Shown here: piece by piece, positions 1-64,000 of the stretch
Layout of the letters: each line of letters begins with the position of its first letter
Numbering within the stretch: position 1 is the stretch's first letter
Assembly: GCF_003268595.1 (NCBI RefSeq)
Contig: NZ_CP029797.1
Location: 2,997,501-3,061,500, forward strand
Length of the DNA: 64,000 bases
Direction of reading: 5' to 3'
Source of the DNA: Paraliobacillus zengyii
GTDB lineage: Bacteria; Bacillota; Bacilli; Bacillales; Amphibacillaceae
Notes under the pieces: generated by a model
Told to the model about the DNA's origin: nothing
Databases searched by the model: none
The model's input: only the letters and a program-made list of their open reading frames with translations
Made by a program: the position numbers and the translations under genes

Positions 1-99
1 TGTGATTTTTTCGTCTGAATTTATCGATGTTAACCGTGAGATTCCTTATTTTCACTATTAATTATTCGCAAATTAGGTACATTTTAATTAAAGAAACAT

Positions 100-136
100 A
101 AAATGCTACTGAACCAATTATTATGGTTCAGTAGCA
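100..136 (-). terminator. Intrinsic terminator after cotX
   Basis: On the minus strand a perfect 12-bp stem (TGCTACTGAACC with GGTTCAGTAGCA, 9-nt loop) is followed by TTTTA. It lies about 50 nt past the cotX stop codon and would end the coat-gene transcript. Nothing else is seen in positions 1-188. Confidence 0.85.
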
Positions 137-188
137 GGGGGACCAATAGGATATTATTAATTAATGGAAAGGAGAACTTCTCTTTTTA

Positions 189-584
189 TTAAAGAATGTC
201 TAACTGTGCAACAAGTGTTAAAAGAATCTGTAAAAGCACTTGGATGGATGCTGCAACATCCGTATCGGTAGTTGTTACGTTAACAGATTCACTTCCGTCA
301 ATTACAATAAGTTGTCTGTTAGATTGATCAATTCTAGAATATCCTAGAAGTTCTTCTGTTACCTCTTGTGCTCTTGAACTACTCGCTATTGAAATGTTTA
401 CTACAATAACGATCGCTACTTGCAAGGCGGCTTGCAATGATACAGCCACCTGGGTATCAGTCGTATCCACCGTTACATCTGTGGAGTTCAAAATAAAAAT
501 TGCCTCTTTTGATTGCTGCTCAATGTCAGAAATTTGGTCTGCATACTGACTAACCGCTCTTGATTGATTATTCGTTCTACTCAC
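189..584 (-). CDS. cotX: Spore coat protein, CotX/CotV family
   Basis: Structural protein expected in the insoluble outer coat or crust of the spore. The 131-residue product has a hydrophilic, Gln/Asp-rich N-terminus (about 1-30) followed by two copies of a hydrophobic, beta-prone repeat (about 33-70 and 97-131). Each repeat begins with a Ser/Thr/Val/Asp-rich strand and has the VxxTDTxVAxSxQ pattern typical of the Coat_X domain. The GTG start at 584 is set by a GGAGG site 7 nt upstream. A 21-nt gap separates it from the CotW-like gene, so the two are probably one mother-cell operon. No CotY or CotZ gene lies beside it here. Family assignment is firm; the choice between CotX and CotV naming is not. 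Confidence 0.85.
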   Translation of the reverse strand: MSRTNNQSRAVSQYADQISDIEQQSKEAIFILNSTDVTVDTTDTQVAVSLQAALQVAIVIVVNISIASSSRAQEVTEELLGYSRIDQSNRQLIVIDGSESVNVTTTDTDVAASIQVLLQILLTLVAQLDIL

Positions 585-605
585 AAAAATACCTCCTTGT
601 TTTTT

Positions 606-887
606 TTAGGACTCAGAATTGTCTTTATTGCGCTTGATTTGCTGCAATTTTTCAATTAATGCCTCTGTCTGTACAGTCATCGTTTTTTCACTATTTTGTT
701 GATCAGCTAAAAAAGCCTCTGTTTGTGCTTTAAGTCCTTCAACCGACTTTTTAAGGTTGCTTTTTTCATCATCTGACAGTTCTGTATTTCTAGAAATATT
801 TAGTCTCTTAAAAAGATCAGAGACATGTACTTGAATCAAGTCACTTGATATTTGATTCAACTGGTTTTGGATATCCCCATCTGTCAA
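606..887 (-). CDS. CotW-like small spore coat protein
   Basis: A 93-residue, highly charged, helical protein without membrane segments. From memory it aligns with Bacillus subtilis CotW over a central 'SDDEK...LKAQ..A' stretch and a basic tail rich in Gln, Lys and Arg, but similarity is modest. The start is TTG at 887 with a GGGGGGAG ribosome site. It lies directly upstream of cotX on the same strand, as in the cotVWX order of B. subtilis, and this context is the main support for the name. A late mother-cell promoter is expected; a sigma-K-like arrangement (CAC near 948-950, TATA-rich -10 near 921-933) is only suggestive. Confidence 0.6.
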   Translation of the reverse strand: MTDGDIQNQLNQISSDLIQVHVSDLFKRLNISRNTELSDDEKSNLKKSVEGLKAQTEAFLADQQNSEKTMTVQTEALIEKLQQIKRNKDNSES

Positions 888-1073
888 TGTTCTCCCCCCT
901 TTTGGCTAAGTTATCTTACACCATATATATATACGATTATCTATAATGTGAGCGGGTTCTTATCACGAATAGTACAAGAATGGACAAATGTTACCGATTG
1001 AAACGACTAGAAAATAAAAAAGCAACCGACACAATCATTGACTGTGACGATTACTTTCATTAACTAGCATTTT

Positions 1074-3338
1074 TCAATCTACGGTTTCTGTTGCAAAAGA
1101 ACTTAAAAGAATCTCTTCAAATGCATTAACATCTGACGGTTTCGCATATAAATAACCTTGTCCATATCCACATTGTAACTCTAAGAGAGCTTTAGCTTGC
1201 TGGTGTGTTTCTATTCCCTCAGCAATTATATTTAAATTTAAGTTTATTCCAATATCTATAATTGTTTTTACAATAGAAAGATCCTTTGCATTTTCTATAT
1301 GCTCGATAAAGGACTTATCTATTTTAATTGTGTTAATAGGTAACTCTTTTAGGATATGTAATGACGAATAACCTGTACCAAAATCATCAATAGCAGTTTC
1401 AATTCCAAGTTCTTTTAAACCGTTTAAAACCTCAATGGACGATTCAATATTATGCATAATACTTTCTGTTATTTCCAATTCTAAATAGTTTGCTGGAAGA
1501 CCTGTTTCAATTAAAACATCACGTACTATCGTAACAAAGCTTTCTTGTTCAAACTGTTGGACAGAAATATTTACGGAAACACATAACGGTTGAAAACCTT
1601 TCTTTTGCCAATCTATATTCTGCTGACAAGCTCTACGCATGACCCATTCACCAATCGAAAATATTTGTCCCGTTTCCTCTGCTATGGGAATAAATTCAGC
1701 AGGTGAGACTTGACCTAATACTGGATGATTCCATCTTAACAATGCTTCCATTCCAATTATCGCACCTGATTGGATATTTACTTTTGGTTGATACAAAAGT
1801 GATAATTGATTTAATTCAATTGCTTTTTTTAACTCAATCTCAATTGTCATTTTGCGCGTAATATGTGCATTTAGTTCTGCATTAAAAAAGTGATATTTAT
1901 TTCCCTTACTCTTCGCAACATACATTGCTGCATCTGCATGTTTAAATAATTTAAGTCCGTCTAACCCATCGGTTGGATACATACTAATTCCAATGCTGGG
2001 TGCAATGGGAATTTCATGATAATCAATTAAAAAAGGTTTGTTAAAAACACACAACAAGTTATCGGCAATATGGCTACAATCCTTTTGATTCTGACCTGGC
2101 AAAATAACAACAAACTCGTCTCCCCCAACTCGATAAACATCTGCCGTACTGCTTAATACTTTTCTTAATCTGTCTGAGGCTATTTGTAAGACACGATCTC
2201 CAATTTGGTGTCCTAATGTATCATTAATACTCTTAAAGCGATCTAAATCCATTAACAATAACGCCAACGGTTTATTAGATTCTTTAGCCTTTTCCATCAT
2301 CGATCCTAGATCTTCAATAAAGGAAGCTCTATTTTTCAAACCTGTTAATGTATCATGATAAGCTAAGTTTCTATACTCACTTACTAACTTACTGTTTTTT
2401 CGCATAACTACTAGTTGGCGACCAATAATCATGAAAAAGGTAACACTTAATCCTATACTTAACGCATTAAGTTCCCAATTATAACTTTGTGTTACGAGGA
2501 TTAATAATGTAATCGCACTAATATAAGGTAAGGCATTTTCTCTGTTGTTAAAGTAATTAATGACTTTCCAATCTAACTCTGTTGTATTTGAATGCACGAA
2601 TTTCCCTGAGACACCAATCATTAATAAAGCGAAAAACCAAACAACATCCACAAGACTTCCAATCTGATATCCTCCCATTACATTTAAATACGTATAGTAT
2701 ATATCAGCAACTACTTGAAAAAAGAAGCCAGCAATTATAAAGATCATGATCTCCTTTTCTTTAGAATTATGTGATAGGAAATATAAATTTGAAATCGCAA
2801 ACAAAATACTAATACTGCAAATTAGGTAAAGTAAGGTGACCACCGTGCCAAATATCTCTTCTCCTTGAGCAACTAGAATTGGACTCATTAAATAATACGC
2901 ACTGACTGAAGTTGTAAAAGTCATAAAAACCACTACGGTAAATAAATAGGGAGTAGTAGAAATAGTTGTTTTAATAACCCTAATTTTATAAAGTAACCCA
3001 ATTAGAAAACAAATATAAGCTAGTAACCATAATAAAAAAGATGCTTCAGGATACTTCATAGAATCCAGTGTTAGGAAAGCTACCAACCAATTAATACTAG
3101 AAACTGTATGAAAAAATAGACCGATACTTAAAATCAGCCAAAAATACCTTTGTTTATCAGTAGTAATACGATATGCTTTGTTTAACCAAAATAAAGCAAT
3201 AATTCCGAGTATAGCTTGTAGACTAATAGTAAGAAAAGAACGTAGCCAATCATGATCCTGTAAAAGTAACAAGACAATATAATAACTAAAAGCTATACTA
3301 AAAGCGGATAAAATCGCTTTTCGTTTAGAGGAAAACAT
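1074..3338 (-). CDS. Membrane-bound GGDEF-EAL cyclic di-GMP enzyme
   Basis: Predicted to make and/or break cyclic di-GMP at the cell membrane. The first ~315 residues hold about nine hydrophobic helices forming a putative membrane sensor. A GGDEF domain follows with an intact GGDEF signature near residue 403. The RxxD inhibitory site is not visible: the residues before the signature read STAD. The EAL domain starts with EALLRW near residue 530 and keeps DDFGTGYSSL and AEGIET, so the phosphodiesterase residues look complete. Both activities are therefore possible and the sequence does not decide the balance. The ATG at 3338 has a GGGGTGA site. The gene is preceded by a c-di-GMP-I riboswitch and terminator, so its product's own nucleotide probably controls its transcription. 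Confidence 0.9.
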   Translation of the reverse strand: MFSSKRKAILSAFSIAFSYYIVLLLLQDHDWLRSFLTISLQAILGIIALFWLNKAYRITTDKQRYFWLILSIGLFFHTVSSINWLVAFLTLDSMKYPEASFLLWLLAYICFLIGLLYKIRVIKTTISTTPYLFTVVVFMTFTTSVSAYYLMSPILVAQGEEIFGTVVTLLYLICSISILFAISNLYFLSHNSKEKEIMIFIIAGFFFQVVADIYYTYLNVMGGYQIGSLVDVVWFFALLMIGVSGKFVHSNTTELDWKVINYFNNRENALPYISAITLLILVTQSYNWELNALSIGLSVTFFMIIGRQLVVMRKNSKLVSEYRNLAYHDTLTGLKNRASFIEDLGSMMEKAKESNKPLALLLMDLDRFKSINDTLGHQIGDRVLQIASDRLRKVLSSTADVYRVGGDEFVVILPGQNQKDCSHIADNLLCVFNKPFLIDYHEIPIAPSIGISMYPTDGLDGLKLFKHADAAMYVAKSKGNKYHFFNAELNAHITRKMTIEIELKKAIELNQLSLLYQPKVNIQSGAIIGMEALLRWNHPVLGQVSPAEFIPIAEETGQIFSIGEWVMRRACQQNIDWQKKGFQPLCVSVNISVQQFEQESFVTIVRDVLIETGLPANYLELEITESIMHNIESSIEVLNGLKELGIETAIDDFGTGYSSLHILKELPINTIKIDKSFIEHIENAKDLSIVKTIIDIGINLNLNIIAEGIETHQQAKALLELQCGYGQGYLYAKPSDVNAFEEILLSSFATETVD

Positions 3339-3373
3339 CGCACTTCACCCCGATCCAGATAGTCACAACATAC

Positions 3374-3403
3374 ATAAAAAGGCTATTCCCAATGGAAATA
3401 ACC
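3374..3403 (-). terminator. Riboswitch expression-platform terminator
   Basis: On the minus strand GGTTATTTCC and GGGAATAGCC pair into a 10-bp stem (two G-U pairs) with a 3-nt loop, followed by TTTTT. It lies between the c-di-GMP aptamer and the GGDEF-EAL start codon, so it can only act as an attenuator of that gene. Whether ligand binding favours or blocks it cannot be read from the sequence. Confidence 0.8.
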
Positions 3404-3427
3404 TTAGAATTACCAGTTATCGTTGCC

Positions 3428-3510
3428 CATTTGGTAACACAGCCACCATAGTTTTCCCTTAGGCCTGTTACTTTGCGTCCTTATTTTTCAATAAGTTTGC
3501 CTTTTCAATG
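3428..3510 (-). promoter_or_regulatory. Cyclic di-GMP-I (GEMM) riboswitch aptamer
   Basis: The minus strand carries the ordered GEMM signatures: GGCAAAC, a stem TTATT-GAAA-AATAA with GAAA tetraloop, GGACGCAAAG, the receptor segment GGCCTAAGG, then GGTGGC and TTACC. CATT (5') and AATG (3') can close P1. This is the classical class I c-di-GMP aptamer. It is followed within 25 nt by a terminator and then by the GGDEF-EAL gene, so it very probably senses the product or substrate of that enzyme. It occupies most of the gap 3339-3702; the rest of the gap shows nothing clear. Confidence 0.88.
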
Positions 3511-3702
3511 CAGAAGTTCATTTTTATAATATAGTTCGATTGTATCATAAATAAGCAGCCTATGCGGTACTTTATAACTATAATTTGACTTCAAACAAAA
3601 TATTTCCCATAAAATTCACTGTATTAAATAGTTGGTTTATGCAAATCACTTTATTTTTTTCTTTAACACGGTAATAATAGATATAGAAATGAGGTGTCGA
3701 AC

Positions 3703-4008
3703 ATGCAATGTAAAATGAATCGCAATGCTGCAAAAATACTTAGAGGTTGGTTGGAAAGTGATGGTGCAGAAGGAAAAATGGTTCGTGTATATGTAACGGA
3801 GATGCACGGAAATCATGCGCACTATGACGTGATGTTAGATACACCGACAGAACATGATGAAATTGTTAAAACGGATAAAGATATCGATGTATTACTAGAT
3901 GCTAGAGAAGACTTTTTAGATGGCGTCTGGATTCAATATTTCTTTGTTCCACAAGAAGGATTTGCTATAAGTAACTCATCTAAAGGCTTACCGCCACATC
4001 ATCATTAA
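3703..4008 (+). CDS. HesB/IscA-fold protein lacking the cysteines
   Basis: A 101-residue protein with the strand pattern of A-type iron-sulfur carriers: an N-terminal helix of the 'AAKILRGWL' type, a central 'VRVYVTE...YDVMLD' strand pair, a 'DIDVLLDAR...L.GV.IQYF' segment and a 'GFAISN' end. The CGGCSG loop and the C-terminal cysteines of IscA are absent; the only cysteine is near residue 3. Iron-sulfur transfer by the usual mechanism is therefore unlikely and the role is unknown. The C-terminus ends in HHH. ATG 3703 is preferred over GTG 3694, because the GAGGTG site lies 6 nt before the ATG and overlaps the GTG. It stands alone on the plus strand. Confidence 0.6.
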   Translation: MQCKMNRNAAKILRGWLESDGAEGKMVRVYVTEMHGNHAHYDVMLDTPTEHDEIVKTDKDIDVLLDAREDFLDGVWIQYFFVPQEGFAISNSSKGLPPHHH

Positions 4009-4053
4009 AAAACACGCGTCTATCCATTATTCAGATGATAGACGCGTGTTTTT
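4007..4053. terminator. Bidirectional terminator
   Basis: A near-perfect inverted repeat (AAACACGCGTCTATC with GATAGACGCGTGTTT) has A-runs on the left and T-runs on the right. It serves the HesB-like gene on the plus strand and the large membrane protein gene on the minus strand. Confidence 0.9.
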
Positions 4054-4086
4054 CTCACTAATAAAAAATTTCTATTTTTGATGACG

Positions 4087-7000
4087 TTAATTCCATTCCT
4101 TGAATTTCGAGACTAGTTTTTTCACTTTCTTTACTAGCCTTCCCTCTTCTTTTCTTTGCTTTTGCCACTCGTTATAGCTTGCTATACCAATTAATAGGAA
4201 ACCTGCAAGTAATAGATACGCCCACCAAGGCATATTGCCCCAATATGGTTTAGTCTGATAGATCACATTAAAGAGAAGTGTACCAAACCCAATAAAAAAG
4301 TAAGATTTAATTTGAAATTGAGCTCCTATCACTAAAGATAGTAAGGAAAGAACTCCGACAATTAAAGCATCCCATATCGTATTACTCGAAATTGCATCCA
4401 TTACTAAAATGACGGTCACTAACAATAAAGAGAGCGATTGAATAGGTGACATTATGTTTTTATAGTTTTTCCAAGTCTTCAGACTCAAAATAATTGCTAA
4501 GACAAGAACAGGTAAAACCCTAAATTCCGTATGAAAAAGTTCCGAAATAAAAGAGAGATATTCCTCTATAATAGAATAATAAGTTGGCAGAAAACTAACC
4601 AAACCTAATGTGACAATAGCTTTCTGCGCTATGTGATATTGAAACCTTCTCACTTGCGCAAATAGCCATATCGTTAGTAACACATATGGAATAATCTGTA
4701 TCCAAACACTATTAAATGTTTGAAGAAAAGTGAAAGAATAACCAAGATAAAATACAGCTACAATAGAATACCAATCAATATAGCGACTTTCTTCATTCCA
4801 TTGGTACAGGCTCTTAAACAAGATTTTCCCTGCAATAAATAGAATAAAAAAACTAGCCAAACTAATTAAAAACAACTGAGTATCTTGATACAAATAGCGT
4901 TGTTGTTCCCAAATGCCTAACGATAATGTTAAAGGAATCACTAAACCAACAAACCACTTTCTCCTGTGTAAAAAGTAAACATTAAGAAGTACATAAGATA
5001 GAACGGATAAAACCCCTCCTAATGAATTAACTTCGTATACGCTAAGAATCGTATATAAACCGTAGTTAGAAAAAGGAATAATATACCATTCCATTCTTTC
5101 CTTCCAAGTCTTATTTACAACGAACCATCCTACAAAGAATAGAATGCTAGACCAAAACCAATAGTAACCTTGTGAGACATTTTCAAATAAATTATAATAC
5201 GGAACGGTCGTAATTAGAATAAATGTAACCAAAGTCAAAGCTGCATAAAGAAATAGCTTGATCGTCCATTCTTTTTTCTTCATTAACATACTATATATAT
5301 AAACACCCAACGGAACAAACAAGAATAGTGGATTTATCATTTGCGAAAAAGCTTGATCAATCAAAATAACTAACATTACATTCAATTGAATAACCTGTGC
5401 AATCCAAAAAAAGTATGGTTTTAATGCAGGAAGACGTTTTCCTTGCCACCCTTCCACGACAAGTAAGACCAATGGGCCAAACAAAAGAAAAATTACAATA
5501 GAATCAAAATCTTGAATTGAAAAAGTGCTTAGTAAAGAAGCGTAAAAGCAAAAAGTAGTGATTGCTACAAGAAACCATAATGCGTCCAGTTTTGTCTGTC
5601 TTACTAACCAGATAAATACACCAATACCTACTAAGAGTAAGACAGGCCGAATAAAGGTCGTATCAATCGTAGAGAGACCGACAAGAGACGATAATCCAAA
5701 TAGATAACTACCTTGACCTATATAAAAGGCAGCTTTAGCTAATCCAGTTTTCTTGTATCTTCGCCAAATTAAACTAACGAACAGTAGGATAAGTGATGAA
5801 ATCGCAATATGAAATGGAAGATCTAAATAGACGGTGTATCCTGAAATCAGCTCTCCAATCTTTGGATTTAAGCAATACAAAGCAAACAACCAACTGACTC
5901 CATTCGTCCACTTCGCTATTTCTCTTTCTATGTTATTTTTGCTAGAAACAACAAACAATGCACTAAGACCGAATAATGTATACATAAGTGAAGCCTGTAT
6001 AAGTGGTCCAAAAAGAGTTGCATACATCATGGAAGCTACCATTGCAGCAACAGACAAATAGAAAACACTTCTTTTTATCGGCAACAAAAATACAATTCGG
6101 TCACCTATACCAATTAATATAAATAGCAGCATAGCATAAAAAAATAGAAACAAATCCATTCTGATACCTATCAAATAATCAAGTAATATATCTCCAAGTT
6201 GCAAACCAAATGTGTATAGAAAAATTGTCGCTAACCAGCTGAAAATTACTCGATTGGTTATATAAGATAAATAGGTATAGGTAAAAGTAATAACCAAGTA
6301 AGCAGCTAATAAAATCAAAGAGTCCTCATTTGTTCTTATAACAATCCCTTGGTAACTAATATAAATAAAAGCAAAAAATGAAATTACAGCGCTGGTATAG
6401 CGAAACATGTGTGATATAAATACATCACTTTTTACGATTTGTGCAAAAACCAGATAAAATACACCAATCAATCCATAAACAATTAAATCAATGGAACCTA
6501 GCCAAGAGGATTCTGTTAATTGATAAGCACCATATGCAAATAATGCAGAGAATACAAATTGATATTCTTTTGTGTTATAAACAAACACCATTGCAATATA
6601 AATTGTGGCGGTTAATAGAATATTGAAACTGTAAAAAAGCGATTGTTCAAAAATTACTAACATCAGTAATGTTGACACAATTAAATTCAACTGTGCATAC
6701 TTAGGCAGTTCTTTTACAAATAACGTTACTTTAGGAGCCCTACGATAATGGTGATATAAGTATAAAAGTAACGCGTTGAACACCATTATCAATAGGTAGA
6801 AAACATCGACAGATACCGGAGTAAATCCAATAAGAAAACCTACTGAAAAGGTTAAAAACAAATATGAAATCCAGACAAATAATCTAGAACGATGTTTCCA
6901 AGCATTCCGCACATATAATGGTAAAGGAATTAGATTACCCATTGCACCTAATAAAAATCTTCCCTCCCCTCTTAACGACAAGTAATCTCCAAACAAACTA

Positions 7001-7527
7001 AAGTATCCAATTGCCACAATTGCAATCGGTATTAATAAACTTCCTAACGTTAAAAAAGCAAAAGCTGTTTTATCTATTTTTAAAAACTTAGATGAAATCC
7101 CGCTCAAAGCTAAGAAAAATACAGAAACACATGATAATACGAGTACTTTTAATAATGGCCCCATTTGCGCCCATGTACTTGTAGCTACAACTAAACCACT
7201 AATAAGTAAAAAGATAACACCTAGTATTAACAACCAAATAATATTTCGTTCTCTCACTTCTTCCTTTCCTTTTACTACTTTTGCAGGTTTCTCTTTTGGT
7301 TGTTTCTCTGATTTTGTAATTGTTTTTTTCTGATTCATATTTGGCGCTATATCTTTCTGGATAAGTCGTTCTTTCTTCTCTGTCTTCTGCAGTTGGTAGT
7401 TTTGATGTTTTTTATAAGCATCCATAATATGTATGAATTCTTCCTCATCAATTAATCCCTGATCTGATAATGCTCGCATTTCTTCTCTTACAATCTTTTC
7501 GCGATCTGATCTAGAAAAATCTTTCAT
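4087..7527 (-). CDS. Very large multi-span membrane protein, unknown function
   Basis: A 1146-residue product. Residues 1-45 form a charged helical segment (KIVREEMRALSDQGLID) that looks like a short regulatory or docking region. A Lys-rich linker follows to about residue 90. From about 92 to the end there are on the order of 30 hydrophobic helices separated by very short loops. I recall similar giant proteins in other Bacillaceae, annotated with DUF2157-type or 'SCO7613 C-terminal domain' labels, but no catalytic motif, substrate or pathway is visible. The ATG at 7527 follows GGGGTGA. It is transcribed alone, with no neighbour that suggests a job. The upstream gap 7528-7847 holds only the BCCT terminator. 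Confidence 0.75.
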   Translation of the reverse strand: MKDFSRSDREKIVREEMRALSDQGLIDEEEFIHIMDAYKKHQNYQLQKTEKKERLIQKDIAPNMNQKKTITKSEKQPKEKPAKVVKGKEEVRERNIIWLLILGVIFLLISGLVVATSTWAQMGPLLKVLVLSCVSVFFLALSGISSKFLKIDKTAFAFLTLGSLLIPIAIVAIGYFSLFGDYLSLRGEGRFLLGAMGNLIPLPLYVRNAWKHRSRLFVWISYLFLTFSVGFLIGFTPVSVDVFYLLIMVFNALLLYLYHHYRRAPKVTLFVKELPKYAQLNLIVSTLLMLVIFEQSLFYSFNILLTATIYIAMVFVYNTKEYQFVFSALFAYGAYQLTESSWLGSIDLIVYGLIGVFYLVFAQIVKSDVFISHMFRYTSAVISFFAFIYISYQGIVIRTNEDSLILLAAYLVITFTYTYLSYITNRVIFSWLATIFLYTFGLQLGDILLDYLIGIRMDLFLFFYAMLLFILIGIGDRIVFLLPIKRSVFYLSVAAMVASMMYATLFGPLIQASLMYTLFGLSALFVVSSKNNIEREIAKWTNGVSWLFALYCLNPKIGELISGYTVYLDLPFHIAISSLILLFVSLIWRRYKKTGLAKAAFYIGQGSYLFGLSSLVGLSTIDTTFIRPVLLLVGIGVFIWLVRQTKLDALWFLVAITTFCFYASLLSTFSIQDFDSIVIFLLFGPLVLLVVEGWQGKRLPALKPYFFWIAQVIQLNVMLVILIDQAFSQMINPLFLFVPLGVYIYSMLMKKKEWTIKLFLYAALTLVTFILITTVPYYNLFENVSQGYYWFWSSILFFVGWFVVNKTWKERMEWYIIPFSNYGLYTILSVYEVNSLGGVLSVLSYVLLNVYFLHRRKWFVGLVIPLTLSLGIWEQQRYLYQDTQLFLISLASFFILFIAGKILFKSLYQWNEESRYIDWYSIVAVFYLGYSFTFLQTFNSVWIQIIPYVLLTIWLFAQVRRFQYHIAQKAIVTLGLVSFLPTYYSIIEEYLSFISELFHTEFRVLPVLVLAIILSLKTWKNYKNIMSPIQSLSLLLVTVILVMDAISSNTIWDALIVGVLSLLSLVIGAQFQIKSYFFIGFGTLLFNVIYQTKPYWGNMPWWAYLLLAGFLLIGIASYNEWQKQRKEEGRLVKKVKKLVSKFKEWN

Positions 7528-7783
7528 TACTTCACCCCACTAAACACATTTATATTCAGGGTTATGGTAACCTATAAAACGTGAAAACTCAACCTGTTTT
7601 TTCCAATTATGGTTATGCCATAATTTCTAAACCAAAATAAACACATACGATATGACACTATCTTATTTCCCCGGAAATAAACCGACATAGAAATACAAAT
7701 TATCTAGAAGAATTAAATGTAAGATCTTTAGCATACTTTCTAGCGATTTCAATCGACGGTCTTTCGAACAGTTATGCCAGAAT

Positions 7784-7832
7784 AAAAAAAACTCTCTAAT
7801 TATATGCACTGAACTTTGCACAATTAGAGAGT
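7784..7832 (-). terminator. Terminator of the BCCT gene
   Basis: On the minus strand ACTCTCTAATT pairs with AATTAGAGAGT across a ~20-nt loop, followed by eight T residues, 16 nt past the stop codon. Confidence 0.88.
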
Positions 7833-7847
7833 GAGACATAAACTATT

Positions 7848-9395
7848 TTACTTTTTACTTTTACTAGCCATTACAATATTCTGTTCAACAGCTAATTTAC
7901 GTGCAACCTGTACTGCACCCCATAGTGTTGGTAACATAATAATTGATACAGGTACTGCGGTAACAACAATAGAGTTTTGAATAGCAGATACACTATTCTC
8001 TCCAATCGCAAGTAGCATAATTGACATTAATCCAAAAATCAACACCCAGAATACGCGAATAAGTCTGCTTGGATGATCTGTACCAGTTAAGGATACTGCA
8101 ACTGTATAGGATATTGAATCCACTGTTGTAGAAACAAACACTAATGTAACAAGTAAGAATCCTACTGCTAAAAAGAACCCTAATGGCAATGAATCCATAA
8201 TTGCCATTACTACTGCAGGCATTCCACCTTCAGCAAGTGGTCCAGAAATTGAACCAGGGACATCTAATTCAGCTTTAATTCCTGTTCCTCCAACAACTGT
8301 AAACCAAAAGTTAGTTACTAGTGGAGCGATTATAGAAACAGCAATTACTAATTCTCGAATTGTTCTACCTCGTGATATTCTAGCAATAAAAATCGCCATC
8401 ATTGGACCATATCCCAGGAACCAACCCCAAAAGAATATCGTCCATCCGCCTAACCAACCTTGATCACCTTGATATAGAGCCATAGTTAGCATATTTTGGA
8501 TATGGAATCCTTCAGCTGAAACAAACATATTAATGATAAAAAGTGTTGGTCCAAGCATCAGCACACAAAGCGCTAACAATACAACTAAACCAACATTCAT
8601 TCGACTTAAGAATTGAATACCTCTATCAACTCCAGTTGCAACTGAAATTGCAGCGATAACAATTAGTACACTAACTACAATGATATTGGTCGTAAGTGTA
8701 TTAGGAATATCAAATAAAGAATGTAAACCGTAACCTAACTGTAATCCAAGAAATCCGATTGGACCCATAGTCCCTGCAGCAACAGCTACAATTGAAATAA
8801 TATCTGCAGCGCTACCTATAATACTATTTTTTTTGAATATTTTTTCACCAAAAAGTGGATATAGCATTCCTCTTGGCTTCATTGGATATCCTTTGTGATA
8901 ATGTAAGTACATTAAAACTATTGTAGCCAATGTTCCGAGGATAGCCCATGCAAGAAATCCCCAATGAAAGAAGCTCTGCGCTAAAGCAGGTGAAACGCCA
9001 GCCATAGTTGAAGAATTATCATCAAATAATGGTGGGTTAGCGATAAAATGCATCATCGGTTCTGCGGCAGCCCAAAATACCCCTCCACTAGCAAGTAGTG
9101 TACAAAGTATCATTGCGATCCAACGATAATAACCATTTTCAGGTTTATCCTTTTTACCTAGTCGCACATTCCCATACTTTGTAAATGCTAAAATAATTCC
9201 AATTACGAAATTTGCTAGTAACAATAGCTCCCAATAAGCGCCAAAATATTTAGCAGAAAAAGCAAATGAAGTATTAATCCAGCTTTCTACCATACTTAAA
9301 TCGATAATTGCTAATACAACAAATGAGAGCAATAACCCTCCACTAATAATTAATACGGGTTTATCCGTCGTTGTTTTACCTTCGTTTTTATACAC
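7848..9395 (-). CDS. BCCT-family osmolyte (betaine/choline/carnitine) transporter
   Basis: Sodium- or proton-coupled uptake carrier of the betaine/choline/carnitine family, 515 residues with about 12 membrane helices. Visible family motifs include FFWGWFLGYGP followed by IFIARISRGRTIREL in helix 8 and the preceding loop. The canonical WISWSPF stretch of glycine betaine carriers is replaced by FLGYGPM, so the substrate is uncertain. An open frame extends upstream to 9476, but AGGAGG at 9402-9407 sits 6 nt before GTG 9395, and that start removes a non-conserved basic extension. The gene is divergent from the putP pair, which suggests an osmotic-stress locus. Confidence 0.85.
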   Translation of the reverse strand: MYKNEGKTTTDKPVLIISGGLLLSFVVLAIIDLSMVESWINTSFAFSAKYFGAYWELLLLANFVIGIILAFTKYGNVRLGKKDKPENGYYRWIAMILCTLLASGGVFWAAAEPMMHFIANPPLFDDNSSTMAGVSPALAQSFFHWGFLAWAILGTLATIVLMYLHYHKGYPMKPRGMLYPLFGEKIFKKNSIIGSAADIISIVAVAAGTMGPIGFLGLQLGYGLHSLFDIPNTLTTNIIVVSVLIVIAAISVATGVDRGIQFLSRMNVGLVVLLALCVLMLGPTLFIINMFVSAEGFHIQNMLTMALYQGDQGWLGGWTIFFWGWFLGYGPMMAIFIARISRGRTIRELVIAVSIIAPLVTNFWFTVVGGTGIKAELDVPGSISGPLAEGGMPAVVMAIMDSLPLGFFLAVGFLLVTLVFVSTTVDSISYTVAVSLTGTDHPSRLIRVFWVLIFGLMSIMLLAIGENSVSAIQNSIVVTAVPVSIIMLPTLWGAVQVARKLAVEQNIVMASKSKK

Positions 9396-9446
9396 TCTTT
9401 TCCTCCTAGTTTTTAGAAGCAAGTGCCAACAATTTTTTCTATATGT

Positions 9447-9476
9447 ATTGTAGACAAATCGATGTAAATTAATCAA
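9447..9476 (-). promoter_or_regulatory. Candidate sigma-A promoter of the BCCT gene
   Basis: On the minus strand TTGATT (9471-9476) and TACAAT (9447-9452) are separated by 18 nt, about 50 nt upstream of GTG 9395. The rest of the gap up to 9950 is AT-rich; it contains a small CCACTT-AAGG-AGTGG hairpin near 9760 and no recognisable riboswitch. Confidence 0.4.
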
Positions 9477-9950
9477 CTAATGATTAGTAACAAATTATTA
9501 AAGCTCAGTATCTACCAAATCTCCAGTTAAATAATTACGTAAAGTTCTAGAACAATCCGCTTGCTTACTATACAATTGTGTCGCCTTTTTATGTCTGTTA
9601 TTTTTAATAACTAAGAACATTAAAAGAAGCGCAAGTAATAATTATACGTTTTCGACACATAAACGTCAAATTTTGTACTGATAAATCAGAATTTGAAAAC
9701 ATATAAGTAGTATATTATTTAACGATCAAAATATGCATAAGAATGTATAACTAAAAATCCACTTAAGGAGTGGAAGTTATTTCAAAGCTATTTGATATAA
9801 TAATTTCTTTACTTCTACATAAATATGTGAATTATATCACAATGATTTGAATCTTCTTTCAATTTACGTTATGCTGTTACTTATGTTTTGTTTATTTGGT
9901 GTCAAGAAAACGCATTGCGAACAAAATGAATAAGCAGAGGAGGCTATCTC

Positions 9951-10061
9951 ATGGAAGATTTCGCACTGAGTGGTGCTACATGGTTTTGGTTATTTATACC
10001 CATGCCAATATTAATTATTTTATCAGCTATTTCTATGTTTACAGAAAGGAGGGAAAAGTAA
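9951..10061 (+). CDS. Small accessory membrane protein of the symporter
   Basis: A 36-residue protein: a short hydrophilic start (MEDFALSGA), one hydrophobic helix rich in Trp, Phe, Pro, Leu and Ile, and a charged end (FTERREK). The AGGAGG site lies 8 nt before ATG 9951. The frame ends 3 nt before the putP start, and the putP ribosome site is inside its last codons, so the two are translationally linked. Comparable tiny 'symporter small accessory proteins' precede SSS-family carriers in other bacteria (from memory). It probably stabilises or tunes the carrier. Confidence 0.7.
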   Translation: MEDFALSGATWFWLFIPMPILIILSAISMFTERREK

Positions 10062-10064
10062 ATC

Positions 10065-11585
10065 ATGTCTACAGTTACATTAATAACATTTATCATTTAT
10101 TTACTCGGTATGCTACTTATAGGTGTTATCTCCTATCGATTAACAAATGATTTATCCGATTACGTGCTTGGCGGAAGAAGTCTAGGTCCTGGTGTTGCAG
10201 CAATAAGTGCGGGTGCATCAGATATGAGTAGTTGGTTAATACTCGGACTTCCAGGTGCGATTTACGCTTCAGGTTTAGGAGAAGCATGGATTGCTGTGGG
10301 GCTCGCAATAGGTGCCTATTTAAACTGGCAATTCATCGCTAAACGTTTACGTGTCTATACAGAAGTATCAAGCAATTCCATTACCATCCCGGATTTTCTA
10401 GAAAACCGGTTCCGCGATACATCGCATTTATTACGCGTTATTTCTGCACTCGTTATTTTGTTGTTCTTCACTTTTTATACTTCATCCGGTATGGTTGGTG
10501 GTGCAAAATTATTCGAAGCTTCGTTTGGTTTAACATATGACCAAGCACTTTGGATCGGCGCATTAGTTATCGTATCCTATACATTCTTAGGTGGATTCTT
10601 AGCAGTAAGCTGGACGGACTTTATCCAGGGTATTCTTATGTTTATTGCACTTATTGTTGTTCCAATCCGAGCAGTTATTATCGTTGGTGGTTGGGATGCT
10701 ACGATTGATGCTGTAGGTAATATCTCACCTAGTCACATCAATATGGTGGCAGGTGTTGGTGTAATGAGCATTATTTCATCTCTAGCATGGGGACTAGGCT
10801 ATTTTGGTCAACCACATATACTAACTCGTTTTATGGCGCTACGTTCTGCTAAAGATGTACCAAAAGCACGCTTCATTGGTATAACTTGGATGGTCCTAGG
10901 TTTGTATGGAGCTGTCTTTGTTGGCCTTGCAGGTCTTGCTTTTATTAGCACACAAGACGTTGGTGTCCTTTCTGAATTTGGTATTAAAGTTGCTACAGAT
11001 GGAGCTGGCATCCAAATGTTAGCTGATCCTGAAAAGATATTTATTGCTTTTTCACAAATTTTATTTGATCCAATTATCGCTGGCGTTTTATTAGCAGCTA
11101 TTTTATCAGCTATTATGAGTACGATTGATTCGCAACTACTGGTTTCTTCTTCTGCTGTTGCGGAAGATTTTTATAAAGCATTATTGCGTAAAAATGCTTC
11201 TCAAAAGGAACTTGTATGGGTCGGTCGTATTGCAGTTGCTGTTATAGCATTGATTGCAACCATTTTAGCAACTAACCCAGAAAGTTCTGTATTAACTCTC
11301 GTTAGTTATGCTTGGGCTGGTTTCGGTGGTGCATTCGGTCCAGTTCTAATCCTAGCGTTATTTTGGAAAAGAATGACTCGAAATGGAGCGTTAGCAGGGA
11401 TTATCGTTGGTGCTCTAACCGTTATAATTTGGGGAGATTTCCTTTCTGGAGGAATATTTGACCTCTATGAAATTGTTCCTGCTTTTCTACTCAACTTAAT
11501 TGTTGCTATCGTCATAAGTCTTTTAGGTGGTAAACCATCATCTGAAATAGAAGCAGAGTTTGATGAAACTGTTAGTAGGTTATAA
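10065..11585 (+). CDS. putP: Sodium/proline symporter, SSS family
   Basis: Sodium-coupled proline uptake at the membrane, for nutrition or as an osmoprotectant. The 506-residue length and about 13 helices fit PutP/OpuE. Typical stretches are 'DYVLGGRSLGPGVAAISAGASDMSSWL' near residue 30 (split here for reading: DYVLGGRSLG then SAGASDMSSWL), FLGGFLAVSWTDFIQG near 175, and GYFGQPHILTRFMA near 245. The last of these carries the family's Gly-Gln-Pro-His signature. A GGAGGG site precedes ATG 10065. It is co-transcribed with the small protein upstream and lies opposite the BCCT carrier. PutP and OpuE cannot be separated here; no putAB catabolic genes are nearby, which leans towards an osmotic role. 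Confidence 0.9.
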   Translation: MSTVTLITFIIYLLGMLLIGVISYRLTNDLSDYVLGGRSLGPGVAAISAGASDMSSWLILGLPGAIYASGLGEAWIAVGLAIGAYLNWQFIAKRLRVYTEVSSNSITIPDFLENRFRDTSHLLRVISALVILLFFTFYTSSGMVGGAKLFEASFGLTYDQALWIGALVIVSYTFLGGFLAVSWTDFIQGILMFIALIVVPIRAVIIVGGWDATIDAVGNISPSHINMVAGVGVMSIISSLAWGLGYFGQPHILTRFMALRSAKDVPKARFIGITWMVLGLYGAVFVGLAGLAFISTQDVGVLSEFGIKVATDGAGIQMLADPEKIFIAFSQILFDPIIAGVLLAAILSAIMSTIDSQLLVSSSAVAEDFYKALLRKNASQKELVWVGRIAVAVIALIATILATNPESSVLTLVSYAWAGFGGAFGPVLILALFWKRMTRNGALAGIIVGALTVIIWGDFLSGGIFDLYEIVPAFLLNLIVAIVISLLGGKPSSEIEAEFDETVSRL

Positions 11586-11601
11586 GTTCATGCACGAATA
11601 C

Positions 11602-11639
11602 AAAAACGTTCTTTTCATAAATTGAGAAGAACGTTTTTT
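11602..11639. terminator. Terminator after putP
   Basis: AAAAACGTTCTT and AAGAACGTTTTTT form a 12-bp stem with a ~12-nt loop and a T-run on the plus strand. Confidence 0.85.
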
Positions 11640-11728
11640 ACTATCTTCTAACTTGTTTTGTTAGGATTAAAGATAAAATACATGTAGAATAAGGGCAATT
11701 CATAAATCAAACAAAAAGGAATGATTCT

Positions 11729-12013
11729 TTGGTTACAAAACTTATTTTAGATAACAGATCAATTACCTTAGTTGATTATCAGGAAAACAACACAGAAACT
11801 GGTCATCTGAGGATCACGGTTCATTTTAAGGTAAGCCATGAAGAGTATCATGATGTAACTACTTTACTATATAAAGGCAGTTTCGATGTGAACATTCCAG
11901 AAAAAAATCTAACATTTATCGGAACAATCGAGAACTACTCTACATCGATAACTAATTTATATAAAAAGGGTAACATTGGAGACTTTTATTTAACTTTAAT
12001 TGAAGTTAAATAA
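11729..12013 (+). CDS. DUF3219 (YkvR-type) protein
   Basis: A 94-residue cytoplasmic protein of unknown function. It matches my memory of the DUF3219/YkvR family: a central HEEYHDVTTLLYKGSFDV segment and a conserved NYSTSITNLYKKG motif, followed by a short beta-strand end. The start is TTG at 11729, with AAGGA 8 nt upstream; an ATG at 11721 is out of frame. It is monocistronic between the putP terminator and the intergenic repeat. No catalytic residues can be proposed. Confidence 0.75.
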   Translation: MVTKLILDNRSITLVDYQENNTETGHLRITVHFKVSHEEYHDVTTLLYKGSFDVNIPEKNLTFIGTIENYSTSITNLYKKGNIGDFYLTLIEVK

Positions 12014-12102
12014 TCATACTAATGAAATGATTTACTCATTTGAAAATCAAATCTTTTTAACCTCACAATAGATAGAAACAGCGACATAACAGAAGACCTT
12101 AC

Positions 12103-12400
12103 CCGCTCCACAGTGAAATGGGCTCGCTTTCCGTGGGCACTGCTCCGCTGGATAGGTGTTAAAAGTGATATATCGTCTACTGGTCAGAATTTTTATTGTG
12201 CTTATGACAGTTGTTCACGTTATGCTGATTGATTGTAGCGTAGGACAGTCGACTCCTGCGGGAAAAGCAACAGCTGAAAATCCCGCAGGAAGCGCTTTTT
12301 GCTTCCGAGGAAGTTGAAGCGTTGGGTCTGCGATTACTCGACCCATCGAAAAGACTTGCCCGCGGAAAGCGACTGGCCGAAGCGAAAATCAACATGGCGG
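12103..12400. repeat. GC-rich palindromic intergenic repeat element
   Basis: This non-coding block is clearly richer in GC than its surroundings. Its ends carry an inverted repeat matching at 14 of 15 bases: CGCTTTCCGTGGGCA at 12125-12139 and TGCCCGCGGAAAGCG at 12357-12371. Inside, TCCTGCGGGA (12254-12263) and TCCCGCAGGA (12281-12290) form a 10-bp hairpin. The wording (CTCCTGCGGGAAAAGC, CCCGCGGAAAGCG) recalls a dispersed repeat found between genes in many Bacillaceae genomes. An AT-rich stretch at about 12150-12235 interrupts it. It fills much of the gap 12014-12788 and probably encodes no protein. Confidence 0.6.
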
Positions 12401-12469
12401 TTACGTTGCAGTTGATAAATATTCCTGCTTAAGATTATTGTAATTTCTTTTAATTCTTATTAAAATCAC

Positions 12470-12511
12470 GGAAATCCCGTTCGCTCAGAAAGCGTAGTGT
12501 ATTTCCTTTTT
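12470..12511 (+). terminator. Terminator-like hairpin downstream of the repeat
   Basis: GGAAAT and ATTTCC enclose an inner CGCT-CAGAA-AGCG hairpin and are followed by TTTTT. No gene ends just before it, so it may belong to the repeat element or insulate sda. Confidence 0.4.
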
Positions 12512-12788
12512 CGTAGGCCTTCCTATTATATAACCTCCTCTTTTTTTTACACACAAATCAAATTTGTATCTATTTGTCGCATAAAATTAATAAAAACTTA
12601 ATTAAAAATTCATGACTGTATCGACATATTCAGTCAAAGTTTTCGTCTGGATATGACATTTTTCTGCATGTATGGTGCAAATATCTGCATGAATAAGTTT
12701 TATTAATAGGGCTATTTGATCTACTATAGAGTTATAACACAACTATTTACCTATCTATCACTCGACAACACCGAAAGGAGAAATACAA

Positions 12789-13016
12789 ATGAAATATTCT
12801 AATCCAATTAAACAATTGAGTAATGAACTTTTAATAGAAGCATACCAAAAATCTTATAGTGCTAAATGCTCCAATGAATTCATTGCACTTCTTAAAGAAG
12901 AGATCGAAAACAGAGGCTTATCTTCCTCTCTTCTCATACAAAAACCTACTTGTTTCTATAATGATTACTTTACGGAAATCAAGAAAGGCGATCATAACAG
13001 CTATCAAGTTAGTTAA
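12789..13016 (+). CDS. sda: Sda-like inhibitor of sporulation histidine kinases
   Basis: Sda is a helical-hairpin protein that binds the dimerisation domain of sporulation kinases and blocks autophosphorylation when replication is disturbed. Residues 8-46 match the family core: LSNELLIEAYQKSY, then a FIALLKEEIENRGL second helix. At 75 residues it is longer than the usual 46-52. The extra tail (about 48-75, containing a Cys and aromatic residues) has no counterpart I know. An AAAGGAG site lies 8 nt before ATG 12789. The next gene, 108 nt downstream, is a hybrid histidine kinase with its own promoter candidate, so the target may be encoded next door. No exact DnaA box was found upstream. Confidence 0.8.
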   Translation: MKYSNPIKQLSNELLIEAYQKSYSAKCSNEFIALLKEEIENRGLSSSLLIQKPTCFYNDYFTEIKKGDHNSYQVS

Positions 13017-13050
13017 GTAGTTGATAGATTTATTTACCACTTTAATTCTT

Positions 13051-13079
13051 TTGAAAAATAGGCCAGTTTACATTAAAAT
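13051..13079 (+). promoter_or_regulatory. Sigma-A-type promoter of the hybrid kinase
   Basis: TTGAAA (13051-13056) and TAAAAT (13074-13079) are separated by exactly 17 nt, placing a start about 45-60 nt upstream of the kinase gene. Each hexamer differs from consensus at one base. Confidence 0.55.
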
Positions 13080-13124
13080 CTAGTATACTTGATTTAGAAA
13101 ACTACTTTAGCTTTTATCTAATGG

Positions 13125-16121
13125 ATGGTGATAGTGTTGATTATGGATAAAAAAGGTAATGGCAAACCATTATCTAAATGGATTTTGCGTACCTTTTTAA
13201 AAACTGCACTAATTCCTCTCGTATTAGTAGAATTAGTGTTCATTGGTATCTATTTTTTTGTGAATGGTTATGCCTATAGTGAAACACGAGATTTTTTTGA
13301 ATTGGAAACACAAGAAGAACTTCTAGAATATGCAGAAAACGAAGCCACCTCAATCCAAAATCAGTTAAATGGCGTTGCGAATGCAACGGAACTATATAAA
13401 CAACAAGTAAAAAGAGCCTTTCAACAAACCAATACTGATGTTGTAATAAAGCCTGAGAATGAAAGCCGTCTACAAACCACTGGTGATGGTGCCCTCTATA
13501 CGGAAACAAACACTAATCAAGATGGGGCTGCTATTTTCTATAGTGGTATTGTTCCTATTGGTGAAAAAGAGGAGCTAAAAGTACATAAACTTTTAGCTGT
13601 TGAAGACGTGATGAAGGATATTTATCATTCCCAACCACTTGCAAATGCCATTTATATAAATACCTATGATTCGTTAAATGTTAGGTACCCTTATTTTAAT
13701 GTCATTGATCAGTATTCTCCGTTAATGGACATTCCTTCTTATAATTTTTTCTATGAAGCAGACAAAGAACATAATCCCAATGAAGAATTAATTTGGACTG
13801 AGGCCTATTTAGATCCAGCGAGTAGCGATTGGATGACCTCTGCTATTGCACCTGTTTATAACGATAATAAGTTAGAAGCTGTTGTCGGGATTAATATAAC
13901 CCTCAATACGATAGTCAACCAAATATTAGATATAGAATTACCTTGGGGCGGTAATGGCCTGTTAGTAAGCGATGATGGAACGATCTTAGCGATGCCTGAA
14001 CAAGGGGAAGAAACATTTCCTATTGTTAACTTGGATGACCATACTTATCAGGAAGCCATTGAGGAAAATACGTTTAAACCTGAAGAATTCAATATAAATA
14101 ATCAAACAGAACTTGCCCAACTAACATCAAAAATGAACCAGAGTGGCAGTGGAACTACTTCATTACAATTAGCTAATAAACAACATTTTGTCTCTTGGAC
14201 ATCTATTGATGATACGAATTGGAAATTAATAGTATTTGTTCCCTTAACGAATGTATTTTCCGACTTTGATCAGTTGAGTGTGGAATTAGCACATGTAGGT
14301 ATATATATGTTTGCTGGACTTGTCTTCTTTTACCTTTTGTTCTTCATATACATTTATAAACAATCTCATAAAATGAGCAATACCATTCATTCACCACTTA
14401 TTCAGATTAATACGATGGCAAAAGATATTGGGAAAGGGAACTACTATCAATCCACAAAAGCTATAAAAGTTATAGAAATCCAAGAAACTGCTGATGCAAT
14501 TGTTGAAATGGGAGATCAATTAGGTATTAAAAATGATGCTTTACTTGTAGCTGAGGCAGAGTTAAGACAACGCGAATCAGATTTGCGCTCCCTTGTTAAT
14601 TCGATTGAAGATGTAATTTTTATATTGGACGAGCATGGTACATTCTTAAATGTATGGTTGAGTGATGAATCAAAGTTATTTCTACCAAAAGATCAGTTAA
14701 TTGGACTCTCTGTTTCCGCCATTTTATCAGGGGCTGATCTGAAAATGTTCTCTAATAACTTAGAAGAAGTTTTCAGCACAGGAAATGCAACTGTGTTGGA
14801 ACTATTCGTTCCAGCACCTGAAGGAGAAGGTGGTACTTGGTTACAAGGAAGAATGTCTCCAATCATTGTAGACGAACAAAATACATTTGAGAATGTATCT
14901 TTATCTGCTCGCGATATTACTGAAATTAAAGCAATGGAAAAATCACTAATAAATGCGAAAGAACAAGCAGAACGAGCAAATTTAGCTAAATCCGAATTCT
15001 TATCAAGTATGAGCCACGAGCTTAGAACACCATTAAATGCTATTATTGGTTTTAGTCAGCTCTTAGAATTAGATGACAATGAACCTTTAACAGAGGATCA
15101 ACAAGAGAACGTTAGCGATATCTTAAAAGCGGGAAATCACTTATTATCTTTAATTAACGACATCCTTGATTTAGCAAAGATTGAATCAGGAAAGTTATCT
15201 ATCTCAATGGAGCCTATAAATATCACATCGATCCTTCAAGATGTGATCGGCATTACAACACCAATTGCCGCGAAACAAAACATCACAATTGTAAATAACA
15301 CACAAAATGATGACGCACTTTTTGTTAAAGCTGATCGGACTCGATTAAAACAAATATTATTAAATTTAATAACAAATGCAATTAAATATAATAAAGTTAA
15401 CGGTTTTGTTTTCATTGATTTTAAACAACAAAACGAACAAATAGAAATAAGTGTTACAGATACAGGAATAGGTATTAATGATGATGAATTAGATTATATT
15501 TTCGAACCATTTTTAAGATTAAATGAAGAAAATAAATATATTGAGGGTACAGGTATTGGTTTATCAGTCGCGAAGCAATTAGTCGAACTCTTAAATGGAA
15601 CGATTCACGTCAATAGCTTGAAAGGAAAGGGAACAACTTTCTGGATCGAATTACCAATTCACATATATGACACGGAAAACTTGGAACAAATTGATCAACT
15701 AGTTGACTTAACGTCATATAATACTGATAAAAGTGGATCTATCTATCGCATTCTTTATGTAGAGGATAACATGGCTAACGTTCGTCTAGTCGAAAGCATT
15801 CTAATAAAGTTTCCTTACGTAGAATTATTTTTCGCAACTGACGGCCAAAAGGGATTAGACTTAGCAGAAACGATTGCTCCAGATTTAGTATTACTCGACA
15901 TTCACTTACCAGATATAGATGGCTATCAGGTGTTAACGAAACTAAAAAGTAAGTCGTTAACAAAAGAAATCCCTGTCATTGCTATCAGTGCAAATGCAAT
16001 GGCAAGCGATTTAGAAAAGGCAAGAAACGCTGGATTTATTGATTATATGACAAAACCAATCGATGTAAAAGAATTCACCAAAACCATACATGAAATTTTA
16101 GACATTGATCTGGAAGATTAG
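13125..16121 (+). CDS. Hybrid sensor histidine kinase with receiver domain
   Basis: A membrane sensor of about 998 residues. The order is TM1 (~24-47), a large extracellular Cache-like domain (~50-385), TM2 (~388-410), HAMP, a PAS domain (~485-600), HisKA with SHELRTPLN (phospho-His 631), HATPase ([27 protein letters not shown]), and a C-terminal receiver with LVLLDIHLP (phospho-Asp 925) and the TKP lysine. No Hpt domain follows, so an Hpt or Spo0F-like partner must be elsewhere. Starts at 13125 (ATG), 13137 (TTG) and 13143 (ATG) are all possible; the GGATGG at 13124-13129 favours one of the later two. Sda lies upstream. Its HisKA domain is a plausible Sda target. Confidence 0.9.
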
Positions 16122-16122
16122 C

Positions 16123-16167
16123 GAAATAGAATCAAGCAGAGCCACCTTGGCTACTTGATTCTATTTC
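16123..16167 (+). terminator. Strong hairpin after the hybrid kinase
   Basis: GAAATAGAATCAAG and CTTGATTCTATTTC form a perfect 14-bp stem immediately after the stop codon. The following T-run is weak, so termination may be partial and allow some readthrough into the LytTR gene. Confidence 0.6.
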
Positions 16168-16267
16168 TGGATAAATAAACCAACAAGTTACCCCTTTTTT
16201 ACTATAACTAATTGAAGTATACTAAGAGTGATTGAATTACTTTACTTTCAATTAAGGGATGGTATAA

Positions 16268-17011
16268 ATGACCGACCAAAAATATCGTGTTATTATTGCT
16301 GATGACCACGAGGAAGCTAGAAGATTATTAAGAAAATTTATTTCGCTTATTCAACCTTCTTTTGTAATAGTTGCTGAAGCAGCTGATGGAGAGGAATTAG
16401 TTGAGAAAGTCATGGTGGAAAAGCCAGATCTTGTTTTATGTGATATAGAAATGCCTAAATTAAAAGGTGTAGATGCAATCAAACAATGTCAGCAACTAAT
16501 TCCAAATCTATGCTATATATTTACGACAGCACATGATGATTTTGCAGTTGAAGCATTTAAGATTAATGCACTAGACTACATTTTAAAACCGATACAAAAG
16601 GATCGAATCTTCCAAGCTTTAGAAAAAGCAAAGCAACGATTGCAAAATGATAGAATAATAAATCCACCAAAACAAATAAACAAAAAAATTCCGATTAAGT
16701 TTAATCGATCGCTTTTCTATGTCATTATTGAAGATATATTATTCATAGAAAAGGAAGGTCGAAAAGCCATTCTTCACACAACAAATCATACTTACCCTTC
16801 AATGGATTCATTAGAGGAACTTAAAACATTATTACCAGAAAAGTTTGTCCAGTCTCATCGCTCTTTTATCATTAACCTTAGTCATGTATCATATATCCAA
16901 ACGATCGGTAAAAGCTATATGGTTTATTTTTATAATTATGAGAAACCTGCACAAATTTCAAAACAAAATATTACTAGTATTCAAAAACAAATAGAAGATT
17001 ATTATCATTAA
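16268..17011 (+). CDS. LytTR-family response regulator
   Basis: A 247-residue DNA-binding response regulator. The receiver domain (1-~122) has the acidic ADDHE start, phospho-acceptor Asp59 in LVLCDIEMP and Lys in LKP. A LytTR DNA-binding domain (~145-245) shows IEDILFIEKEGRKAILHT and FVQSHRSFIINL, the usual LytTR signatures. LytTR proteins bind direct repeats upstream of membrane, cell-wall or bacteriocin genes. No LytS-type kinase is beside it; the hybrid kinase 147 nt upstream is the only local candidate partner. ATG 16268 follows an AAGGGATGG stretch. Targets cannot be named from the window. Confidence 0.88.
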   Translation: MTDQKYRVIIADDHEEARRLLRKFISLIQPSFVIVAEAADGEELVEKVMVEKPDLVLCDIEMPKLKGVDAIKQCQQLIPNLCYIFTTAHDDFAVEAFKINALDYILKPIQKDRIFQALEKAKQRLQNDRIINPPKQINKKIPIKFNRSLFYVIIEDILFIEKEGRKAILHTTNHTYPSMDSLEELKTLLPEKFVQSHRSFIINLSHVSYIQTIGKSYMVYFYNYEKPAQISKQNITSIQKQIEDYYH

Positions 17012-17042
17012 CAGCATGGTTACCCACATGTTGTTTTTTTTA
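17010..17042 (+). terminator. Terminator after the LytTR regulator
   Basis: AACAGCATG and CATGTTGTT form a stem with one internal mismatch, followed by eight T residues. Confidence 0.75.
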
Positions 17043-17090
17043 TGGGAAACAATTACAGATAATTAACATATAGATAGACATGTCCCAAAA

Positions 17091-17684
17091 ATGTCGGAGA
17101 TGACGTTATCTATGTATTTCATAAAGAAAGTAGGAAGTGTTTTCATAGCAGTGGGAGTTAATTTTTTCTTAGTTCCATTTGAACTATTTGATGGTGGTGT
17201 AATCGGACTTGGATTAATCATCAAATATGTAACAGGCATAAAGGCTGGGTTGGTTATTATTTGTGTCAGTCTTCCCATTTTTATCTTTGCATTGTTTCAT
17301 AATAAAAATTATTTTATCAGTAGTTTACATGGCTTATTACTTTCATCATTTGCTATCGATTATTTCGCTTCCTTACCAGAGCTCTTTCCAATTAACTATC
17401 CAATTCCAGTTATATTAAGTGCGATCTTGGGTGGCATTCTTACAGGAACAGGAATGGGGATCATGCTACGTTATAAAACGAGTACGGGCGGAACCGATTT
17501 ACTAGCTCAATTTTTAGCAGCAAGATTTCAAGTTAATATTGTCATTATTATCTTTATTCTTGATATTTTCATTATTTGCTTAGGTAGCCTATTACTATCG
17601 TCAAGTTCGTTTCTACTTTCTGCAATAACAATTTTATTTAGTGGTGTTTTTACAAGTATCTGTACGTGGGATGTTTACTATTAA
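17091..17684 (+). CDS. YitT-type membrane protein without the C-terminal domain
   Basis: A five- to six-helix membrane protein of unknown transport role. It carries YitT family features: FELFDGGVIGLGL near residue 25 and a GTGMGIMLRYKTSTGGTDLLAQ motif near 120 (read here in two parts: GTGMGIMLRY, KTSTGGTDLLAQ). YitT proteins are usually ~280 residues with a soluble DUF2179 domain; this one stops at 197 after the last helix, so it is a short form. Of the candidate starts (ATG 17091, 17100, 17112) the GGAGA at 17096-17100 best fits 17112, which would give 190 residues. It lies between the LytTR terminator and a convergent psiE. Confidence 0.75.
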   Translation: MSEMTLSMYFIKKVGSVFIAVGVNFFLVPFELFDGGVIGLGLIIKYVTGIKAGLVIICVSLPIFIFALFHNKNYFISSLHGLLLSSFAIDYFASLPELFPINYPIPVILSAILGGILTGTGMGIMLRYKTSTGGTDLLAQFLAARFQVNIVIIIFILDIFIICLGSLLLSSSSFLLSAITILFSGVFTSICTWDVYY

Positions 17685-17687
17685 TCA

Positions 17688-17711
17688 TTACACCAGGTTT
17701 CCCTGGTGTAA
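17688..17711. terminator. Hairpin between convergent yitT-like and psiE genes
   Basis: TTACACCAGG and CCTGGTGTAA form a 10-bp stem with a 4-nt loop between two convergent stop codons. T-runs are poor on both sides. Confidence 0.55.
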
Positions 17712-17717
17712 CTGATG

Positions 17718-18164
17718 TTATTCTTTGCTTATTTTTTTAGACAATTTCGTTGTGGTCGGTCTTTCGCGCGGAGTCATATGCATAATGAAGTTTGCAATGA
17801 CAAGAACTAACACAACAAGCGCATATATTAAAGTATCTAATGGTTTATCATAATCAACAATAATCAATCTTACCATCGCAGTAATTCCAATGTACATAAA
17901 GTATCGGAGAGGAAAGTGATAGTTCTCTTTAAAGTATTTGACAATCATTGCAATAAACTCAAAATATAGGAAAAATACGAGAATCCCAGATACGAAAACT
18001 TTATAATCGTTTGTACCATCAGTCAACAATACGTTTGCAAAAACAAACAGTTCTTTTACTAGCAGGGAGCATAGAATAACAGCTAAAATAACCAATGAAA
18101 CATTTAAAACTACTTGAAAAAACTTTGGAGCCATTTTTAATACATAATAAAAACCTTTTTTCAA
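17718..18164 (-). CDS. psiE: PsiE-family membrane protein
   Basis: A 148-residue protein with four membrane helices and the PsiE core: FLYFEFIAMIVKYFKENYHF followed by RYFMYIGITAMVRLIIVD. PsiE was named as phosphate-starvation inducible in enteric bacteria; its biochemical role is unknown. The Ser/Thr/Lys-rich tail after residue 130 is variable. The start is TTG at 18164 with GGACGG upstream. It is 50 nt downstream of rsgI on the same strand with no terminator between, so it may share the sigI transcript; no Pho box was recognised. Confidence 0.8.
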   Translation of the reverse strand: MKKGFYYVLKMAPKFFQVVLNVSLVILAVILCSLLVKELFVFANVLLTDGTNDYKVFVSGILVFFLYFEFIAMIVKYFKENYHFPLRYFMYIGITAMVRLIIVDYDKPLDTLIYALVVLVLVIANFIMHMTPRERPTTTKLSKKISKE

Positions 18165-18214
18165 CTTTTATCCGTCCTTTTCTTTGTCTTATAATAACAT
18201 TCGGTTGTAATGCC

Positions 18215-19357
18215 TTAGTTAGGAGATTTCCCCTTTTTTTCTGGGCTGTTTTCAATGTTAGACTTTTCTACTTTTAAAGTATTTTTCTCTGAATCTACTT
18301 CAGTCTTATCCTTCTTTATAACCTGCATTTCTTTCTTGTCAGCTTGTTGTTCCTTTTTCTCTTTAGCTTTTTCACTCTTTTTAATTTCCTTAGTTACTTT
18401 CTCTGTTTTAGGTTTGTTAACTTCAACAGGCTTCTTTTCTTCTTTTTTCGCTTCAGTCAATTTATCTTGTCTATTAGACTCTACTTTGTCCGGCTTATTA
18501 ACTTGTTGATCTTCCCTTTTAATTTGGCTATTAGTAATATCATTTTTAGCCTTTTCAATCTTTGTTGAACTATTTTTATTTGCTTTTTCTATTTCAACAC
18601 TTTTCTTTTTTTCACTATCTATTTGTTCCTTCTTAATATCCTCATTAACTTTAGTAATAGAATTATCGCTTAGCTCTTCGGGCTGTACTTCTATTCCTTG
18701 TATCTCTTGGTTATATAACTGTAACTTATTTATTGATAGATTCGCTTCTCTAGCATCTTCCACTAGTTCTTTACTGCCATTTTTAACTTGAACAGTCGCA
18801 GTTGTTGCATTCGTAATTAAAGATTGATCAATAGTTTCTTTTACTTTATTGATATCCACGTCATTTTTTTCCGTTAAAGAAACAACTGTTACATCTACCT
18901 GGGCGTTTTCACTTTTCAAGTAATCTCCTTTTACAGCAGCAGTAATTATTTCTTCTAAAACAATGTCAATCTGCTTATATTTGTATGCAATGGAATCCAT
19001 AACAAGTTGTCCATCCTCATTTAGGGAATTCACCTTTGTTACATTAAGGTCAGCATCTGTGTAAATTTCAATACTTGGATTGATATCTATAGCAAAAAGA
19101 TACGATTCATCTTTTGTCATAAATGTACTTATATAATAACTCATAACTGTTAAAAACAATATAGCTACAAGGGATAAATATTTCTTGATAATCTCGCCTT
19201 TTGGGAACTGCTTCTCACTAATAGTATATGAATCTCCTAGTTGTGGAAATTCATTCTTTGAACGCGGCATGTTTTTAAAGTTACCATCCTTACACAAGAT
19301 TGTAATATAGTGTGCAGTGACTTTTATAACGACTCCATTAAACCGGTTTGACCTCAT
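18215..19357 (-). CDS. rsgI: Anti-sigma-I factor RsgI
   Basis: Single-span membrane anti-sigma factor that holds SigI until a signal is received outside the cell. Residues 1-~50 form the RsgI N-terminal domain that binds SigI. One helix (~60-80) spans the membrane, and an extracellular beta/alpha region (~85-215, starting FAIDINPSIEI) has the conserved RsgI periplasmic core. From ~230 to 380 it becomes a low-complexity Lys/Glu/Asn/Ser tail, likely wall-spanning, without a recognisable carbohydrate-binding module. Its ATG overlaps the sigI stop by 4 nt, giving translational coupling. The 380-residue length fits B. subtilis RsgI. Confidence 0.9.
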   Translation of the reverse strand: MRSNRFNGVVIKVTAHYITILCKDGNFKNMPRSKNEFPQLGDSYTISEKQFPKGEIIKKYLSLVAILFLTVMSYYISTFMTKDESYLFAIDINPSIEIYTDADLNVTKVNSLNEDGQLVMDSIAYKYKQIDIVLEEIITAAVKGDYLKSENAQVDVTVVSLTEKNDVDINKVKETIDQSLITNATTATVQVKNGSKELVEDAREANLSINKLQLYNQEIQGIEVQPEELSDNSITKVNEDIKKEQIDSEKKKSVEIEKANKNSSTKIEKAKNDITNSQIKREDQQVNKPDKVESNRQDKLTEAKKEEKKPVEVNKPKTEKVTKEIKKSEKAKEKKEQQADKKEMQVIKKDKTEVDSEKNTLKVEKSNIENSPEKKGKSPN

Positions 19358-20082
19358 GATTTCCCCTCATTTCCGAATGTTACTTGTATATAGGCAGATA
19401 GTTGTCGCCATTCTGGATGCAGTCGTACAACAACCAAAGCCACGATATACTTCCTATGTCTCTCAACCGTTTTTAATCGATGACCAGACACTTCTATAAA
19501 TCTAGTAACAGGAAAACGTTTTTTTTTTAAAAAGAAATCTACTAACTCTGGATTTTGAATAAAATCATTCGCAATTGTAATCAAGTTTGCTTTCGTTTTC
19601 CGATGTGTAGGGGAACATGCTTCCAATTCTTCAAATTCAATGTTGAATTGTTTTAAGATTTCGCTTAATTCCAGAATTTCTTCCACTAATTCTCTTTGTT
19701 GAAGATGTTGGTGATACGTATCCATAGAATGATCAACATCATAAACAGTTACTGAATCCTCACTATTAATTGATTCTACTTCTAATGGTATATGTTTTAG
19801 CTTAGTTTCTCGACGAAAGTAGTCTATTAACTCTCGTTTAATAAGTAAATATACATAATTTAGAAAGCTTTTATTAGCGCAACTATCATATGTGTCAATT
19901 GCGCGATCAAATGCTAGTAATCCTAGACTAGACTCTTCATCACTCCACGTGATAAATCTTTTACAAACATGTCCAACTGTATTGATAATATAGGGTTTAT
20001 GATGATTAATTAATTTCTCTCTAGCAATGTCATCACCATTTGATGCAGCTTTTATATAGTGATTCACTTCAGTTTCATGCAC
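19354..20082 (-). CDS. sigI: RNA polymerase sigma factor SigI
   Basis: Alternative sigma-70 factor linked to heat and cell-wall stress in Bacillus. The product (~242 residues) shows region 2 features (SFLNYVYLLIKRELIDYFRR) and a C-terminal helix-turn-helix-like segment near FIEVSGHRLKTVERHRKYI. The longest frame starts at GTG 20091, but GAGGGG at 20090-20095 then overlaps the start; GTG 20082 has 8-nt spacing and is preferred. It is followed immediately by rsgI. No ACCCCC/CGAA-type autoregulatory promoter was recognised upstream. Confidence 0.92.
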   Translation of the reverse strand: MHETEVNHYIKAASNGDDIAREKLINHHKPYIINTVGHVCKRFITWSDEESSLGLLAFDRAIDTYDSCANKSFLNYVYLLIKRELIDYFRRETKLKHIPLEVESINSEDSVTVYDVDHSMDTYHQHLQQRELVEEILELSEILKQFNIEFEELEACSPTHRKTKANLITIANDFIQNPELVDFFLKKKRFPVTRFIEVSGHRLKTVERHRKYIVALVVVRLHPEWRQLSAYIQVTFGNEGKS

Positions 20083-20225
20083 CCTATTCACCCCTCAATC
20101 ATCAGTCATTTGAACTCTAAGCATACGATTTTTTTATGTATAGGTAAATAACCAAAACTTGTCTATTCATATATTTGAATCTATCATCTAAATCTTCTTA
20201 CTTATAAGAACAATATAATAGACTT

Positions 20226-20250
20226 AAGGAGCCCTAAAATAGGGCTCCTT
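20226..20250 (-). terminator. Hairpin after the DUF5667 gene
   Basis: AAGGAGCCCT and AGGGCTCCTT make a perfect 10-bp stem with a 5-nt loop, 11 nt past the stop. The minus-strand T-run is poor, so readthrough towards sigI is possible. Confidence 0.6.
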
Positions 20251-20260
20251 CATTTTACCT

Positions 20261-21643
20261 TTAGTCTTCTTTGTTTTGTTTTCCTTTTGCTGCCTCTTTA
20301 GCTTTATCAGCTTGTTCTTTCTTCTCTTCTTTCAATTTCTCTTTCGCTTCTTTTGCCTCTTCTCTCGCTTGCTCTGCTGCTTCTTTTGCGGCTTCTCTCG
20401 CTTGTTCTGCTGCTTCTTTTTCTAATACTTTTAGTCTTTCTTTCTCTTTTTTAGCTTCTTCTTTTGCTTGTTGTTTCGCTTCTTTCTCTAACTCTTTTAA
20501 TCTTGCTTTTTCTTCTTTAGCTGCCTGTTTCTCAGCCTCTGCAACTTCAGTAGCTACTTTGGACAATTCGTTTGTTTCTTCTTTTCTTTCGTTTTCTACC
20601 TCATCTTCAACCACTTCTTCTGTGTTCTCTGATGTTGTTTCCTCTATTAATTCATTTTCAGTCTCTTCTATCGTTTCAACTATCGTGTCGTTTGCCTCAT
20701 CTTGTGTTGTTTCATCAGAAACTACTTCTATTTCTGTTTCATCCACAACCGCTTTATCTTCAACCGTCAATTCATCATATGTGACGTTAAAATCTAGTTT
20801 CTTTATATCAAGGTTTGCTAATGAAGTAGATAGTTTCGAGATTGCCTCTTCATCACCAGACGCATTCGCTTCTTCTAGCAATTGCTCCATTTCTTTTTCT
20901 TTTTTAGCCATTACCTTTTTCATGATTTGAGAAGGGTGGATATTCAACTCTTTCGCTATTTCACCAAATCCTTTACCTTCTTGTAATAAAGCAATAATTT
21001 CTTCCTCTGTTTTACCGCTCTCTTCTGCTAAAGTGACCACTTTAACAATTTGACCAAACCCAAGCTCTTGAGCACGTAATTCCGCAACCTTTTCGGGATC
21101 AAGGTCTTTTACAACATTTGCTACTAAATAAGCTTCTTGTTGCCTTTCTTCAAATTCTACTAACTTTTCTTCTTCTATAGTTTCTGTTACTTCCTCTGTT
21201 ACCGTTGTGGAGTCTTCCAATTCAGTTGCTAATGTTTCTTTGATATCCTCTTCAACTTGTTCATTGGATACAACTTCTGCAACCTCTTCTTGTGCCTTTT
21301 CTAATGCAACTAAATATTCCTCAATTAATTCACTCATATATTCTTCTTGCTCTTCATCAACCATTTGTTCTGATTCTGATAAACGTTCTGCTACTATTTG
21401 AAGTAAAAGCTCCGATTCCTTTTCTGAATCAGTTGTAAGTAGTAATTGCAAATTTTCTACTGCTTTATCTAAAAAGTAAAAGAAGTTATCTGGTGTTAAA
21501 CCTGTATCTTCTATTACATCCTCATTGTTCAAGTCCTCAATTTCATTTAATTGACTCGTATCAACTTCTGCATATACAGAATTGCTAGTAAATAATACGC
21601 CGACTATCAAAAAACCGGTAGCACATATGTCTTTTATTTTCAA
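20261..21643 (-). CDS. Exported DUF5667-type acidic/coiled-coil protein
   Basis: A secreted protein of ~460 residues. The signal peptide is clear from the TTG start at 21643 (MKIKDICATGFLIVGVLF, ending NSVYA). The longer frame from GTG 21661 has its AGGGAG ribosome site inside the extra codons, so it is rejected. After a 'GLTPDNFFYFLDKAVENLQL' segment (residues ~45-65, the DUF5667 hallmark) come long Glu-rich helices, a helix-turn-helix-like GFGEIAKELNIHPSQ (~235), an acidic Thr/Glu stretch, and a C-terminal Ala/Lys/Glu/Gln coiled coil with near-repeats of EAAEQAREAAKEA. A class I c-di-GMP riboswitch lies in its leader, pointing to a role in the surface or sessile state. Catalytic activity is not apparent. 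Confidence 0.75.
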   Translation of the reverse strand: MKIKDICATGFLIVGVLFTSNSVYAEVDTSQLNEIEDLNNEDVIEDTGLTPDNFFYFLDKAVENLQLLLTTDSEKESELLLQIVAERLSESEQMVDEEQEEYMSELIEEYLVALEKAQEEVAEVVSNEQVEEDIKETLATELEDSTTVTEEVTETIEEEKLVEFEERQQEAYLVANVVKDLDPEKVAELRAQELGFGQIVKVVTLAEESGKTEEEIIALLQEGKGFGEIAKELNIHPSQIMKKVMAKKEKEMEQLLEEANASGDEEAISKLSTSLANLDIKKLDFNVTYDELTVEDKAVVDETEIEVVSDETTQDEANDTIVETIEETENELIEETTSENTEEVVEDEVENERKEETNELSKVATEVAEAEKQAAKEEKARLKELEKEAKQQAKEEAKKEKERLKVLEKEAAEQAREAAKEAAEQAREEAKEAKEKLKEEKKEQADKAKEAAKGKQNKED

Positions 21644-21702
21644 AATAATTCTCTCCCTCACACGAATAATATAATGCCAAAAAACGTATCTATTTCACTT
21701 AT

Positions 21703-21778
21703 CGCAACTGGCTGACATAGGCATATTTACCTTTTAGTCCCTCTAGCTTAGCGTCACCACCTTTCAATGGTTTTGCCT
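21703..21778 (-). promoter_or_regulatory. Second cyclic di-GMP-I riboswitch aptamer
   Basis: On the minus strand the order is GGCAAA, a stem ACCATT-GAAA-GGTGGT, GACGCTAAG, then AGGGACTAAAAGG (receptor), CCTATGTCAGCC and GTTGC. This matches the Firmicute style of class I c-di-GMP aptamers, except for T in place of A within GACGCAAAG. It ends about 60 nt before the DUF5667 start. No convincing terminator was found between aptamer and ribosome site, so control may be translational or use a weaker structure. Confidence 0.8.
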
Positions 21779-21851
21779 TTGTTTTTATTGAAATTAGGAA
21801 TCTACTATTAATACGTGGAATTATTTTTATTTGAGGGGGTATTTTAAATTT

Positions 21852-21861
21852 TTTGTCGAAA
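21852..21861. promoter_or_regulatory. Spo0A-box-like site
   Basis: TTTGTCGAAA matches the recalled Spo0A (0A) box. It lies about 75 nt upstream of the riboswitch aptamer of the DUF5667 gene. A single 10-bp match in AT-rich DNA is weak evidence. Confidence 0.3.
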
Positions 21862-21885
21862 AATATTAATTAATTAGAATTCAGG

Positions 21886-21956
21886 ATAGCAAAAAGCCTA
21901 CATCAAATGGTGTAGGCTCTAGAAACATAATTATAAATATTCGATTTCAAATAAAT
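21886..21956. repeat. 71-bp direct repeat, copy A (after pilZ)
   Basis: This 71-bp segment is repeated at 22740-22810 in the same orientation with five mismatches. It contains the terminator hairpin and about 35 further bases running up to the pilZ stop region. Confidence 0.85.
21891..21918 (-). terminator. Terminator of the PilZ gene
   Basis: On the minus strand AGCCTACA and TGTAGGCT form an 8-bp stem followed by TTTTT. It sits within repeat copy A. Confidence 0.82.
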
Positions 21957-21980
21957 CAAACAATTAATTTAAGAATAAGT

Positions 21981-22355
21981 TTAATCAATATTACCTTTTA
22001 CTTTTTTTGAATATATTTTCAATTGTTCTATTAACTCTTTTTTAGCATTTTCTTCAATCATTAGATTAACACCATAATCATTTGTAGTATGGTTTTTTTT
22101 CTTCCAAACTATTATCCCTTTAAATTTCATTTCTTGCTTATTTAATTCAAAAGATATGACTAGATGGATCGACTTGTCTGTTTCTGGTATATTCAATTTT
22201 GAAGTGAATTTGACCCCTTCTGTACTTATGTCAATTATTTTAGCTTCTCCAGCAGAAGTAGTTACGGAATTCCCATTAATGTTTTCTATTCTAAATAGTG
22301 CAGAAATTGGTTGTTCAAAAGCATAACGAAACGCTGTCTCTCTCTTATACTGCAT
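21981..22355 (-). CDS. PilZ-domain protein (probable c-di-GMP receptor)
   Basis: A small cytoplasmic protein (~124 residues) with a PilZ barrel. The basic N-terminal motif is YKRETAFRYAF, giving two arginines four residues apart rather than the textbook RxxxR. The second motif, DISTEGVKF, fits (D/N)xSxxG. The rest is alternating strands with a charged C-terminal helix. ATG 22355 (second Met of the frame) has AGGTG at a better distance than ATG 22364. Next to it are a c-di-GMP riboswitch and the DUF5667 gene, which supports c-di-GMP binding, although ligand binding must be regarded as inferred. It is bracketed by 71-bp direct repeats. Confidence 0.78.
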   Translation of the reverse strand: MQYKRETAFRYAFEQPISALFRIENINGNSVTTSAGEAKIIDISTEGVKFTSKLNIPETDKSIHLVISFELNKQEMKFKGIIVWKKKNHTTNDYGVNLMIEENAKKELIEQLKIYSKKVKGNID

Positions 22356-22739
22356 AATCTCCATTCACCTCACGTTCTTAAGTACTTGAGCTGCTTATTT
22401 TTTTCAAAAATGGATAAAAATAGTATCATTTCCCGCAGTATCCAATCTTACACCAAAATATAATGAAAGAGGTCAATTCTATAAAATTTTTCGTAGATAT
22501 TGGTGTCAGCTAAAAAAAATTGATATACAAGTATAATACAAGCAAATTATTGACACCGCAACGAAAAAACGTGATATTTAGTGTTGTTTCGACATTTTAT
22601 TATTCGATTGTCGATTTTTATTAATTGAGCACTGTGTAGTTTTATTTGGATAATAATAGATCATAAGATAATTCGCCTCAATCACTCAAATTCATTCGAG
22701 TTCTAAGTACATTTTCAATTATGTTTAAAAAATTTTAGT

Positions 22740-22810
22740 ATAGCAAAAAGCCTACATCAAAAGGTGTAGGCCCTAGAAAAATAATTATAAATAATCGATT
22801 TCAACTAAAT
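22740..22810. repeat. 71-bp direct repeat, copy B (racemase terminator)
   Basis: Copy B of the repeat at 21886-21956, with 66 of 71 positions identical. Its hairpin (GCCTACATC with GGTGTAGGC, then TTTTTG on the minus strand) acts as terminator of the racemase gene. The interval 22365-22739 between pilZ and this copy is AT-rich and shows no gene. Confidence 0.82.
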
Positions 22811-22824
22811 TACTTTCTAATCGC

Positions 22825-23520
22825 TCATCTAAAAATTGTATCTACAATTCGGTTGACATGAATTTCTGTAGTATTAAAAACGGGGATATCCAAATCTTCT
22901 CCCTTAATAATCATGGGAAGTTCTGTACAGCCCAAAATTACTCCTTCGATACCTTCCTCTTCTTTCATCCGTTTGATTATGTTCAAATAGTTTATTTTGG
23001 TCTCATTATTCACAATCCCATTTTCCAGTTCCGCTACAATCTTACCATGGATATATTGCTGTTCAGATTCCGTTGGTACAGTGACTTTTTTATTCCGTGA
23101 TGTAAATGGAGATTTAAAAAAGTCATTTTCCATTGTGTATTTCGTTCCGATTAATCCAATATTTTTCAAGCCAAACTCCAAAGTCTTATTATATGTGGCC
23201 TCAACAATACTTATCATTGGAATCGGGATTTGTTTTTGGACTTCTTCAAATACAATATGAGGTGTGTTTGCCGAGATTATCGCAAAGTCAGACCCCACGG
23301 CGTCCAACTTTTTAACAGCATCAACAAGGTAGTTCGTTAACCCATCTAGTTGCTTGTTATTAATAAATTCAAAAACTTGATACATATTGATGCTATTAAT
23401 AAACATTTCAGGTAGAACTTCTTTACTTTGCATCCGTTCTTGGTATTTAGCGATGATAGACTGGTAGTAATCAACGGTAGATTCTGGACCTAATCCACCA
23501 ACAATTCCAACCCTTTTCAT
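22825..23520 (-). CDS. Aspartate/glutamate racemase-family protein
   Basis: A 231-residue member of the Asp/Glu/hydantoin racemase superfamily, opening with the diagnostic KRVGIVGGLGPESTVDYY. These enzymes use two cysteines as acid and base. The second is present in VILGCTELP near residue 197, but the first position reads SANTPH with no cysteine. Related Bacillus proteins with ANTPH are known to me, and their activity is unclear, so cofactor-free racemisation is doubtful. AAGGAGA precedes ATG 23520. It is transcribed alone, ending in the copy-B repeat terminator. Confidence 0.82.
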   Translation of the reverse strand: MKRVGIVGGLGPESTVDYYQSIIAKYQERMQSKEVLPEMFINSINMYQVFEFINNKQLDGLTNYLVDAVKKLDAVGSDFAIISANTPHIVFEEVQKQIPIPMISIVEATYNKTLEFGLKNIGLIGTKYTMENDFFKSPFTSRNKKVTVPTESEQQYIHGKIVAELENGIVNNETKINYLNIIKRMKEEEGIEGVILGCTELPMIIKGEDLDIPVFNTTEIHVNRIVDTIFR

Positions 23521-23585
23521 ATAAAATTCTCCTTTAATTTTTAAATTATTTCTTTTGATAATTATACCATTTAACTTTTAGAAAA

Positions 23586-23641
23586 GAAAAAGGAGTCAAG
23601 CACCAAGATGGAAAAATATCCATCTAATCGTTTGACTCCTA
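23586..23641 (-). terminator. Terminator of the TDT carrier gene
   Basis: A composite hairpin: outer AGGAGTCAA with TTGACTCCT, inner AGATGG with CCATCT, followed on the minus strand by TTTTTC. Confidence 0.85.
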
Positions 23642-23693
23642 TAATCACATGATTTTATGATTTATAGCTTAATTAAATGTACTTTTACTTATT

Positions 23694-24746
23694 CTAAACC
23701 TTAATTGAAACTACTTCTGTTTTTATACCTTTATAGAGATTTATTATAAGAGCACAAAATAAAATTGACCACGCAATAATAGCTATAAACACCGTGATCT
23801 TCGGAATGAAACTTAGAAAATCAACTTCAAGTGCCTTTGATAATTGCAATGTACTTGTTGTATACATTGCTAATGGAAACACCATTCCCCATAACTGTGG
23901 CTCATAGGATAAAGGGTGGCGATGATAAATATGACGCCATATCATCAGTATGAGTAGTAAGGGAACCCACCAAGTACCTGCAACCCAGAAAAATAAGGTG
24001 AAGCCTTTTAAAAAGGATGAAAATACATCTATCAATTCCCAATAGCCTCGGTGTAGTATAAGCGTCGAACCTGCTAGCGTTGTAATAGCAACAGCACCCA
24101 TGTTAATCCAATATGGTGGCGTTAATGCTGAAAATTTTAATCCTAAAAAAGTAAAGCGATAAAAGATTAATGTAATAATATTTAAATAAAGCATACACCC
24201 GAGAAAATACATACACAACGTAAAGAATAGAATAACCTCTCTGCCTGTTTCAACGTGTGGTGATAACAACGTACCAAGTATAGATATCGATTGCGTTGCA
24301 ACGGTAGCAATTAACCAAGCACCATTGATACCTTCGGCTAAAGCAGGCTTATCTTTACTTATTGTGACTGCAGTAAAAAAGGTATACATAACAATCACCC
24401 ACAAACAAATTGCAATGAACCAAAGGATCAAAGGTATCACAATAATGTTACCAACAACAATTAGTTGGCTGCCGTACACGCATGTTCCAGCAACTAATGT
24501 AAAGAATCCAGGTCCTATAGTATGACTTGTTATATCACTTAATAATTTTTTGAAATATTTACACAAACGTAGCAGTGTCAAAGCCCATAGAACAATATAA
24601 GAAACTGTATTGATATATAGTAAGACATTAGCGAAAAAAACATACCCTAGTAAATGAGTGCCTATTGATAATGCACCCGTTGCCATTACTAGCGCAAAGT
24701 AACCAGGAAAAAGCGTTGCTGCTCTGTGGTTTATAAACTGGAACAT
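23694..24746 (-). CDS. TDT-family carrier (tellurite-resistance/dicarboxylate type)
   Basis: A membrane carrier of ~350 residues with about ten helices, of the TehA/Mae1/SLAC1 superfamily. The start FPGYFALVMATGALSIG is typical of the first helix, and AEGINGAWLIATVATQSI of helix 5. Members export or import anions such as malate, sulfite or chloride; the substrate cannot be told here. Frame and ribosome site favour ATG 24746: TTGGAGG lies ~9 nt upstream, while ATG 24773 has none. It is divergent from the OsmC-globin gene across a 270-bp region that contains an FNR-like palindrome. Confidence 0.82.
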   Translation of the reverse strand: MFQFINHRAATLFPGYFALVMATGALSIGTHLLGYVFFANVLLYINTVSYIVLWALTLLRLCKYFKKLLSDITSHTIGPGFFTLVAGTCVYGSQLIVVGNIIVIPLILWFIAICLWVIVMYTFFTAVTISKDKPALAEGINGAWLIATVATQSISILGTLLSPHVETGREVILFFTLCMYFLGCMLYLNIITLIFYRFTFLGLKFSALTPPYWINMGAVAITTLAGSTLILHRGYWELIDVFSSFLKGFTLFFWVAGTWWVPLLLILMIWRHIYHRHPLSYEPQLWGMVFPLAMYTTSTLQLSKALEVDFLSFIPKITVFIAIIAWSILFCALIINLYKGIKTEVVSIKV

Positions 24747-24943
24747 CCTTATATCCTCCAAATCATTAATCATGAGAGATAAACAAAAACAAATGTTATT
24801 GTACCACTATTTTAACCTTTATGTATAAAAATCAGGTTACAACCTTACCTCCAGCAAATCCAGATTAAGTACAAGTCAATCACACATAATGTTCTTAGCA
24901 TTGATCACAAAATCGCCTTAATTTTTAAAAAATAAATAAATAA

Positions 24944-24985
24944 ATGATATAAATCAATTATTCTTACATAAAAGTTCGATATAAT
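24944..24985 (+). promoter_or_regulatory. FNR-like site plus -10 element of the OsmC-globin gene
   Basis: ATGAT-ATAA-ATCAA (24944-24957) matches the FNR/FLP consensus TTGAT-N4-ATCAA at nine of ten bases. A perfect TATAAT lies at 24980-24985. With the start placed 7 nt after it (24992), the palindrome is centred at -41.5, the classic class II activator position. No good -35 hexamer is present, as expected for an activated promoter. Confidence 0.55.
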
Positions 24986-25016
24986 GAAGAAACACGAGGA
25001 AAGGGTGGAATAGATC

Positions 25017-25808
25017 ATGGCAGATATAAAGTTTGAAGCAAATGTAGATTGGCATGGAACCGGAAGTGATGGTGAAGGGTCAGTAACACTTAACGAGCGA
25101 CCGATCACATTCTCAAGTCCCACTTCAATGGGGGGAAAAGGCTCTGGAACTACTCCAGAAGACTTGTTAATTAGCGCAGTTGCAACTTGCTATAGTGGTA
25201 CGTTATACAGTAGCTTGGTCAATAATAAATTACCAGTTCATCACGTTGAGGTTCGTGTAGAAGGGATTGTTACCGGTTATCCTTTAACAACTAAATTCGA
25301 ACAATTAATCGTTCATCCTACCATCATTGGTGGGGACAATTTAATGCTTTCTAATTACAAACAAGTCGCAGATACAGCTAAAGATAACTGTTTTATCGGA
25401 AAATCAATTGTTGGAAACATTGATTATAAGGTTGGGACTGTAGAAGTTTCTAACAACGTTATAAATCAGTCTGTAATTGATGCGTTGGTTGAAAATTTTT
25501 ATCAAAACCTAACAAAAGAGTCTTACTATACTACGATGTTCGCTGAACGAAATGTAGATATTGAAAAGCTTAAAGCACGACAAAAGATTTTTATTGCACG
25601 TCTATTAAATGAGGAACATGCCACATCAGACGAAGAACAAAAAGAACAAGTTCTAGAAAGACACAGTTATCAAACCACACCTGAAAATGCTGCATTATGG
25701 TTAGACACTATGGAGAAATCTATGGATGAAGTTGATCTTGCTGAGGAAACAAAAGGTCTGCTCCTAATAAAAATGCGTAAACTTATGGATACTATGATTA
25801 AAGAATAA
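25017..25808 (+). CDS. OsmC peroxidase fused to a truncated-globin-like domain
   Basis: Residues 1-~140 are an OsmC/Ohr-type thiol peroxidase domain. The two conserved cysteines are seen as ATCYSG (Cys58) and DNCFIG (Cys125), so reduction of organic or other peroxides is likely. Residues ~150-263 resemble a truncated hemoglobin: a VIDALVENFYQNL first helix, a KARQKIFIARLL helix, then LERHSYQ with His216 in the proximal-ligand position of the 'RHxxF' motif, and AALWLDTMEKSMDE after it. The loop before His216 is shortened relative to group II globins. AAGGGTGG precedes ATG 25017. The FNR-like promoter fits a role at low oxygen or under nitrosative/peroxide stress. The globin assignment rests on pattern matching by eye. 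Confidence 0.75.
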   Translation: MADIKFEANVDWHGTGSDGEGSVTLNERPITFSSPTSMGGKGSGTTPEDLLISAVATCYSGTLYSSLVNNKLPVHHVEVRVEGIVTGYPLTTKFEQLIVHPTIIGGDNLMLSNYKQVADTAKDNCFIGKSIVGNIDYKVGTVEVSNNVINQSVIDALVENFYQNLTKESYYTTMFAERNVDIEKLKARQKIFIARLLNEEHATSDEEQKEQVLERHSYQTTPENAALWLDTMEKSMDEVDLAEETKGLLLIKMRKLMDTMIKE

Positions 25809-25910
25809 TTTGGGGTTACAAGGTACTTCAAATAGACGTTATCTTCTATAATAGTGCCTTGCGACTATTTCCTTCTTGTTTTACTAATTAATTATTAGTA
25901 CAGAAATTAT

Positions 25911-25952
25911 AAAAAAAAACACCTTCGCTTTTCACTCAACGAAGGCGTTTTT
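25911..25952 (-). terminator. Terminator of the surface-protein gene
   Basis: On the minus strand CGCCTTCG and CGAAGGTG pair around a ~14-nt loop, followed by nine T residues. The plus side also ends in TTTTT, so it can serve the OsmC-globin gene as well. Confidence 0.88.
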
Positions 25953-25964
25953 AAGTTATTATTC

Positions 25965-28900
25965 TTAGATAATCATCTGTTTTCTTCTGTATCTGTAATA
26001 GACTAGTAATACTAGACCCATGATGATGCTTAGGAAACCAATTAATAGCCAATCAAACATATTTGTCGACGTGTTTGCAAGTCCACTTGTTCCTCCGTCA
26101 TCACTATCGCTTGTTTCAACATACAGAGGATTTGACTGTTCATTTTTTATTTCATTTAACGTATTTTCATTCGAAACAGGTTCAATTATTATATCTTCGC
26201 CATCATTCTCAACCGTTTCACCTGGAACTTCTGGAGGAGTAGGTTGATCATTTTCATCTACAGGAGAAGTAGGTGTTGGTGATTCATTCTCTTGATCCTC
26301 GTTATCTTCTTCAACAGGAACTTCAATCGGAATATCGTCCCCTTTTATAAAGGACCAGATATCTGATGTCGTTTTACCTGTGAATTGATCGGTGACTACT
26401 GCGTACCATGAATAGGTTTTATCTTCTTCTAGTCCCTTCCAAGTTACTTCCGCTATTTCACCACTTGAGACGTCCTTAACCAAACCAATCTCTGTATCAC
26501 TATATACATTAACAGCAAAATAATCTGTAGCAACACGCTTATCTGTGGCTGCTAAGTCTAGCTCCAATACGAACTCATCTTTCCCTGGATAGGCATCTGT
26601 ATCATAATAATTATAATCATCAAGGTAAGGCGAATAGGTATTAACCATGATTCGATTATTATCCGTATCGAAATGAAGTAATCGCATGTAGCCTTGTCCA
26701 CCTTCTGGACCTCCTTGATAATCAGCCAACATCTGATAGACATTACGATCTGTATTTCCGTCTCCATCATCATCAATTTCGTCTACTAATAATTGGCTCT
26801 CATGATAATGACCAGAAAGAACCGCAAATACATTTTCATTCGGTAAAACAACTTCTTCGTATAACTTCTCACCAAGCGGGTGACGTGTACCAGTTGCCTG
26901 CATATATTCATGAAAATTGAGTATCGCCTTTCTATCTGGATATGCAGCAAGTACGTCATTCATCCATTTAATCCCTTCATCTTCTACTCCCCAACCAAGG
27001 TAAACCATAATGTAATCATTTCCATCTACAGAAATGAGATCAAAATGACCACGATTATTCTGATATGATCCACCATAATAAGATCTATCTTCAAATCTAT
27101 CGGCTCCGAAGTACTTATAATATGCTGTATAATCATTTGTTTTTTGCGAGACATCATGATTTCCTGCCAGCACACCATATGGAATGTTTGCCTCATCTAA
27201 TGTACGCATCGAATTGTCTGCATTTTCCCATTGAACTTCCTTATCAGATTCATCAACAAGGTCACCCGTATGAAACACATATTTAATATTCATTTCCTCT
27301 TGTTTTTCTGCAATCCATTGTGTTTGTCTATCATAAATATATGGATAACTTTCTGAATAGTACTGTGTATCTGACATCCAAACAAATGTATAATCATATT
27401 CCTCAGGAGTCTCTGGGATTTCATCTTGAACGATGACATTAATTTTACTATCTTTTACAAAATCGCTTACAACAACTGAGCCTTTTAGTTCAAAATCATT
27501 TTCTCCTGCTACTTCAGAATCAACGATATTCCACTGACTCAACGAATGGTTCCATGCATACATCGTTACTTTTCTTCCTGACAAAGAGTTACCATTCCAA
27601 ACAAACTCAACAATATCGTTTTCATCCACTTTACTATCTACCGTGACATCAAAACGATGATACGGAAATTGCGTGGTTGAATCTGTTATCATGTATTCCT
27701 GATCCTGTTTAGAAGTCAAAGAAATATCCGCTTCACTAAATTCTGCTTCACCTTCTGGAACTGGTGTATTTGGCGGTTCCACATCTGATGCACCACTAAA
27801 TGATTTTACCTGATTCAAATCACTCGGCTCATATTGGTATCCTTGATAAAAAGCTACGTCCATATCGTCACCTTCCGGATCAGTAACGCGCACTTTTAAA
27901 ACAGGATCACCAGTAACAGAATCATTTAATTCATCTGAATTACTACCAGGTTTCTTTGGATTTTCATCTACTACTGAAAAATCAACCTCTAATATAGCTG
28001 TATTACCAACATGATCTTCTACCTCTATTTTTAATTGATGGCTACCAGCAGGCAACATACCCGATGATGTCTGGTAAGGTAGCTCAATTTTCTTATTATC
28101 TAACGATACTTCACTGTTCTTTACCCCTGCAATTTCATCTAAAATTGTCGCATCAATTTCAAATGCGCCTTTATATTCTTTTCCTTCTTCTATTGTTGTT
28201 GTAATCGTTGGTGCGGTATTATCGACAAGTACAGTCGTTTGGAGCTCTTCATCACTATCTGCCACAGTAATCAGATGTTCACCGTCAGAAATAGTTGTTG
28301 TATCCCAAAGATAAGATTGTGATGAAGCTAATTCATCCTTAACTGTAAAAATAAAGTCTTCTGAAATCCGGTCGGTACCATCGTCACCCATATCATATAC
28401 CTGATTTGGATCTCCATGTGTTGGATCAATTAAAATTGTTCCATCCGCTAATACGAGACGGACATTTCTAAGATTATAATCATCCCGATTTTCACCAGGA
28501 TCACCCTCCCATGGCGTTGCTTTATTTCCTGCACGTATCGTTATCGTGTTCTCTCCAATTTGAAGTTGATCTGCTTCAATTGGCACAGTAATCGTTTCCC
28601 ATTGTGCCATCCAGTCATCAAATATATGAATAATCTCATCACCAATTGTGACACCATTTTGGAAATACGTATTAATTCCACTAACCTCGTATGCAAAATA
28701 GGCTTTATGTTCAATTGTATTATACAGACTCGTTATTTGCTTTACACCATCAATAGACAAGGTAATGTCATTCGGGAGGTCATCCTTAGAGGTACCTTTG
28801 ATCACTTTTTCACCGTTTACTATTTCTCCCTCGCTTACGTTTAGACGTAAACTTGAATCATTTAAATCATTTGTCACTTTAACTTGATAGCTGTCACTTG

Positions 28901-31900
28901 TAACTTGATTGACCCCATCTGATGCAACAAAATAATATTCGACGTATTCCTTCCCAATTATTTCTGGTGAATATATCCGATAGTGATAGAGCATATCATC
29001 GTAATCCTCTGTTAATAGTGCCGTTTGAAAAGTCTCTTGTTCATTCGTTCTATAATATACTTGAACTGTCTTAACTTCCAGTTCATCCTGTACGTCTGCC
29101 AAAATGTCTATATTATCTGTTTGTAACACATCATTTTCATCCGTAAGGTTTTCAATCGTTGGTGCATGCTCATCAGTTGGCATTGTAATTTGCTGTTTTG
29201 GTACTTGGAATGCTTCAACATTTCCAGGAGTTGCAGATATCAATCCAGCACTAATCTTGTCCATGACGTTCGATCCATCTACAGGAAATTTATAAACAAT
29301 ACCTTTATCAGCTTGTGTATCATCGATTGTTTCTACATCATTATAATAAGCGATCGAAATTTCTTGCCCTGTATTAGTTGCGATTAGTAAACCGCGCATA
29401 CTTCCATTTGCCATACCAGCACTATATATTTTAACAATATCTTCATTTTCCACTAAACTCGTATTATAATTCGAATTAAAATCCGCCACAGTTTGTGCAT
29501 CATTCTGGCCATTAACTATCCAAAAAACAAGTGTTTCTTTTGATGGGATAACAACATCAACTGGAATGGACGGCCACGTAATATCACTTTCTGGATCAGA
29601 ACCATAACGATATTGCAATTTATAATCTTTAAAGTTAATTGCTTGATCTGTGTTATTGTAAATTTCGATAAACTCATAACCATCTGCAGTTCCGACATTT
29701 GTACTATCAGGAACTACTTCTGTAACAAGCAATCCAGGCACCTTGCTAAAATCCACATCCTCTTTACGAACCGTTATCTTATATTCGTCTGATTTACTTA
29801 TATTTGTTCCATCTGTTGATTCGAGATAATATGTTATATCCGATTCAACATATACACCGGGGATACTTACTGCATAATTACTAGGATTCTCCGGGTCTGG
29901 ACTCATTGCAAATGAAGTAAACTGCTCGTCATCTTCACCTTTAACATATAAAGTCGCTACCGGAATAGCTTTATCATCTGTAATAATTGCCTCTAATTCA
30001 ATCGAGGTAAAGGCATCAACTTCTGTCACCGGTGTGTGTGACATTTGTGGAGCTTCGGTGTCTTTTTCTATTTCAGGAATTAATACCGTGCTTATCGGTA
30101 CTTGTTCAGATTCAATAATACCTGGTGTGGGATCAGCCATAGTTCTATATTTAACCATATTCGATCCCTCTCGCGGATACTGGTACGCGATAACAGCTCC
30201 AGTATTATCATTGTCAATTCCAAGATAATCAGCATACGTAACCTGTTCTCCTTGATTATCTTTTATTAAAAGCGCGCGATTCCCACCATTAGCAAAGCCT
30301 GGGAATGCAGTATCGGTAACTTCAATTACCTGTTTATCTGTTAAGTCGCGATCGAAATTTTGATTGAAGTCACTTAGCTCCTTTCCACTATTGTTATACC
30401 AAAAAACAAGTGTCTGTTCAGATTCAATTGTAGTTGCTGGAATCTGAAATGGAACATCTACTCCTGAATCAGTATATCGATAGACAAACGTATAATTAGT
30501 TAATGAGAGTGACTGATTCGTATTATTGTATAGTTCAAAATACTCGTAATTGTCTGTTCCACCACCTTTTGAATTAGGTGCAAGTTCTGTAATTAACAAA
30601 TGAGGATAATTATTGAAATCTTCGTCTACTTCTTCTTCCATTTTGATTGAAATTTCTATCCGTTTGTCTATTGAAGTTGGATAGGAGACACGATGATTAG
30701 AATCTGTAGCCGAAATATAATAGGTTAGTGTTTCAGCTCGTAATTCATCACTAGGAATGACAGCTTGATAGGTATTACTTTCTATATTGGTCATTTCTAT
30801 CATCTGATAACTATCTTGCTTATTCGTTTGATAGTAAAGTTTTGCAGAAATATCAGCTTGATCATCTACTATACTCGCTTCGATCTTCATGTCTTTTCCT
30901 GCTTCAATTTCCTTTATTTCCTCATGATTAATGGTAGGTGCTGTATGATCCGATAGAATCACTTTTTGATCTGGCACTTGTTCATTAATCAGTGAACCAG
31001 GATTCGGATCACTAAGTGTTTGGTACTTTACCATTTCATTTCCAGTTGTCGGATACTGATAGTCTACAACTTTCCCACTAGCAATATCTTCAGATAAATA
31101 ATTCGCAGAAATAATAACCTCGTTGCTCGTGTTCTTGACAACTAGCGCACGGTTTCCACTATTGCTGAAACCTGTTCCAGTATATTCGACAACATCTTCT
31201 TGAGATAAGGTCGTCTCGTAATGGGCATTAAAATCAGCTAACTCGCTGCCTGCAGCATTTCGCCAAAATACAAGTGTCTGGCCGGAATCAATTGTTGCCT
31301 CAGAGAAATCTATTTGAACATCCTCCTTCCCACTACCGTCTGTATAACGAATAGCAAGGTTATGAGGGTCAAGAATGATCGATTGATTTGAATTATTATA
31401 TAGCTCAAAATACTCGAAATCATCTGTTCCATTGTTATTTGGCATAACCTCTGTTAGAAGTAGTTGCGGTAGTGTATTAAAGTCAATTTCTTCTTCACTT
31501 TTTGGATTATCTATTGATTCTTGTTTATCTGTTTCTTCCTCATCTGTAGATGTATCTTCTTCATTAATTGTTGGTACTTCCTCTGGTGATTCTACGACTG
31601 GCTCAGAGATACCTTCTTCCTCTTGGGATGGTGATGGTTCGCCTTCCTGTTCAGCATCACTGTTCGGCTGATCACCCTGCTCAGGTTCTTCAACAACAGT
31701 CTCACTATCTTGTTCCGTTTTGTCTAGTTCTTGATCCGTGTCTGTGGAGGAATCTTCTTCTACTATTTCTACTTCAGAGTCTTCCGTCATATTATTAGAC
31801 TCTACAGCTAGCACCCTATTAGTAGGGAAAACCATTGCAAAATCCATAAATATTACAGAAAAAATTAAGAGAGATGCCAAAACTTTTGTTACATTCTTTC

Positions 31901-31916
31901 TAGTTTCTTTTCTCAT
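25965..31916 (-). CDS. Giant surface protein: three lamin-tail domains plus metallophosphoesterase
   Basis: An exported protein of ~1983 residues. From ATG 31916 (GAGGAGG upstream) it has a signal peptide ending near VLAVES, then an acidic Glu/Asp/Ser/Thr linker to ~150. Three lamin-tail (LTD) repeats follow at ~150-265, 440-560 and 730-850, each opening with LLxTEVxP and containing YEYFELYNN or a variant. Each is followed by an Ig-like 'APTI...VDD' domain. A calcineurin-like phosphoesterase lies at ~1515-1710: MSDTQYY, HTGDLVDE, GNHD and SGHYHES. A fibronectin-like domain, a Pro/Glu-rich linker and a terminal helix with RYRRKQ end it. LANTS before the helix may be a degenerate sortase signal. 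Likely wall-attached nucleotide or phosphoester hydrolysis. Confidence 0.85.
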   Translation of the reverse strand: MRKETRKNVTKVLASLLIFSVIFMDFAMVFPTNRVLAVESNNMTEDSEVEIVEEDSSTDTDQELDKTEQDSETVVEEPEQGDQPNSDAEQEGEPSPSQEEEGISEPVVESPEEVPTINEEDTSTDEEETDKQESIDNPKSEEEIDFNTLPQLLLTEVMPNNNGTDDFEYFELYNNSNQSIILDPHNLAIRYTDGSGKEDVQIDFSEATIDSGQTLVFWRNAAGSELADFNAHYETTLSQEDVVEYTGTGFSNSGNRALVVKNTSNEVIISANYLSEDIASGKVVDYQYPTTGNEMVKYQTLSDPNPGSLINEQVPDQKVILSDHTAPTINHEEIKEIEAGKDMKIEASIVDDQADISAKLYYQTNKQDSYQMIEMTNIESNTYQAVIPSDELRAETLTYYISATDSNHRVSYPTSIDKRIEISIKMEEEVDEDFNNYPHLLITELAPNSKGGGTDNYEYFELYNNTNQSLSLTNYTFVYRYTDSGVDVPFQIPATTIESEQTLVFWYNNSGKELSDFNQNFDRDLTDKQVIEVTDTAFPGFANGGNRALLIKDNQGEQVTYADYLGIDNDNTGAVIAYQYPREGSNMVKYRTMADPTPGIIESEQVPISTVLIPEIEKDTEAPQMSHTPVTEVDAFTSIELEAIITDDKAIPVATLYVKGEDDEQFTSFAMSPDPENPSNYAVSIPGVYVESDITYYLESTDGTNISKSDEYKITVRKEDVDFSKVPGLLVTEVVPDSTNVGTADGYEFIEIYNNTDQAINFKDYKLQYRYGSDPESDITWPSIPVDVVIPSKETLVFWIVNGQNDAQTVADFNSNYNTSLVENEDIVKIYSAGMANGSMRGLLIATNTGQEISIAYYNDVETIDDTQADKGIVYKFPVDGSNVMDKISAGLISATPGNVEAFQVPKQQITMPTDEHAPTIENLTDENDVLQTDNIDILADVQDELEVKTVQVYYRTNEQETFQTALLTEDYDDMLYHYRIYSPEIIGKEYVEYYFVASDGVNQVTSDSYQVKVTNDLNDSSLRLNVSEGEIVNGEKVIKGTSKDDLPNDITLSIDGVKQITSLYNTIEHKAYFAYEVSGINTYFQNGVTIGDEIIHIFDDWMAQWETITVPIEADQLQIGENTITIRAGNKATPWEGDPGENRDDYNLRNVRLVLADGTILIDPTHGDPNQVYDMGDDGTDRISEDFIFTVKDELASSQSYLWDTTTISDGEHLITVADSDEELQTTVLVDNTAPTITTTIEEGKEYKGAFEIDATILDEIAGVKNSEVSLDNKKIELPYQTSSGMLPAGSHQLKIEVEDHVGNTAILEVDFSVVDENPKKPGSNSDELNDSVTGDPVLKVRVTDPEGDDMDVAFYQGYQYEPSDLNQVKSFSGASDVEPPNTPVPEGEAEFSEADISLTSKQDQEYMITDSTTQFPYHRFDVTVDSKVDENDIVEFVWNGNSLSGRKVTMYAWNHSLSQWNIVDSEVAGENDFELKGSVVVSDFVKDSKINVIVQDEIPETPEEYDYTFVWMSDTQYYSESYPYIYDRQTQWIAEKQEEMNIKYVFHTGDLVDESDKEVQWENADNSMRTLDEANIPYGVLAGNHDVSQKTNDYTAYYKYFGADRFEDRSYYGGSYQNNRGHFDLISVDGNDYIMVYLGWGVEDEGIKWMNDVLAAYPDRKAILNFHEYMQATGTRHPLGEKLYEEVVLPNENVFAVLSGHYHESQLLVDEIDDDGDGNTDRNVYQMLADYQGGPEGGQGYMRLLHFDTDNNRIMVNTYSPYLDDYNYYDTDAYPGKDEFVLELDLAATDKRVATDYFAVNVYSDTEIGLVKDVSSGEIAEVTWKGLEEDKTYSWYAVVTDQFTGKTTSDIWSFIKGDDIPIEVPVEEDNEDQENESPTPTSPVDENDQPTPPEVPGETVENDGEDIIIEPVSNENTLNEIKNEQSNPLYVETSDSDDGGTSGLANTSTNMFDWLLIGFLSIIMGLVLLVYYRYRRKQMII

Positions 31917-32346
31917 AGTGAACCTCCTCATAATCTCATTATGATAAGTATAAAGTTCAACTATTAACTAGATATGAATTTTTTGTTAATATATCAAATT
32001 ATTTACTATTCAGTAAAGTACATGAAAAGGCGTAATAGGGAAGCTATATTAGAGATTAGAGAAAAAATACGCTTAACGTTGGAAATAAAAAAGCAGGAGT
32101 TCTTTGACTAAACCTATAGAAAAAAAACGCATTCTCTTGTATAGAGAAGCGCCTGATTTTGAAAAATAAAGTTATAGTTCACTATGTTCTCATTAAATAC
32201 ATTTATTAAAAATGGATTATTGAATGTTTAAATTGTTTCTTTTCTGTAAACGTCTAGAGTCTTATTGGATCATAGTCTCTCTAAATAGTATGTATTAATG
32301 CAAAAAAGTATAATCGCTCGTTATATTTAAAAACTAGATACTATTA
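31917..32346. other. Intergenic region upstream of the surface-protein gene
   Basis: AT-rich and without a supportable gene. It contains the lipoprotein-gene terminator at 32119-32152 and the (undefined) promoter of the surface-protein gene. No riboswitch signature was found. Confidence 0.6.
32119..32152 (-). terminator. Terminator of the lipoprotein (pseudo)gene
   Basis: On the minus strand CGCTTCTCT pairs with AGAGAATGCG (one bulged T), followed by eight T residues. It lies ~195 nt beyond the stop codon. Confidence 0.7.
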
Positions 32347-33005
32347 TTAAAATCCCTCATAATAATCTTCCGTTTCCTGATCATATTCTACTGTTTCATC
32401 ACTGTCCATAGGTACATTCGAAGTCGGCAGTTCTTCGCTATCACTAAGTTCCATTCCTGTTTCGTCTACCTCTGGTTTCTCTGTTACGATAAGACCAATT
32501 AAGACCCCATAATGTTCTCCAATATACCATGTCGGATCATCTTTCATTTGATAGAGTTGCAATTCATAACCAAAATCCCCTGTAGCACCGCCCTCTTCAT
32601 CGGTAGCAGTTGCTTTAACATTCCCAGAGACCCACAACTTCCTCATTTCTCCCACAGGTTTGTCATAATCAGCTATATTATCAACGATTTCATCGGAAGT
32701 AATGTAATTTTCGGTGATCTCCCACTCTTTTAATCCAACTTGCTTTGACATCTCCTGCTCTACCAGATTCATAGCAATTTTCAGTGGATCCGTTTCATTA
32801 CCTATAGGTTCACTATTCTGTTCACTTACTTCACTTTCCTCTACTTCTACACTTAATTGGCTTTCTGCTACAGTTACTGCTGCTTCACTTACTGCACTTT
32901 CCTCTTTCACTTCTTTTTCAACTTGAGAATCTTCTTGCTCTATATTCCACAGGCTCCTAATATAAAAATAGTAGTTAACAGAGTAAAGCTAAATAATCTT
33001 TTCAT
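32347..33005 (-). pseudogene. Frameshifted lipoprotein gene
   Basis: ATG 33005 with a GAGGAG site 7 nt upstream starts a clean lipoprotein signal (MKRLFSFTLLTTIFILGAC). That frame then stops at a TAG three codons after the lipobox cysteine. The main frame (residues WNIEQEDSQVEKEVKEE onward, to 32347) continues one base out of register. Restoring one base within GGAAT near 32945-32950 would join them into a ~219-residue lipoprotein. The mature part has an acidic Ser/Glu/Val linker, a compact domain (about LKIAMNLVEQ to VTEKPEVDE) with Trp/Tyr-rich strands, and an acidic tail ending YYEGF. Function is unknown. A sequencing error cannot be excluded. Confidence 0.7.
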
Positions 33006-33343
33006 CATAATACTCCTCGTATTTAGTACTATAACTTTACCACATTATAGTACTTATGTAGCATTATATTATTCTGATTAAAATATCCCTATACTTCTCC
33101 CTTGAAATTTTGAATGAACCGAATCCCCTCTTATTATTACTGTATGCCTAACCCCCTTTCCATCCATGCAAAAAAATCCAATTGGGTCACCGTTATATAG
33201 CCACACTATTAGCCGTTTTTTATTATTAATAACATTAAAGATCAGACAGTGACAGCACCTTGGTTCCATGATATTCTTACAATGCGGATTTCTTATACAT
33301 ATAATTTAAAGTTAATCAGATTTTGGCTAGAGAGGGATAAATA
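33006..33343. other. Intergenic region before the 7TMR-GGDEF gene
   Basis: A divergent promoter region of ~340 bp. A 63-codon minus-strand frame (33078-33269) has no ribosome site and no recognisable family and is not called. No aptamer pattern was seen. Confidence 0.5.
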
Positions 33344-35218
33344 ATGAAACTGAGACGATCGATCTTACCCATACTGTTTTTCATTATACTGACGCTACAA
33401 GGATGCTCGAATCAACTAGCTGAGTCTGAATACTTAGCTAATAATGGCCAATTGGATCTATCTAAATGGCATGATACGAATTCTCTAATTCAATTAGATG
33501 GCGAATGGGATCTTTATTGGAACCAATTACTTGAACCAGTTGATTTCATAAATGATCCATCTATACAACCAACCGGTACAATATCTTTACCAAGTAACTG
33601 GCATACCACTTCTGTAAACGGGTCGTCACTCCCTAGAGAAGGTTTCGCTACTTTCCAAGTAAGCGTTACCAACGTGAAAGACGAGGTGTTAGGTTTAATG
33701 CTTCCCATTATGTATTCAAACTATATTATATGGATCGATGATAAACCTCTTGCTAAAAGCGGACAAGTTGGCACAAACAAGGATACAAGTGTTGCACAGA
33801 AAAATACCCAAGTTGTTTATTTTGCGCCTGAAGATAATAAATTCACTATCACAATGCAAATATCTAACTACGACAATGCCGCAGGTGGCATGTGGGAATC
33901 TATTAAACTAGGCGGATTTGAAGCCATCCATCAAAGTAATTCCAAAAAAATTTTTGTACAATCTATCTTACTTGGAGTTTTAATTTTATCCGGTATTTAT
34001 CATATTAGTTTAGGTTTATTCAGGAAAACTGAATCATATTTCTTATACTTTGGATTATTTTGTTTAGTTGCTGGATTTCGTTATTTGCTGGTTGGTGAAG
34101 TTTTTATAACAAAAATGTTCCCTATGTTTGATTGGGATATTCTTATGAAACTAGAATACATAAGTCTATATAGTCATGTCCCCTTATTTGGAATGGTAAT
34201 ATATCGCCTATATCCAAAAGAGAGTAATAGATTATTCACTCTAATAACTATCATCGTCGCCAGTATATACGCGTTATTAACCATTTTTACTAATGCAAAA
34301 TTCTATTATCATTTTTTAACCTATTTTCAAATATTTATAATTATAGGTGTACTCTATGTGTTGTTTGTCGCTGCCAAATCTCTTAGAAATAAAAGAAATG
34401 AAGCTGTATATCTACTTGTCGGAATCATTCTTTTAATGGCTTCCGTTCTCTTTGATACATTTGGTTTTATTCTTGCCTATCCTGAGTTAAATTTCTATCC
34501 TATTGGAATTGCACTCTTTATTATTTCTTTCTCAATAGTTCTATCCAAAAGACTCTCAAGTTCACTTGAACTCTCAGTTAATCTGACTAAGGATCTATCA
34601 AAATTAAATAATGAACTAGAAGCTAAAGTCGACCAGCGTACTAAACAAATTCAATTGGCTAATGTTAAATTAGAAGAACTTAACGACAAACTTAAAAAGA
34701 TGGCACTAATTGATGGTCTAACAGGTATACCCAACCGGAGACGTTTTGATGCATATTATAAAGAAGAATATGAAATATGCGTGCGTGAAGATAAATTCCT
34801 GTCTCTATTATTTTTAGACATCGATTACTTTAAAGACTATAACGATTATTATGGACATCAATTGGGAGATGAGTGTCTTAAAAAAATAGCTACTGAATTA
34901 AATAGTTGTATAACAGGCTTATCAGAAGGAATAGTTGCGCGATATGGTGGCGAAGAATTTGTCTGTGTATTACCTAATTCCAATGAAATTAAAGCAAAAA
35001 AAATTGCGCAGGAACTTAAAGAACGAGTAGAAAAAATACAAATATCTCATGTGAAATCCCCAGTTTCCAAGTATGTAACATTAAGTATTGGGTTAATTAC
35101 TGTCCGTCCTAACAGCATGATAAACAAAAATAATATATTAAAACAAGCGGATCAAGCCTTATACCAGGCAAAGACATCTGGAAGAAATAAAATCTCCATT
35201 TTTCCGAATCTGCAATAA
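33344..35218 (+). CDS. 7TMR-DISM-type membrane diguanylate cyclase
   Basis: Predicted receptor that makes cyclic di-GMP. The N-terminus has a lipoprotein-like signal (lipobox LQGC near residue 21). A jelly-roll, galactose-binding-like extracellular domain (~40-195) contains LDGEWDLYWNQLL and SLPSNWH, as in 7TMR-DISM or glycosidase sugar-binding modules. Seven membrane helices span ~205-405, followed by a coiled coil (~415-455) and a GGDEF domain (~460-620) with LIDGLTGIPNRR and an active GGEEF variant. There is no EAL domain. A GAGAGGGATAA stretch precedes ATG 33344. It is monocistronic. It could feed the two c-di-GMP riboswitches and the PilZ protein in this window. Confidence 0.88.
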   Translation: MKLRRSILPILFFIILTLQGCSNQLAESEYLANNGQLDLSKWHDTNSLIQLDGEWDLYWNQLLEPVDFINDPSIQPTGTISLPSNWHTTSVNGSSLPREGFATFQVSVTNVKDEVLGLMLPIMYSNYIIWIDDKPLAKSGQVGTNKDTSVAQKNTQVVYFAPEDNKFTITMQISNYDNAAGGMWESIKLGGFEAIHQSNSKKIFVQSILLGVLILSGIYHISLGLFRKTESYFLYFGLFCLVAGFRYLLVGEVFITKMFPMFDWDILMKLEYISLYSHVPLFGMVIYRLYPKESNRLFTLITIIVASIYALLTIFTNAKFYYHFLTYFQIFIIIGVLYVLFVAAKSLRNKRNEAVYLLVGIILLMASVLFDTFGFILAYPELNFYPIGIALFIISFSIVLSKRLSSSLELSVNLTKDLSKLNNELEAKVDQRTKQIQLANVKLEELNDKLKKMALIDGLTGIPNRRRFDAYYKEEYEICVREDKFLSLLFLDIDYFKDYNDYYGHQLGDECLKKIATELNSCITGLSEGIVARYGGEEFVCVLPNSNEIKAKKIAQELKERVEKIQISHVKSPVSKYVTLSIGLITVRPNSMINKNNILKQADQALYQAKTSGRNKISIFPNLQ

Positions 35219-35252
35219 CATGTATCATTGAGAGAGAAGCACATAAACCACT

Positions 35253-35294
35253 AAAAACCTGTACGCAACATATTGAAATGTTACGTACAGGTTT
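35253..35294. terminator. Bidirectional terminator
   Basis: AAACCTGTACG and CGTACAGGTTT pair, with ACAT/ATGT continuing the stem. It is followed by T residues on both strands and serves the GGDEF gene and the convergent symporter gene. Confidence 0.85.
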
Positions 35295-35326
35295 ATTATT
35301 TCTAAAAGTAATTTATTAGGTTTTCA

Positions 35327-36562
35327 CTATGAATTTTCGGATAAATTAGGTTCACTATCATATTTCTTTTCCGTTTCGGCTACGATGACAGCACATGCTG
35401 CGTCACCTGTAATGTTAAGTGAAGTACGAGCCATATCAAGTAAACGATCGATACCGATAATTAATGCTATTCCTTCAACAGGTAGGGATACTTGTTCTAG
35501 TACCATCGCTAACATGATGAGACCTACACCTGGAACTCCAGCTGTCCCAACACTAGCAAGTACAGCTGTTAGAACGACCATAATCAATTGTGCAAACGAT
35601 AGTTCTGTTCCATAAACTTGAGCAATAAATATCGTTGCCACACCTTGCATAATAGCTGTGCCATCCATATTAATCGTAGCCCCTAATGATTGAACAAAGC
35701 TACTGATTGGTTTAGGTACACCTAATTTTTCCTGCGCAGTTTTCATTGAAATTGGTAGTGTTGAACTACTACTTGATGTACTAAATGCTACAGTCATAGC
35801 TGGGAAGAAATTCCTGAAAAATAAAATTGGATTCATCTTTCCAAGCAACATAATTGCTGAACCATACGTTACAATTCCATGAATTAATAAGGCAATTAAA
35901 ACAACACTCATATAAGAGAACATGGCATCCAGCCCATCTAATCCCATTCTACCAACTGCTGATGCTAATAAACCAAATGCACCATATGGCGCAAATTTCA
36001 TAATAATATTTACAAGAAACATCATAATATCGTTTCCTTGTTCTACTAATTTATAAATACCTTCTGATTTCTTACCGAGCACCGCTAAAGCAAAGCCTAC
36101 AAAAACAGCAAACGTAATAATCTGTAACATATTTCCTTCTACCATTGATTGAATTGGATTAGTAGGGATAATACTTGTAAACGTTTCTACTACAGATGGC
36201 GCTTCAGTAGACTCATATTCAGCACCTGATGTATCGATTCCTGTATTTCCTGGTTTAAATAAGTAAGCTAACCCTATTGCGATTGAAATGGCAACAGTTG
36301 TTGTCGCTAAGAAAAAGCCCAGTGTTTTAGCACCAATTCGTCCTAACTTTTTTGGGTCACCTAAGGAAGCAGTTCCTAATGTGATCGAGAAGAAAACAAT
36401 TGGAACAACTAGCATCTTAATTAAATTAAGAAAAACAGTACCCAGAGGACTAAATAGATAACTATCCAGCGTAGTAAATAAATCAGGGGCTGTAAAATGT
36501 AGTAGTATGCCAATCCCTAAACCAAGTATAAGACCAATAAATATTTTTTTCGTTAAACTCAT
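35327..36562 (-). CDS. Dicarboxylate/amino-acid:cation symporter (DAACS)
   Basis: Sodium- or proton-driven uptake of glutamate, aspartate or C4-dicarboxylates. The 411-residue length is typical. It has the serine-rich re-entrant loop (FSTSSSSSTLPI near residue 260), the NMDGTAIMQG motif of the transmembrane substrate/Na+ site, and a C-terminal stretch DRLLDMARTSLNITGDAACA that includes the substrate-binding Asp/Arg/Asn region. An AGGGGG site precedes ATG 36562. GltP, GltT and DctP cannot be distinguished. It is monocistronic. Confidence 0.9.
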   Translation of the reverse strand: MSLTKKIFIGLILGLGIGILLHFTAPDLFTTLDSYLFSPLGTVFLNLIKMLVVPIVFFSITLGTASLGDPKKLGRIGAKTLGFFLATTTVAISIAIGLAYLFKPGNTGIDTSGAEYESTEAPSVVETFTSIIPTNPIQSMVEGNMLQIITFAVFVGFALAVLGKKSEGIYKLVEQGNDIMMFLVNIIMKFAPYGAFGLLASAVGRMGLDGLDAMFSYMSVVLIALLIHGIVTYGSAIMLLGKMNPILFFRNFFPAMTVAFSTSSSSSTLPISMKTAQEKLGVPKPISSFVQSLGATINMDGTAIMQGVATIFIAQVYGTELSFAQLIMVVLTAVLASVGTAGVPGVGLIMLAMVLEQVSLPVEGIALIIGIDRLLDMARTSLNITGDAACAVIVAETEKKYDSEPNLSENS

Positions 36563-36765
36563 CTTGCTAACCCCCTATATGATTAATCCTATTATTTAAG
36601 ACTACTTATACTAATCGTCGACTCATTTTTAAAAGAATATAAAATACGCGACCTTATAATTGAAATATAAAATCAATCATTTGTCAATTTCAGACTATTA
36701 AAGATTAAATTGAAATAACTTAACTACTAGTGCAAAATAACACGAAAAGAGAAGAATGTTTTATT

Positions 36766-36794
36766 TAGTAAACGCTTACAATATGGTGTATAAT
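36766..36794 (+). promoter_or_regulatory. Promoter with cre-like palindrome upstream of a small membrane protein
   Basis: TATAAT at 36789-36794 lies 17 nt after a poor -35 (TAGTAA). AGTAAACGCTTACA at 36767-36780 resembles a CcpA cre site (11 of 14 positions) and overlaps the -35. Catabolite control is possible but unproven. Confidence 0.4.
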
Positions 36795-36836
36795 AAAGTT
36801 ATAGAAAATATTACCTTAATACAGGAGGGATCGACC

Positions 36837-36965
36837 ATGATCATATTTGTTCTAGGCGCTTTACTTGTTGGTATCATAGGTGTATTTATAATGAGCTTGA
36901 TGGTAGTTGCTAAAAGAGCTGATGAAATAAGTGAAGAAAGAAGACATATTATCCAGCATCCCTAA
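36837..36965 (+). CDS. Small single-span membrane protein
   Basis: A 42-residue protein: hydrophobic helix 1-28 (MIIFVLGALLVGIIGVFIM...) and a charged cytoplasmic tail (KRADEISEERRHIIQHP). ACAGGAGGG lies 7 nt before ATG 36837; an in-frame ATG at 36756 has no ribosome site and lies within the promoter, so the short form is preferred. The last codons lie inside the terminator stem. No family is recognised. Confidence 0.65.
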   Translation: MIIFVLGALLVGIIGVFIMSLMVVAKRADEISEERRHIIQHP

Positions 36966-36984
36966 AACTCCGGGATGCTTTTTC
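36955..36984 (+). terminator. Terminator overlapping the small-gene stop codon
   Basis: AGCATCCC and GGGATGCT form an 8-bp stem followed by TTTTTC. The 5' arm codes for the last residues of the small protein and the loop contains its TAA. Confidence 0.85.
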
Positions 36985-37003
36985 TTTGAATCAACGTACT
37001 AGT

Positions 37004-37792
37004 TCATAACAAGGATTCTGCCCCATCAATATATACCTCTGTACCTGAAATATGACTTGCGGAATCTGACGCTAAGAAACAAACCAAATCCGCCACTTGA
37101 GCAGGAGCACCAGCTTTGTGTTCTAATGGCTGACTTCCATTTGGGTAATTAACCGGTATTTGAACTTTTTTGAGATTATCCTGCTCAGCAAACGTATTCT
37201 TTCCTATATTCGTTTCTATCGCACCTGGACAAATAATATTAACTCTAATCCTATAAGTAGCAAGCTCTAAAGCTGCCATCTTACCAAATGCAACCTGTCC
37301 TGCTTTACTGGAACTATAAGCTGACATCCCGATCCCAGAAAATGTTCTATTGCCATTAATAGAACTCGTGATAATAATACTACCACCCTTTTCTTTCATA
37401 TGTGGAATAGCATACTTCACTGTGAGAAATGTACTTTTCAAATTTGTCGTCAGTGTTTGGTCCCATTCCTCAGGCATTATATCTTCAATAGGTGCAACCT
37501 TCCCATTTATTCCTGCATTAGCAAAAACTATATCGAGTCTTCCCCACTTACGCACAATTTCCTCGATACTACTTTTCACTCGCTCTGGGTCTGAAATATC
37601 TGTATCCGTTATGATTGCTTCTCCACCCGTAGCCTCAATTTCACTTTTGACCGCTTCTGCATTTTTTTCCTTTAAATCAACTAGGCCAATTTTTGCGCCT
37701 TCTTTGGCAAGTCGAATAGCAGCTGCTTTACCAATTCCAGAGCTAGCACCAGTAATGAACGCTACTTTTCCAGCTAATAATTTTTCTGTCAT
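37004..37792 (-). CDS. Short-chain dehydrogenase/reductase
   Basis: A classical SDR of 262 residues. The dinucleotide motif TGASSGIG is at ~14-21, NAG at ~93-95, and the catalytic Ser-Tyr-Lys is seen as TSSINGN and AYSSSKAG. VDLKEK after strand 2 has an Asp, which favours NAD(H) over NADP(H). PGAIETNIG is the usual segment after the active site. The substrate cannot be assigned; sugar alcohols or 3-hydroxyacyl compounds are typical of the subfamily. It is monocistronic, with AGAGGT before ATG 37792. Confidence 0.85.
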   Translation of the reverse strand: MTEKLLAGKVAFITGASSGIGKAAAIRLAKEGAKIGLVDLKEKNAEAVKSEIEATGGEAIITDTDISDPERVKSSIEEIVRKWGRLDIVFANAGINGKVAPIEDIMPEEWDQTLTTNLKSTFLTVKYAIPHMKEKGGSIIITSSINGNRTFSGIGMSAYSSSKAGQVAFGKMAALELATYRIRVNIICPGAIETNIGKNTFAEQDNLKKVQIPVNYPNGSQPLEHKAGAPAQVADLVCFLASDSASHISGTEVYIDGAESLL

Positions 37793-37915
37793 GATATAAT
37801 ACCTCTTTTTTTAGTTATTGTTTACAACAGATGTCTAACTATGTATATTCCTTAGACTAAAATCATGTATATTCGGCGAGACTAACAGTAAGAATACGTA
37901 AAGGAGAAGATTACA

Positions 37916-38014
37916 TTGAAAGAAAATGATTTCCTCAAGGGACTAAGATGGGGGTTACTACTTTGTTTACCATTTTGGGGAATCGTTATTTTTTTAATAC
38001 TAGCCATGCGTTAA
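37916..38014 (+). CDS. Very small membrane protein
   Basis: A 32-residue frame starting at TTG 37916 with AAAGGAG 9 nt upstream. The product has a charged start (MKENDFLKGLRWG) followed by one hydrophobic helix ending in LAMR. The good ribosome site and membrane-helix composition support a real gene; no homologue is known to me. It may be a bacterial small transmembrane regulator. Confidence 0.5.
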   Translation: MKENDFLKGLRWGLLLCLPFWGIVIFLILAMR

Positions 38015-38165
38015 TTATTTCCTGTCCTATCCTTTTACTTGGAACTGAGTAAGAATAACTCCCTTTTTTCTAACATAAGGTGATATAATTGGATCAAGCC
38101 TTCTCATCTCTACTAGTAAGACTAAAGCAGTCATGTACTACTAATCCAGAAAGCGAGGAGAGTTT

Positions 38166-38552
38166 ATGATGTCAGTGAAAAACAATGTAATTGATTTCAG
38201 CGACTATAAACGAAAAAGAAATGGATTAGATAGACCTATTTTTGATGAACCGACAAAGATTCACGTCGGAGATCCGAGTAATCCAGATACGTCCGCTACC
38301 TACATGGTAGTATGTAATTTTGTTCGGCATGATCGTCAATTTTTAGCACTAGAGTGTGAGAATAAATTAGAAAAACAGTGTGTTATTGTAGAAGGTATCT
38401 TAGAAAATGGCTCTTTGTCAAAAGTAATCCCTATTACAGAAGCGGAATACCCTGAAATGGAAGCACTATTCAAAAAGATTTTCTTGAAAATTAACAAAGA
38501 AACAGGTCAAAACAATAAACCTGCTTTACGATTAGCTACAAAAAGATTCTAA
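38166..38552 (+). CDS. Hypothetical cytoplasmic protein
   Basis: A 128-residue soluble protein. It starts with a basic N-terminal motif (NNVIDFSDYKRKRNG), then an alpha/beta domain (~45-110) with a TYMVVCNFVRHDRQFLAL strand pair and an ITEAEYPEMEALFKKIF helix. The pattern of strands and the final helix is a little like DUF1292 proteins, but I cannot confirm it. GAGGAG lies 5 nt before ATG 38166 and 8 nt before ATG 38169; either may be used. It is monocistronic with a strong terminator. Function is unknown. Confidence 0.6.
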   Translation: MMSVKNNVIDFSDYKRKRNGLDRPIFDEPTKIHVGDPSNPDTSATYMVVCNFVRHDRQFLALECENKLEKQCVIVEGILENGSLSKVIPITEAEYPEMEALFKKIFLKINKETGQNNKPALRLATKRF

Positions 38553-38553
38553 T

Positions 38554-38595
38554 AAAAGAGAGAAGCAGGACATGTATCCCGCTTCTCTCTTTTTC
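38554..38595. terminator. Bidirectional terminator
   Basis: AAAGAGAGAAGC and GCTTCTCTCTTT pair, followed by TTTTTC on the plus strand and an A-rich start on the other side. It lies between convergent genes. Confidence 0.88.
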
Positions 38596-38599
38596 TACT

Positions 38600-40240
38600 T
38601 CAATATCCAAGTGCTGCTCCATCTCCTCTAGGATCCGCAGCTCCAAATTTCACATGATTCTTTTGATTAACTAATATTGCTCCAGCATGACCCATTACAT
38701 CAGAAAATGGCGGTACCATTTCGATATCATGTCCTTTTTGTCTTAGAGCAGCTATTGTTTTCTCGGAAAGACGTTTTTCTACCTTAAGTGAATTTGATTC
38801 CTCTCCCCACGTTCGGCCATAAAGCCATCTTGGTGCCTCGATCGCTTGTTGAAGATCAAATTGATAATCGACTATGCGCGTAACTAAAGCAGCCTGTGTT
38901 TGCGGTTGGCCTTCTCCACCCATTGTGCCGTAGACCAAGTGTGGTTTATTATTCTTTAGTAACATAGCTGGATTAAGTGTATGGAATGGTCTTTTATTTG
39001 GTGCTAAACCATGTATGTGGTTTTCATCAAGATTAAAGAAACTTCCTCTATTTTGTAGTAAGACTCCTGTTCCTTCAGGTATAATTCCTGAACCAAAATC
39101 ATGATAGATACTTTGAATAATCGAAACGGCATTACCATCTGAATCAACAATACCAAACCAAACTGTATCCCCTTTTGGATCTAAGCTAGCCAGTTCCTTT
39201 GCCTTTTCCTCTTCCACAATGCCTCGTGCAATCTCTTCTCCATATTCTTTAGATAACAGCTGCTCTATCGGCGCCTCCATATACGCTGGATCCGTCACAT
39301 ATTGGTCTCTAGCCTCAAATGCCTTTTTCGTTGCTTCGACAATATAATGAATATACTGGTCTTCTCCTTCTTTTACCTTACTAAAATCAATTTGATTTAG
39401 CGTATTAAGAATCATAAGAGAAGCTAGACCTTGGGTATTTGGTGGTAGATTGATAGCTTTAAAACCACGATAATCTGTTTCGATTGGGTGCACCCATACC
39501 GCACGATGGTTAGCGAGGTCATCCTTCGATAATAACCCTCTATTCTTCTTCATATCGGCAACAATTTTATCAGCTATCTTTCCTTGATAAAACGCTGATA
39601 CACCTTCATCTGCTATAGCCTTCAACGTTTTAGCTAAATCAGGTTGTTTAAAAACTTCTCCCGCTTGATAGATATCTTTACTCTCTTTAAGATATGTCTT
39701 TCTAAATCCATTAAACCTTTGTAGATAACGATTCTCCTGTTGTGTAGAGTCAATATTTGTTCTTGTCCATTTTTCCTGACTTGGTGTTACTGGAAAGCCC
39801 TTTTCCGCGTAATCAATCGAATCTTGTAACAGCTCCGACCACTTAAGCTCCGAGCCCATTTCATTTTTTGCGTATGTATAAACCTCATCCCAACCAGAAA
39901 GCGCGCCTGGAACTGTATTAGCAGCTTCATAGCCTCGTGAAGGAATACGATCATGTCCTTTTTCTTTATACCATTCAATCGTAGCATTTTCACTAGACTT
40001 CCCGCTTGCATTTAATCCTTTTGTTACGCCTGTTTTCGCATTATAAATAAGCCAGAAGTTATCCCCACCTAAACCGTTCATATGCGGGTAAACAACAGAT
40101 AAGACAGATGCTGCTGTAATCGCTGCCTCAACAGCATTTCCTCCTTTTTGTAATGTTGCAATTGCTGCTTGTGAAGCTAAATAATGAGGTGTGGTCACCA
40201 TGCCATTCATTCCCATAGTTGTTGGTCGATATGATTTCAT
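38600..40240 (-). CDS. Gamma-glutamyltransferase family protein (YwrD-like)
   Basis: N-terminal nucleophile hydrolase of ~546 residues that should self-cleave into two chains. The N-terminal chain has the typical GGNAVEAAITAASVLSVVYPH and GLGGDNFWL. The cleavage/nucleophile threonine is probably in KGDTVWFGIVDSDGNAVS near residue 365, and a glycine-rich GTMGGEGQPQTQA follows. No signal peptide is present, so it is cytoplasmic like B. subtilis YwrD and unlike secreted Ggt. ATG 40240 is chosen because GAAAGG lies ~9 nt upstream; the longer start at 40264 lacks a site. The likely substrate is glutathione, gamma-glutamyl peptides or a related acylase substrate. Confidence 0.85.
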   Translation of the reverse strand: MKSYRPTTMGMNGMVTTPHYLASQAAIATLQKGGNAVEAAITAASVLSVVYPHMNGLGGDNFWLIYNAKTGVTKGLNASGKSSENATIEWYKEKGHDRIPSRGYEAANTVPGALSGWDEVYTYAKNEMGSELKWSELLQDSIDYAEKGFPVTPSQEKWTRTNIDSTQQENRYLQRFNGFRKTYLKESKDIYQAGEVFKQPDLAKTLKAIADEGVSAFYQGKIADKIVADMKKNRGLLSKDDLANHRAVWVHPIETDYRGFKAINLPPNTQGLASLMILNTLNQIDFSKVKEGEDQYIHYIVEATKKAFEARDQYVTDPAYMEAPIEQLLSKEYGEEIARGIVEEEKAKELASLDPKGDTVWFGIVDSDGNAVSIIQSIYHDFGSGIIPEGTGVLLQNRGSFFNLDENHIHGLAPNKRPFHTLNPAMLLKNNKPHLVYGTMGGEGQPQTQAALVTRIVDYQFDLQQAIEAPRWLYGRTWGEESNSLKVEKRLSEKTIAALRQKGHDIEMVPPFSDVMGHAGAILVNQKNHVKFGAADPRGDGAALGY

Positions 40241-40353
40241 CGTAATCAGCCTTTCATAATGCATTTGTTTTCTAACTTAAATCATACTATTGCTAATATT
40301 CTTTATTTTATAACAAATACGAATTAAATCAAGACAGGTACTACATAACACTA

Positions 40354-40383
40354 AAGAACCTCTCAAGAGACTTGAGAGGTTCT
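40354..40383 (-). terminator. Terminator of the TPR/dynamin-like gene
   Basis: AGAACCTCTCAAG and CTTGAGAGGTTCT form a 13-bp stem with a 4-nt loop, and a TTT run follows on the minus strand. Confidence 0.8.
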
Positions 40384-40389
40384 ATGCAT

Positions 40390-43074
40390 CTATTCTCTTC
40401 CAGCAACTGCCATCCAATCGTATTGACGTAGCTTTAATTCAAACAAGTTAAGTGGGTCACGGTAGATTTCTGGATTTTTTTGCATGCCAGTTAATGCTGC
40501 ATTATTTTCCTCAATCTCCGTTTTTGTTTCCCCTAACGTTCTATTTAATACGGCAATTGGCTCCTTGAAAAACATACTAATATCTCGTTCTAGCGACCTC
40601 TCAAATAGTTCGAATTGTTGCATGAAATTATTCGTAATGGTTATCGTTGTCGCCTTATAGTCTTTATTTTCAATGTATTGCTTATATTTATTATGAAGCA
40701 ATTCCTTTTGCGATAGTGCATCAAATAGCTTTCCAGCACCTTTTAATAAAAACTGTGATTGCGTAAAACGCATGAGAATATTATTTTTTTCAAGTTGAAC
40801 ACTTCCAAGTGTCATTCTATCTACATCACGACGCCAATCATCGATAACTTTAAAATCACAATTTAGAACGATCTTTTCTTCTCCATATAGTTGATTGAAA
40901 CTTTCACTCATCTCATCTAAATAGGACTGATTTTCATTGAACGCCCCTTCACTTTCCACAATCCAACTTTGAATTGCCGCTCGAAAGTTTGGCATTGCGG
41001 TACCTTCTAAATAGGCAGTCACTTGTTTATTCATTTCATCATTTAGTTCGACATGTATTTTACCAAAATCACTATCTTTCGTGACCATCTTAGAACAATT
41101 TCGGAGGATTTCTGGTACTTTTTTCATTATATCTTTTTTCATTTCATTTTTAATCGTACTATAAGCGTGTTTTGTAACACGAACTTGATTCTCTTCCATA
41201 TCACTTAATTGATTAAATGCGCCATTTAGCTTTGCGACAATTTCTTCATTCCATTTGATATGGTCAACGATATCATTTTCCATTTCTACGCGTTTTTCAA
41301 GCAGATAGGCAATTGATTCCTTCATATAATAAAGAAGACTATTTGATTGTGCATTTTGATTTTTCAAATTTAAGGATTGAACAAGCGTAGATAACTCATT
41401 GAATAACCCTGTAGTCTCTTCATTTTCGTAAAAAGTAAATATTTTTGCACCTGGAAAATATTTTGTAATTCTTGTCGTTGTTTGTTCCACTATCTCATTA
41501 TCTATTAAATTGTCTTTCTTACTTAATAGAAAATGAATTGGCATTGTTGGAATGCGTTCGCCTATTCTGATAACTGTATCCAACTCTTTCCCTGTTAGAG
41601 AAGTATCAGCGTCAAGGACAAATAGGATACTATCGGCTACATGCATATCTCTAAATCGCTCACCCTTACCCACAAGCAATCCAAGCTTATTTTCATTTAG
41701 AAAGGAATGTGGCATATCGCAACGAATAAACGTATCCTTCTGTTTTGAAAAATCTTTCAAATCACTCAAATCAGTAATGTTTTTAATCTCTTCATCTGAA
41801 ATCGCCTGAATATCCGTTTCTTTAGCATCTTTAAAAAGTATGGTAGCTGCGCTTGCATGGTCTACGAGTTCATCACCTAATAACCTATTTACAAAAACAG
41901 ACTTTTTACTACTTGCTGTTCCGGCAACAAGTAAGTGGTGATGATCAACATCCAATAGCTCACTAACCATCGCTTCCATTCGCTTACTAACAGATAAACT
42001 CTTACTGTCAGCCCATTTCCTAATCGATTCAAAGAGGTCTAAAGCATCACTTAAAAGCCTCGGATAGGTTCCAGCATTACGCACCAAATTTTCCGCCTCA
42101 TTGACTACAGAATCTTCAAGATCCGAAGGGAAAACCTCGTTCCAAGCAAGTACAGCAGCTGACGCAACCAAAGCGTCTGATTCAGTAGATAATTTGATCC
42201 AATTTGTTAAATGATTTGCTATTAAATAAGAGAACTCCCTTATTACATACTGCCCGTTTATCAATGAAAAATAGGTTTCTTTATATAGGAGAGAAAGATC
42301 TTTCCAAATAAGCCCATACTCTGGTGCAGTATCCAAAATCAAGTCATTGATCTCTTTTAGCCAAGTGAAGTAATAATCTGTTTCCCTATAGCTCTTCCAT
42401 AGTGCAGCAGTAAGACTTTCAAAACGAACATGATCGCTATTGTAGACCACCATCAAGACATCACTAAAATAGCCTGGCTCCATTTGAGCTGTATGTCCTT
42501 GTCTTATATACGATTCTAAAGAGTCTACCCAAACAGGTGATTGCGTTCGAATAACTTCATCAACCGCAAGCGCTACTGCATTATCATAATCATGATTTTC
42601 CTCAAAGAAAGTACGAGCAGTATTCGTGACATCTGCATCGTCTGGGTTTAGACGTACCGCTTTCTTTATTGTTTCTGTTGCCATATCAAGCTTCCCCTGT
42701 TGTATGTAAAGTGCCATTAATTGCAAGAATACTTCTATTTTCAAAATATCTGAATCCGTTTCAATTTCTTTATAATTCTCCTCAGCAATAGAGAATGCAT
42801 GCATTTCATAATGCGCATCGGCAATATTTAATTGTGCCCAAGATTGTAACTCATTTGATACATTTTTCCATTTATAAATAGCCGTTTCAAAGTCTTTATT
42901 CAAGAAGTAAACTTCACCCTGAGCAAAGCGAATCGAAGCTAAATCGTCCGTCTCATTCTGTTGAGCTATCCTATATTGTTCACCCAAAACCTTAATTGGA
43001 TGTTCCTCTTCATTGCTTTCCATAAGCGTCTTATAAAAAGATTTACTGATCAGTTGTTTCTCTAGTGTTGTCAT
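40390..43074 (-). CDS. TPR protein with degenerate dynamin-like GTPase domain
   Basis: An 894-residue cytoplasmic protein. The N-terminal ~180 residues contain TPR-like helix pairs (GEVYFLNKDFETAIYKW, LNIADAHYEMHAFSIAEENY, ALYIQQGKLDMATETI). A helical middle region follows. Near residue 380 is a dynamin-type nucleotide fold, LLVAGTASSKKSVFVNRLLG, in which the P-loop GxxxxGKS reads GTASSKKS and so lacks the second glycine. Later elements resemble G3 and G4 (ADSILFVLDADT and SKKD). The last ~330 residues are long helices like a dynamin stalk. It may remodel or tether membranes, or bind GTP weakly. GGGGGA precedes ATG 43074. It is monocistronic, and no partner gene is evident. Confidence 0.7.
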   Translation of the reverse strand: MTTLEKQLISKSFYKTLMESNEEEHPIKVLGEQYRIAQQNETDDLASIRFAQGEVYFLNKDFETAIYKWKNVSNELQSWAQLNIADAHYEMHAFSIAEENYKEIETDSDILKIEVFLQLMALYIQQGKLDMATETIKKAVRLNPDDADVTNTARTFFEENHDYDNAVALAVDEVIRTQSPVWVDSLESYIRQGHTAQMEPGYFSDVLMVVYNSDHVRFESLTAALWKSYRETDYYFTWLKEINDLILDTAPEYGLIWKDLSLLYKETYFSLINGQYVIREFSYLIANHLTNWIKLSTESDALVASAAVLAWNEVFPSDLEDSVVNEAENLVRNAGTYPRLLSDALDLFESIRKWADSKSLSVSKRMEAMVSELLDVDHHHLLVAGTASSKKSVFVNRLLGDELVDHASAATILFKDAKETDIQAISDEEIKNITDLSDLKDFSKQKDTFIRCDMPHSFLNENKLGLLVGKGERFRDMHVADSILFVLDADTSLTGKELDTVIRIGERIPTMPIHFLLSKKDNLIDNEIVEQTTTRITKYFPGAKIFTFYENEETTGLFNELSTLVQSLNLKNQNAQSNSLLYYMKESIAYLLEKRVEMENDIVDHIKWNEEIVAKLNGAFNQLSDMEENQVRVTKHAYSTIKNEMKKDIMKKVPEILRNCSKMVTKDSDFGKIHVELNDEMNKQVTAYLEGTAMPNFRAAIQSWIVESEGAFNENQSYLDEMSESFNQLYGEEKIVLNCDFKVIDDWRRDVDRMTLGSVQLEKNNILMRFTQSQFLLKGAGKLFDALSQKELLHNKYKQYIENKDYKATTITITNNFMQQFELFERSLERDISMFFKEPIAVLNRTLGETKTEIEENNAALTGMQKNPEIYRDPLNLFELKLRQYDWMAVAGRE

Positions 43075-43530
43075 TTAAATCCCCCATAGCACGTATTTAG
43101 AAATGTGCATCTTCATTTTGCACATATACATTATCGATGTCTTAAAAGTCCATTTTTCTACTTTCTTTCATTGTAACAAATATTATGTTTGTACATTGTT
43201 TCATTTTCTTATCATTTTTAATACATGCTTAATGAGCAGATTATTTAGAGGATAATCCGCTGTTTAGTTAATACATAATCAATGGTTAGAGAACTCATAT
43301 GTTTCAAATCATAATAGATTTCATCAGAAATGATTAGATATCCTTACAGACTATTCATCCTAAAAGATCAAGTTGAATTAATTGAAGCGCTTTCAAATGG
43401 TGTGTTAACATTGTATTATACTAGAAAAGGAGGTATGGATTTCATTTAATCGTAAATCAGATGGTTACAATAGTAGATTCTAGTAAAATTCACAGACAAA
43501 CTTTTCAAAATAATAACTGGAGGGAATTTA
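43075..43530. other. Intergenic region upstream of the alcohol dehydrogenase
   Basis: About 455 bp without a supportable gene. A 15-bp palindrome TTGAAGCGCTTTCAA at 43382-43396 resembles a CcpA cre site missing one base of the core. AGGAGG near 43430 is followed by only four codons before a stop. The dehydrogenase promoter is probably near 43400-43500 but was not defined. Confidence 0.4.
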
Positions 43531-44625
43531 ATGGAAATTAAAGCAATTGTTACAAATGAAGAAGAACATTTTAATTATACGACGATAGCATTGGATGATC
43601 CTGGTGAGAATCAAGTGTTAGTAAAAGTTGTTGCTTCTGGTATTTGTCATACTGATGCTACGGTGCTCGATGGATCCATACCAACACCTTATCCGGCTGT
43701 TTTAGGACATGAAGGTTCTGGAATAGTCGAAAAAGTAGGTAGTAATGTAAAAAGTGTAGTAAAAGGGGACCACGTTGTCTTAGGATTTTCCTATTGTGGT
43801 CATTGCGAAGGTTGTTTAAGCGGAAATCCCGGTGGATGTGAAAACATGATCGCGTTAAATACTTCTGGTACAGATGAGAACGGAGAAACACCACTTCATT
43901 CAACAGAAGGAAAAGACATATCGCAATTTTTTGGTCAGTCGTCTTTTGCACATTATTCTGTAGCTGATGAAAAAAATGTTGTTAAAGTTTCAAAAGATGT
44001 AGATTTAAAACTATTAGGTCCTTTAGGTTGCGGAATTATGACAGGTAGCGGTACAATCCTTAATTCTTTAGCACCAAAACCAGGATCTAGCATTGTTATT
44101 TATGGTACTGGTGCCGTTGGTTTAAGTGGTTTAATGGCTGCGAAGATTAGTAACTGTTCTACAATCATTGCAGTTGATATTCATGATAGTCGTTTAGAGT
44201 TGGCGCGTGAATTAGGCGCAACACACACTATTAATAGTACAAAAGAAGATCCAGTTGAAAAAATTAACAAAATTACGAATGGTGGCGCCAATTATGGATT
44301 CGAAACCACTGGTGTCAACACCGTAATTGTTCAAGCCGTAAAATCTTTACGTGTTAAAGGGGTACTGGCCTCAGTAGCAGTAGGTAAAAAAGATGTGACA
44401 TTGGATTATACAAGCGATGTGGTTTTTAAAGCCGTAACGATAAAAGGTGTCATAGAGGGCGATGCTGTTCCACAAACGTTTATACCAAAACTAGTGAAAT
44501 TCTATCAAGATGGGCTCTTCCCATTCGATAAACTAGTGAAATTATACAAATACACAGATGTGAAACAAGCATTTGAAGACTCGAAGAATGGTAGTACGAT
44601 TAAACCAATACTTGTTATGGAATAA
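43531..44625 (+). CDS. Zinc-dependent alcohol dehydrogenase (aryl/benzyl alcohol type)
   Basis: A medium-chain NAD-dependent dehydrogenase of 364 residues. Catalytic zinc ligands are seen in SGICHTD, LGHEGSG and PLGCGIMTG. Structural zinc cysteines are in CGHCEGCLSGNPGGCE. The Rossmann motif is GTGAVG, followed by VDIHDSR with an Asp that selects NAD. Compared with class III formaldehyde dehydrogenase it is closer in pattern to aryl- or benzyl-alcohol dehydrogenases, but substrate naming is tentative. GGAGGG lies 6-7 nt before ATG 43531. It is monocistronic with a strong terminator. Confidence 0.85.
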   Translation: MEIKAIVTNEEEHFNYTTIALDDPGENQVLVKVVASGICHTDATVLDGSIPTPYPAVLGHEGSGIVEKVGSNVKSVVKGDHVVLGFSYCGHCEGCLSGNPGGCENMIALNTSGTDENGETPLHSTEGKDISQFFGQSSFAHYSVADEKNVVKVSKDVDLKLLGPLGCGIMTGSGTILNSLAPKPGSSIVIYGTGAVGLSGLMAAKISNCSTIIAVDIHDSRLELARELGATHTINSTKEDPVEKINKITNGGANYGFETTGVNTVIVQAVKSLRVKGVLASVAVGKKDVTLDYTSDVVFKAVTIKGVIEGDAVPQTFIPKLVKFYQDGLFPFDKLVKLYKYTDVKQAFEDSKNGSTIKPILVME

Positions 44626-44640
44626 GGGACTTTATTTTAT

Positions 44641-44676
44641 AAACTGTTAGCTTTTGTTAAAGCTAACAGTTTTTTA
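44641..44676 (+). terminator. Terminator after the alcohol dehydrogenase
   Basis: AAACTGTTAGCTTT and AAAGCTAACAGTTT form a 14-bp stem with a 4-nt loop, followed by a T-run. The A-rich left arm lets it also serve the convergent small gene. Confidence 0.9.
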
Positions 44677-44688
44677 TGATGAAAAATA

Positions 44689-44928
44689 TTAGTACCTATT
44701 GCGTTTATTTCCGATAACTCTATTCATAAATCTAGCATCTCTCCCTATTTTATTAGGTTGATTTGCTAATCGACTCGTTTGTCTTAAGAAGATATCATCA
44801 CACACTTTTTGACCATATCTTCGGTAACAAGCATCATGTTCTATACAAATTGCATCTAATCGATTAACCGGCGTACCAGGACCGCTGCAACCAGGACCAC
44901 AATAACGATAACCAGGATAACAAGGCAT
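44689..44928 (-). CDS. Minimal phospholipase A2-like protein
   Basis: A 79-residue Cys-rich protein with the essentials of a secreted-type PLA2 domain. The calcium-loop-like YCGPGCSGPG is at 9-18, and the catalytic His-Asp pair is at 31-32 in CIEHDACYRRYG. The wording is close to Bacillus proteins labelled as parvovirus-coat-type phospholipases. It has no signal peptide. The longer frame from ATG 44943 is rejected because its own codons form the GGAGG site for ATG 44928. The catalytic Asp that normally comes later may be among the C-terminal residues (DDIF). A role in membrane lipid hydrolysis, spore or mother-cell lysis, or self-protection is possible but unknown. Confidence 0.68.
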   Translation of the reverse strand: MPCYPGYRYCGPGCSGPGTPVNRLDAICIEHDACYRRYGQKVCDDIFLRQTSRLANQPNKIGRDARFMNRVIGNKRNRY

Positions 44929-45007
44929 ACCAGATTCCTCCATTTCATATTTTATAATATTATATGGGAACGGAGAGAGAACGACTGTGTGTGCAACTTA
45001 CTGCTAT

Positions 45008-45898
45008 TTATTTATTTTTGTAGGGTACTCTGGCTGATGGAATGTTTTTTGATAAATGAACTTCCTGATCATCAAAGAAGATATGCGCTCCAAATGCTTC
45101 TAGAATCTTTTCTTTTGAAGCCCCTCCAAGAAAAAATGCCTCGTCAATTCGAATATCCCATGATCTTAAAGTGCGAATAACACGTTCGTGGGCATGCAAA
45201 TTCCGAGCTGTGACTAAAGCTGTTCGAATCGTCTTTTCATCTGATCCAAACTCTTTTTGCAGGAATACCAAAGTCTTTAATAATTTAGCGAAAGGCCCTT
45301 CTGGTAATGGATTTTTCGCATTATTCCTTTCATGTTCCTCAAATGCTTCTAATCCCTTTTCTTTATAGATTTTTTCCGATTCATCAGAGAACAGAACTGC
45401 ATCGCCGTCAAAAGCAATTCTTATTTCTTTCAATGTTGATTCGTGATAAGAAGTATCATTTTGATAGATTAAGCCTGCCGCTACTCCAGCATTAATTGCT
45501 TCTTGAACATCTGATTCATCTGCCGAAAGAAATAAGTCGACATCAAAAGCATTTAAATAAGGTACTAATGATGCACCACTTGTTAAAGCAGCCCTTTGAA
45601 TATCTAAATCATATTCTTTAAACGAATTAAATATACGAAGACTTGTATCAGGGTTATTACGAGACATTATAACTACTTCTGTTTTCCTTTCTCCTTCGGT
45701 CACTTCATTTAACTTTAAAATGCCTTTAATAAGACTAAAACCTAATCCAGGTTCTAATTTCTTATCCTCATGTTCAATTTGATAATTGGAATAAGCTTCT
45801 ACCCCATCCTTTTCATATATCTCATTTTCTTTTCTAAGATCGAATAAAGCTCTAGAAGATATACCAATAACTAAGTACTCAGAAAAATTGAAAGCCAT
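45008..45898 (-). CDS. Cytosolic 5'-nucleotidase family protein
   Basis: A 296-residue protein of the 5_nucleotid/NT5C1-like family that dephosphorylates nucleoside monophosphates. Family stretches are NNPDTSLRIFNSF, RAALTSGASLVPYLNAFDVDLFLSADESDV and IAFDGDAVLFSDESE, the last carrying the HAD-type Asp motif (DGD rather than DxDxT). FFLGGASKEKILEAFGAHIFFDDQ is at the end (in two parts: FFLGGASKEKIL, FGAHIFFDDQ). AGGAGAG precedes ATG 45898. It lies alone between the PLA2-like and Rpn-like genes. The nucleotide preference is unknown. Confidence 0.85.
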   Translation of the reverse strand: MAFNFSEYLVIGISSRALFDLRKENEIYEKDGVEAYSNYQIEHEDKKLEPGLGFSLIKGILKLNEVTEGERKTEVVIMSRNNPDTSLRIFNSFKEYDLDIQRAALTSGASLVPYLNAFDVDLFLSADESDVQEAINAGVAAGLIYQNDTSYHESTLKEIRIAFDGDAVLFSDESEKIYKEKGLEAFEEHERNNAKNPLPEGPFAKLLKTLVFLQKEFGSDEKTIRTALVTARNLHAHERVIRTLRSWDIRIDEAFFLGGASKEKILEAFGAHIFFDDQEVHLSKNIPSARVPYKNK

Positions 45899-46065
45899 TT
45901 ATCTATCTCTCTCCTCTACTTTAAATCTATACTAGATTCGATTATTACTTTAAATAATGAAACTATCAATTAATTATAGCATGTTACAAAAAAGCCTTGC
46001 AGCGATTACTCTCCACAAGACTCATCAGACACCATTATATTTCAAGAAGTTGTTGAACCTAAAAA

Positions 46066-47091
46066 TTATTTCAAGTACTCTCTTACTTCATCTATATTTT
46101 TGAAATTATCTATATGGTCGATAACCAATTCTAATGTCTCGATTTCTTGTTCATTTAACTTTTTCTCCATCTCATCTGGAAGGGGAGCTACAAATTTTGT
46201 GATTAATCGAATAGCAACAGCTGCAAGTGCCTCTGTTTTTCCTTCGATCTTGCCTTCTATCTTTCCTTCTATCTTTCCTTCTATTTTTCCTTCTATTTTT
46301 CCTTCGATCTTTCCTGCTTCCCTTCCTTCACGCAAACCTTTATCACGCCAGGAGTTAGGCAGTTTTTTCACGAATTCCTCTAGACTTTCATCTTTGGATT
46401 CTCGCAAACTTTCCATTAGAATTTCCTCCTCTGTTTGATTTAGACTCATATACGACTCAAAAAAGCCGAATATTAATTCCATTTTGGCTGGATTCAGTTC
46501 CATTCTCGCTAACATACGTAAGAATTCCTTTTTCACTTGTATTCTCTCTGTCTGTTTATAACCCATTTTACTTAATAATGCCGCTGCGATCGGATTATCA
46601 GACGTTAAAAAAGTACGCCAATTATGTTTCTTTAATTCAACTTTTAAAAATTGGAAAGTTAATACATGGTGAAAAGGAAATGTCATTTCAAAAACGTCTG
46701 GTTCATCTCGAATCGCATCATAGGTAAATAGTGCAATTGGAAGGATTGGTTTTCTATATTTAGTATACAACAAACTGAAGTATTGAAACATTCTTTCATC
46801 AAAATTTTCTTGCGGATAACTCTGTGATTCTACATGTATAATGAGTAGTGTATCCTGTTCTTTCCATGTTGCTTCCATCACCATATCTGCTTGGCGTCTT
46901 TCTCCATGAATTAAATCAGTAAATACTTCATCTGCTAGGGGCTTTAAGGATGAGAAATCTAGTTGTTGGTGAATCTCGGGGAAAAATAGCGATATAAATT
47001 CTTCGAAAAATGTACCGATCAACTGCTTGAACAACTGATCGTGGTCCATGTATATAGGCCTATCTTCATGAACTGTTAATAACGCTGGCAA
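46066..47091 (-). CDS. Rpn-family recombination-promoting nuclease/transposase-like protein
   Basis: A 341-residue PD-(D/E)XK nuclease-fold protein of the Rpn/YhgA type. The core is seen as MDHDQLFKQLIGTFFEEFI, then RQADMVMEATW and LLIIHVESQSY (the Asp and Glu of the nuclease fold), and DERMFQYFSLLY. Such proteins cut DNA and promote RecA-independent recombination in E. coli; some act in defence. Near residue 260 a run of seven 4-residue EGKI/AGKI units forms a basic/acidic helix. The start is TTG 47091 with GGTGGT 8 nt upstream; an ATG at 47095 is out of frame. It is monocistronic. Confidence 0.82.
   Translation of the reverse strand: MPALLTVHEDRPIYMDHDQLFKQLIGTFFEEFISLFFPEIHQQLDFSSLKPLADEVFTDLIHGERRQADMVMEATWKEQDTLLIIHVESQSYPQENFDERMFQYFSLLYTKYRKPILPIALFTYDAIRDEPDVFEMTFPFHHVLTFQFLKVELKKHNWRTFLTSDNPIAAALLSKMGYKQTERIQVKKEFLRMLARMELNPAKMELIFGFFESYMSLNQTEEEILMESLRESKDESLEEFVKKLPNSWRDKGLREGREAGKIEGKIEGKIEGKIEGKIEGKIEGKTEALAAVAIRLITKFVAPLPDEMEKKLNEQEIETLELVIDHIDNFKNIDEVREYLK
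46235..46317. repeat. In-frame 12-bp tandem repeat (EGKI units)
   Basis: About seven copies of a 12-bp unit (GAAGGAAAGATA and close variants on the minus strand) encode EGKI repeats within the Rpn-like gene. Copy changes would alter helix length in steps of four residues without a frameshift. Confidence 0.85.
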
Positions 47092-47215
47092 TCATAATCA
47101 CCACCCTTTCATATAGTTACTATAAGTATACATCAAAGGAGCATACAAATAAAGAACTAATGTTCGTTTTTTCCGGATCGTTTCATTTCAGAAAGTGACT
47201 AAACAGGCAGGATTA

Positions 47216-48112
47216 CTAGAAGAAATCATGTAATGCCTTTTTCAAGTGTCCGTTTGATTCTCGTAAATATTTGTCCGCTTGTTCAACACTTGCATCTGTC
47301 ATACTTATAAAAATAGCCTTTTTCAAATCATTTCTTGTTTTTTTCATAAGTTCTTTTGCTTCAGGTTCTGATATATCTGTAATCGCCATTAAAGATTGCT
47401 CAGCGCGTTTGACTAACTTTTTATTGATAAGTTGTACTTCTACCATTTGATTTTGATAGACTTTTCCGAGTCGAATCATTGTAGCTGTAGACAACATGTT
47501 GATAATCGTCTTTTGCGCTGTACCTGCCTTCAACCGAGTTGAGCCGCGTATAACCTCAGGACCAACCACAGCTTCAATTGCGCAATCACTTATAGCAGAA
47601 GCAGCTGCTTCATGATTACAACTTATCGCTATCGTCACCGCGTCCACCTCATTCGCATAATTGATTGCCGCCAGTGCAAATGCGGTTGATCCACTAGCAG
47701 TTATTCCGATCACAACATCACGCGAATTTAATTTATACTGTTCTAATTCCTTCATAACCTTAGCGCTCTCATCTTCATGCTGTTCAAGTGGATGCCACAT
47801 CGCCTCATAACCTCCAGCAACAATCGCTATCCAACGATCTGCTGAAACGGAAAAGGTAGGTCCTAGCTCGACCGCATCAAGTACACCAATTCTCCCACTT
47901 GTTCCAGCCCCAACAACAAATACACGTCCACCTTTGTTCCATTGGGAGACGATTAAATCAACAGCACGTGCTATATGAGGTAAACAGGACTTTACGCCTT
48001 GATATATCACGCGGTCTTCTTCAAGCATTAATGTAACAATATCCATTGCATCCATTTCATCTATCGCTAAACTGTTTTCATTAACCGATTCCGTAATAGG
48101 TATTTTTTTCAT
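47216..48112 (-). CDS. murQ: N-acetylmuramic acid 6-phosphate etherase
   Basis: Cleaves the lactyl ether of MurNAc-6-phosphate to give GlcNAc-6-phosphate, in cell-wall recycling. The SIS-type fold shows GAGTSGRIGVLDAVELGPTF near residue 70 (in two parts: GAGTSGRIGV, LDAVELGPTF), the acidic EQHEDE segment near 114, ITASGSTAFALAAI and GSTRLKAGTAQKTIINMLST (near 195). ATG 48112 has GGGGTG 6 nt upstream; GTG 48121 overlaps that site. It is the last gene of nagA-nagB-nagR-murQ, 25 nt after nagR, so its product feeds NagA directly. Some consensus residues differ (ELGPTF instead of ECPPTF). Confidence 0.9.
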   Translation of the reverse strand: MKKIPITESVNENSLAIDEMDAMDIVTLMLEEDRVIYQGVKSCLPHIARAVDLIVSQWNKGGRVFVVGAGTSGRIGVLDAVELGPTFSVSADRWIAIVAGGYEAMWHPLEQHEDESAKVMKELEQYKLNSRDVVIGITASGSTAFALAAINYANEVDAVTIAISCNHEAAASAISDCAIEAVVGPEVIRGSTRLKAGTAQKTIINMLSTATMIRLGKVYQNQMVEVQLINKKLVKRAEQSLMAITDISEPEAKELMKKTRNDLKKAIFISMTDASVEQADKYLRESNGHLKKALHDFF

Positions 48113-48137
48113 TGCATTCACCCCGATACATAGAAAT

Positions 48138-48863
48138 TTAAAGCCTCGTTAATTCAATCATAAACTTGTATCTATCTGCACGATAAGAGGATTTGACCAC
48201 TTCAACTATTGTGCCGTCTTCAAGACTAGTTGCACGCTGAATTAACATAATCGGTGAATGTTCTGGAATTTTTAAGTATTCCACTTCTTCATTGTTTACA
48301 ATAGCTGCCTCAATTTCTTGCGTGCCTTTAGCAATTTTCAAAAGAAGTTTCTCTTCCATATATTCATATAGAGATTGTTGTACGATTTCCTCTGTTAAGC
48401 CTTTTACTTTATTTGCAGAAATATAAGTACGCTCCAGTGCCATTGGTTCTTCTTCAGCTAAACGAATTCGTTTTATTTCATAGACCGGACCATGTTCTTG
48501 AATTCCCAACTGATTTGCTAGTTTGCTGTCAGCAGGAATAATCTCAAAGCTGATTAACTTACTACTTGCTTTCATACCTCTTGATTTCATATCCTCAGAA
48601 AAGCTAGTTAGTCCTTGTAAACTTTGTTCTAACTTTTTTTCCTTAATAAATGTTCCTTTGCCTTTTACACGATAAAGATAACGCTCATTTACTAGATTCA
48701 CAATTGCCTGGCGTATTGTCATTCTACTTACGTTATACTTATCAGCATATTCACGTTCAGATGGAATCATATCACCTGGTTTTAAATCACCTTTTTCTAT
48801 TAATTGTTTAATATGTTGCTCTAGTTGGTGATAGATTGGAACGGGTGAATTTTTATCAATCAT
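48138..48863 (-). CDS. nagR: GntR/HutC-family repressor of amino-sugar genes (NagR/YvoA)
   Basis: A transcription regulator of 241 residues. The N-terminal winged helix (~8-75) contains PSEREYADKYNVSRMTIRQAIVNL (in two parts: PSEREYADKYNV, SRMTIRQAIVNL). The C-terminal UTRA effector domain (~90-235) includes FSEDMKSRGM and RIRLAEEEPMALERTYI. In B. subtilis NagR binds dre sites (GGTATAGACAAC type) and is released by GlcN-6-P or GlcNAc-6-P. Three such sites lie upstream of nagA in this window, which supports the name and autoregulation. It is 79 nt downstream of nagB and 25 nt upstream of murQ. Confidence 0.92.
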   Translation of the reverse strand: MIDKNSPVPIYHQLEQHIKQLIEKGDLKPGDMIPSEREYADKYNVSRMTIRQAIVNLVNERYLYRVKGKGTFIKEKKLEQSLQGLTSFSEDMKSRGMKASSKLISFEIIPADSKLANQLGIQEHGPVYEIKRIRLAEEEPMALERTYISANKVKGLTEEIVQQSLYEYMEEKLLLKIAKGTQEIEAAIVNNEEVEYLKIPEHSPIMLIQRATSLEDGTIVEVVKSSYRADRYKFMIELTRL

Positions 48864-48942
48864 TCTCGGTTACCCCTTTCAAACGTGCAAACAATCTATT
48901 CATTTGATCCAATGAATAGATTATCTCTTTAAATAGCCTTAT

Positions 48943-49680
48943 TTAATTAACATTAGCATACTGCAATGCTTCTTCATCTGCAACAATCGTTACATTTGGA
49001 TGATGGTGCAATGCAGAGGCTGGAAACGACGGATCCCATTTTTCATCCTTTAGTAATCTTGTAAGTGCATCACTCTTTTTTTTGCCAGATACTAATAGTA
49101 ATATTTCTTTACTTTGCAATATGGTGCTAATTCCCATCGTAATTGCATGCGTAGGTACTTCCTCTAGACTATTAAAAAACCTTGCATTTGCAGTACGCGT
49201 CATGTCAGTCAACGTTTCTACATGTGTTCTAGTATCAAATTTCGTTCCTGGCTCATTAAATCCAATATGACCGTTACTTCCTAATCCAAGCAACTGTAGG
49301 TCAATTCCACCTTGATTTTTGATTTTATTCTCATAAAGCATACACTCATCATTTAAATTGTTAGCTAAACCATTCGGAATATGGGTTTGTTCTTTCGGTA
49401 AATGAATAGGATCGAATAGCTGCGTTTCCATAAAACGATAATAGCTAGTTGGATCAGTTGGACCGACACCTACATATTCATCTAAATTAAACGTTGTTAC
49501 GTGCTGGTAATCCGTTTTATTCTGCTGATAATCATCTATCATATATTGATACGTTTCAATTGGTGTACTTCCAGTAGCTAAACCTAGCGTGAGTTTGTCT
49601 GATGACTTGATACGCTTTAATAGTAGTTCTGTAGCAATTCTGCTCATATCGCTATAATCCGTTGCCGTAATAAGTTTCAT
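48943..49680 (-). CDS. nagB: Glucosamine-6-phosphate deaminase
   Basis: Converts glucosamine-6-phosphate to fructose-6-phosphate and ammonia. Of ~245 residues, typical motifs are LGLATGSTPIETY (phosphate loop), TFNLDEYVGV, QLLGLGSNGHIGFNEPG (catalytic Asp/His region) and AITMGISTIL. ATG 49680 follows AAGGAG, which lies inside the last codons of nagA; the two genes are separated by one base, so translation is coupled. The longer frame to 49704 overlaps nagA and is not used. Confidence 0.95.
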   Translation of the reverse strand: MKLITATDYSDMSRIATELLLKRIKSSDKLTLGLATGSTPIETYQYMIDDYQQNKTDYQHVTTFNLDEYVGVGPTDPTSYYRFMETQLFDPIHLPKEQTHIPNGLANNLNDECMLYENKIKNQGGIDLQLLGLGSNGHIGFNEPGTKFDTRTHVETLTDMTRTANARFFNSLEEVPTHAITMGISTILQSKEILLLVSGKKKSDALTRLLKDEKWDPSFPASALHHHPNVTIVADEEALQYANVN

Positions 49681-49681
49681 T

Positions 49682-50866
49682 TTATATCTCCTTCTTATAT
49701 GCAAGTGCGCCTCGACATAGCGTCATAGTAATATCCAACTGTTCATCCAGAATGACGATATCAGCATCTTTACCAGTTGAAATACTGCCTTTTCGATTAT
49801 ACACGTTTAATTCTTTTGCCGGTGTCGTTGAGGACATCTTAATTGCATCTTCTATTTCACAATTAGTGAAAGTAATGATATTTTTAAATGCTTGTGCCAT
49901 AGTTAGTACACTACCTGCTAACGTGCCATCTGCAAGTGTTGCTTTACCATCTATAACCGTTACTTGTTGTCCACCTAGATCATAACTTCCATTTTTTAAA
50001 CACTTTGCCCGCATCGCATCTGTTATTAATAGTAATCGATCTGCCGTTTTTTGTTGGTAAGCTAATTTGATTGCCTCCGGTTCAACATGAATACCATCTG
50101 CGATTATTTCGGTTATTAATTCTTCTCTAAGTAAGGCTGCGCCAACAACACCAATTTCGCGATGATGGAATTCACGCATTTGATTAAATAAATGTGTGAC
50201 ATGCGTTAGACCAGCTGTAATTGCTTGATCAACTTCTTTAAGCGTCGCATCCGAATGACCAATAGAAGCAATAACATTTGATTCTTTCAAATAATTAATC
50301 AGTGCATTTGCGCCAGCTTTTTCAGGGGCTAATGTCACTAGTTTAATCGTATCATTCGCAATAGTTTGCCATTTTTTAAATAACGCTAGGTTAGGATCAA
50401 TCACATGTTCAACTGGCTGTGCGCCAGCTCTTTTTCGATTGATAAAAGGACCTTCTAAGTGCACACCTAATATCTCAGCTTGCCCTGATGATTGTTGGTT
50501 CTTTATAAAGTCACCTGCATTACTTAATGCATTTTCTATTGATGATTGCTCTTGGGTAATGGTTGTCGCCAAAAAACTGGTTGTCCCTTCAGATGGAAGA
50601 GAAGTGACAATGGTTTGCAAACTTTCTTTCGTTGCATCCATTGTATCTGCACCGTTAACACCATGAATATGAACATCAATCATTCCAGGAATTGCTTTTG
50701 AATGATCTGGTAATCTTATTAATTCAAACCCCTCATGATTTGTAAGTTTATCCATATCTTCCACTTCGGTTATTGTTCCATTAACTACTTTAATATAACC
50801 ATTTTCGATCTTGCCATTATCTGTGTAAACTTCCAAATTGGTAAGTAGCATATTATGATTATTCAA
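49682..50866 (-). CDS. nagA: N-acetylglucosamine-6-phosphate deacetylase
   Basis: Amidohydrolase that removes acetate from GlcNAc-6-phosphate. The 394-residue length is normal. Metal and active-site motifs are GMIDVHIHGVNG near residue 65, HLEGPF (Glu) near 135, SIGHSDAT and THLFNQMREFHHR near 200-225, and LLITDAMRA (catalytic Asp) near 280. The start is TTG 50866 with GGTGAG close upstream; the next ATG is too far from that site. First gene of the operon, preceded by NagR-type operators. Confidence 0.95.
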   Translation of the reverse strand: MNNHNMLLTNLEVYTDNGKIENGYIKVVNGTITEVEDMDKLTNHEGFELIRLPDHSKAIPGMIDVHIHGVNGADTMDATKESLQTIVTSLPSEGTTSFLATTITQEQSSIENALSNAGDFIKNQQSSGQAEILGVHLEGPFINRKRAGAQPVEHVIDPNLALFKKWQTIANDTIKLVTLAPEKAGANALINYLKESNVIASIGHSDATLKEVDQAITAGLTHVTHLFNQMREFHHREIGVVGAALLREELITEIIADGIHVEPEAIKLAYQQKTADRLLLITDAMRAKCLKNGSYDLGGQQVTVIDGKATLADGTLAGSVLTMAQAFKNIITFTNCEIEDAIKMSSTTPAKELNVYNRKGSISTGKDADIVILDEQLDITMTLCRGALAYKKEI

Positions 50867-50900
50867 TTTCTCACCGCCAGTAATTTTTAATATATAAATA

Positions 50901-50935
50901 ATGATATCACCATAATGTATAGTTGTCTAGTTAAC
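50901..50935 (-). promoter_or_regulatory. nagA promoter with overlapping NagR (dre-like) operator
   Basis: On the minus strand TAGACA (50924-50929) and TATCAT (50901-50906) are 17 nt apart, each one base from consensus. The -35 lies inside GTTAACTAGACAACTATAC (50917-50935), which resembles the NagR dre site, so repressor binding would block polymerase. Confidence 0.6.
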
Positions 50936-50970
50936 TAAAGCAATTAGTTAAAAATATTAAATACCACTTA

Positions 50971-50987
50971 TTTGTATAGACAATTTT
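50971..50987. promoter_or_regulatory. NagR (dre-like) operator, half-conserved
   Basis: TTTGTATAGACAATTTT keeps the GTATAGACAA core of the dre consensus. It lies ~50 bp upstream of the nagA promoter site. Confidence 0.5.
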
Positions 50988-51084
50988 AGTTAAGATTAGT
51001 TAAAATAAAATCACTAATAAACGTTTGATTAATAAGGTTTAACACATTAAATTATAATTTTAGTAATATTATATCACAATGAAA

Positions 51085-51100
51085 ATTGGTATAGACAACT
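51085..51100. promoter_or_regulatory. NagR operator matching the dre consensus
   Basis: ATTGGTATAGACAACT matches the recalled B. subtilis NagR site at all 16 bases. It lies 220 bp upstream of nagA and 215 bp upstream of the SDR gene on the other strand, within the gap 50867-51315. It could contribute to looping, or control a divergent transcript; no gene lies between. Confidence 0.7.
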
Positions 51101-51315
51101 ATATCACATTTATGCTGATATCTATGTACTTGATTACATTAACTAAGTGAAAGGTTCACACTAATAGTAAAATTTAATATTACTCCCAAAGTAATTTTTA
51201 TACTTCTTACAAGGATCATCATCAATAACTTTATAATCTTTTTATTTTCAAAAGTAAAATAAGAAGCGTATAATTTTATTAGTAAACAACTATTCTTTAA
51301 AAAGGAGTCTTTAAA

Positions 51316-52071
51316 ATGGAAAGTTTAAAAGGACAAGCAATCATCGTAACAGGTGGAGCTAGCGGAATAGGTAAAGAAACTGCTTTAAAGCTAACAGCTA
51401 GAGGAGCTAGTGTAGTTATTGCGGACTTTAATGAAGAAGGTGCAAAACAGGTAGTAACAGAAATCGAAGCAACTGGTGGAAAAGTCGCTTCATATAAAGT
51501 TGACGTGGCTAACGGGGATGAAATCAAGGCCTTAATTGACTGGACAGTTGAAAAATTCGGAACGTTGAACGGTATATTCAATAACGCTGGAATTGGCCTC
51601 GTAAAGCCATTCTTAGAGATGGATCCCGAATCTTATCATAAAGTAATTGATGTTGATCAGCATAGTGTATACTATGGCTTATATTATGGCGCCAAGAAGA
51701 TGGTTGAACTAGGCGTTAAGGGTACTATTGTTAATACTGCATCTATTTATGGATCACTTGCAGCAGTTGGAAGCTTTAATTATAATGCAGCAAAAGCAGC
51801 TGTTGTGATGATGAGTAGATCTGCAGCATTAGAATTAGCAGAATATAACATTCGCGTTGTAGGTGTCGCGCCTGGATTTATTGACACACCAATCATTGGT
51901 GATGATGAAGAAACGAAGAAGTTCCTAGCAGAACAACATATGCGCGGTGAATTAATTAAGCCAGATAAAGTAGCGAGTGTTGTATCATTCTTATTTAGTG
52001 AAGATGCTAGTGCAATCAACGGACAAACACTACCCGTAGATGATGGCTTCTTAAGCTTTAAAACAAAATAA
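51316..52071 (+). CDS. Short-chain dehydrogenase/reductase
   Basis: A classical SDR of 251 residues. It has TGGASGIG near residue 12, NNAG near 88, the catalytic serine in NTASIYGSL, and YNAAK as the Tyr-xxx-Lys pair. IADFNEEG after strand 2 has an Asp, favouring NAD(H). PGFIDTPIIG follows the active site. An AAAAAGGAG site precedes ATG 51316. The substrate is unknown. It differs from the SDR at 37.0 kb by subfamily pattern, so the two are not recent duplicates. NagR-type sites upstream leave open a link to amino-sugar metabolism. Confidence 0.85.
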   Translation: MESLKGQAIIVTGGASGIGKETALKLTARGASVVIADFNEEGAKQVVTEIEATGGKVASYKVDVANGDEIKALIDWTVEKFGTLNGIFNNAGIGLVKPFLEMDPESYHKVIDVDQHSVYYGLYYGAKKMVELGVKGTIVNTASIYGSLAAVGSFNYNAAKAAVVMMSRSAALELAEYNIRVVGVAPGFIDTPIIGDDEETKKFLAEQHMRGELIKPDKVASVVSFLFSEDASAINGQTLPVDDGFLSFKTK

Positions 52072-52080
52072 TTAAGTGTT

Positions 52081-52117
52081 AAAAGAGTAGCTTCGATACG
52101 GAGCTACTCTTTTTTTA
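52081..52117 (+). terminator. Terminator after the SDR gene
   Basis: AAAGAGTAGCT and AGCTACTCTTT form an 11-bp stem with a 9-nt loop, followed by a long T-run. Confidence 0.9.
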
Positions 52118-52271
52118 TTAAGTTAGGTGTTTTATGTCAGTACTTATCTTTTGTGACTAAATAGAAACCGTTTTTGTTTCAAGTATTAGTAACCATATTC
52201 TTACCCCTAAGTGCGAATAATGAAGTATAATGAAGTAGCAATTATATTTAGAAAACGCGGTGAAAAAGTTG

Positions 52272-53072
52272 ATGAAAGCTTTCGAAATGGTTGGGCAGGG
52301 ATATAGATTATTAACAGACCGGCGCTATAACCGAGGGGATCTGTTAGCAGACAAATACCAAGTGAAGTTAACATTAGGTATGGGTAGTTATGGGATCACT
52401 TATTTATGTGAAAACATAGAAAGTGAACAATTGTGTGTACTAAAACAAATGACTAAAAGTAAAAAAAAGACAATCATGCATGAGCAATACAAGCATGAAA
52501 CGCAGATACTGGAACAATTGGATCATCCTAATATTCCAATGTTTTATGAACGTTTTATATTTGAAAATAATCACTTTTTCTCTATGGAATATATAAAAGG
52601 ACGTAATCTAGAAGATATTTTATTTACAGACAAGCTCAAGTTTAAAGAAAGAGAAGCGTTACTATTAATTAGAAACTTATTACAAATTGTTGCCTATGTA
52701 CACTCGATGGGGATGATTCATGGAGATCTCAGAATACCTAATGTGATTCTACAAAACAATAAAACCTATATGATAGATTTTGGATTAGCCGAATTATTTC
52801 AACATACACCAGGAAAAGGTAACTTGAAGAAAAAGACTGACTTACTTAGAGAAGATTATTTTGATATAGGCGATCTGTTGTTGTTTTTACTCTATTCTAA
52901 TTACAGTTCTAACGTAAAAAAAGGTCGTTCTTGGACGGAAGAATTAACGCTTCATCCAGAAACGACGCATTGTTTAAAGAGATTACTAAGTATCGAACAA
53001 CCATACTCACATACGGAAGCAGCATTAGATGATATTAATCATACAATAGCTTGTTTAGAAAGTCAGTCTTAA
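52272..53072 (+). CDS. Small Hanks-type serine/threonine protein kinase
   Basis: A cytoplasmic protein kinase of ~266 residues without a transmembrane or PASTA region, like B. subtilis YrzF/YbdM. The glycine loop LGMGSYGITYLC and the lysine in CVLKQMTK are present. The catalytic loop reads IHGDLRIPNVIL (HGD instead of HRD, as in RIO/ABC1-like and bacterial atypical kinases), and the metal motif is MIDFGLAE. Activity is likely but the altered HRD makes regulation or substrate choice unusual. ATG 52272 sits 8 nt after GGTGA; GTG 52260 overlaps it. Its 3' end overlaps by 4 bp the convergent Ser/His/Arg-rich gene, a possible substrate. Confidence 0.82.
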   Translation: MKAFEMVGQGYRLLTDRRYNRGDLLADKYQVKLTLGMGSYGITYLCENIESEQLCVLKQMTKSKKKTIMHEQYKHETQILEQLDHPNIPMFYERFIFENNHFFSMEYIKGRNLEDILFTDKLKFKEREALLLIRNLLQIVAYVHSMGMIHGDLRIPNVILQNNKTYMIDFGLAELFQHTPGKGNLKKKTDLLREDYFDIGDLLLFLLYSNYSSNVKKGRSWTEELTLHPETTHCLKRLLSIEQPYSHTEAALDDINHTIACLESQS

Positions 53073-53260
53073 CTACTGCTGCTTCCGTGTCCTCTTCTTT
53101 TATAACGACTACTCCCTTGATATGGCGAGTGTCTATGATGACCACTACTACTATGACGACTATATTTACGGCGACTCGAACTATGGTTATAGCTTCTATG
53201 CTTTCTCTTACTACTGCTACCAGTGTATTGTTTTAATTTTTTAAAGAATTTATCAAACAT
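53069..53260 (-). CDS. Small Ser/His/Arg-rich basic protein
   Basis: A 63-residue protein: an N-terminal helix (MFDKFFKKLKQYTG) followed by a low-complexity region of Ser, Arg, His, Tyr and Gly (SSSRRKYSRHSSSGHH and similar), ending HGSSSS. Composition resembles phosphorylated spore or surface proteins such as CotG, but no sequence homology is claimed. GGGAG lies 8 nt before ATG 53260; the longer frame to 53377 has no ribosome site. It is convergent with and overlaps the Ser/Thr kinase gene. The gap 53261-53573 upstream shows no other gene. Confidence 0.65.
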   Translation of the reverse strand: MFDKFFKKLKQYTGSSSKRKHRSYNHSSSRRKYSRHSSSGHHRHSPYQGSSRYKRRGHGSSSS

Positions 53261-53573
53261 ATTAAAAACTCCCTTCGTTCTACATATGAATACGTCTAAT
53301 TGGTCAAAAGGTTTCAAAAAAGAAAAATAGTCCCCCTTATAATACCATGAGATTTGGCATGTCGGTGAATAGTACAAAAATAAATCTATGATAGAGCTAT
53401 TGTGATCCCACCTCCAACTTCAAAGCTGTTTGATGCCTCCATTTCCATCCCGACAAGATTTTCTCTCAATCAAAGAAAATATCGTGTTATAATAAACAAA
53501 CATATATTAATCGCTTCACCACATTTCCATACCCTCAAACATAAATAAATCCCTTAATGATTGGAGTACAACA

Positions 53574-55760
53574 ATGAAATTATTTATAGCTGAAAAGCCC
53601 TCGGTAGCAAAAAATATTGCGGATGCATTAAAAGTAAAAGAGAAAAAAGATGGTTATTTTGATGGCAATGGATATATAATCACTTGGGCTTTCGGTCATT
53701 TACTAGAGTTATATGATTCGAAAGATTATGATGAAAAAATGGCACGATGGAAATTGGATAACTTCCCATTTATTCCTCCTGCATTTCAATATAAAGTGAA
53801 AAGTAATCCACGAAATCGGAAACAACGTGATGCAGGGGCAGCAAAACAATTGCAAATCATTCATTCCCTTATTAAGCGACAAGATGTTGTTGCAATTGTT
53901 TCTGCTTGTGACTTCGATCGAGAAGGCCAACTGATTGGAGATAGTATCATTTACAATAGCAAAACAAAGAAGCAGGTTTACCGTTTACTTTTAAATGAAT
54001 GGACACCAAAAGAAATACTACGTGGAATGGAGAATCTAAAGCCTAACGAAGAAATGAGGCCATTACTTCATGCAGGTTTAAGCCGGCAATGGACAGATTG
54101 GGTGATTGGTATTAATCTGACTTCTGTCGCAACCTTGAAGTTCCAAAAAGGTAGAGGGAAGGTACTTAATATCGGCCGTGTACTGCTACCTACTTTAAAA
54201 GTAATCTATGATCGAGATAGTGAGATTGAACAATTTAAACCCGAAGATTATTACAAGTTAAATGCAAATTTTCAGACAGTTGAAACCCAAGTATATCAAG
54301 GTACATATATTGAAAAAAATGCTAAATTCAAGGATAAAACACAGTTAGTAGCGGTACAAAAGCAGATAGAAAATCAACCTGCAACGATAACAGATAAACA
54401 GGTTGAACAAAAAACAGAATATCCACCATTTTTATTTAATCTATCTAACTTACAAGGTTATATTACAAACAAATATAAAGGTTGGACGTCAGATAAAGTC
54501 TTAAAAGTGGCCCAGTCAATCTATGAAAAGAAATTCATTACATATCCAAGAACATCCAGTACTGCTTTAGAAGAGAGCTTAGTTGATAAGACAGCAAAAG
54601 TCCTTGAAGCTGTTTCGACCGATTTACCTTATAGAAATGAAATTAAATTTCAAAAGAATAAACGTATATTTAATAATGCAAAAGTAGAGAGTCATAGTGC
54701 GATTATACCAACCTATCTGATTCCAAAACGCCTGACAAGCGATGAACAGATTGTCTACACCGTAATTAAAAATCGTTTCATCATGCAATTTATGCCAATT
54801 GCAAAATATGAGGAAACAACAATTAAAACAGAAGTAGATAACGTCAACTTAGCAGGGTTCTTTCAAACAAAGGGAAAAGTACAAATTACAGAAGGTTGGA
54901 AAAAGGTAGAGCGGATTCAAACAAAGGACGTACTTTTACCTGCCGTAGAAGTAAATATGAAAGTTCAACTATTAGATACAGAACTATCTACCCATGCGAC
55001 AAAACCTCCCAAAAAGCATACCGAGAGAACGCTTCTCCGTGTTATGGAAACGTGTGGGAAGTCTTATAAAGATGACGATAGTGAAACAAGTGAAGCAATA
55101 ATGGGAACAATTTTACAAGGATTTAGTATTGGTACCGCGGCAACCCGTGCTGACACAATTAAAAAACTTAAAGATGTCGGTTATATTACAACAGAACAAA
55201 AGAACTTAACCTGTACTGCATTAGGAAAAAGATTGGTAGAATCCTTTCCTATCAAACAATTATTTGATCTGGAATTTACAGGTCGGTTAGAGAAATCCTT
55301 ATTCGATATGGAAAAAAGCAAAATCAGCAAAAATGAATTTCTTAATGAAGTATATGCATTCACCACTAACGCTGTTTCTACTATAAAGGGAACAGAAGCG
55401 ATAACAATTCGAAATATCCCTGGAAGCGAAAATAATGAAGCAACTTCTAAGGAATCACTTGGAAAGTGCCCTGCATGTGGAAGTCATGTGATCGAAGGCG
55501 TAAAAGGTTTCGGATGTAGCAATTGGAAAAACGGTTGTACCTTCGTATTATGGAAGAATGATAAATTCCTAGCAACGATGAAAAAGTGTGTAACCAAAAC
55601 AATGGCAAAGACGCTGTTAACAAAAGAAGTTGTCCACGTTAAAGGATTAACAAGTAAAAAGGGCAACACATTTAATGCCTTTTTACGCTATCATAAAAAT
55701 CTCGACAATGACTACTACAGCTGGAAAATGGCTTTTAATGAGAAAGAGTTTATTAATTAA
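53574..55760 (+). CDS. topB: DNA topoisomerase III
   Basis: Type IA topoisomerase that decatenates and relaxes DNA. The Toprim domain shows FIAEKPSVAKNIA at the start and SACDFDREGQLIG near residue 115. The active-site tyrosine is Tyr324 in FITYPRTSST. Near 650 a single zinc-ribbon-like repeat (CPACGSHVIEG...GFGCSNWKNGC) ends the protein. The 728-residue length is nearly that of B. subtilis TopB. GGAG precedes ATG 53574. It stands between the kinase pair and the DUF817 gene, 58 nt from the latter, possibly co-transcribed. Confidence 0.93.
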   Translation: MKLFIAEKPSVAKNIADALKVKEKKDGYFDGNGYIITWAFGHLLELYDSKDYDEKMARWKLDNFPFIPPAFQYKVKSNPRNRKQRDAGAAKQLQIIHSLIKRQDVVAIVSACDFDREGQLIGDSIIYNSKTKKQVYRLLLNEWTPKEILRGMENLKPNEEMRPLLHAGLSRQWTDWVIGINLTSVATLKFQKGRGKVLNIGRVLLPTLKVIYDRDSEIEQFKPEDYYKLNANFQTVETQVYQGTYIEKNAKFKDKTQLVAVQKQIENQPATITDKQVEQKTEYPPFLFNLSNLQGYITNKYKGWTSDKVLKVAQSIYEKKFITYPRTSSTALEESLVDKTAKVLEAVSTDLPYRNEIKFQKNKRIFNNAKVESHSAIIPTYLIPKRLTSDEQIVYTVIKNRFIMQFMPIAKYEETTIKTEVDNVNLAGFFQTKGKVQITEGWKKVERIQTKDVLLPAVEVNMKVQLLDTELSTHATKPPKKHTERTLLRVMETCGKSYKDDDSETSEAIMGTILQGFSIGTAATRADTIKKLKDVGYITTEQKNLTCTALGKRLVESFPIKQLFDLEFTGRLEKSLFDMEKSKISKNEFLNEVYAFTTNAVSTIKGTEAITIRNIPGSENNEATSKESLGKCPACGSHVIEGVKGFGCSNWKNGCTFVLWKNDKFLATMKKCVTKTMAKTLLTKEVVHVKGLTSKKGNTFNAFLRYHKNLDNDYYSWKMAFNEKEFIN

Positions 55761-55818
55761 ATATGCTATGAAGTAATGTTTCAAAATGGATTATGAAAAT
55801 AATGGAGGGTAAAATCTC

Positions 55819-56616
55819 ATGCGAGCCTTTAAACAACTTTACCTATTTGGTTGGCAACAAGCATTGTCCTGTATCTTTCCAGTTGTCATTTTTGCTTCAC
55901 TTGCACTTACCAAGCTAGTTTCACTCCCGCTACTTTCTCGTTATGATTGGTTATTGCTGCTTTGTCTCGTCACACAGGTCTTGATGGTTTATACACGTCT
56001 GGAAACGTGGGATGAATTAAAAGTGATTACTATCTTTCATTTAATCGGACTTGCTCTTGAACTATTTAAAGTACATATGGGCTCGTGGTCCTATCCCGGT
56101 GAAGGTTACTCTAAATTATTCGGTGTGCCATTATATAGTGGCTTTATGTATGCCAGTGTGGCCAGCTATTTATGTCAGGCATGGCGGAGACTTAATGTTC
56201 GCTTAATTAAATGGCCTCCTTTTTTACTTGTTGTTCCACTTGCTGCAGCCATTTATTTAAACTTTTTCACACATCATTTTTGGATTGATACTAGGTGGTT
56301 CATATCCGCACTAGTTATTGTTGTCTTCTGGAGAACATGGGTAGTGTTCGAAGTAGGAAGCAGGTTCTACCGTATGCCACTTTCCTTATCTTTTGTATTG
56401 ATTGGATTTTTTATTTGGATAGCTGAAAACATTGCAACATTTTTCAGTGCTTGGGAATACCCCAACCAAGCAGAAGCCTGGACTCTCGTTCACTTAGGAA
56501 AAGTAAGTTCTTGGCTATTGCTTGTTATTGTCAGCTTTTTAATAGTAGCGACGTTAAAACAAGTAAAAAATACACGTTCTACTGGTGAAGGCATAGATAA
56601 TTCTGCAGGTAATTAA
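55819..56616 (+). CDS. DUF817 (YoaT-type) membrane protein
   Basis: A 265-residue protein with seven to eight membrane helices, of the DUF817/YoaT family. Recognisable features are an early LFGWQQALSCIFP, FKVHMGSWSYPGEGYSKLFGVPLYSGFMY (in two parts: FKVHMGSWSYP, YSKLFGVPLYSGFMY) and AENIATFFSAWEYPNQ near residue 205. Several conserved His, Trp and Tyr residues in helices suggest a carotenoid-cyclase-like or metal/proton site, but function is unknown. GGAGGG lies ~9 nt before ATG 55819. It follows topB by 58 nt without a terminator. Confidence 0.82.
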   Translation: MRAFKQLYLFGWQQALSCIFPVVIFASLALTKLVSLPLLSRYDWLLLLCLVTQVLMVYTRLETWDELKVITIFHLIGLALELFKVHMGSWSYPGEGYSKLFGVPLYSGFMYASVASYLCQAWRRLNVRLIKWPPFLLVVPLAAAIYLNFFTHHFWIDTRWFISALVIVVFWRTWVVFEVGSRFYRMPLSLSFVLIGFFIWIAENIATFFSAWEYPNQAEAWTLVHLGKVSSWLLLVIVSFLIVATLKQVKNTRSTGEGIDNSAGN

Positions 56617-56646
56617 TTATAGTAAACTCAAATTTTTCACCAAATA

Positions 56647-56695
56647 AAATAACCGACCTATTGTTGAATTAACAACTACTAGAGATCGGTTATTT
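56647..56695. terminator. Bidirectional terminator
   Basis: AAATAACCGA and TCGGTTATTT pair around an inner GTTG-AATTAA-CAAC hairpin, between the DUF817 gene and the convergent sugar carrier gene. Confidence 0.85.
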
Positions 56696-56777
56696 CATCG
56701 CCTTATTTACTTTTTTCCTGAATTATTATCCTATTACCAAGCTACATATAGATGAAATTGAAATTACTCATTCACTA

Positions 56778-58175
56778 TTAACGTACACTTGCTATTTTAT
56801 CTTGGCCATTTTTATTCTTTGGCTTCCAAATCAATGCGATTTCTTCTAGGGATTTATTTTTTGTTTCTGGAACAATTGTCATTACAAATGTAAAGCAGAT
56901 AACGTTAATTGCTGCGAACATCCAAAATGTAAATGCACCACCCATGCCATTAATTAGCATTGGTGTAAATTGACCAATTGACCAATTCGCTCCCCAAAGA
57001 AACATTGTTGCAATTCCAACAGCTTTTCCACGTAAATGGTTTGGAAAAATCTCCGGTATCATAACCCAAGGAATTGGTCCCATGGAAACACAGAAAGCAG
57101 CTGTGAAACCTGCAATGAAAATTATCAGTAAAGGACCACTGTTTTCTGGCGTAAAGTAGAACACGCATCCAATTAGCACCATAAAGATCGCCATTAAACT
57201 CGAACCGATAGCCATTAATTTTTTTCTTCCTAATCTATCAATTAATAGAATCGCAACTACAGTAAACACAAGTTGTACACTACCAATAATACTTGTCGCC
57301 AAAAATTCTGTGTTATTTTCAAAACCAACACTTCGGAAAATATCTGGACCATAGTACGTAACCGCATTCATTCCAATTACTTGATTAAACAAAGCTAGAA
57401 ATATCCCAACACCCATTGCTGCCCGAAGACCAGGCTTGAATAACTGTTTAACTGAAGTATTCTCTTCCACTTCAATAGAATGCTTTATTTCTTTAGCTTC
57501 CTTTATCGCTACTTTTTCTCCATTAATTTTCTTTAATATCTGAAATGCTTCTGTTTCGTTTCCTTTTTTAATTAAGAATCTTGGACTTTCTGGAATAAAA
57601 AACAATAGAATCAAGAAAATAATTCCTGGGAAAGTTCCATATCCCAACATCCAACGCCAACCAGTTTCTAGACCCCATTCATAAGTTCCACTATTTGCTA
57701 CACCAAAATTAATATAAAAAGTAACCGAAATACCTATGATCGTAAACAATTGATAAAGTGAACCTAAACGTCCTCTAATTGCAGGTGGAGCACATTCACT
57801 AATGTACGTAACAGATAAAGCAGAAGCAAAGCCAATACCAAATCCACCTAGTATTCTAGCAAAAACAAGCATTGTTACGTTTATAGCAAGTGCAGAACCA
57901 AGGGCAGAAACAATAAAGAACACTGCCGAAATGATAAGGATGTTTTTTCTTCCATATTTATCACTTAAAAAGCCTGACATCGCGACACCTAAAACACCAC
58001 CAATCATTACACATGAAATGACCCAACCTTCCATCGCTGGACTCAAATCATATAAAACTTGTAAATAGCCAATTGCTCCTGAAATTACTGCCGTATCAAA
58101 ACCGTATAATAAACCACCCATACCAGCAGATGCCGTGATTAAAATTACATACCAAAAAGAATGTTTTTTTACCAT
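56778..58175 (-). CDS. Sugar:proton symporter, MFS sugar porter family (xylose/arabinose/inositol type)
   Basis: A 465-residue carrier with 12 helices and all sugar-porter signatures: GGLLYGFDTAVISGA in helix 1, SDKYGRKN in loop 2-3, PESPRFL after helix 6, NQVIGMNAVTYYGP in helix 7, DRLGRKK in loop 8-9 and PETKNKSLEEI at the end. It is closest in pattern to XylE, AraE or IolT; the sugar is not decided. GGAGGGGG precedes ATG 58175. A cre-like site lies ~100 bp upstream. The three-gene sensor operon upstream on the same strand (58.4-62.4 kb) probably controls it. Confidence 0.9.
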   Translation of the reverse strand: MVKKHSFWYVILITASAGMGGLLYGFDTAVISGAIGYLQVLYDLSPAMEGWVISCVMIGGVLGVAMSGFLSDKYGRKNILIISAVFFIVSALGSALAINVTMLVFARILGGFGIGFASALSVTYISECAPPAIRGRLGSLYQLFTIIGISVTFYINFGVANSGTYEWGLETGWRWMLGYGTFPGIIFLILLFFIPESPRFLIKKGNETEAFQILKKINGEKVAIKEAKEIKHSIEVEENTSVKQLFKPGLRAAMGVGIFLALFNQVIGMNAVTYYGPDIFRSVGFENNTEFLATSIIGSVQLVFTVVAILLIDRLGRKKLMAIGSSLMAIFMVLIGCVFYFTPENSGPLLIIFIAGFTAAFCVSMGPIPWVMIPEIFPNHLRGKAVGIATMFLWGANWSIGQFTPMLINGMGGAFTFWMFAAINVICFTFVMTIVPETKNKSLEEIALIWKPKNKNGQDKIASVR

Positions 58176-58273
58176 GATGATCCCCCTCCATTTTTTTAAG
58201 CTAAACCCTACAAATGATTCCGTTTAAATATTTCGTTTTAACTTATATTTAATTTATCAAGAATTCGTTTATT

Positions 58274-58287
58274 TGTTAGCGCTTTCG
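58274..58287. promoter_or_regulatory. cre-like CcpA site of the sugar carrier
   Basis: TGTTAGCGCTTTCG matches the cre consensus (TGNAARCGNWWWCA) at 12 of 14 positions, ~100 bp upstream of the carrier start. This fits glucose repression of a secondary sugar uptake system. Confidence 0.5.
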
Positions 58288-58328
58288 TCTGTACATTCTT
58301 GTGAAAACCTAGATTATCTTGTGAAACG

Positions 58329-58361
58329 AAAAAATGAGACAAGTATAAGCTTGTCCCATTC
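58329..58361 (-). terminator. Terminator of the sensor operon
   Basis: On the minus strand AATGGGACAAG pairs with CTTGTCTCATT, followed by TTTTTT. It separates the response-regulator gene from the sugar carrier, so the carrier has its own promoter. Confidence 0.87.
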
Positions 58362-58404
58362 AGGTCGATCACAATGCATTTATATATGAACTAATCGTCT
58401 TTTG

Positions 58405-59973
58405 TTACTGTTGATAGTTAGCTCGATAATAACGTGGGCTCCAACCTGTTTCTTTCTTGAAAACACGGCTAAAATAATTTGGATCTTTGTATCCGATAGT
58501 CAGTGCTATTTCTTTTAATGGCATAACACTATCTAACAGCAGAACTTTCGCTTTTTCAAGTCTCGTATTTGTTAAATAGTCTATAAAGGTTATTTGAAAA
58601 CGTTCTTTAAATAATTTACTTAAGTAATAAGAGCTAAGACCAATCTCTTCGGCCACTTCCTCTAATGATATTTGTTCATGAAAATGAAAATCGATGTAGT
58701 CTTTTGCTTGAATTAGCAAGCCTTGAACACCATCTGTACGCCAATTCGAAATTTGCTCAACGATATAAGAAAGATGGGTTTTTGTTGCTTCTTTTATTTG
58801 CATCGACGTTTCTAAATGTGTGAAGCTCATCTGGAAATTTTCCATTATCCCAAGCTCTTTCATCGAACGAGTTAATACAATTATAAAATCTTCTAGTGCC
58901 TTCTTCATGATTTTCACTTTATAATTAGATGCATCTTGAATTAATTGGTAATAAGAATCAAACCTTTGTAATGTTTCTTGTAGGTCTCCATGTTTAATAG
59001 ATTCAATTAATGCTTTCTCTACTTTAAATGGAATTAACGCTTGTTGTGTTTGTTTTAATTTAGGACTATAAACCAAATAGGAAGCTTTCTGATGGTGATG
59101 AACAAACTCTAAAGCATAACTTGCTTCCTGATATGACTGAGAAAAGTCATTCACATTCGTTATCACTGCACCGACTCCAGCTAGCAGACGAATTTGATCA
59201 ATTTTATTCTGGGCGGTATGAATGATTGATCGTGCGAATGCTTGTCTCATTTCTAACGTTACATCATGATGGCTATGAAATAAAGTAAAGACAGGTACTT
59301 GAAATCCAGTTAATGGTCCAACAAGACAGTGATAGTCATGTTCATCTAGTGATTGTTTCAGTAATCGATACCAGTCACTCTTTTCATCTCGACTCGGTTT
59401 TAACGTACTAGAATCAAAAGAAAAAACCGCAACAAAACCTTGGCTCTCTTCTAATTGCAACCATTGATCCCAATCTTTTTCACTAAATTCATGCACATGA
59501 TTCATCATCAATGAAATGACAAATTCCATTTCCACCACGGAATTAGCTCGTTCAAGACGATGATCGATCTCAACTTTTTTGATTGCTTGCTGTTTTTCAC
59601 TCTCCAGTTCATTTACCATGCGATCATATGACTCTAAGACATTAGAAACTTTATTTGGCTTCAATAAATACTCTTTTATACCTAACTTCATGGCTTCCTG
59701 CGCGTAATTAAATGTGTCGAATGCAGAAACCATAATACACTTTATCTTAGGCATAACAGCTAGAATCTTCTTAATTGCTATAATACCATCAAAAACTGGC
59801 ATCTTTATATCCATAAAAATCAAGTCAGGCTTATGTTTTAAAGCTAATTCCACCGCTTCTTCACCATTTCCAGCTTCTGTTACAATTTCAAAATTGGAAC
59901 GATTCTTTTGTAGAATAAGTCCTAATCCTTGTCTTTCTAATGGTTCATCATCCACCAACATTATCTTTATCAA
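58405..59973 (-). CDS. YesN-type response regulator with AraC DNA-binding domain
   Basis: A 522-residue regulator. The receiver domain is residues 1-~125, with DDEP at the start, phospho-acceptor Asp55 in LIFMDIKMP, and Lys in LLKP. A central helical linker of ~250 residues follows, then two AraC-type helix-turn-helix motifs at ~425-520 (ISLEEVAEEIGLSSYYLSKLFKE, here in two parts: ISLEEVAEEIGL and SSYYLSKLFKE; and IALTIGYKDPNYFSRVFKKE). The start is TTG 59973 after GGGGGA, 15 nt past the kinase stop. It probably activates the neighbouring sugar carrier when phosphorylated by the YesM-type kinase. Confidence 0.92.
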   Translation of the reverse strand: MIKIMLVDDEPLERQGLGLILQKNRSNFEIVTEAGNGEEAVELALKHKPDLIFMDIKMPVFDGIIAIKKILAVMPKIKCIMVSAFDTFNYAQEAMKLGIKEYLLKPNKVSNVLESYDRMVNELESEKQQAIKKVEIDHRLERANSVVEMEFVISLMMNHVHEFSEKDWDQWLQLEESQGFVAVFSFDSSTLKPSRDEKSDWYRLLKQSLDEHDYHCLVGPLTGFQVPVFTLFHSHHDVTLEMRQAFARSIIHTAQNKIDQIRLLAGVGAVITNVNDFSQSYQEASYALEFVHHHQKASYLVYSPKLKQTQQALIPFKVEKALIESIKHGDLQETLQRFDSYYQLIQDASNYKVKIMKKALEDFIIVLTRSMKELGIMENFQMSFTHLETSMQIKEATKTHLSYIVEQISNWRTDGVQGLLIQAKDYIDFHFHEQISLEEVAEEIGLSSYYLSKLFKERFQITFIDYLTNTRLEKAKVLLLDSVMPLKEIALTIGYKDPNYFSRVFKKETGWSPRYYRANYQQ

Positions 59974-59988
59974 GCTACTTTCCCCCTG

Positions 59989-61413
59989 TTACTGTTGTTT
60001 CTTTAACCAAATCGAAACAGTAGTACCAATTCCTAGTCTCGAAGAAATGGTAACTTCACTATCTTTGTCAAATAATTTAAGTCGATCAATAACATTCCTT
60101 AGTCCAATCCCTGTTGAGTGTCCTGATCTTTTTTCGGATAGAACGAGTTCTGGCTCTTCTCTTTCTTCTAATAGGTGATCAATTGTATCTTGGTCCATAC
60201 CAACACCATTATCGCTAATATTAATTACGACTCTTTCTCCATCTTGATAAATACGCAATTCGATTTTGGCTCCAGCTGCCATCGATTCTATGCCGTGCAT
60301 AAAAGCATTCTCTACAATTGGCTGGAGGGTTAGACATGGGATAGGTGTCAACAAGCACGTTTGATCAATATGTTGAGTGAACTCCACACGATTTCCAAAA
60401 CGCGTTTTTTGAATAAAGAAATATTCTTTTACAACTTCCACCTCATCCCTTAGAAATGTATCTCGATCGATATTGCCAATATTATAGCGAAGTAACGCTG
60501 AGACGGATGCAATTAAATCATTTGTCCGCTCCGCACCTTCAATAATTGATGTTTTAGATATTGTATTTAGTGTGTTAAAAAGGAAGTGTGGATTAATTTG
60601 ATTTTGTAGACTTTTTAACTCCATCTCTTTTAATAATTGAGCAAGCCTAGCCTTTTCTTCAATTTCCGCTACAGATTGTCTGATATTTCTTTTCATTTCA
60701 TTAAATGTTTTAGTTAAAAACCATAGTTCGTCTTTTCTTGAAATGACAACATCCTTTCCAGAAAAGTATCCAGAAGATATTTCTTGTGCCGCCCTTGTTA
60801 AGCGATCAATCGTTCTCGTAATACCATTAGAAAACCAAATTGCAAATAAAATACTAAGGACGATAAAAGAAATGAATATCGCAGTGCCCATATTTTTTGT
60901 TTGCTGAATTTTTTGATCCTCAAGCTTGTATATACCCTGATAGTTTGATAGTTCATTATTAATAAGATCGAGTGTTTGTGAATGAATGTATGTTGATGTT
61001 TTTTCTGCTTCACTTAAATGAATCGAATAATTTTGAATATCCTGATCGTTTACTCCTTGAACTGTCTGATCCGTGTGTTCAATAAAACTTGTGATTATAT
61101 TCAGATAGTTTTTCTTTGTTATACCTAACATTTCTCTATTCGTAAAAGTCTGTTGTAAGTCGCGTAACTCTTCTTTATCTTGCTTATATGAATCAAGGTT
61201 ATCTGTTATCGGTTCTTTTACATAAAGTTGTAAAGATTGATACATTTGATCCGTTATGTTGGTGATATCATTTAATAGTAATAAATGATTCGAACTTTCT
61301 TCATATAACTCCTTTACTTGTTGATCGTTTTGTTCACGAACAAAAAACAGAACTAAAATGAATAATAAGAGAACAATAAAATAAAGTAATAGCTTCGACC
61401 GTATTTTAATCAT
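59989..61413 (-). CDS. YesM/LytS-type sensor histidine kinase
   Basis: Membrane kinase of ~474 residues. Helix 1 is at ~8-28, an extracytoplasmic helical sensor at ~30-180, helix 2 at ~185-205, then HAMP. The His_kinase domain has LQNQINPHFLFNTLN (phospho-His) near 290, and the HATPase has ISDNGVGMD and GIGLRNVIDRL. ATG 61413 overlaps the binding-protein stop as ATGA, and AGGA 8 nt upstream supports it; the longer frame to 61440 lies inside the upstream gene. The kinase probably senses the sugar through the membrane-anchored binding protein encoded just before it. Confidence 0.92.
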   Translation of the reverse strand: MIKIRSKLLLYFIVLLLFILVLFFVREQNDQQVKELYEESSNHLLLLNDITNITDQMYQSLQLYVKEPITDNLDSYKQDKEELRDLQQTFTNREMLGITKKNYLNIITSFIEHTDQTVQGVNDQDIQNYSIHLSEAEKTSTYIHSQTLDLINNELSNYQGIYKLEDQKIQQTKNMGTAIFISFIVLSILFAIWFSNGITRTIDRLTRAAQEISSGYFSGKDVVISRKDELWFLTKTFNEMKRNIRQSVAEIEEKARLAQLLKEMELKSLQNQINPHFLFNTLNTISKTSIIEGAERTNDLIASVSALLRYNIGNIDRDTFLRDEVEVVKEYFFIQKTRFGNRVEFTQHIDQTCLLTPIPCLTLQPIVENAFMHGIESMAAGAKIELRIYQDGERVVINISDNGVGMDQDTIDHLLEEREEPELVLSEKRSGHSTGIGLRNVIDRLKLFDKDSEVTISSRLGIGTTVSIWLKKQQ

Positions 61414-62408
61414 GGGGTATCGTCCTTTGGTCTTGTCCAATCAGCTAAGTCCACTCTGCGGATAGCGGTTGCATCGGTATGATTGATTTCTTCAATTGAT
61501 CTATCCTTAATAATATCAAGCATAATTTCAATGCTTCGGTAACCCATTTCATATGGTTGTTGTTCAATAAGTACGTCAATTTCACCGTTTTTCAATAAAT
61601 CTATATTTTCATCCAGTGTATCAAAACCAATTACATACAAATTACCTTGTAGATTTAAAGAATTTGCTGCTGCAACAATGCCGCTCGCATCAAACGAACT
61701 CGTACCGTAAAATGCTGTGATTTCATTATGCTCCGCTAACATGGTATACGCTTTTTCCTCAGCTTCCACGCCTGTGATATTTGATTCATCAATCCCAACA
61801 ATCCTAATTCCTTCGATTTGATCCACAATATTTTTAAATCCTTCTATTCGAAGTTGGTGATGTACATTATCAAAACTACCCGTAATAATTCCTACAGTTG
61901 CTTCTCCATCAGTATCTTTGACTAATGCCTCTCCCGCTAACTGTCCTGCAGCGTAGTTATCAGTACCAATATAAGCAGAACGTAAGCTTGTCGGAGAATC
62001 AGTATCAATCGTTATAACAGGAATACCTGCATCCACGGCTTTATTAATCATTGGGGTGAAATCTTCATTCAATGCTTGCACAATAATCCCGTCCACTTTT
62101 GATTTAATCGCCATATCAAGAAGTTCCAGTTGTTCCTCTGGATTTGATCGATTTGGTCCATCGTATTCAACAAACACATCGTATATGGACTCTGTCGTTT
62201 TTGCTCCATCCCCAACTAAACGCCAATAATCATGATCCATTTCCTCACCGATTAAGGAAAAGTGATAGGTAGGAAGAGATGAAGATGGTCTGGCATTAGT
62301 CAATCGCTCATCATAAGTATCCGCTTTCTTATAAAATGAAAAAGAAAAAGCTAGCCCCACAATAAACAATACTAGTAAAAAAATATATAAGTAGGATATG
62401 CGTTTCAT
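61410..62408 (-). CDS. Membrane-anchored sugar-binding sensor protein (XylFII/RbsB-like)
   Basis: A Peripla_BP_4-type sugar-binding protein of ~332 residues with an uncleaved N-terminal helix (SYLYIFLLVLFIVGLAFSF) rather than a lipobox. The binding domain shows VDGIIVQALNEDF, AGIPVITIDTDSP, YIGTDNYAAGQLAGE and VIGFDTLDENIDLL, as in ribose- and xylose-binding proteins. AGGAGG sits just before ATG 62408. No ABC permease or ATPase is adjacent, so it works as a co-sensor, not a transporter. In Clostridium a XylFII-LytS-YesN three-component system controls xylose uptake; this operon has the same order. Confidence 0.85.
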   Translation of the reverse strand: MKRISYLYIFLLVLFIVGLAFSFSFYKKADTYDERLTNARPSSSLPTYHFSLIGEEMDHDYWRLVGDGAKTTESIYDVFVEYDGPNRSNPEEQLELLDMAIKSKVDGIIVQALNEDFTPMINKAVDAGIPVITIDTDSPTSLRSAYIGTDNYAAGQLAGEALVKDTDGEATVGIITGSFDNVHHQLRIEGFKNIVDQIEGIRIVGIDESNITGVEAEEKAYTMLAEHNEITAFYGTSSFDASGIVAAANSLNLQGNLYVIGFDTLDENIDLLKNGEIDVLIEQQPYEMGYRSIEIMLDIIKDRSIEEINHTDATAIRRVDLADWTRPKDDTP

Positions 62409-62545
62409 CATTACCTCCTGGCAGTCAGACATATAAAAAGGAATAATATACCGTCTAATTCTTTCAATTATCGTATCACATTATTGCATTACAAGCACAG
62501 GGGTGTTTCAATCTAGTAGATCATAGCAATTACTTTGAATCTTAC

Positions 62546-63520
62546 TTACACTAAATGAGGCGGACCATATTCTCGTGTTTCTCTCACTATATGACGATTC
62601 GATTCAATAAAAGCAATCAATTCTTGAATAGCCTCGGAGTTATACGAAGGATTAACAATATAAAAGGAACAACCCTTTGGTAGTTCAGAAATAAAATATT
62701 TTATTTCCTTTCTGTCCGGATTTCCAAATGAGTGACCAACTATTACAAATGTATTCACATCAAAGTGTTGCACACAGTTTGAATAGCTCTTAAATAGATC
62801 TTGAATCCATGCTCTTTCTTTATGGTAATTTTCCTGCGTCGGTGGTATTAAGTCCGGTTGTAATCTAAAATCATCTACATCATGATAGGAAACTGTTGTC
62901 ACAAAACCTTTTCTATTTGATTTATGTATTTGATTCCCATTCATTCTTGCACTCCAAGTAGAAGTATTATCTTCAGCCGTCCTTAAATCTGGAGCTATTT
63001 CAAAATCAATTGACCCATGTGGCTTGAATAATGGTATGCCGCCTCTTTCATTATTTGTACCAACTCGATGATATCCTGTGATAGGATGTGCTTGCCTAAA
63101 AGCATTCTCTAAAATCAAGTCATAATTAAAAGATATCAAACCGATTATATCTTTTCTATATTTCTTCATCCACATTGTCCATGGCCACTGCACTAAATTA
63201 TATTTATCCATTTCTAATTGAAAAGTCGAATAAGATAGAGCTAGGAATTTCCTTAATTCGGATTCATTCTGCTGGTCATACTTTTTCCAATGGCCAAAAT
63301 CTAAAAATTCATTCATCGCATCAAAATCAGATTGATTATGAGAGAGAGGCATTAACTTATTCTTGATTGTATCCAGCTTATTAATAAACGGATCAAATTT
63401 TATGTTTGGATTATGAAAAGATTTTAATGGTGAGGAGGTATCAAGCTTCAACTGTAAGTAGTGTATCAAATCAACAGATAAACCATTTCCAGCCAAAATA
63501 AACATTCTTCTTTTTCTCAT
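62546..63520 (-). CDS. SIR2-like domain protein (candidate NADase/defence effector)
   Basis: A 324-residue soluble protein whose first ~200 residues fit the SIR2-like fold: a nucleotide-binding start (LAGNGLSVDL, 9-18), ISFNYDLILENAF (Asn132, Asp134) and LFKPHGSIDF (His168), the catalytic Asn and His of bacterial SIR2 NADases. Near 265, FVIVGHSFGNPD resembles the second nucleotide-binding segment, followed by FYIVNPSYN. In phage-defence systems (Thoeris ThsA, DSR, SIR2-HerA) this fold depletes NAD+. No partner defence gene lies beside it. AGGAGT lies 8 nt before ATG 63520. Enzyme activity and defence role are inference from the motif. Confidence 0.72.
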   Translation of the reverse strand: MRKRRMFILAGNGLSVDLIHYLQLKLDTSSPLKSFHNPNIKFDPFINKLDTIKNKLMPLSHNQSDFDAMNEFLDFGHWKKYDQQNESELRKFLALSYSTFQLEMDKYNLVQWPWTMWMKKYRKDIIGLISFNYDLILENAFRQAHPITGYHRVGTNNERGGIPLFKPHGSIDFEIAPDLRTAEDNTSTWSARMNGNQIHKSNRKGFVTTVSYHDVDDFRLQPDLIPPTQENYHKERAWIQDLFKSYSNCVQHFDVNTFVIVGHSFGNPDRKEIKYFISELPKGCSFYIVNPSYNSEAIQELIAFIESNRHIVRETREYGPPHLV

Positions 63521-63614
63521 AATGATGACTCCTTGTTTTGATTGAGGATATTATATTAGTATCGGAAAAGAACTATTGTCTGTATACATTAAATTAAACT
63601 ACAGATTGATACAA

Positions 63615-63648
63615 TAAAAAATAGGAATCAGTTTTGGACCGATCCCTA
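63615..63648 (-). terminator. Terminator of the HAD hydrolase gene
   Basis: On the minus strand TAGGGATC pairs with GATTCCTA, followed by six T residues. Confidence 0.75.
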
Positions 63649-63679
63649 AAGTGAACATTTAAATGTGGCTTTTTCGATT

Positions 63680-64000
63680 TTACACAAATAATCCTAACAG
63701 CTCTTTTGCACTAAACACTTCTTGATCTGGTTTAAACGGAGCATCAACTGGCAATTCTCTTTTGCGATGATTCATCCAGATTGCATGCCATCCAACTTGT
63801 TTTGCTCCTAAAACATCTTTTTCAAAAGAGTCCCCGATATATACAGTTTTTGTTCTATCAAGCTGGAGCTTTTCTTCGATAATCTGAAAGACTTCTTTTT
63901 TCGGTTTTGCATGACCAAGGGTTCCAGAAATAAAGATATTCTCGACCGGAATCCATTTATTAAGTTTTAACTGCTCAATTTTCCGCTTCTGATGTTGCTC
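63680..64000 (-). CDS. HAD-superfamily hydrolase, C-terminal part (YjjG/YfnB-like)
   Basis: Only the last 106 codons lie in the window; the gene continues past position 64000. The visible part contains motif III (GHAKPKKEVFQ, catalytic Lys) and motif IV (YIGDSFEKDVLGAKQVGW, metal-binding Asp residues), followed by a C-terminal WMNHRKRELP. This fits HAD subfamily IA phosphatases such as YjjG/YfnB, which act on pyrimidine nucleotides or small phosphates. The stop codon is TAA at 63680-63682. The rest of the protein, including motif I, cannot be judged. Confidence 0.85.
   Translation of the reverse strand, partial: EQHQKRKIEQLKLNKWIPVENIFISGTLGHAKPKKEVFQIIEEKLQLDRTKTVYIGDSFEKDVLGAKQVGWHAIWMNHRKRELPVDAPFKPDQEVFSAKELLGLFV

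Follow-up and report, generated by a model that had tools for sequence, protein, structure and literature searches.

Two classes of chimeric globin, the flavohemoglobins and the globin-coupled sensors, are described in the available part of a globin census, which does not mention OsmC (PMC1457004). Flavohemoglobin (Hmp) joins heme to a redox-active domain in a single enzyme and, in the same part of the census, consists of a 3/3 globin followed by a C-terminal FAD/NAD reductase (PMC1457004; an example is encoded at our locus L070). Two further precedents place a globin inside a redox enzyme, and both are linked to nitrogen oxides as far as the available parts of the reports go: in raphidophyte algae a truncated hemoglobin forms part of a nitrate reductase (PMC3820574), and in Synechococcus a nitric oxide synthase contains a globin domain (PMC6104048). 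YjbI of B. subtilis is a group II truncated hemoglobin which, according to the accessible portion of its description, has protein-hydroperoxide peroxidase activity and requires Tyr63 for this peroxidase-like activity (PMC9536834). Among thiol peroxidases, the nearest described relatives of the protein reported here are the OsmC/Ohr hydroperoxide reductases (e.g., the SACOL1771 family peroxiredoxin; NCBIfam TIGR03563).

In Paraliobacillus zengyii, an OsmC domain and a truncated-globin domain are joined in one protein. The DNA analysed, hereafter the window, is a stretch of 64,000 nucleotides (contig NZ_CP029797.1, positions 2,997,501 to 3,061,500), and positions are counted from its first letter. 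The fusion gene lies at 25017..25808 on the plus strand, exactly where a preliminary description made from the sequence had placed it, and is one continuous frame of 263 codons with an ATG start and no internal stop. Pfam recognises both halves above their cut-offs: OsmC at residues 40-137 (25134..25427, plus strand; E 3.8e-12, 46.9 bits against 27.5) and Bac_globin at residues 151-260 (25467..25796, plus strand; E 9.8e-5, 23 bits against 21). Compared with Hmp, the protein carries a predicted 2/2 globin after a dithiol peroxidase, and the flavin domain is absent. The algal and Synechococcus chimeras have other partner enzymes, belong to other lineages and, in the available parts of their descriptions, contain no OsmC. 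The preliminary description did not know the fusion as a described enzyme, and no report of an OsmC-globin protein was found in the open literature searched, whose coverage leaves subscription papers and preprints mostly outside.

The N-terminal half matches OsmC/Ohr chains in a PDB sequence search. Aligned with these chains, Cys58 (codon 25188..25190, plus strand, in ATCYSG) and Cys125 (codon 25389..25391, plus strand, in DNCFIG) fall on the two active-site cysteines, so that they are the expected peroxidatic and resolving cysteines, and Glu48 falls on the Glu of the NPE motif. Both cysteines and Glu48 are kept in 6/6 fusions; thus the earlier assignment of the cysteines as the OsmC pair is borne out by position, alignment and conservation, and the thiol site is intact. 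The domain fold, both cysteines and the Glu before the cysteine helix are shared with the SACOL1771 peroxiredoxin. However, unlike SACOL1771, the fusion has an MGGKG motif containing Lys41 and carries a globin, and it scores 66.6 bits on TIGR03563, the nearest NCBIfam OsmC model, which is below the cut-off of 166.15 (the match starts at residue 5, earlier than that of Pfam; the Alkalibacillus fusion, with 75.8 bits, also falls short). In a tree of the OsmC half, the fusions and their OsmC-only orthologues form a clade separate from the SACOL1771-type rows (support 100/99). The stand-alone members of this OsmC type with the MGGKG motif (L053-L060) occur in families f53 and f86, are 49-54% identical to the fused OsmC half and include a protein (L056) that likewise stays under the NCBIfam cut-off on the SACOL1771 model (73.6 of 166.15 bits). 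The arginine of Ohr proteins has an active-site role, and its position is occupied by Ser17 in the window protein. Lys41 is invariant in 6/6 fusions and in 8/8 close OsmC-only relatives (L053-L060; Met in the more distant L064), and from the alignment it might replace the missing arginine.

The C-terminal half of about 115 residues was described at the outset as resembling truncated hemoglobins, and both the Bac_globin match and the predicted fold agree. It matches truncated hemoglobins of Bacillus and Geobacillus in a PDB sequence search, and in structural comparison the best matches to the predicted C-terminal part are truncated hemoglobins. The predicted structure is of globin type, a 2/2 globin with six predicted helices taken as B, C, E, F, G and H. 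The full-length model, folded from four sequences, is of middling confidence (pLDDT 66, pTM 0.48) and is taken as no guide to how the two domains are arranged; its best 50 Foldseek matches are all OsmC-type, and the globin matches came from searches with the C-terminal part. The RH motif with His216 and the helix after it, both noted earlier, are present in the translation as R215-H216 and 227-LWLDTMEKSMDE-238.

Conservation was followed in 17 sequences of the globin subfamily, six fused and 11 stand-alone. The proximal HisF8 position, His216 (codon 25662..25664, plus strand; aligned with YjbI His76), is kept in 17/17, and the same holds for F161, Y162, F175, L185, Q189 and W228, even though some of these globins share just 35% identity with the window protein. 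Neither the predicted fold nor the conservation of His216, each of which could have refuted the preliminary description, did so. Trp G8 and Tyr B10 mark the group II truncated hemoglobins. Both markers are present in 17/17 as Trp228 (codon 25698..25700, plus strand; aligned with YjbI Trp89) and Tyr162 (codon 25500..25502, plus strand; aligned with YjbI Tyr25), and the heme site is intact in its residues. The marginal Bac_globin score and the departures from canonical globins at E7 and in the EF loop would suit a globin that kept its fold but no longer binds heme, with a role in dimer assembly or protein contact. We regard this as highly improbable, given that heme loss would not preserve His F8, Tyr B10, Phe CD1, Gln E11 and Trp G8 in 17/17 sequences despite 35% identity.

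With the group II truncated hemoglobins (YjbI, 1ux8, and the B. anthracis and G. stearothermophilus homologues), the fused globin shares the predicted 2/2 fold, Tyr B10, Gln E11, His F8 and Trp G8. However, it is only 19-24% identical to them in structural alignments, has Leu instead of Thr at E7, is three residues longer in the CE region, lacks the GGP..Tyr63 loop and has one residue fewer past His F8. A Gly-Gly motif in the EF region is typical of group II truncated hemoglobins. Neither a Tyr nor a GGP motif occurs in the EF-region loop of any of the 17 subfamily members (0/17), and YjbI Tyr63 aligns with Thr203 of the window protein. By these residues, the fused globin is a group-II-like, divergent truncated-globin subfamily distinct from YjbI.

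A canonical YjbI-type truncated hemoglobin is encoded in the same genome (L001:1468-1869, contig C1 near 987 kb), so that the fused and canonical globins coexist in one organism. The canonical protein scores 121 bits on Bac_globin, keeps the GGP..Y loop GGPSLYNEEHGHP and has the equivalents of F161, Y162, F175, Q189, H216 and W228, with Thr instead of L185. A gene that looks YjbH-like by eye follows it at L001 575-1471. These comparisons bear on whether both halves of the fusion reduce hydroperoxides, with the globin acting on protein hydroperoxides. A double peroxidase would be a simple logic for the fusion, and YjbI, a group II truncated hemoglobin, has such an activity in the available part of its description (PMC9536834). 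However, this activity needs Tyr63, and a subfamily in which Thr203 takes its place and neither Tyr nor GGP is found in the loop does not allow the activity to be carried over by analogy; furthermore, the genome retains a separate YjbI-like globin with the motif. Thus we consider a YjbI-like double peroxidase improbable.

Five further full-length fusions were found in other genomes, at 53% (G624), 49% (G852), 49% (G758), 47% (G908) and 41% identity (G322, Alkalibacillus almallahensis CECT 8373; locus L047), and the six known fusions are spread over four families. All six exceed both Pfam cut-offs, the other five scoring 24.2-34.6 bits on Bac_globin. Their alignment is gap-free over the first 200 columns, linker included, and the fusion junction is therefore inherited. 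A join by chance, frameshift or assembly artefact is ruled out by the same fusion with the same junction in the five other genomes. In the window's own family, the fusion was detected in 1/159 genomes (limit 1e-10); at 1e-17, the rates were 1/22 in the family of G322, 3/151 in that of G852 and 1/10 in that of G624. Wider draws, which overlap and in which the best six or fewer candidates per genome were scored, gave at least 2/397 for the order, at least 4/398 for the class and at least 1/398 for the phylum (the last being the window genome itself). Accordingly, the fusion is either ancient or a product of lateral spread; it is rare, and its distribution is patchy. A tree of the OsmC half groups the fusions with two changes (0/500 shuffles as low), with long branches flagged and the bootstrap for this grouping not settled, and the tree of the globin half is unresolved (four changes, 85/500 shuffles as low). 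These trees neither prove nor exclude a single fusion event, which is favoured by the gap-free junction. Carriage by mobile elements was rejected, as nine plasmid records and two phages matched and none of either covered 80% (0 and 0), and no relatives of the fusion were found in viral contigs.

The invariant linker is also what would be expected if domain geometry matters, as in a heme-gated peroxidase in which the globin is not a second catalyst and instead senses O2 or NO and tunes the OsmC peroxidase through a short fixed linker. The linker length is the same in 6/6 fusions, and the available part of the census lists globin-coupled sensors among the chimeric globins (PMC1457004). However, the chimeric globins described there are generally globin-first, and here the globin is last; in addition, the same globin subfamily stands alone in 11 genomes, so it works without an output domain. 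Such gating appears rather unlikely to us. The two halves were also sought as separate partners. As neighbours they were not recovered by tblastn, with the subfamily globin in 0/12 OsmC-only loci and OsmC in 0/11 stand-alone-globin loci. As a pair in trans they were rejected as well: 6/11 OsmC-only genomes match the globin, each of the six with a GGP-type truncated hemoglobin, and among ten stand-alone-globin genomes OsmC matches were listed for two (G010, G084), at 30% identity, and for none of the others at the limits applied (1e-10 or 1e-17).

In the window, the fusion gene is flanked by genes on the other strand, and it is therefore probably transcribed alone. Upstream lies a divergent SLAC1-family anion channel gene (23694..24773, minus strand; Pfam SLAC1, 158.9 bits), a possible functional partner, and downstream a gene at 25965-31931 encodes a 1988-residue surface protein that by eye is apparently secreted and anchored, with repeated domains and a metallophosphoesterase-like part. 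A terminator-like stem follows the fusion gene (25926..25947, plus strand) and overlaps another stem on the opposite strand. Elsewhere in the window, and named by eye, are a Sigma-I-like factor with an RsgI-like anti-sigma protein whose C-terminal tail is very rich in Lys and Glu (18215-20091), and a transposase-like protein of the Rpn/PD-(D/E)XK type that carries KIEG tandem repeats, in frame, close to the C-terminus (46066-47091).

Gene neighbours of the partner families provide one line of context. Near stand-alone globins of the subfamily, the queried genes included an NO-inducible flavohemoprotein and a hemerythrin (L070), another hemerythrin (L048), NarK-like transporters (L043, L044 and L073; L043 reaches 214 of 312 bits on the NarK model), a carbonic anhydrase (L073), a flavodoxin (L074) and a diiron monooxygenase (L049); at the remaining loci of the 11 stand-alone globins, none of the queried genes was found. 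At L070:4953-7725 (G459), the lone globin, a small frame that looks cupin-like by eye, flavohemoglobin Hmp and hemerythrin form one cluster. The lone globin gene of Bacillus sp. EB600 is divergent to a gene for a diiron monooxygenase of the methane/phenol/alkene hydroxylase type (L049:2408-3532 and 3983-4354).

RIC/ScdA is a repair protein for NO-damaged iron centres and was called here by ScdA_N plus hemerythrin domains. Within about 8 kb of narG or RIC/ScdA lie 5/12 OsmC-only loci (G808, G641, G887 and two of G855), a count over 12 loci in 11 genomes in which G887 and G855 are congeneric and G855 supplies two of the five; it was made after narG and OsmC had been noticed on one contig, and without a formal background count. 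The other 7/12 loci have neither narG nor RIC/ScdA as a neighbour. In G808, the OsmC gene opens a cluster (L101:8360-14885) in the order OsmC, hemerythrin, SLAC1, narG, narH, and in G641 it follows a NarK-like, hemerythrin-like and nitrate reductase run on the same strand. The same OsmC type lies near RIC/ScdA at L103, L104 and L112. The SLAC1 protein beside the window fusion shares 36% identity over 346 aa with the G808 SLAC1 that stands between the OsmC-only orthologue and narG; the loci of the five other fusions yielded none of the queried genes, those for nitrogen oxides included. Nitrate respiration was considered as a necessary common thread and rejected, as the nitrate reductase family PF14710 occurs in 4/6 fusion, 7/10 stand-alone-globin and 7/10 OsmC-only genomes, with no separation. 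Neither the window genome nor G322 (Alkalibacillus) has PF14710, and respiratory NO is therefore not an obvious load there.

In the group II globins of Bacillus, the ligand is held by TyrB10, GlnE11 and TrpG8. All three are present in the alignment with YjbI, as would be expected of a ligand buffer, in which the globin binds O2 or another ligand tightly, away from or near the OsmC thiols, with no turnover of its own. Nothing specific speaks against such a buffer; however, by itself it does not predict the nitrogen-oxide neighbours of the partner families, and we hold it to be quite improbable.

Promoters provide a second line of context. The Bacillus Fnr consensus is TGTGA-N6-TCACA/T; neither TGTGA nor an Fnr box was found in PMC8139620. 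In the form WGTGA-N6-TCACW, with at most one mismatch within 200 bases, the consensus occurs in 7/17 family promoters (shuffled mean 0.32, 0/2000 shuffles as high) against 6/157 other genes of the same loci (Fisher p 2.8e-5), where two of the six box-bearing control genes share one site between divergent genes (L070). At two mismatches, the counts are 11/17 (shuffled mean 3.95) against 30/157. The choice of pattern is partly post hoc: TTGAT-N4-ATCAA and TGTGA-N6-TCACA were scanned first, and the latter was then counted with A/T ends; in the window, the TTGAT pattern showed no significant enrichment (13 sites against 8.5 expected, 12/100 shuffles as high). The seven promoters with at most one mismatch belong to one fusion (G624) and six lone globins (G084, G221, G459, G440, G380 and Bacillus sp. 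EB600), with G221 and G380 congeneric and, in the whole promoter set, also G224 and G181. The EB600 lone globin gene has a consensus Fnr-type box, and at L070 (G459) a perfect one lies between two divergent genes further on. Among OsmC-only orthologues, 1/8 has a site with at most one mismatch, and the motif scans gave no credible box upstream of the G322 and G758 fusions.

Upstream of the window gene, a possible Fnr/CRP-type site, ATGATATAAATCAA, lies at 24944..24957 (plus strand; centre 24950.5), in the common upstream region of the fusion gene and the divergent SLAC1 gene. It has two mismatches and is reached by 24.5% of shuffles, hence it is not significant alone, and the promoters of relatives support it. 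A TATAAT at 24980..24985 (plus strand) is by sequence a likely -10 box, absent from the sites of the promoter scan, and the +1 deduced from it lies 41.5 bases after the centre of the Fnr/CRP-type site. Class II sites of FNR/CRP activators are centred near -41.5. Genes of the CRP family are present in the genome, and the product of one of them (L094; 63 of 228 bits on the NCBIfam Fnr model) ends in CENCPIVLC, like the iron-sulfur Fnr of Bacillus. Promoters and gene neighbourhoods in the partner families form two independent lines of context, and both suggest low oxygen and nitrogen oxides.

The reading we favour, to which we give about an even chance, is that the fusion would be a bifunctional enzyme that acts at low oxygen on peroxides and reactive nitrogen. 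Our support for it was raised, and that for the rivals lowered slightly, once the OsmC family had given the same indication as the globin family; among the rivals, heme gating ranks first, followed by the YjbI-like double peroxidase, the ligand buffer and the globin without heme. The protein would be a cytosolic stress protein with two active sites, made mainly at low oxygen. Its OsmC domain would act as a dithiol hydroperoxide reductase, in which Cys58 attacks the peroxide and Cys125 resolves, and formation of the usual OsmC dimer would place two globin heads on short linkers in each dimer. The globin domain would bind heme via His216, and Tyr162, Gln189 and Trp228 may hold O2, NO or peroxide at the heme. 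The thiol site would then remove organic peroxides and the heme site NO or peroxynitrite, these heme substrates being the least certain step. As the preliminary description proposed, the two chemistries might also be coupled. Against the favoured reading speak the lack of PF14710 in the window and Alkalibacillus genomes and its failure to separate the groups, the seven OsmC-only and five fusion loci with no nitrogen-oxide neighbour, the weak box of the window gene and the missing boxes of G322 and G758, the middling full-length model and Ser17 at the Ohr arginine position. A further, tentative idea is that the OsmC cysteine pair, recharged by a dihydrolipoyl or other thiol donor, might re-reduce the ferric heme of the attached globin; we judge this unlikely. 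If true, the protein would be a self-sufficient NO dioxygenase or peroxynitrite reductase in which a thiol relay replaces the flavin reductase half of flavohemoglobin, and for this lineage it would answer what reduces a truncated hemoglobin.

To our knowledge, the physiological reductant and the true reaction of truncated hemoglobins have long been open questions, and the natural fusion to a thiol peroxidase offers a candidate partner and a testable electron route. Two subfamilies emerge from the fusion as well: divergent truncated globins that lack the GGP..Tyr63 loop, and OsmC proteins that score under the NCBIfam cut-offs. Both occur fused and alone, thus domain-swap tests would be easy. 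The low-oxygen and nitrogen-oxide signals of both partner families give OsmC-type peroxidases a possible role under such conditions. In P. zengyii and the relatives that share the same join, the protein probably helps cells to cope with peroxides and nitric oxide under low oxygen.
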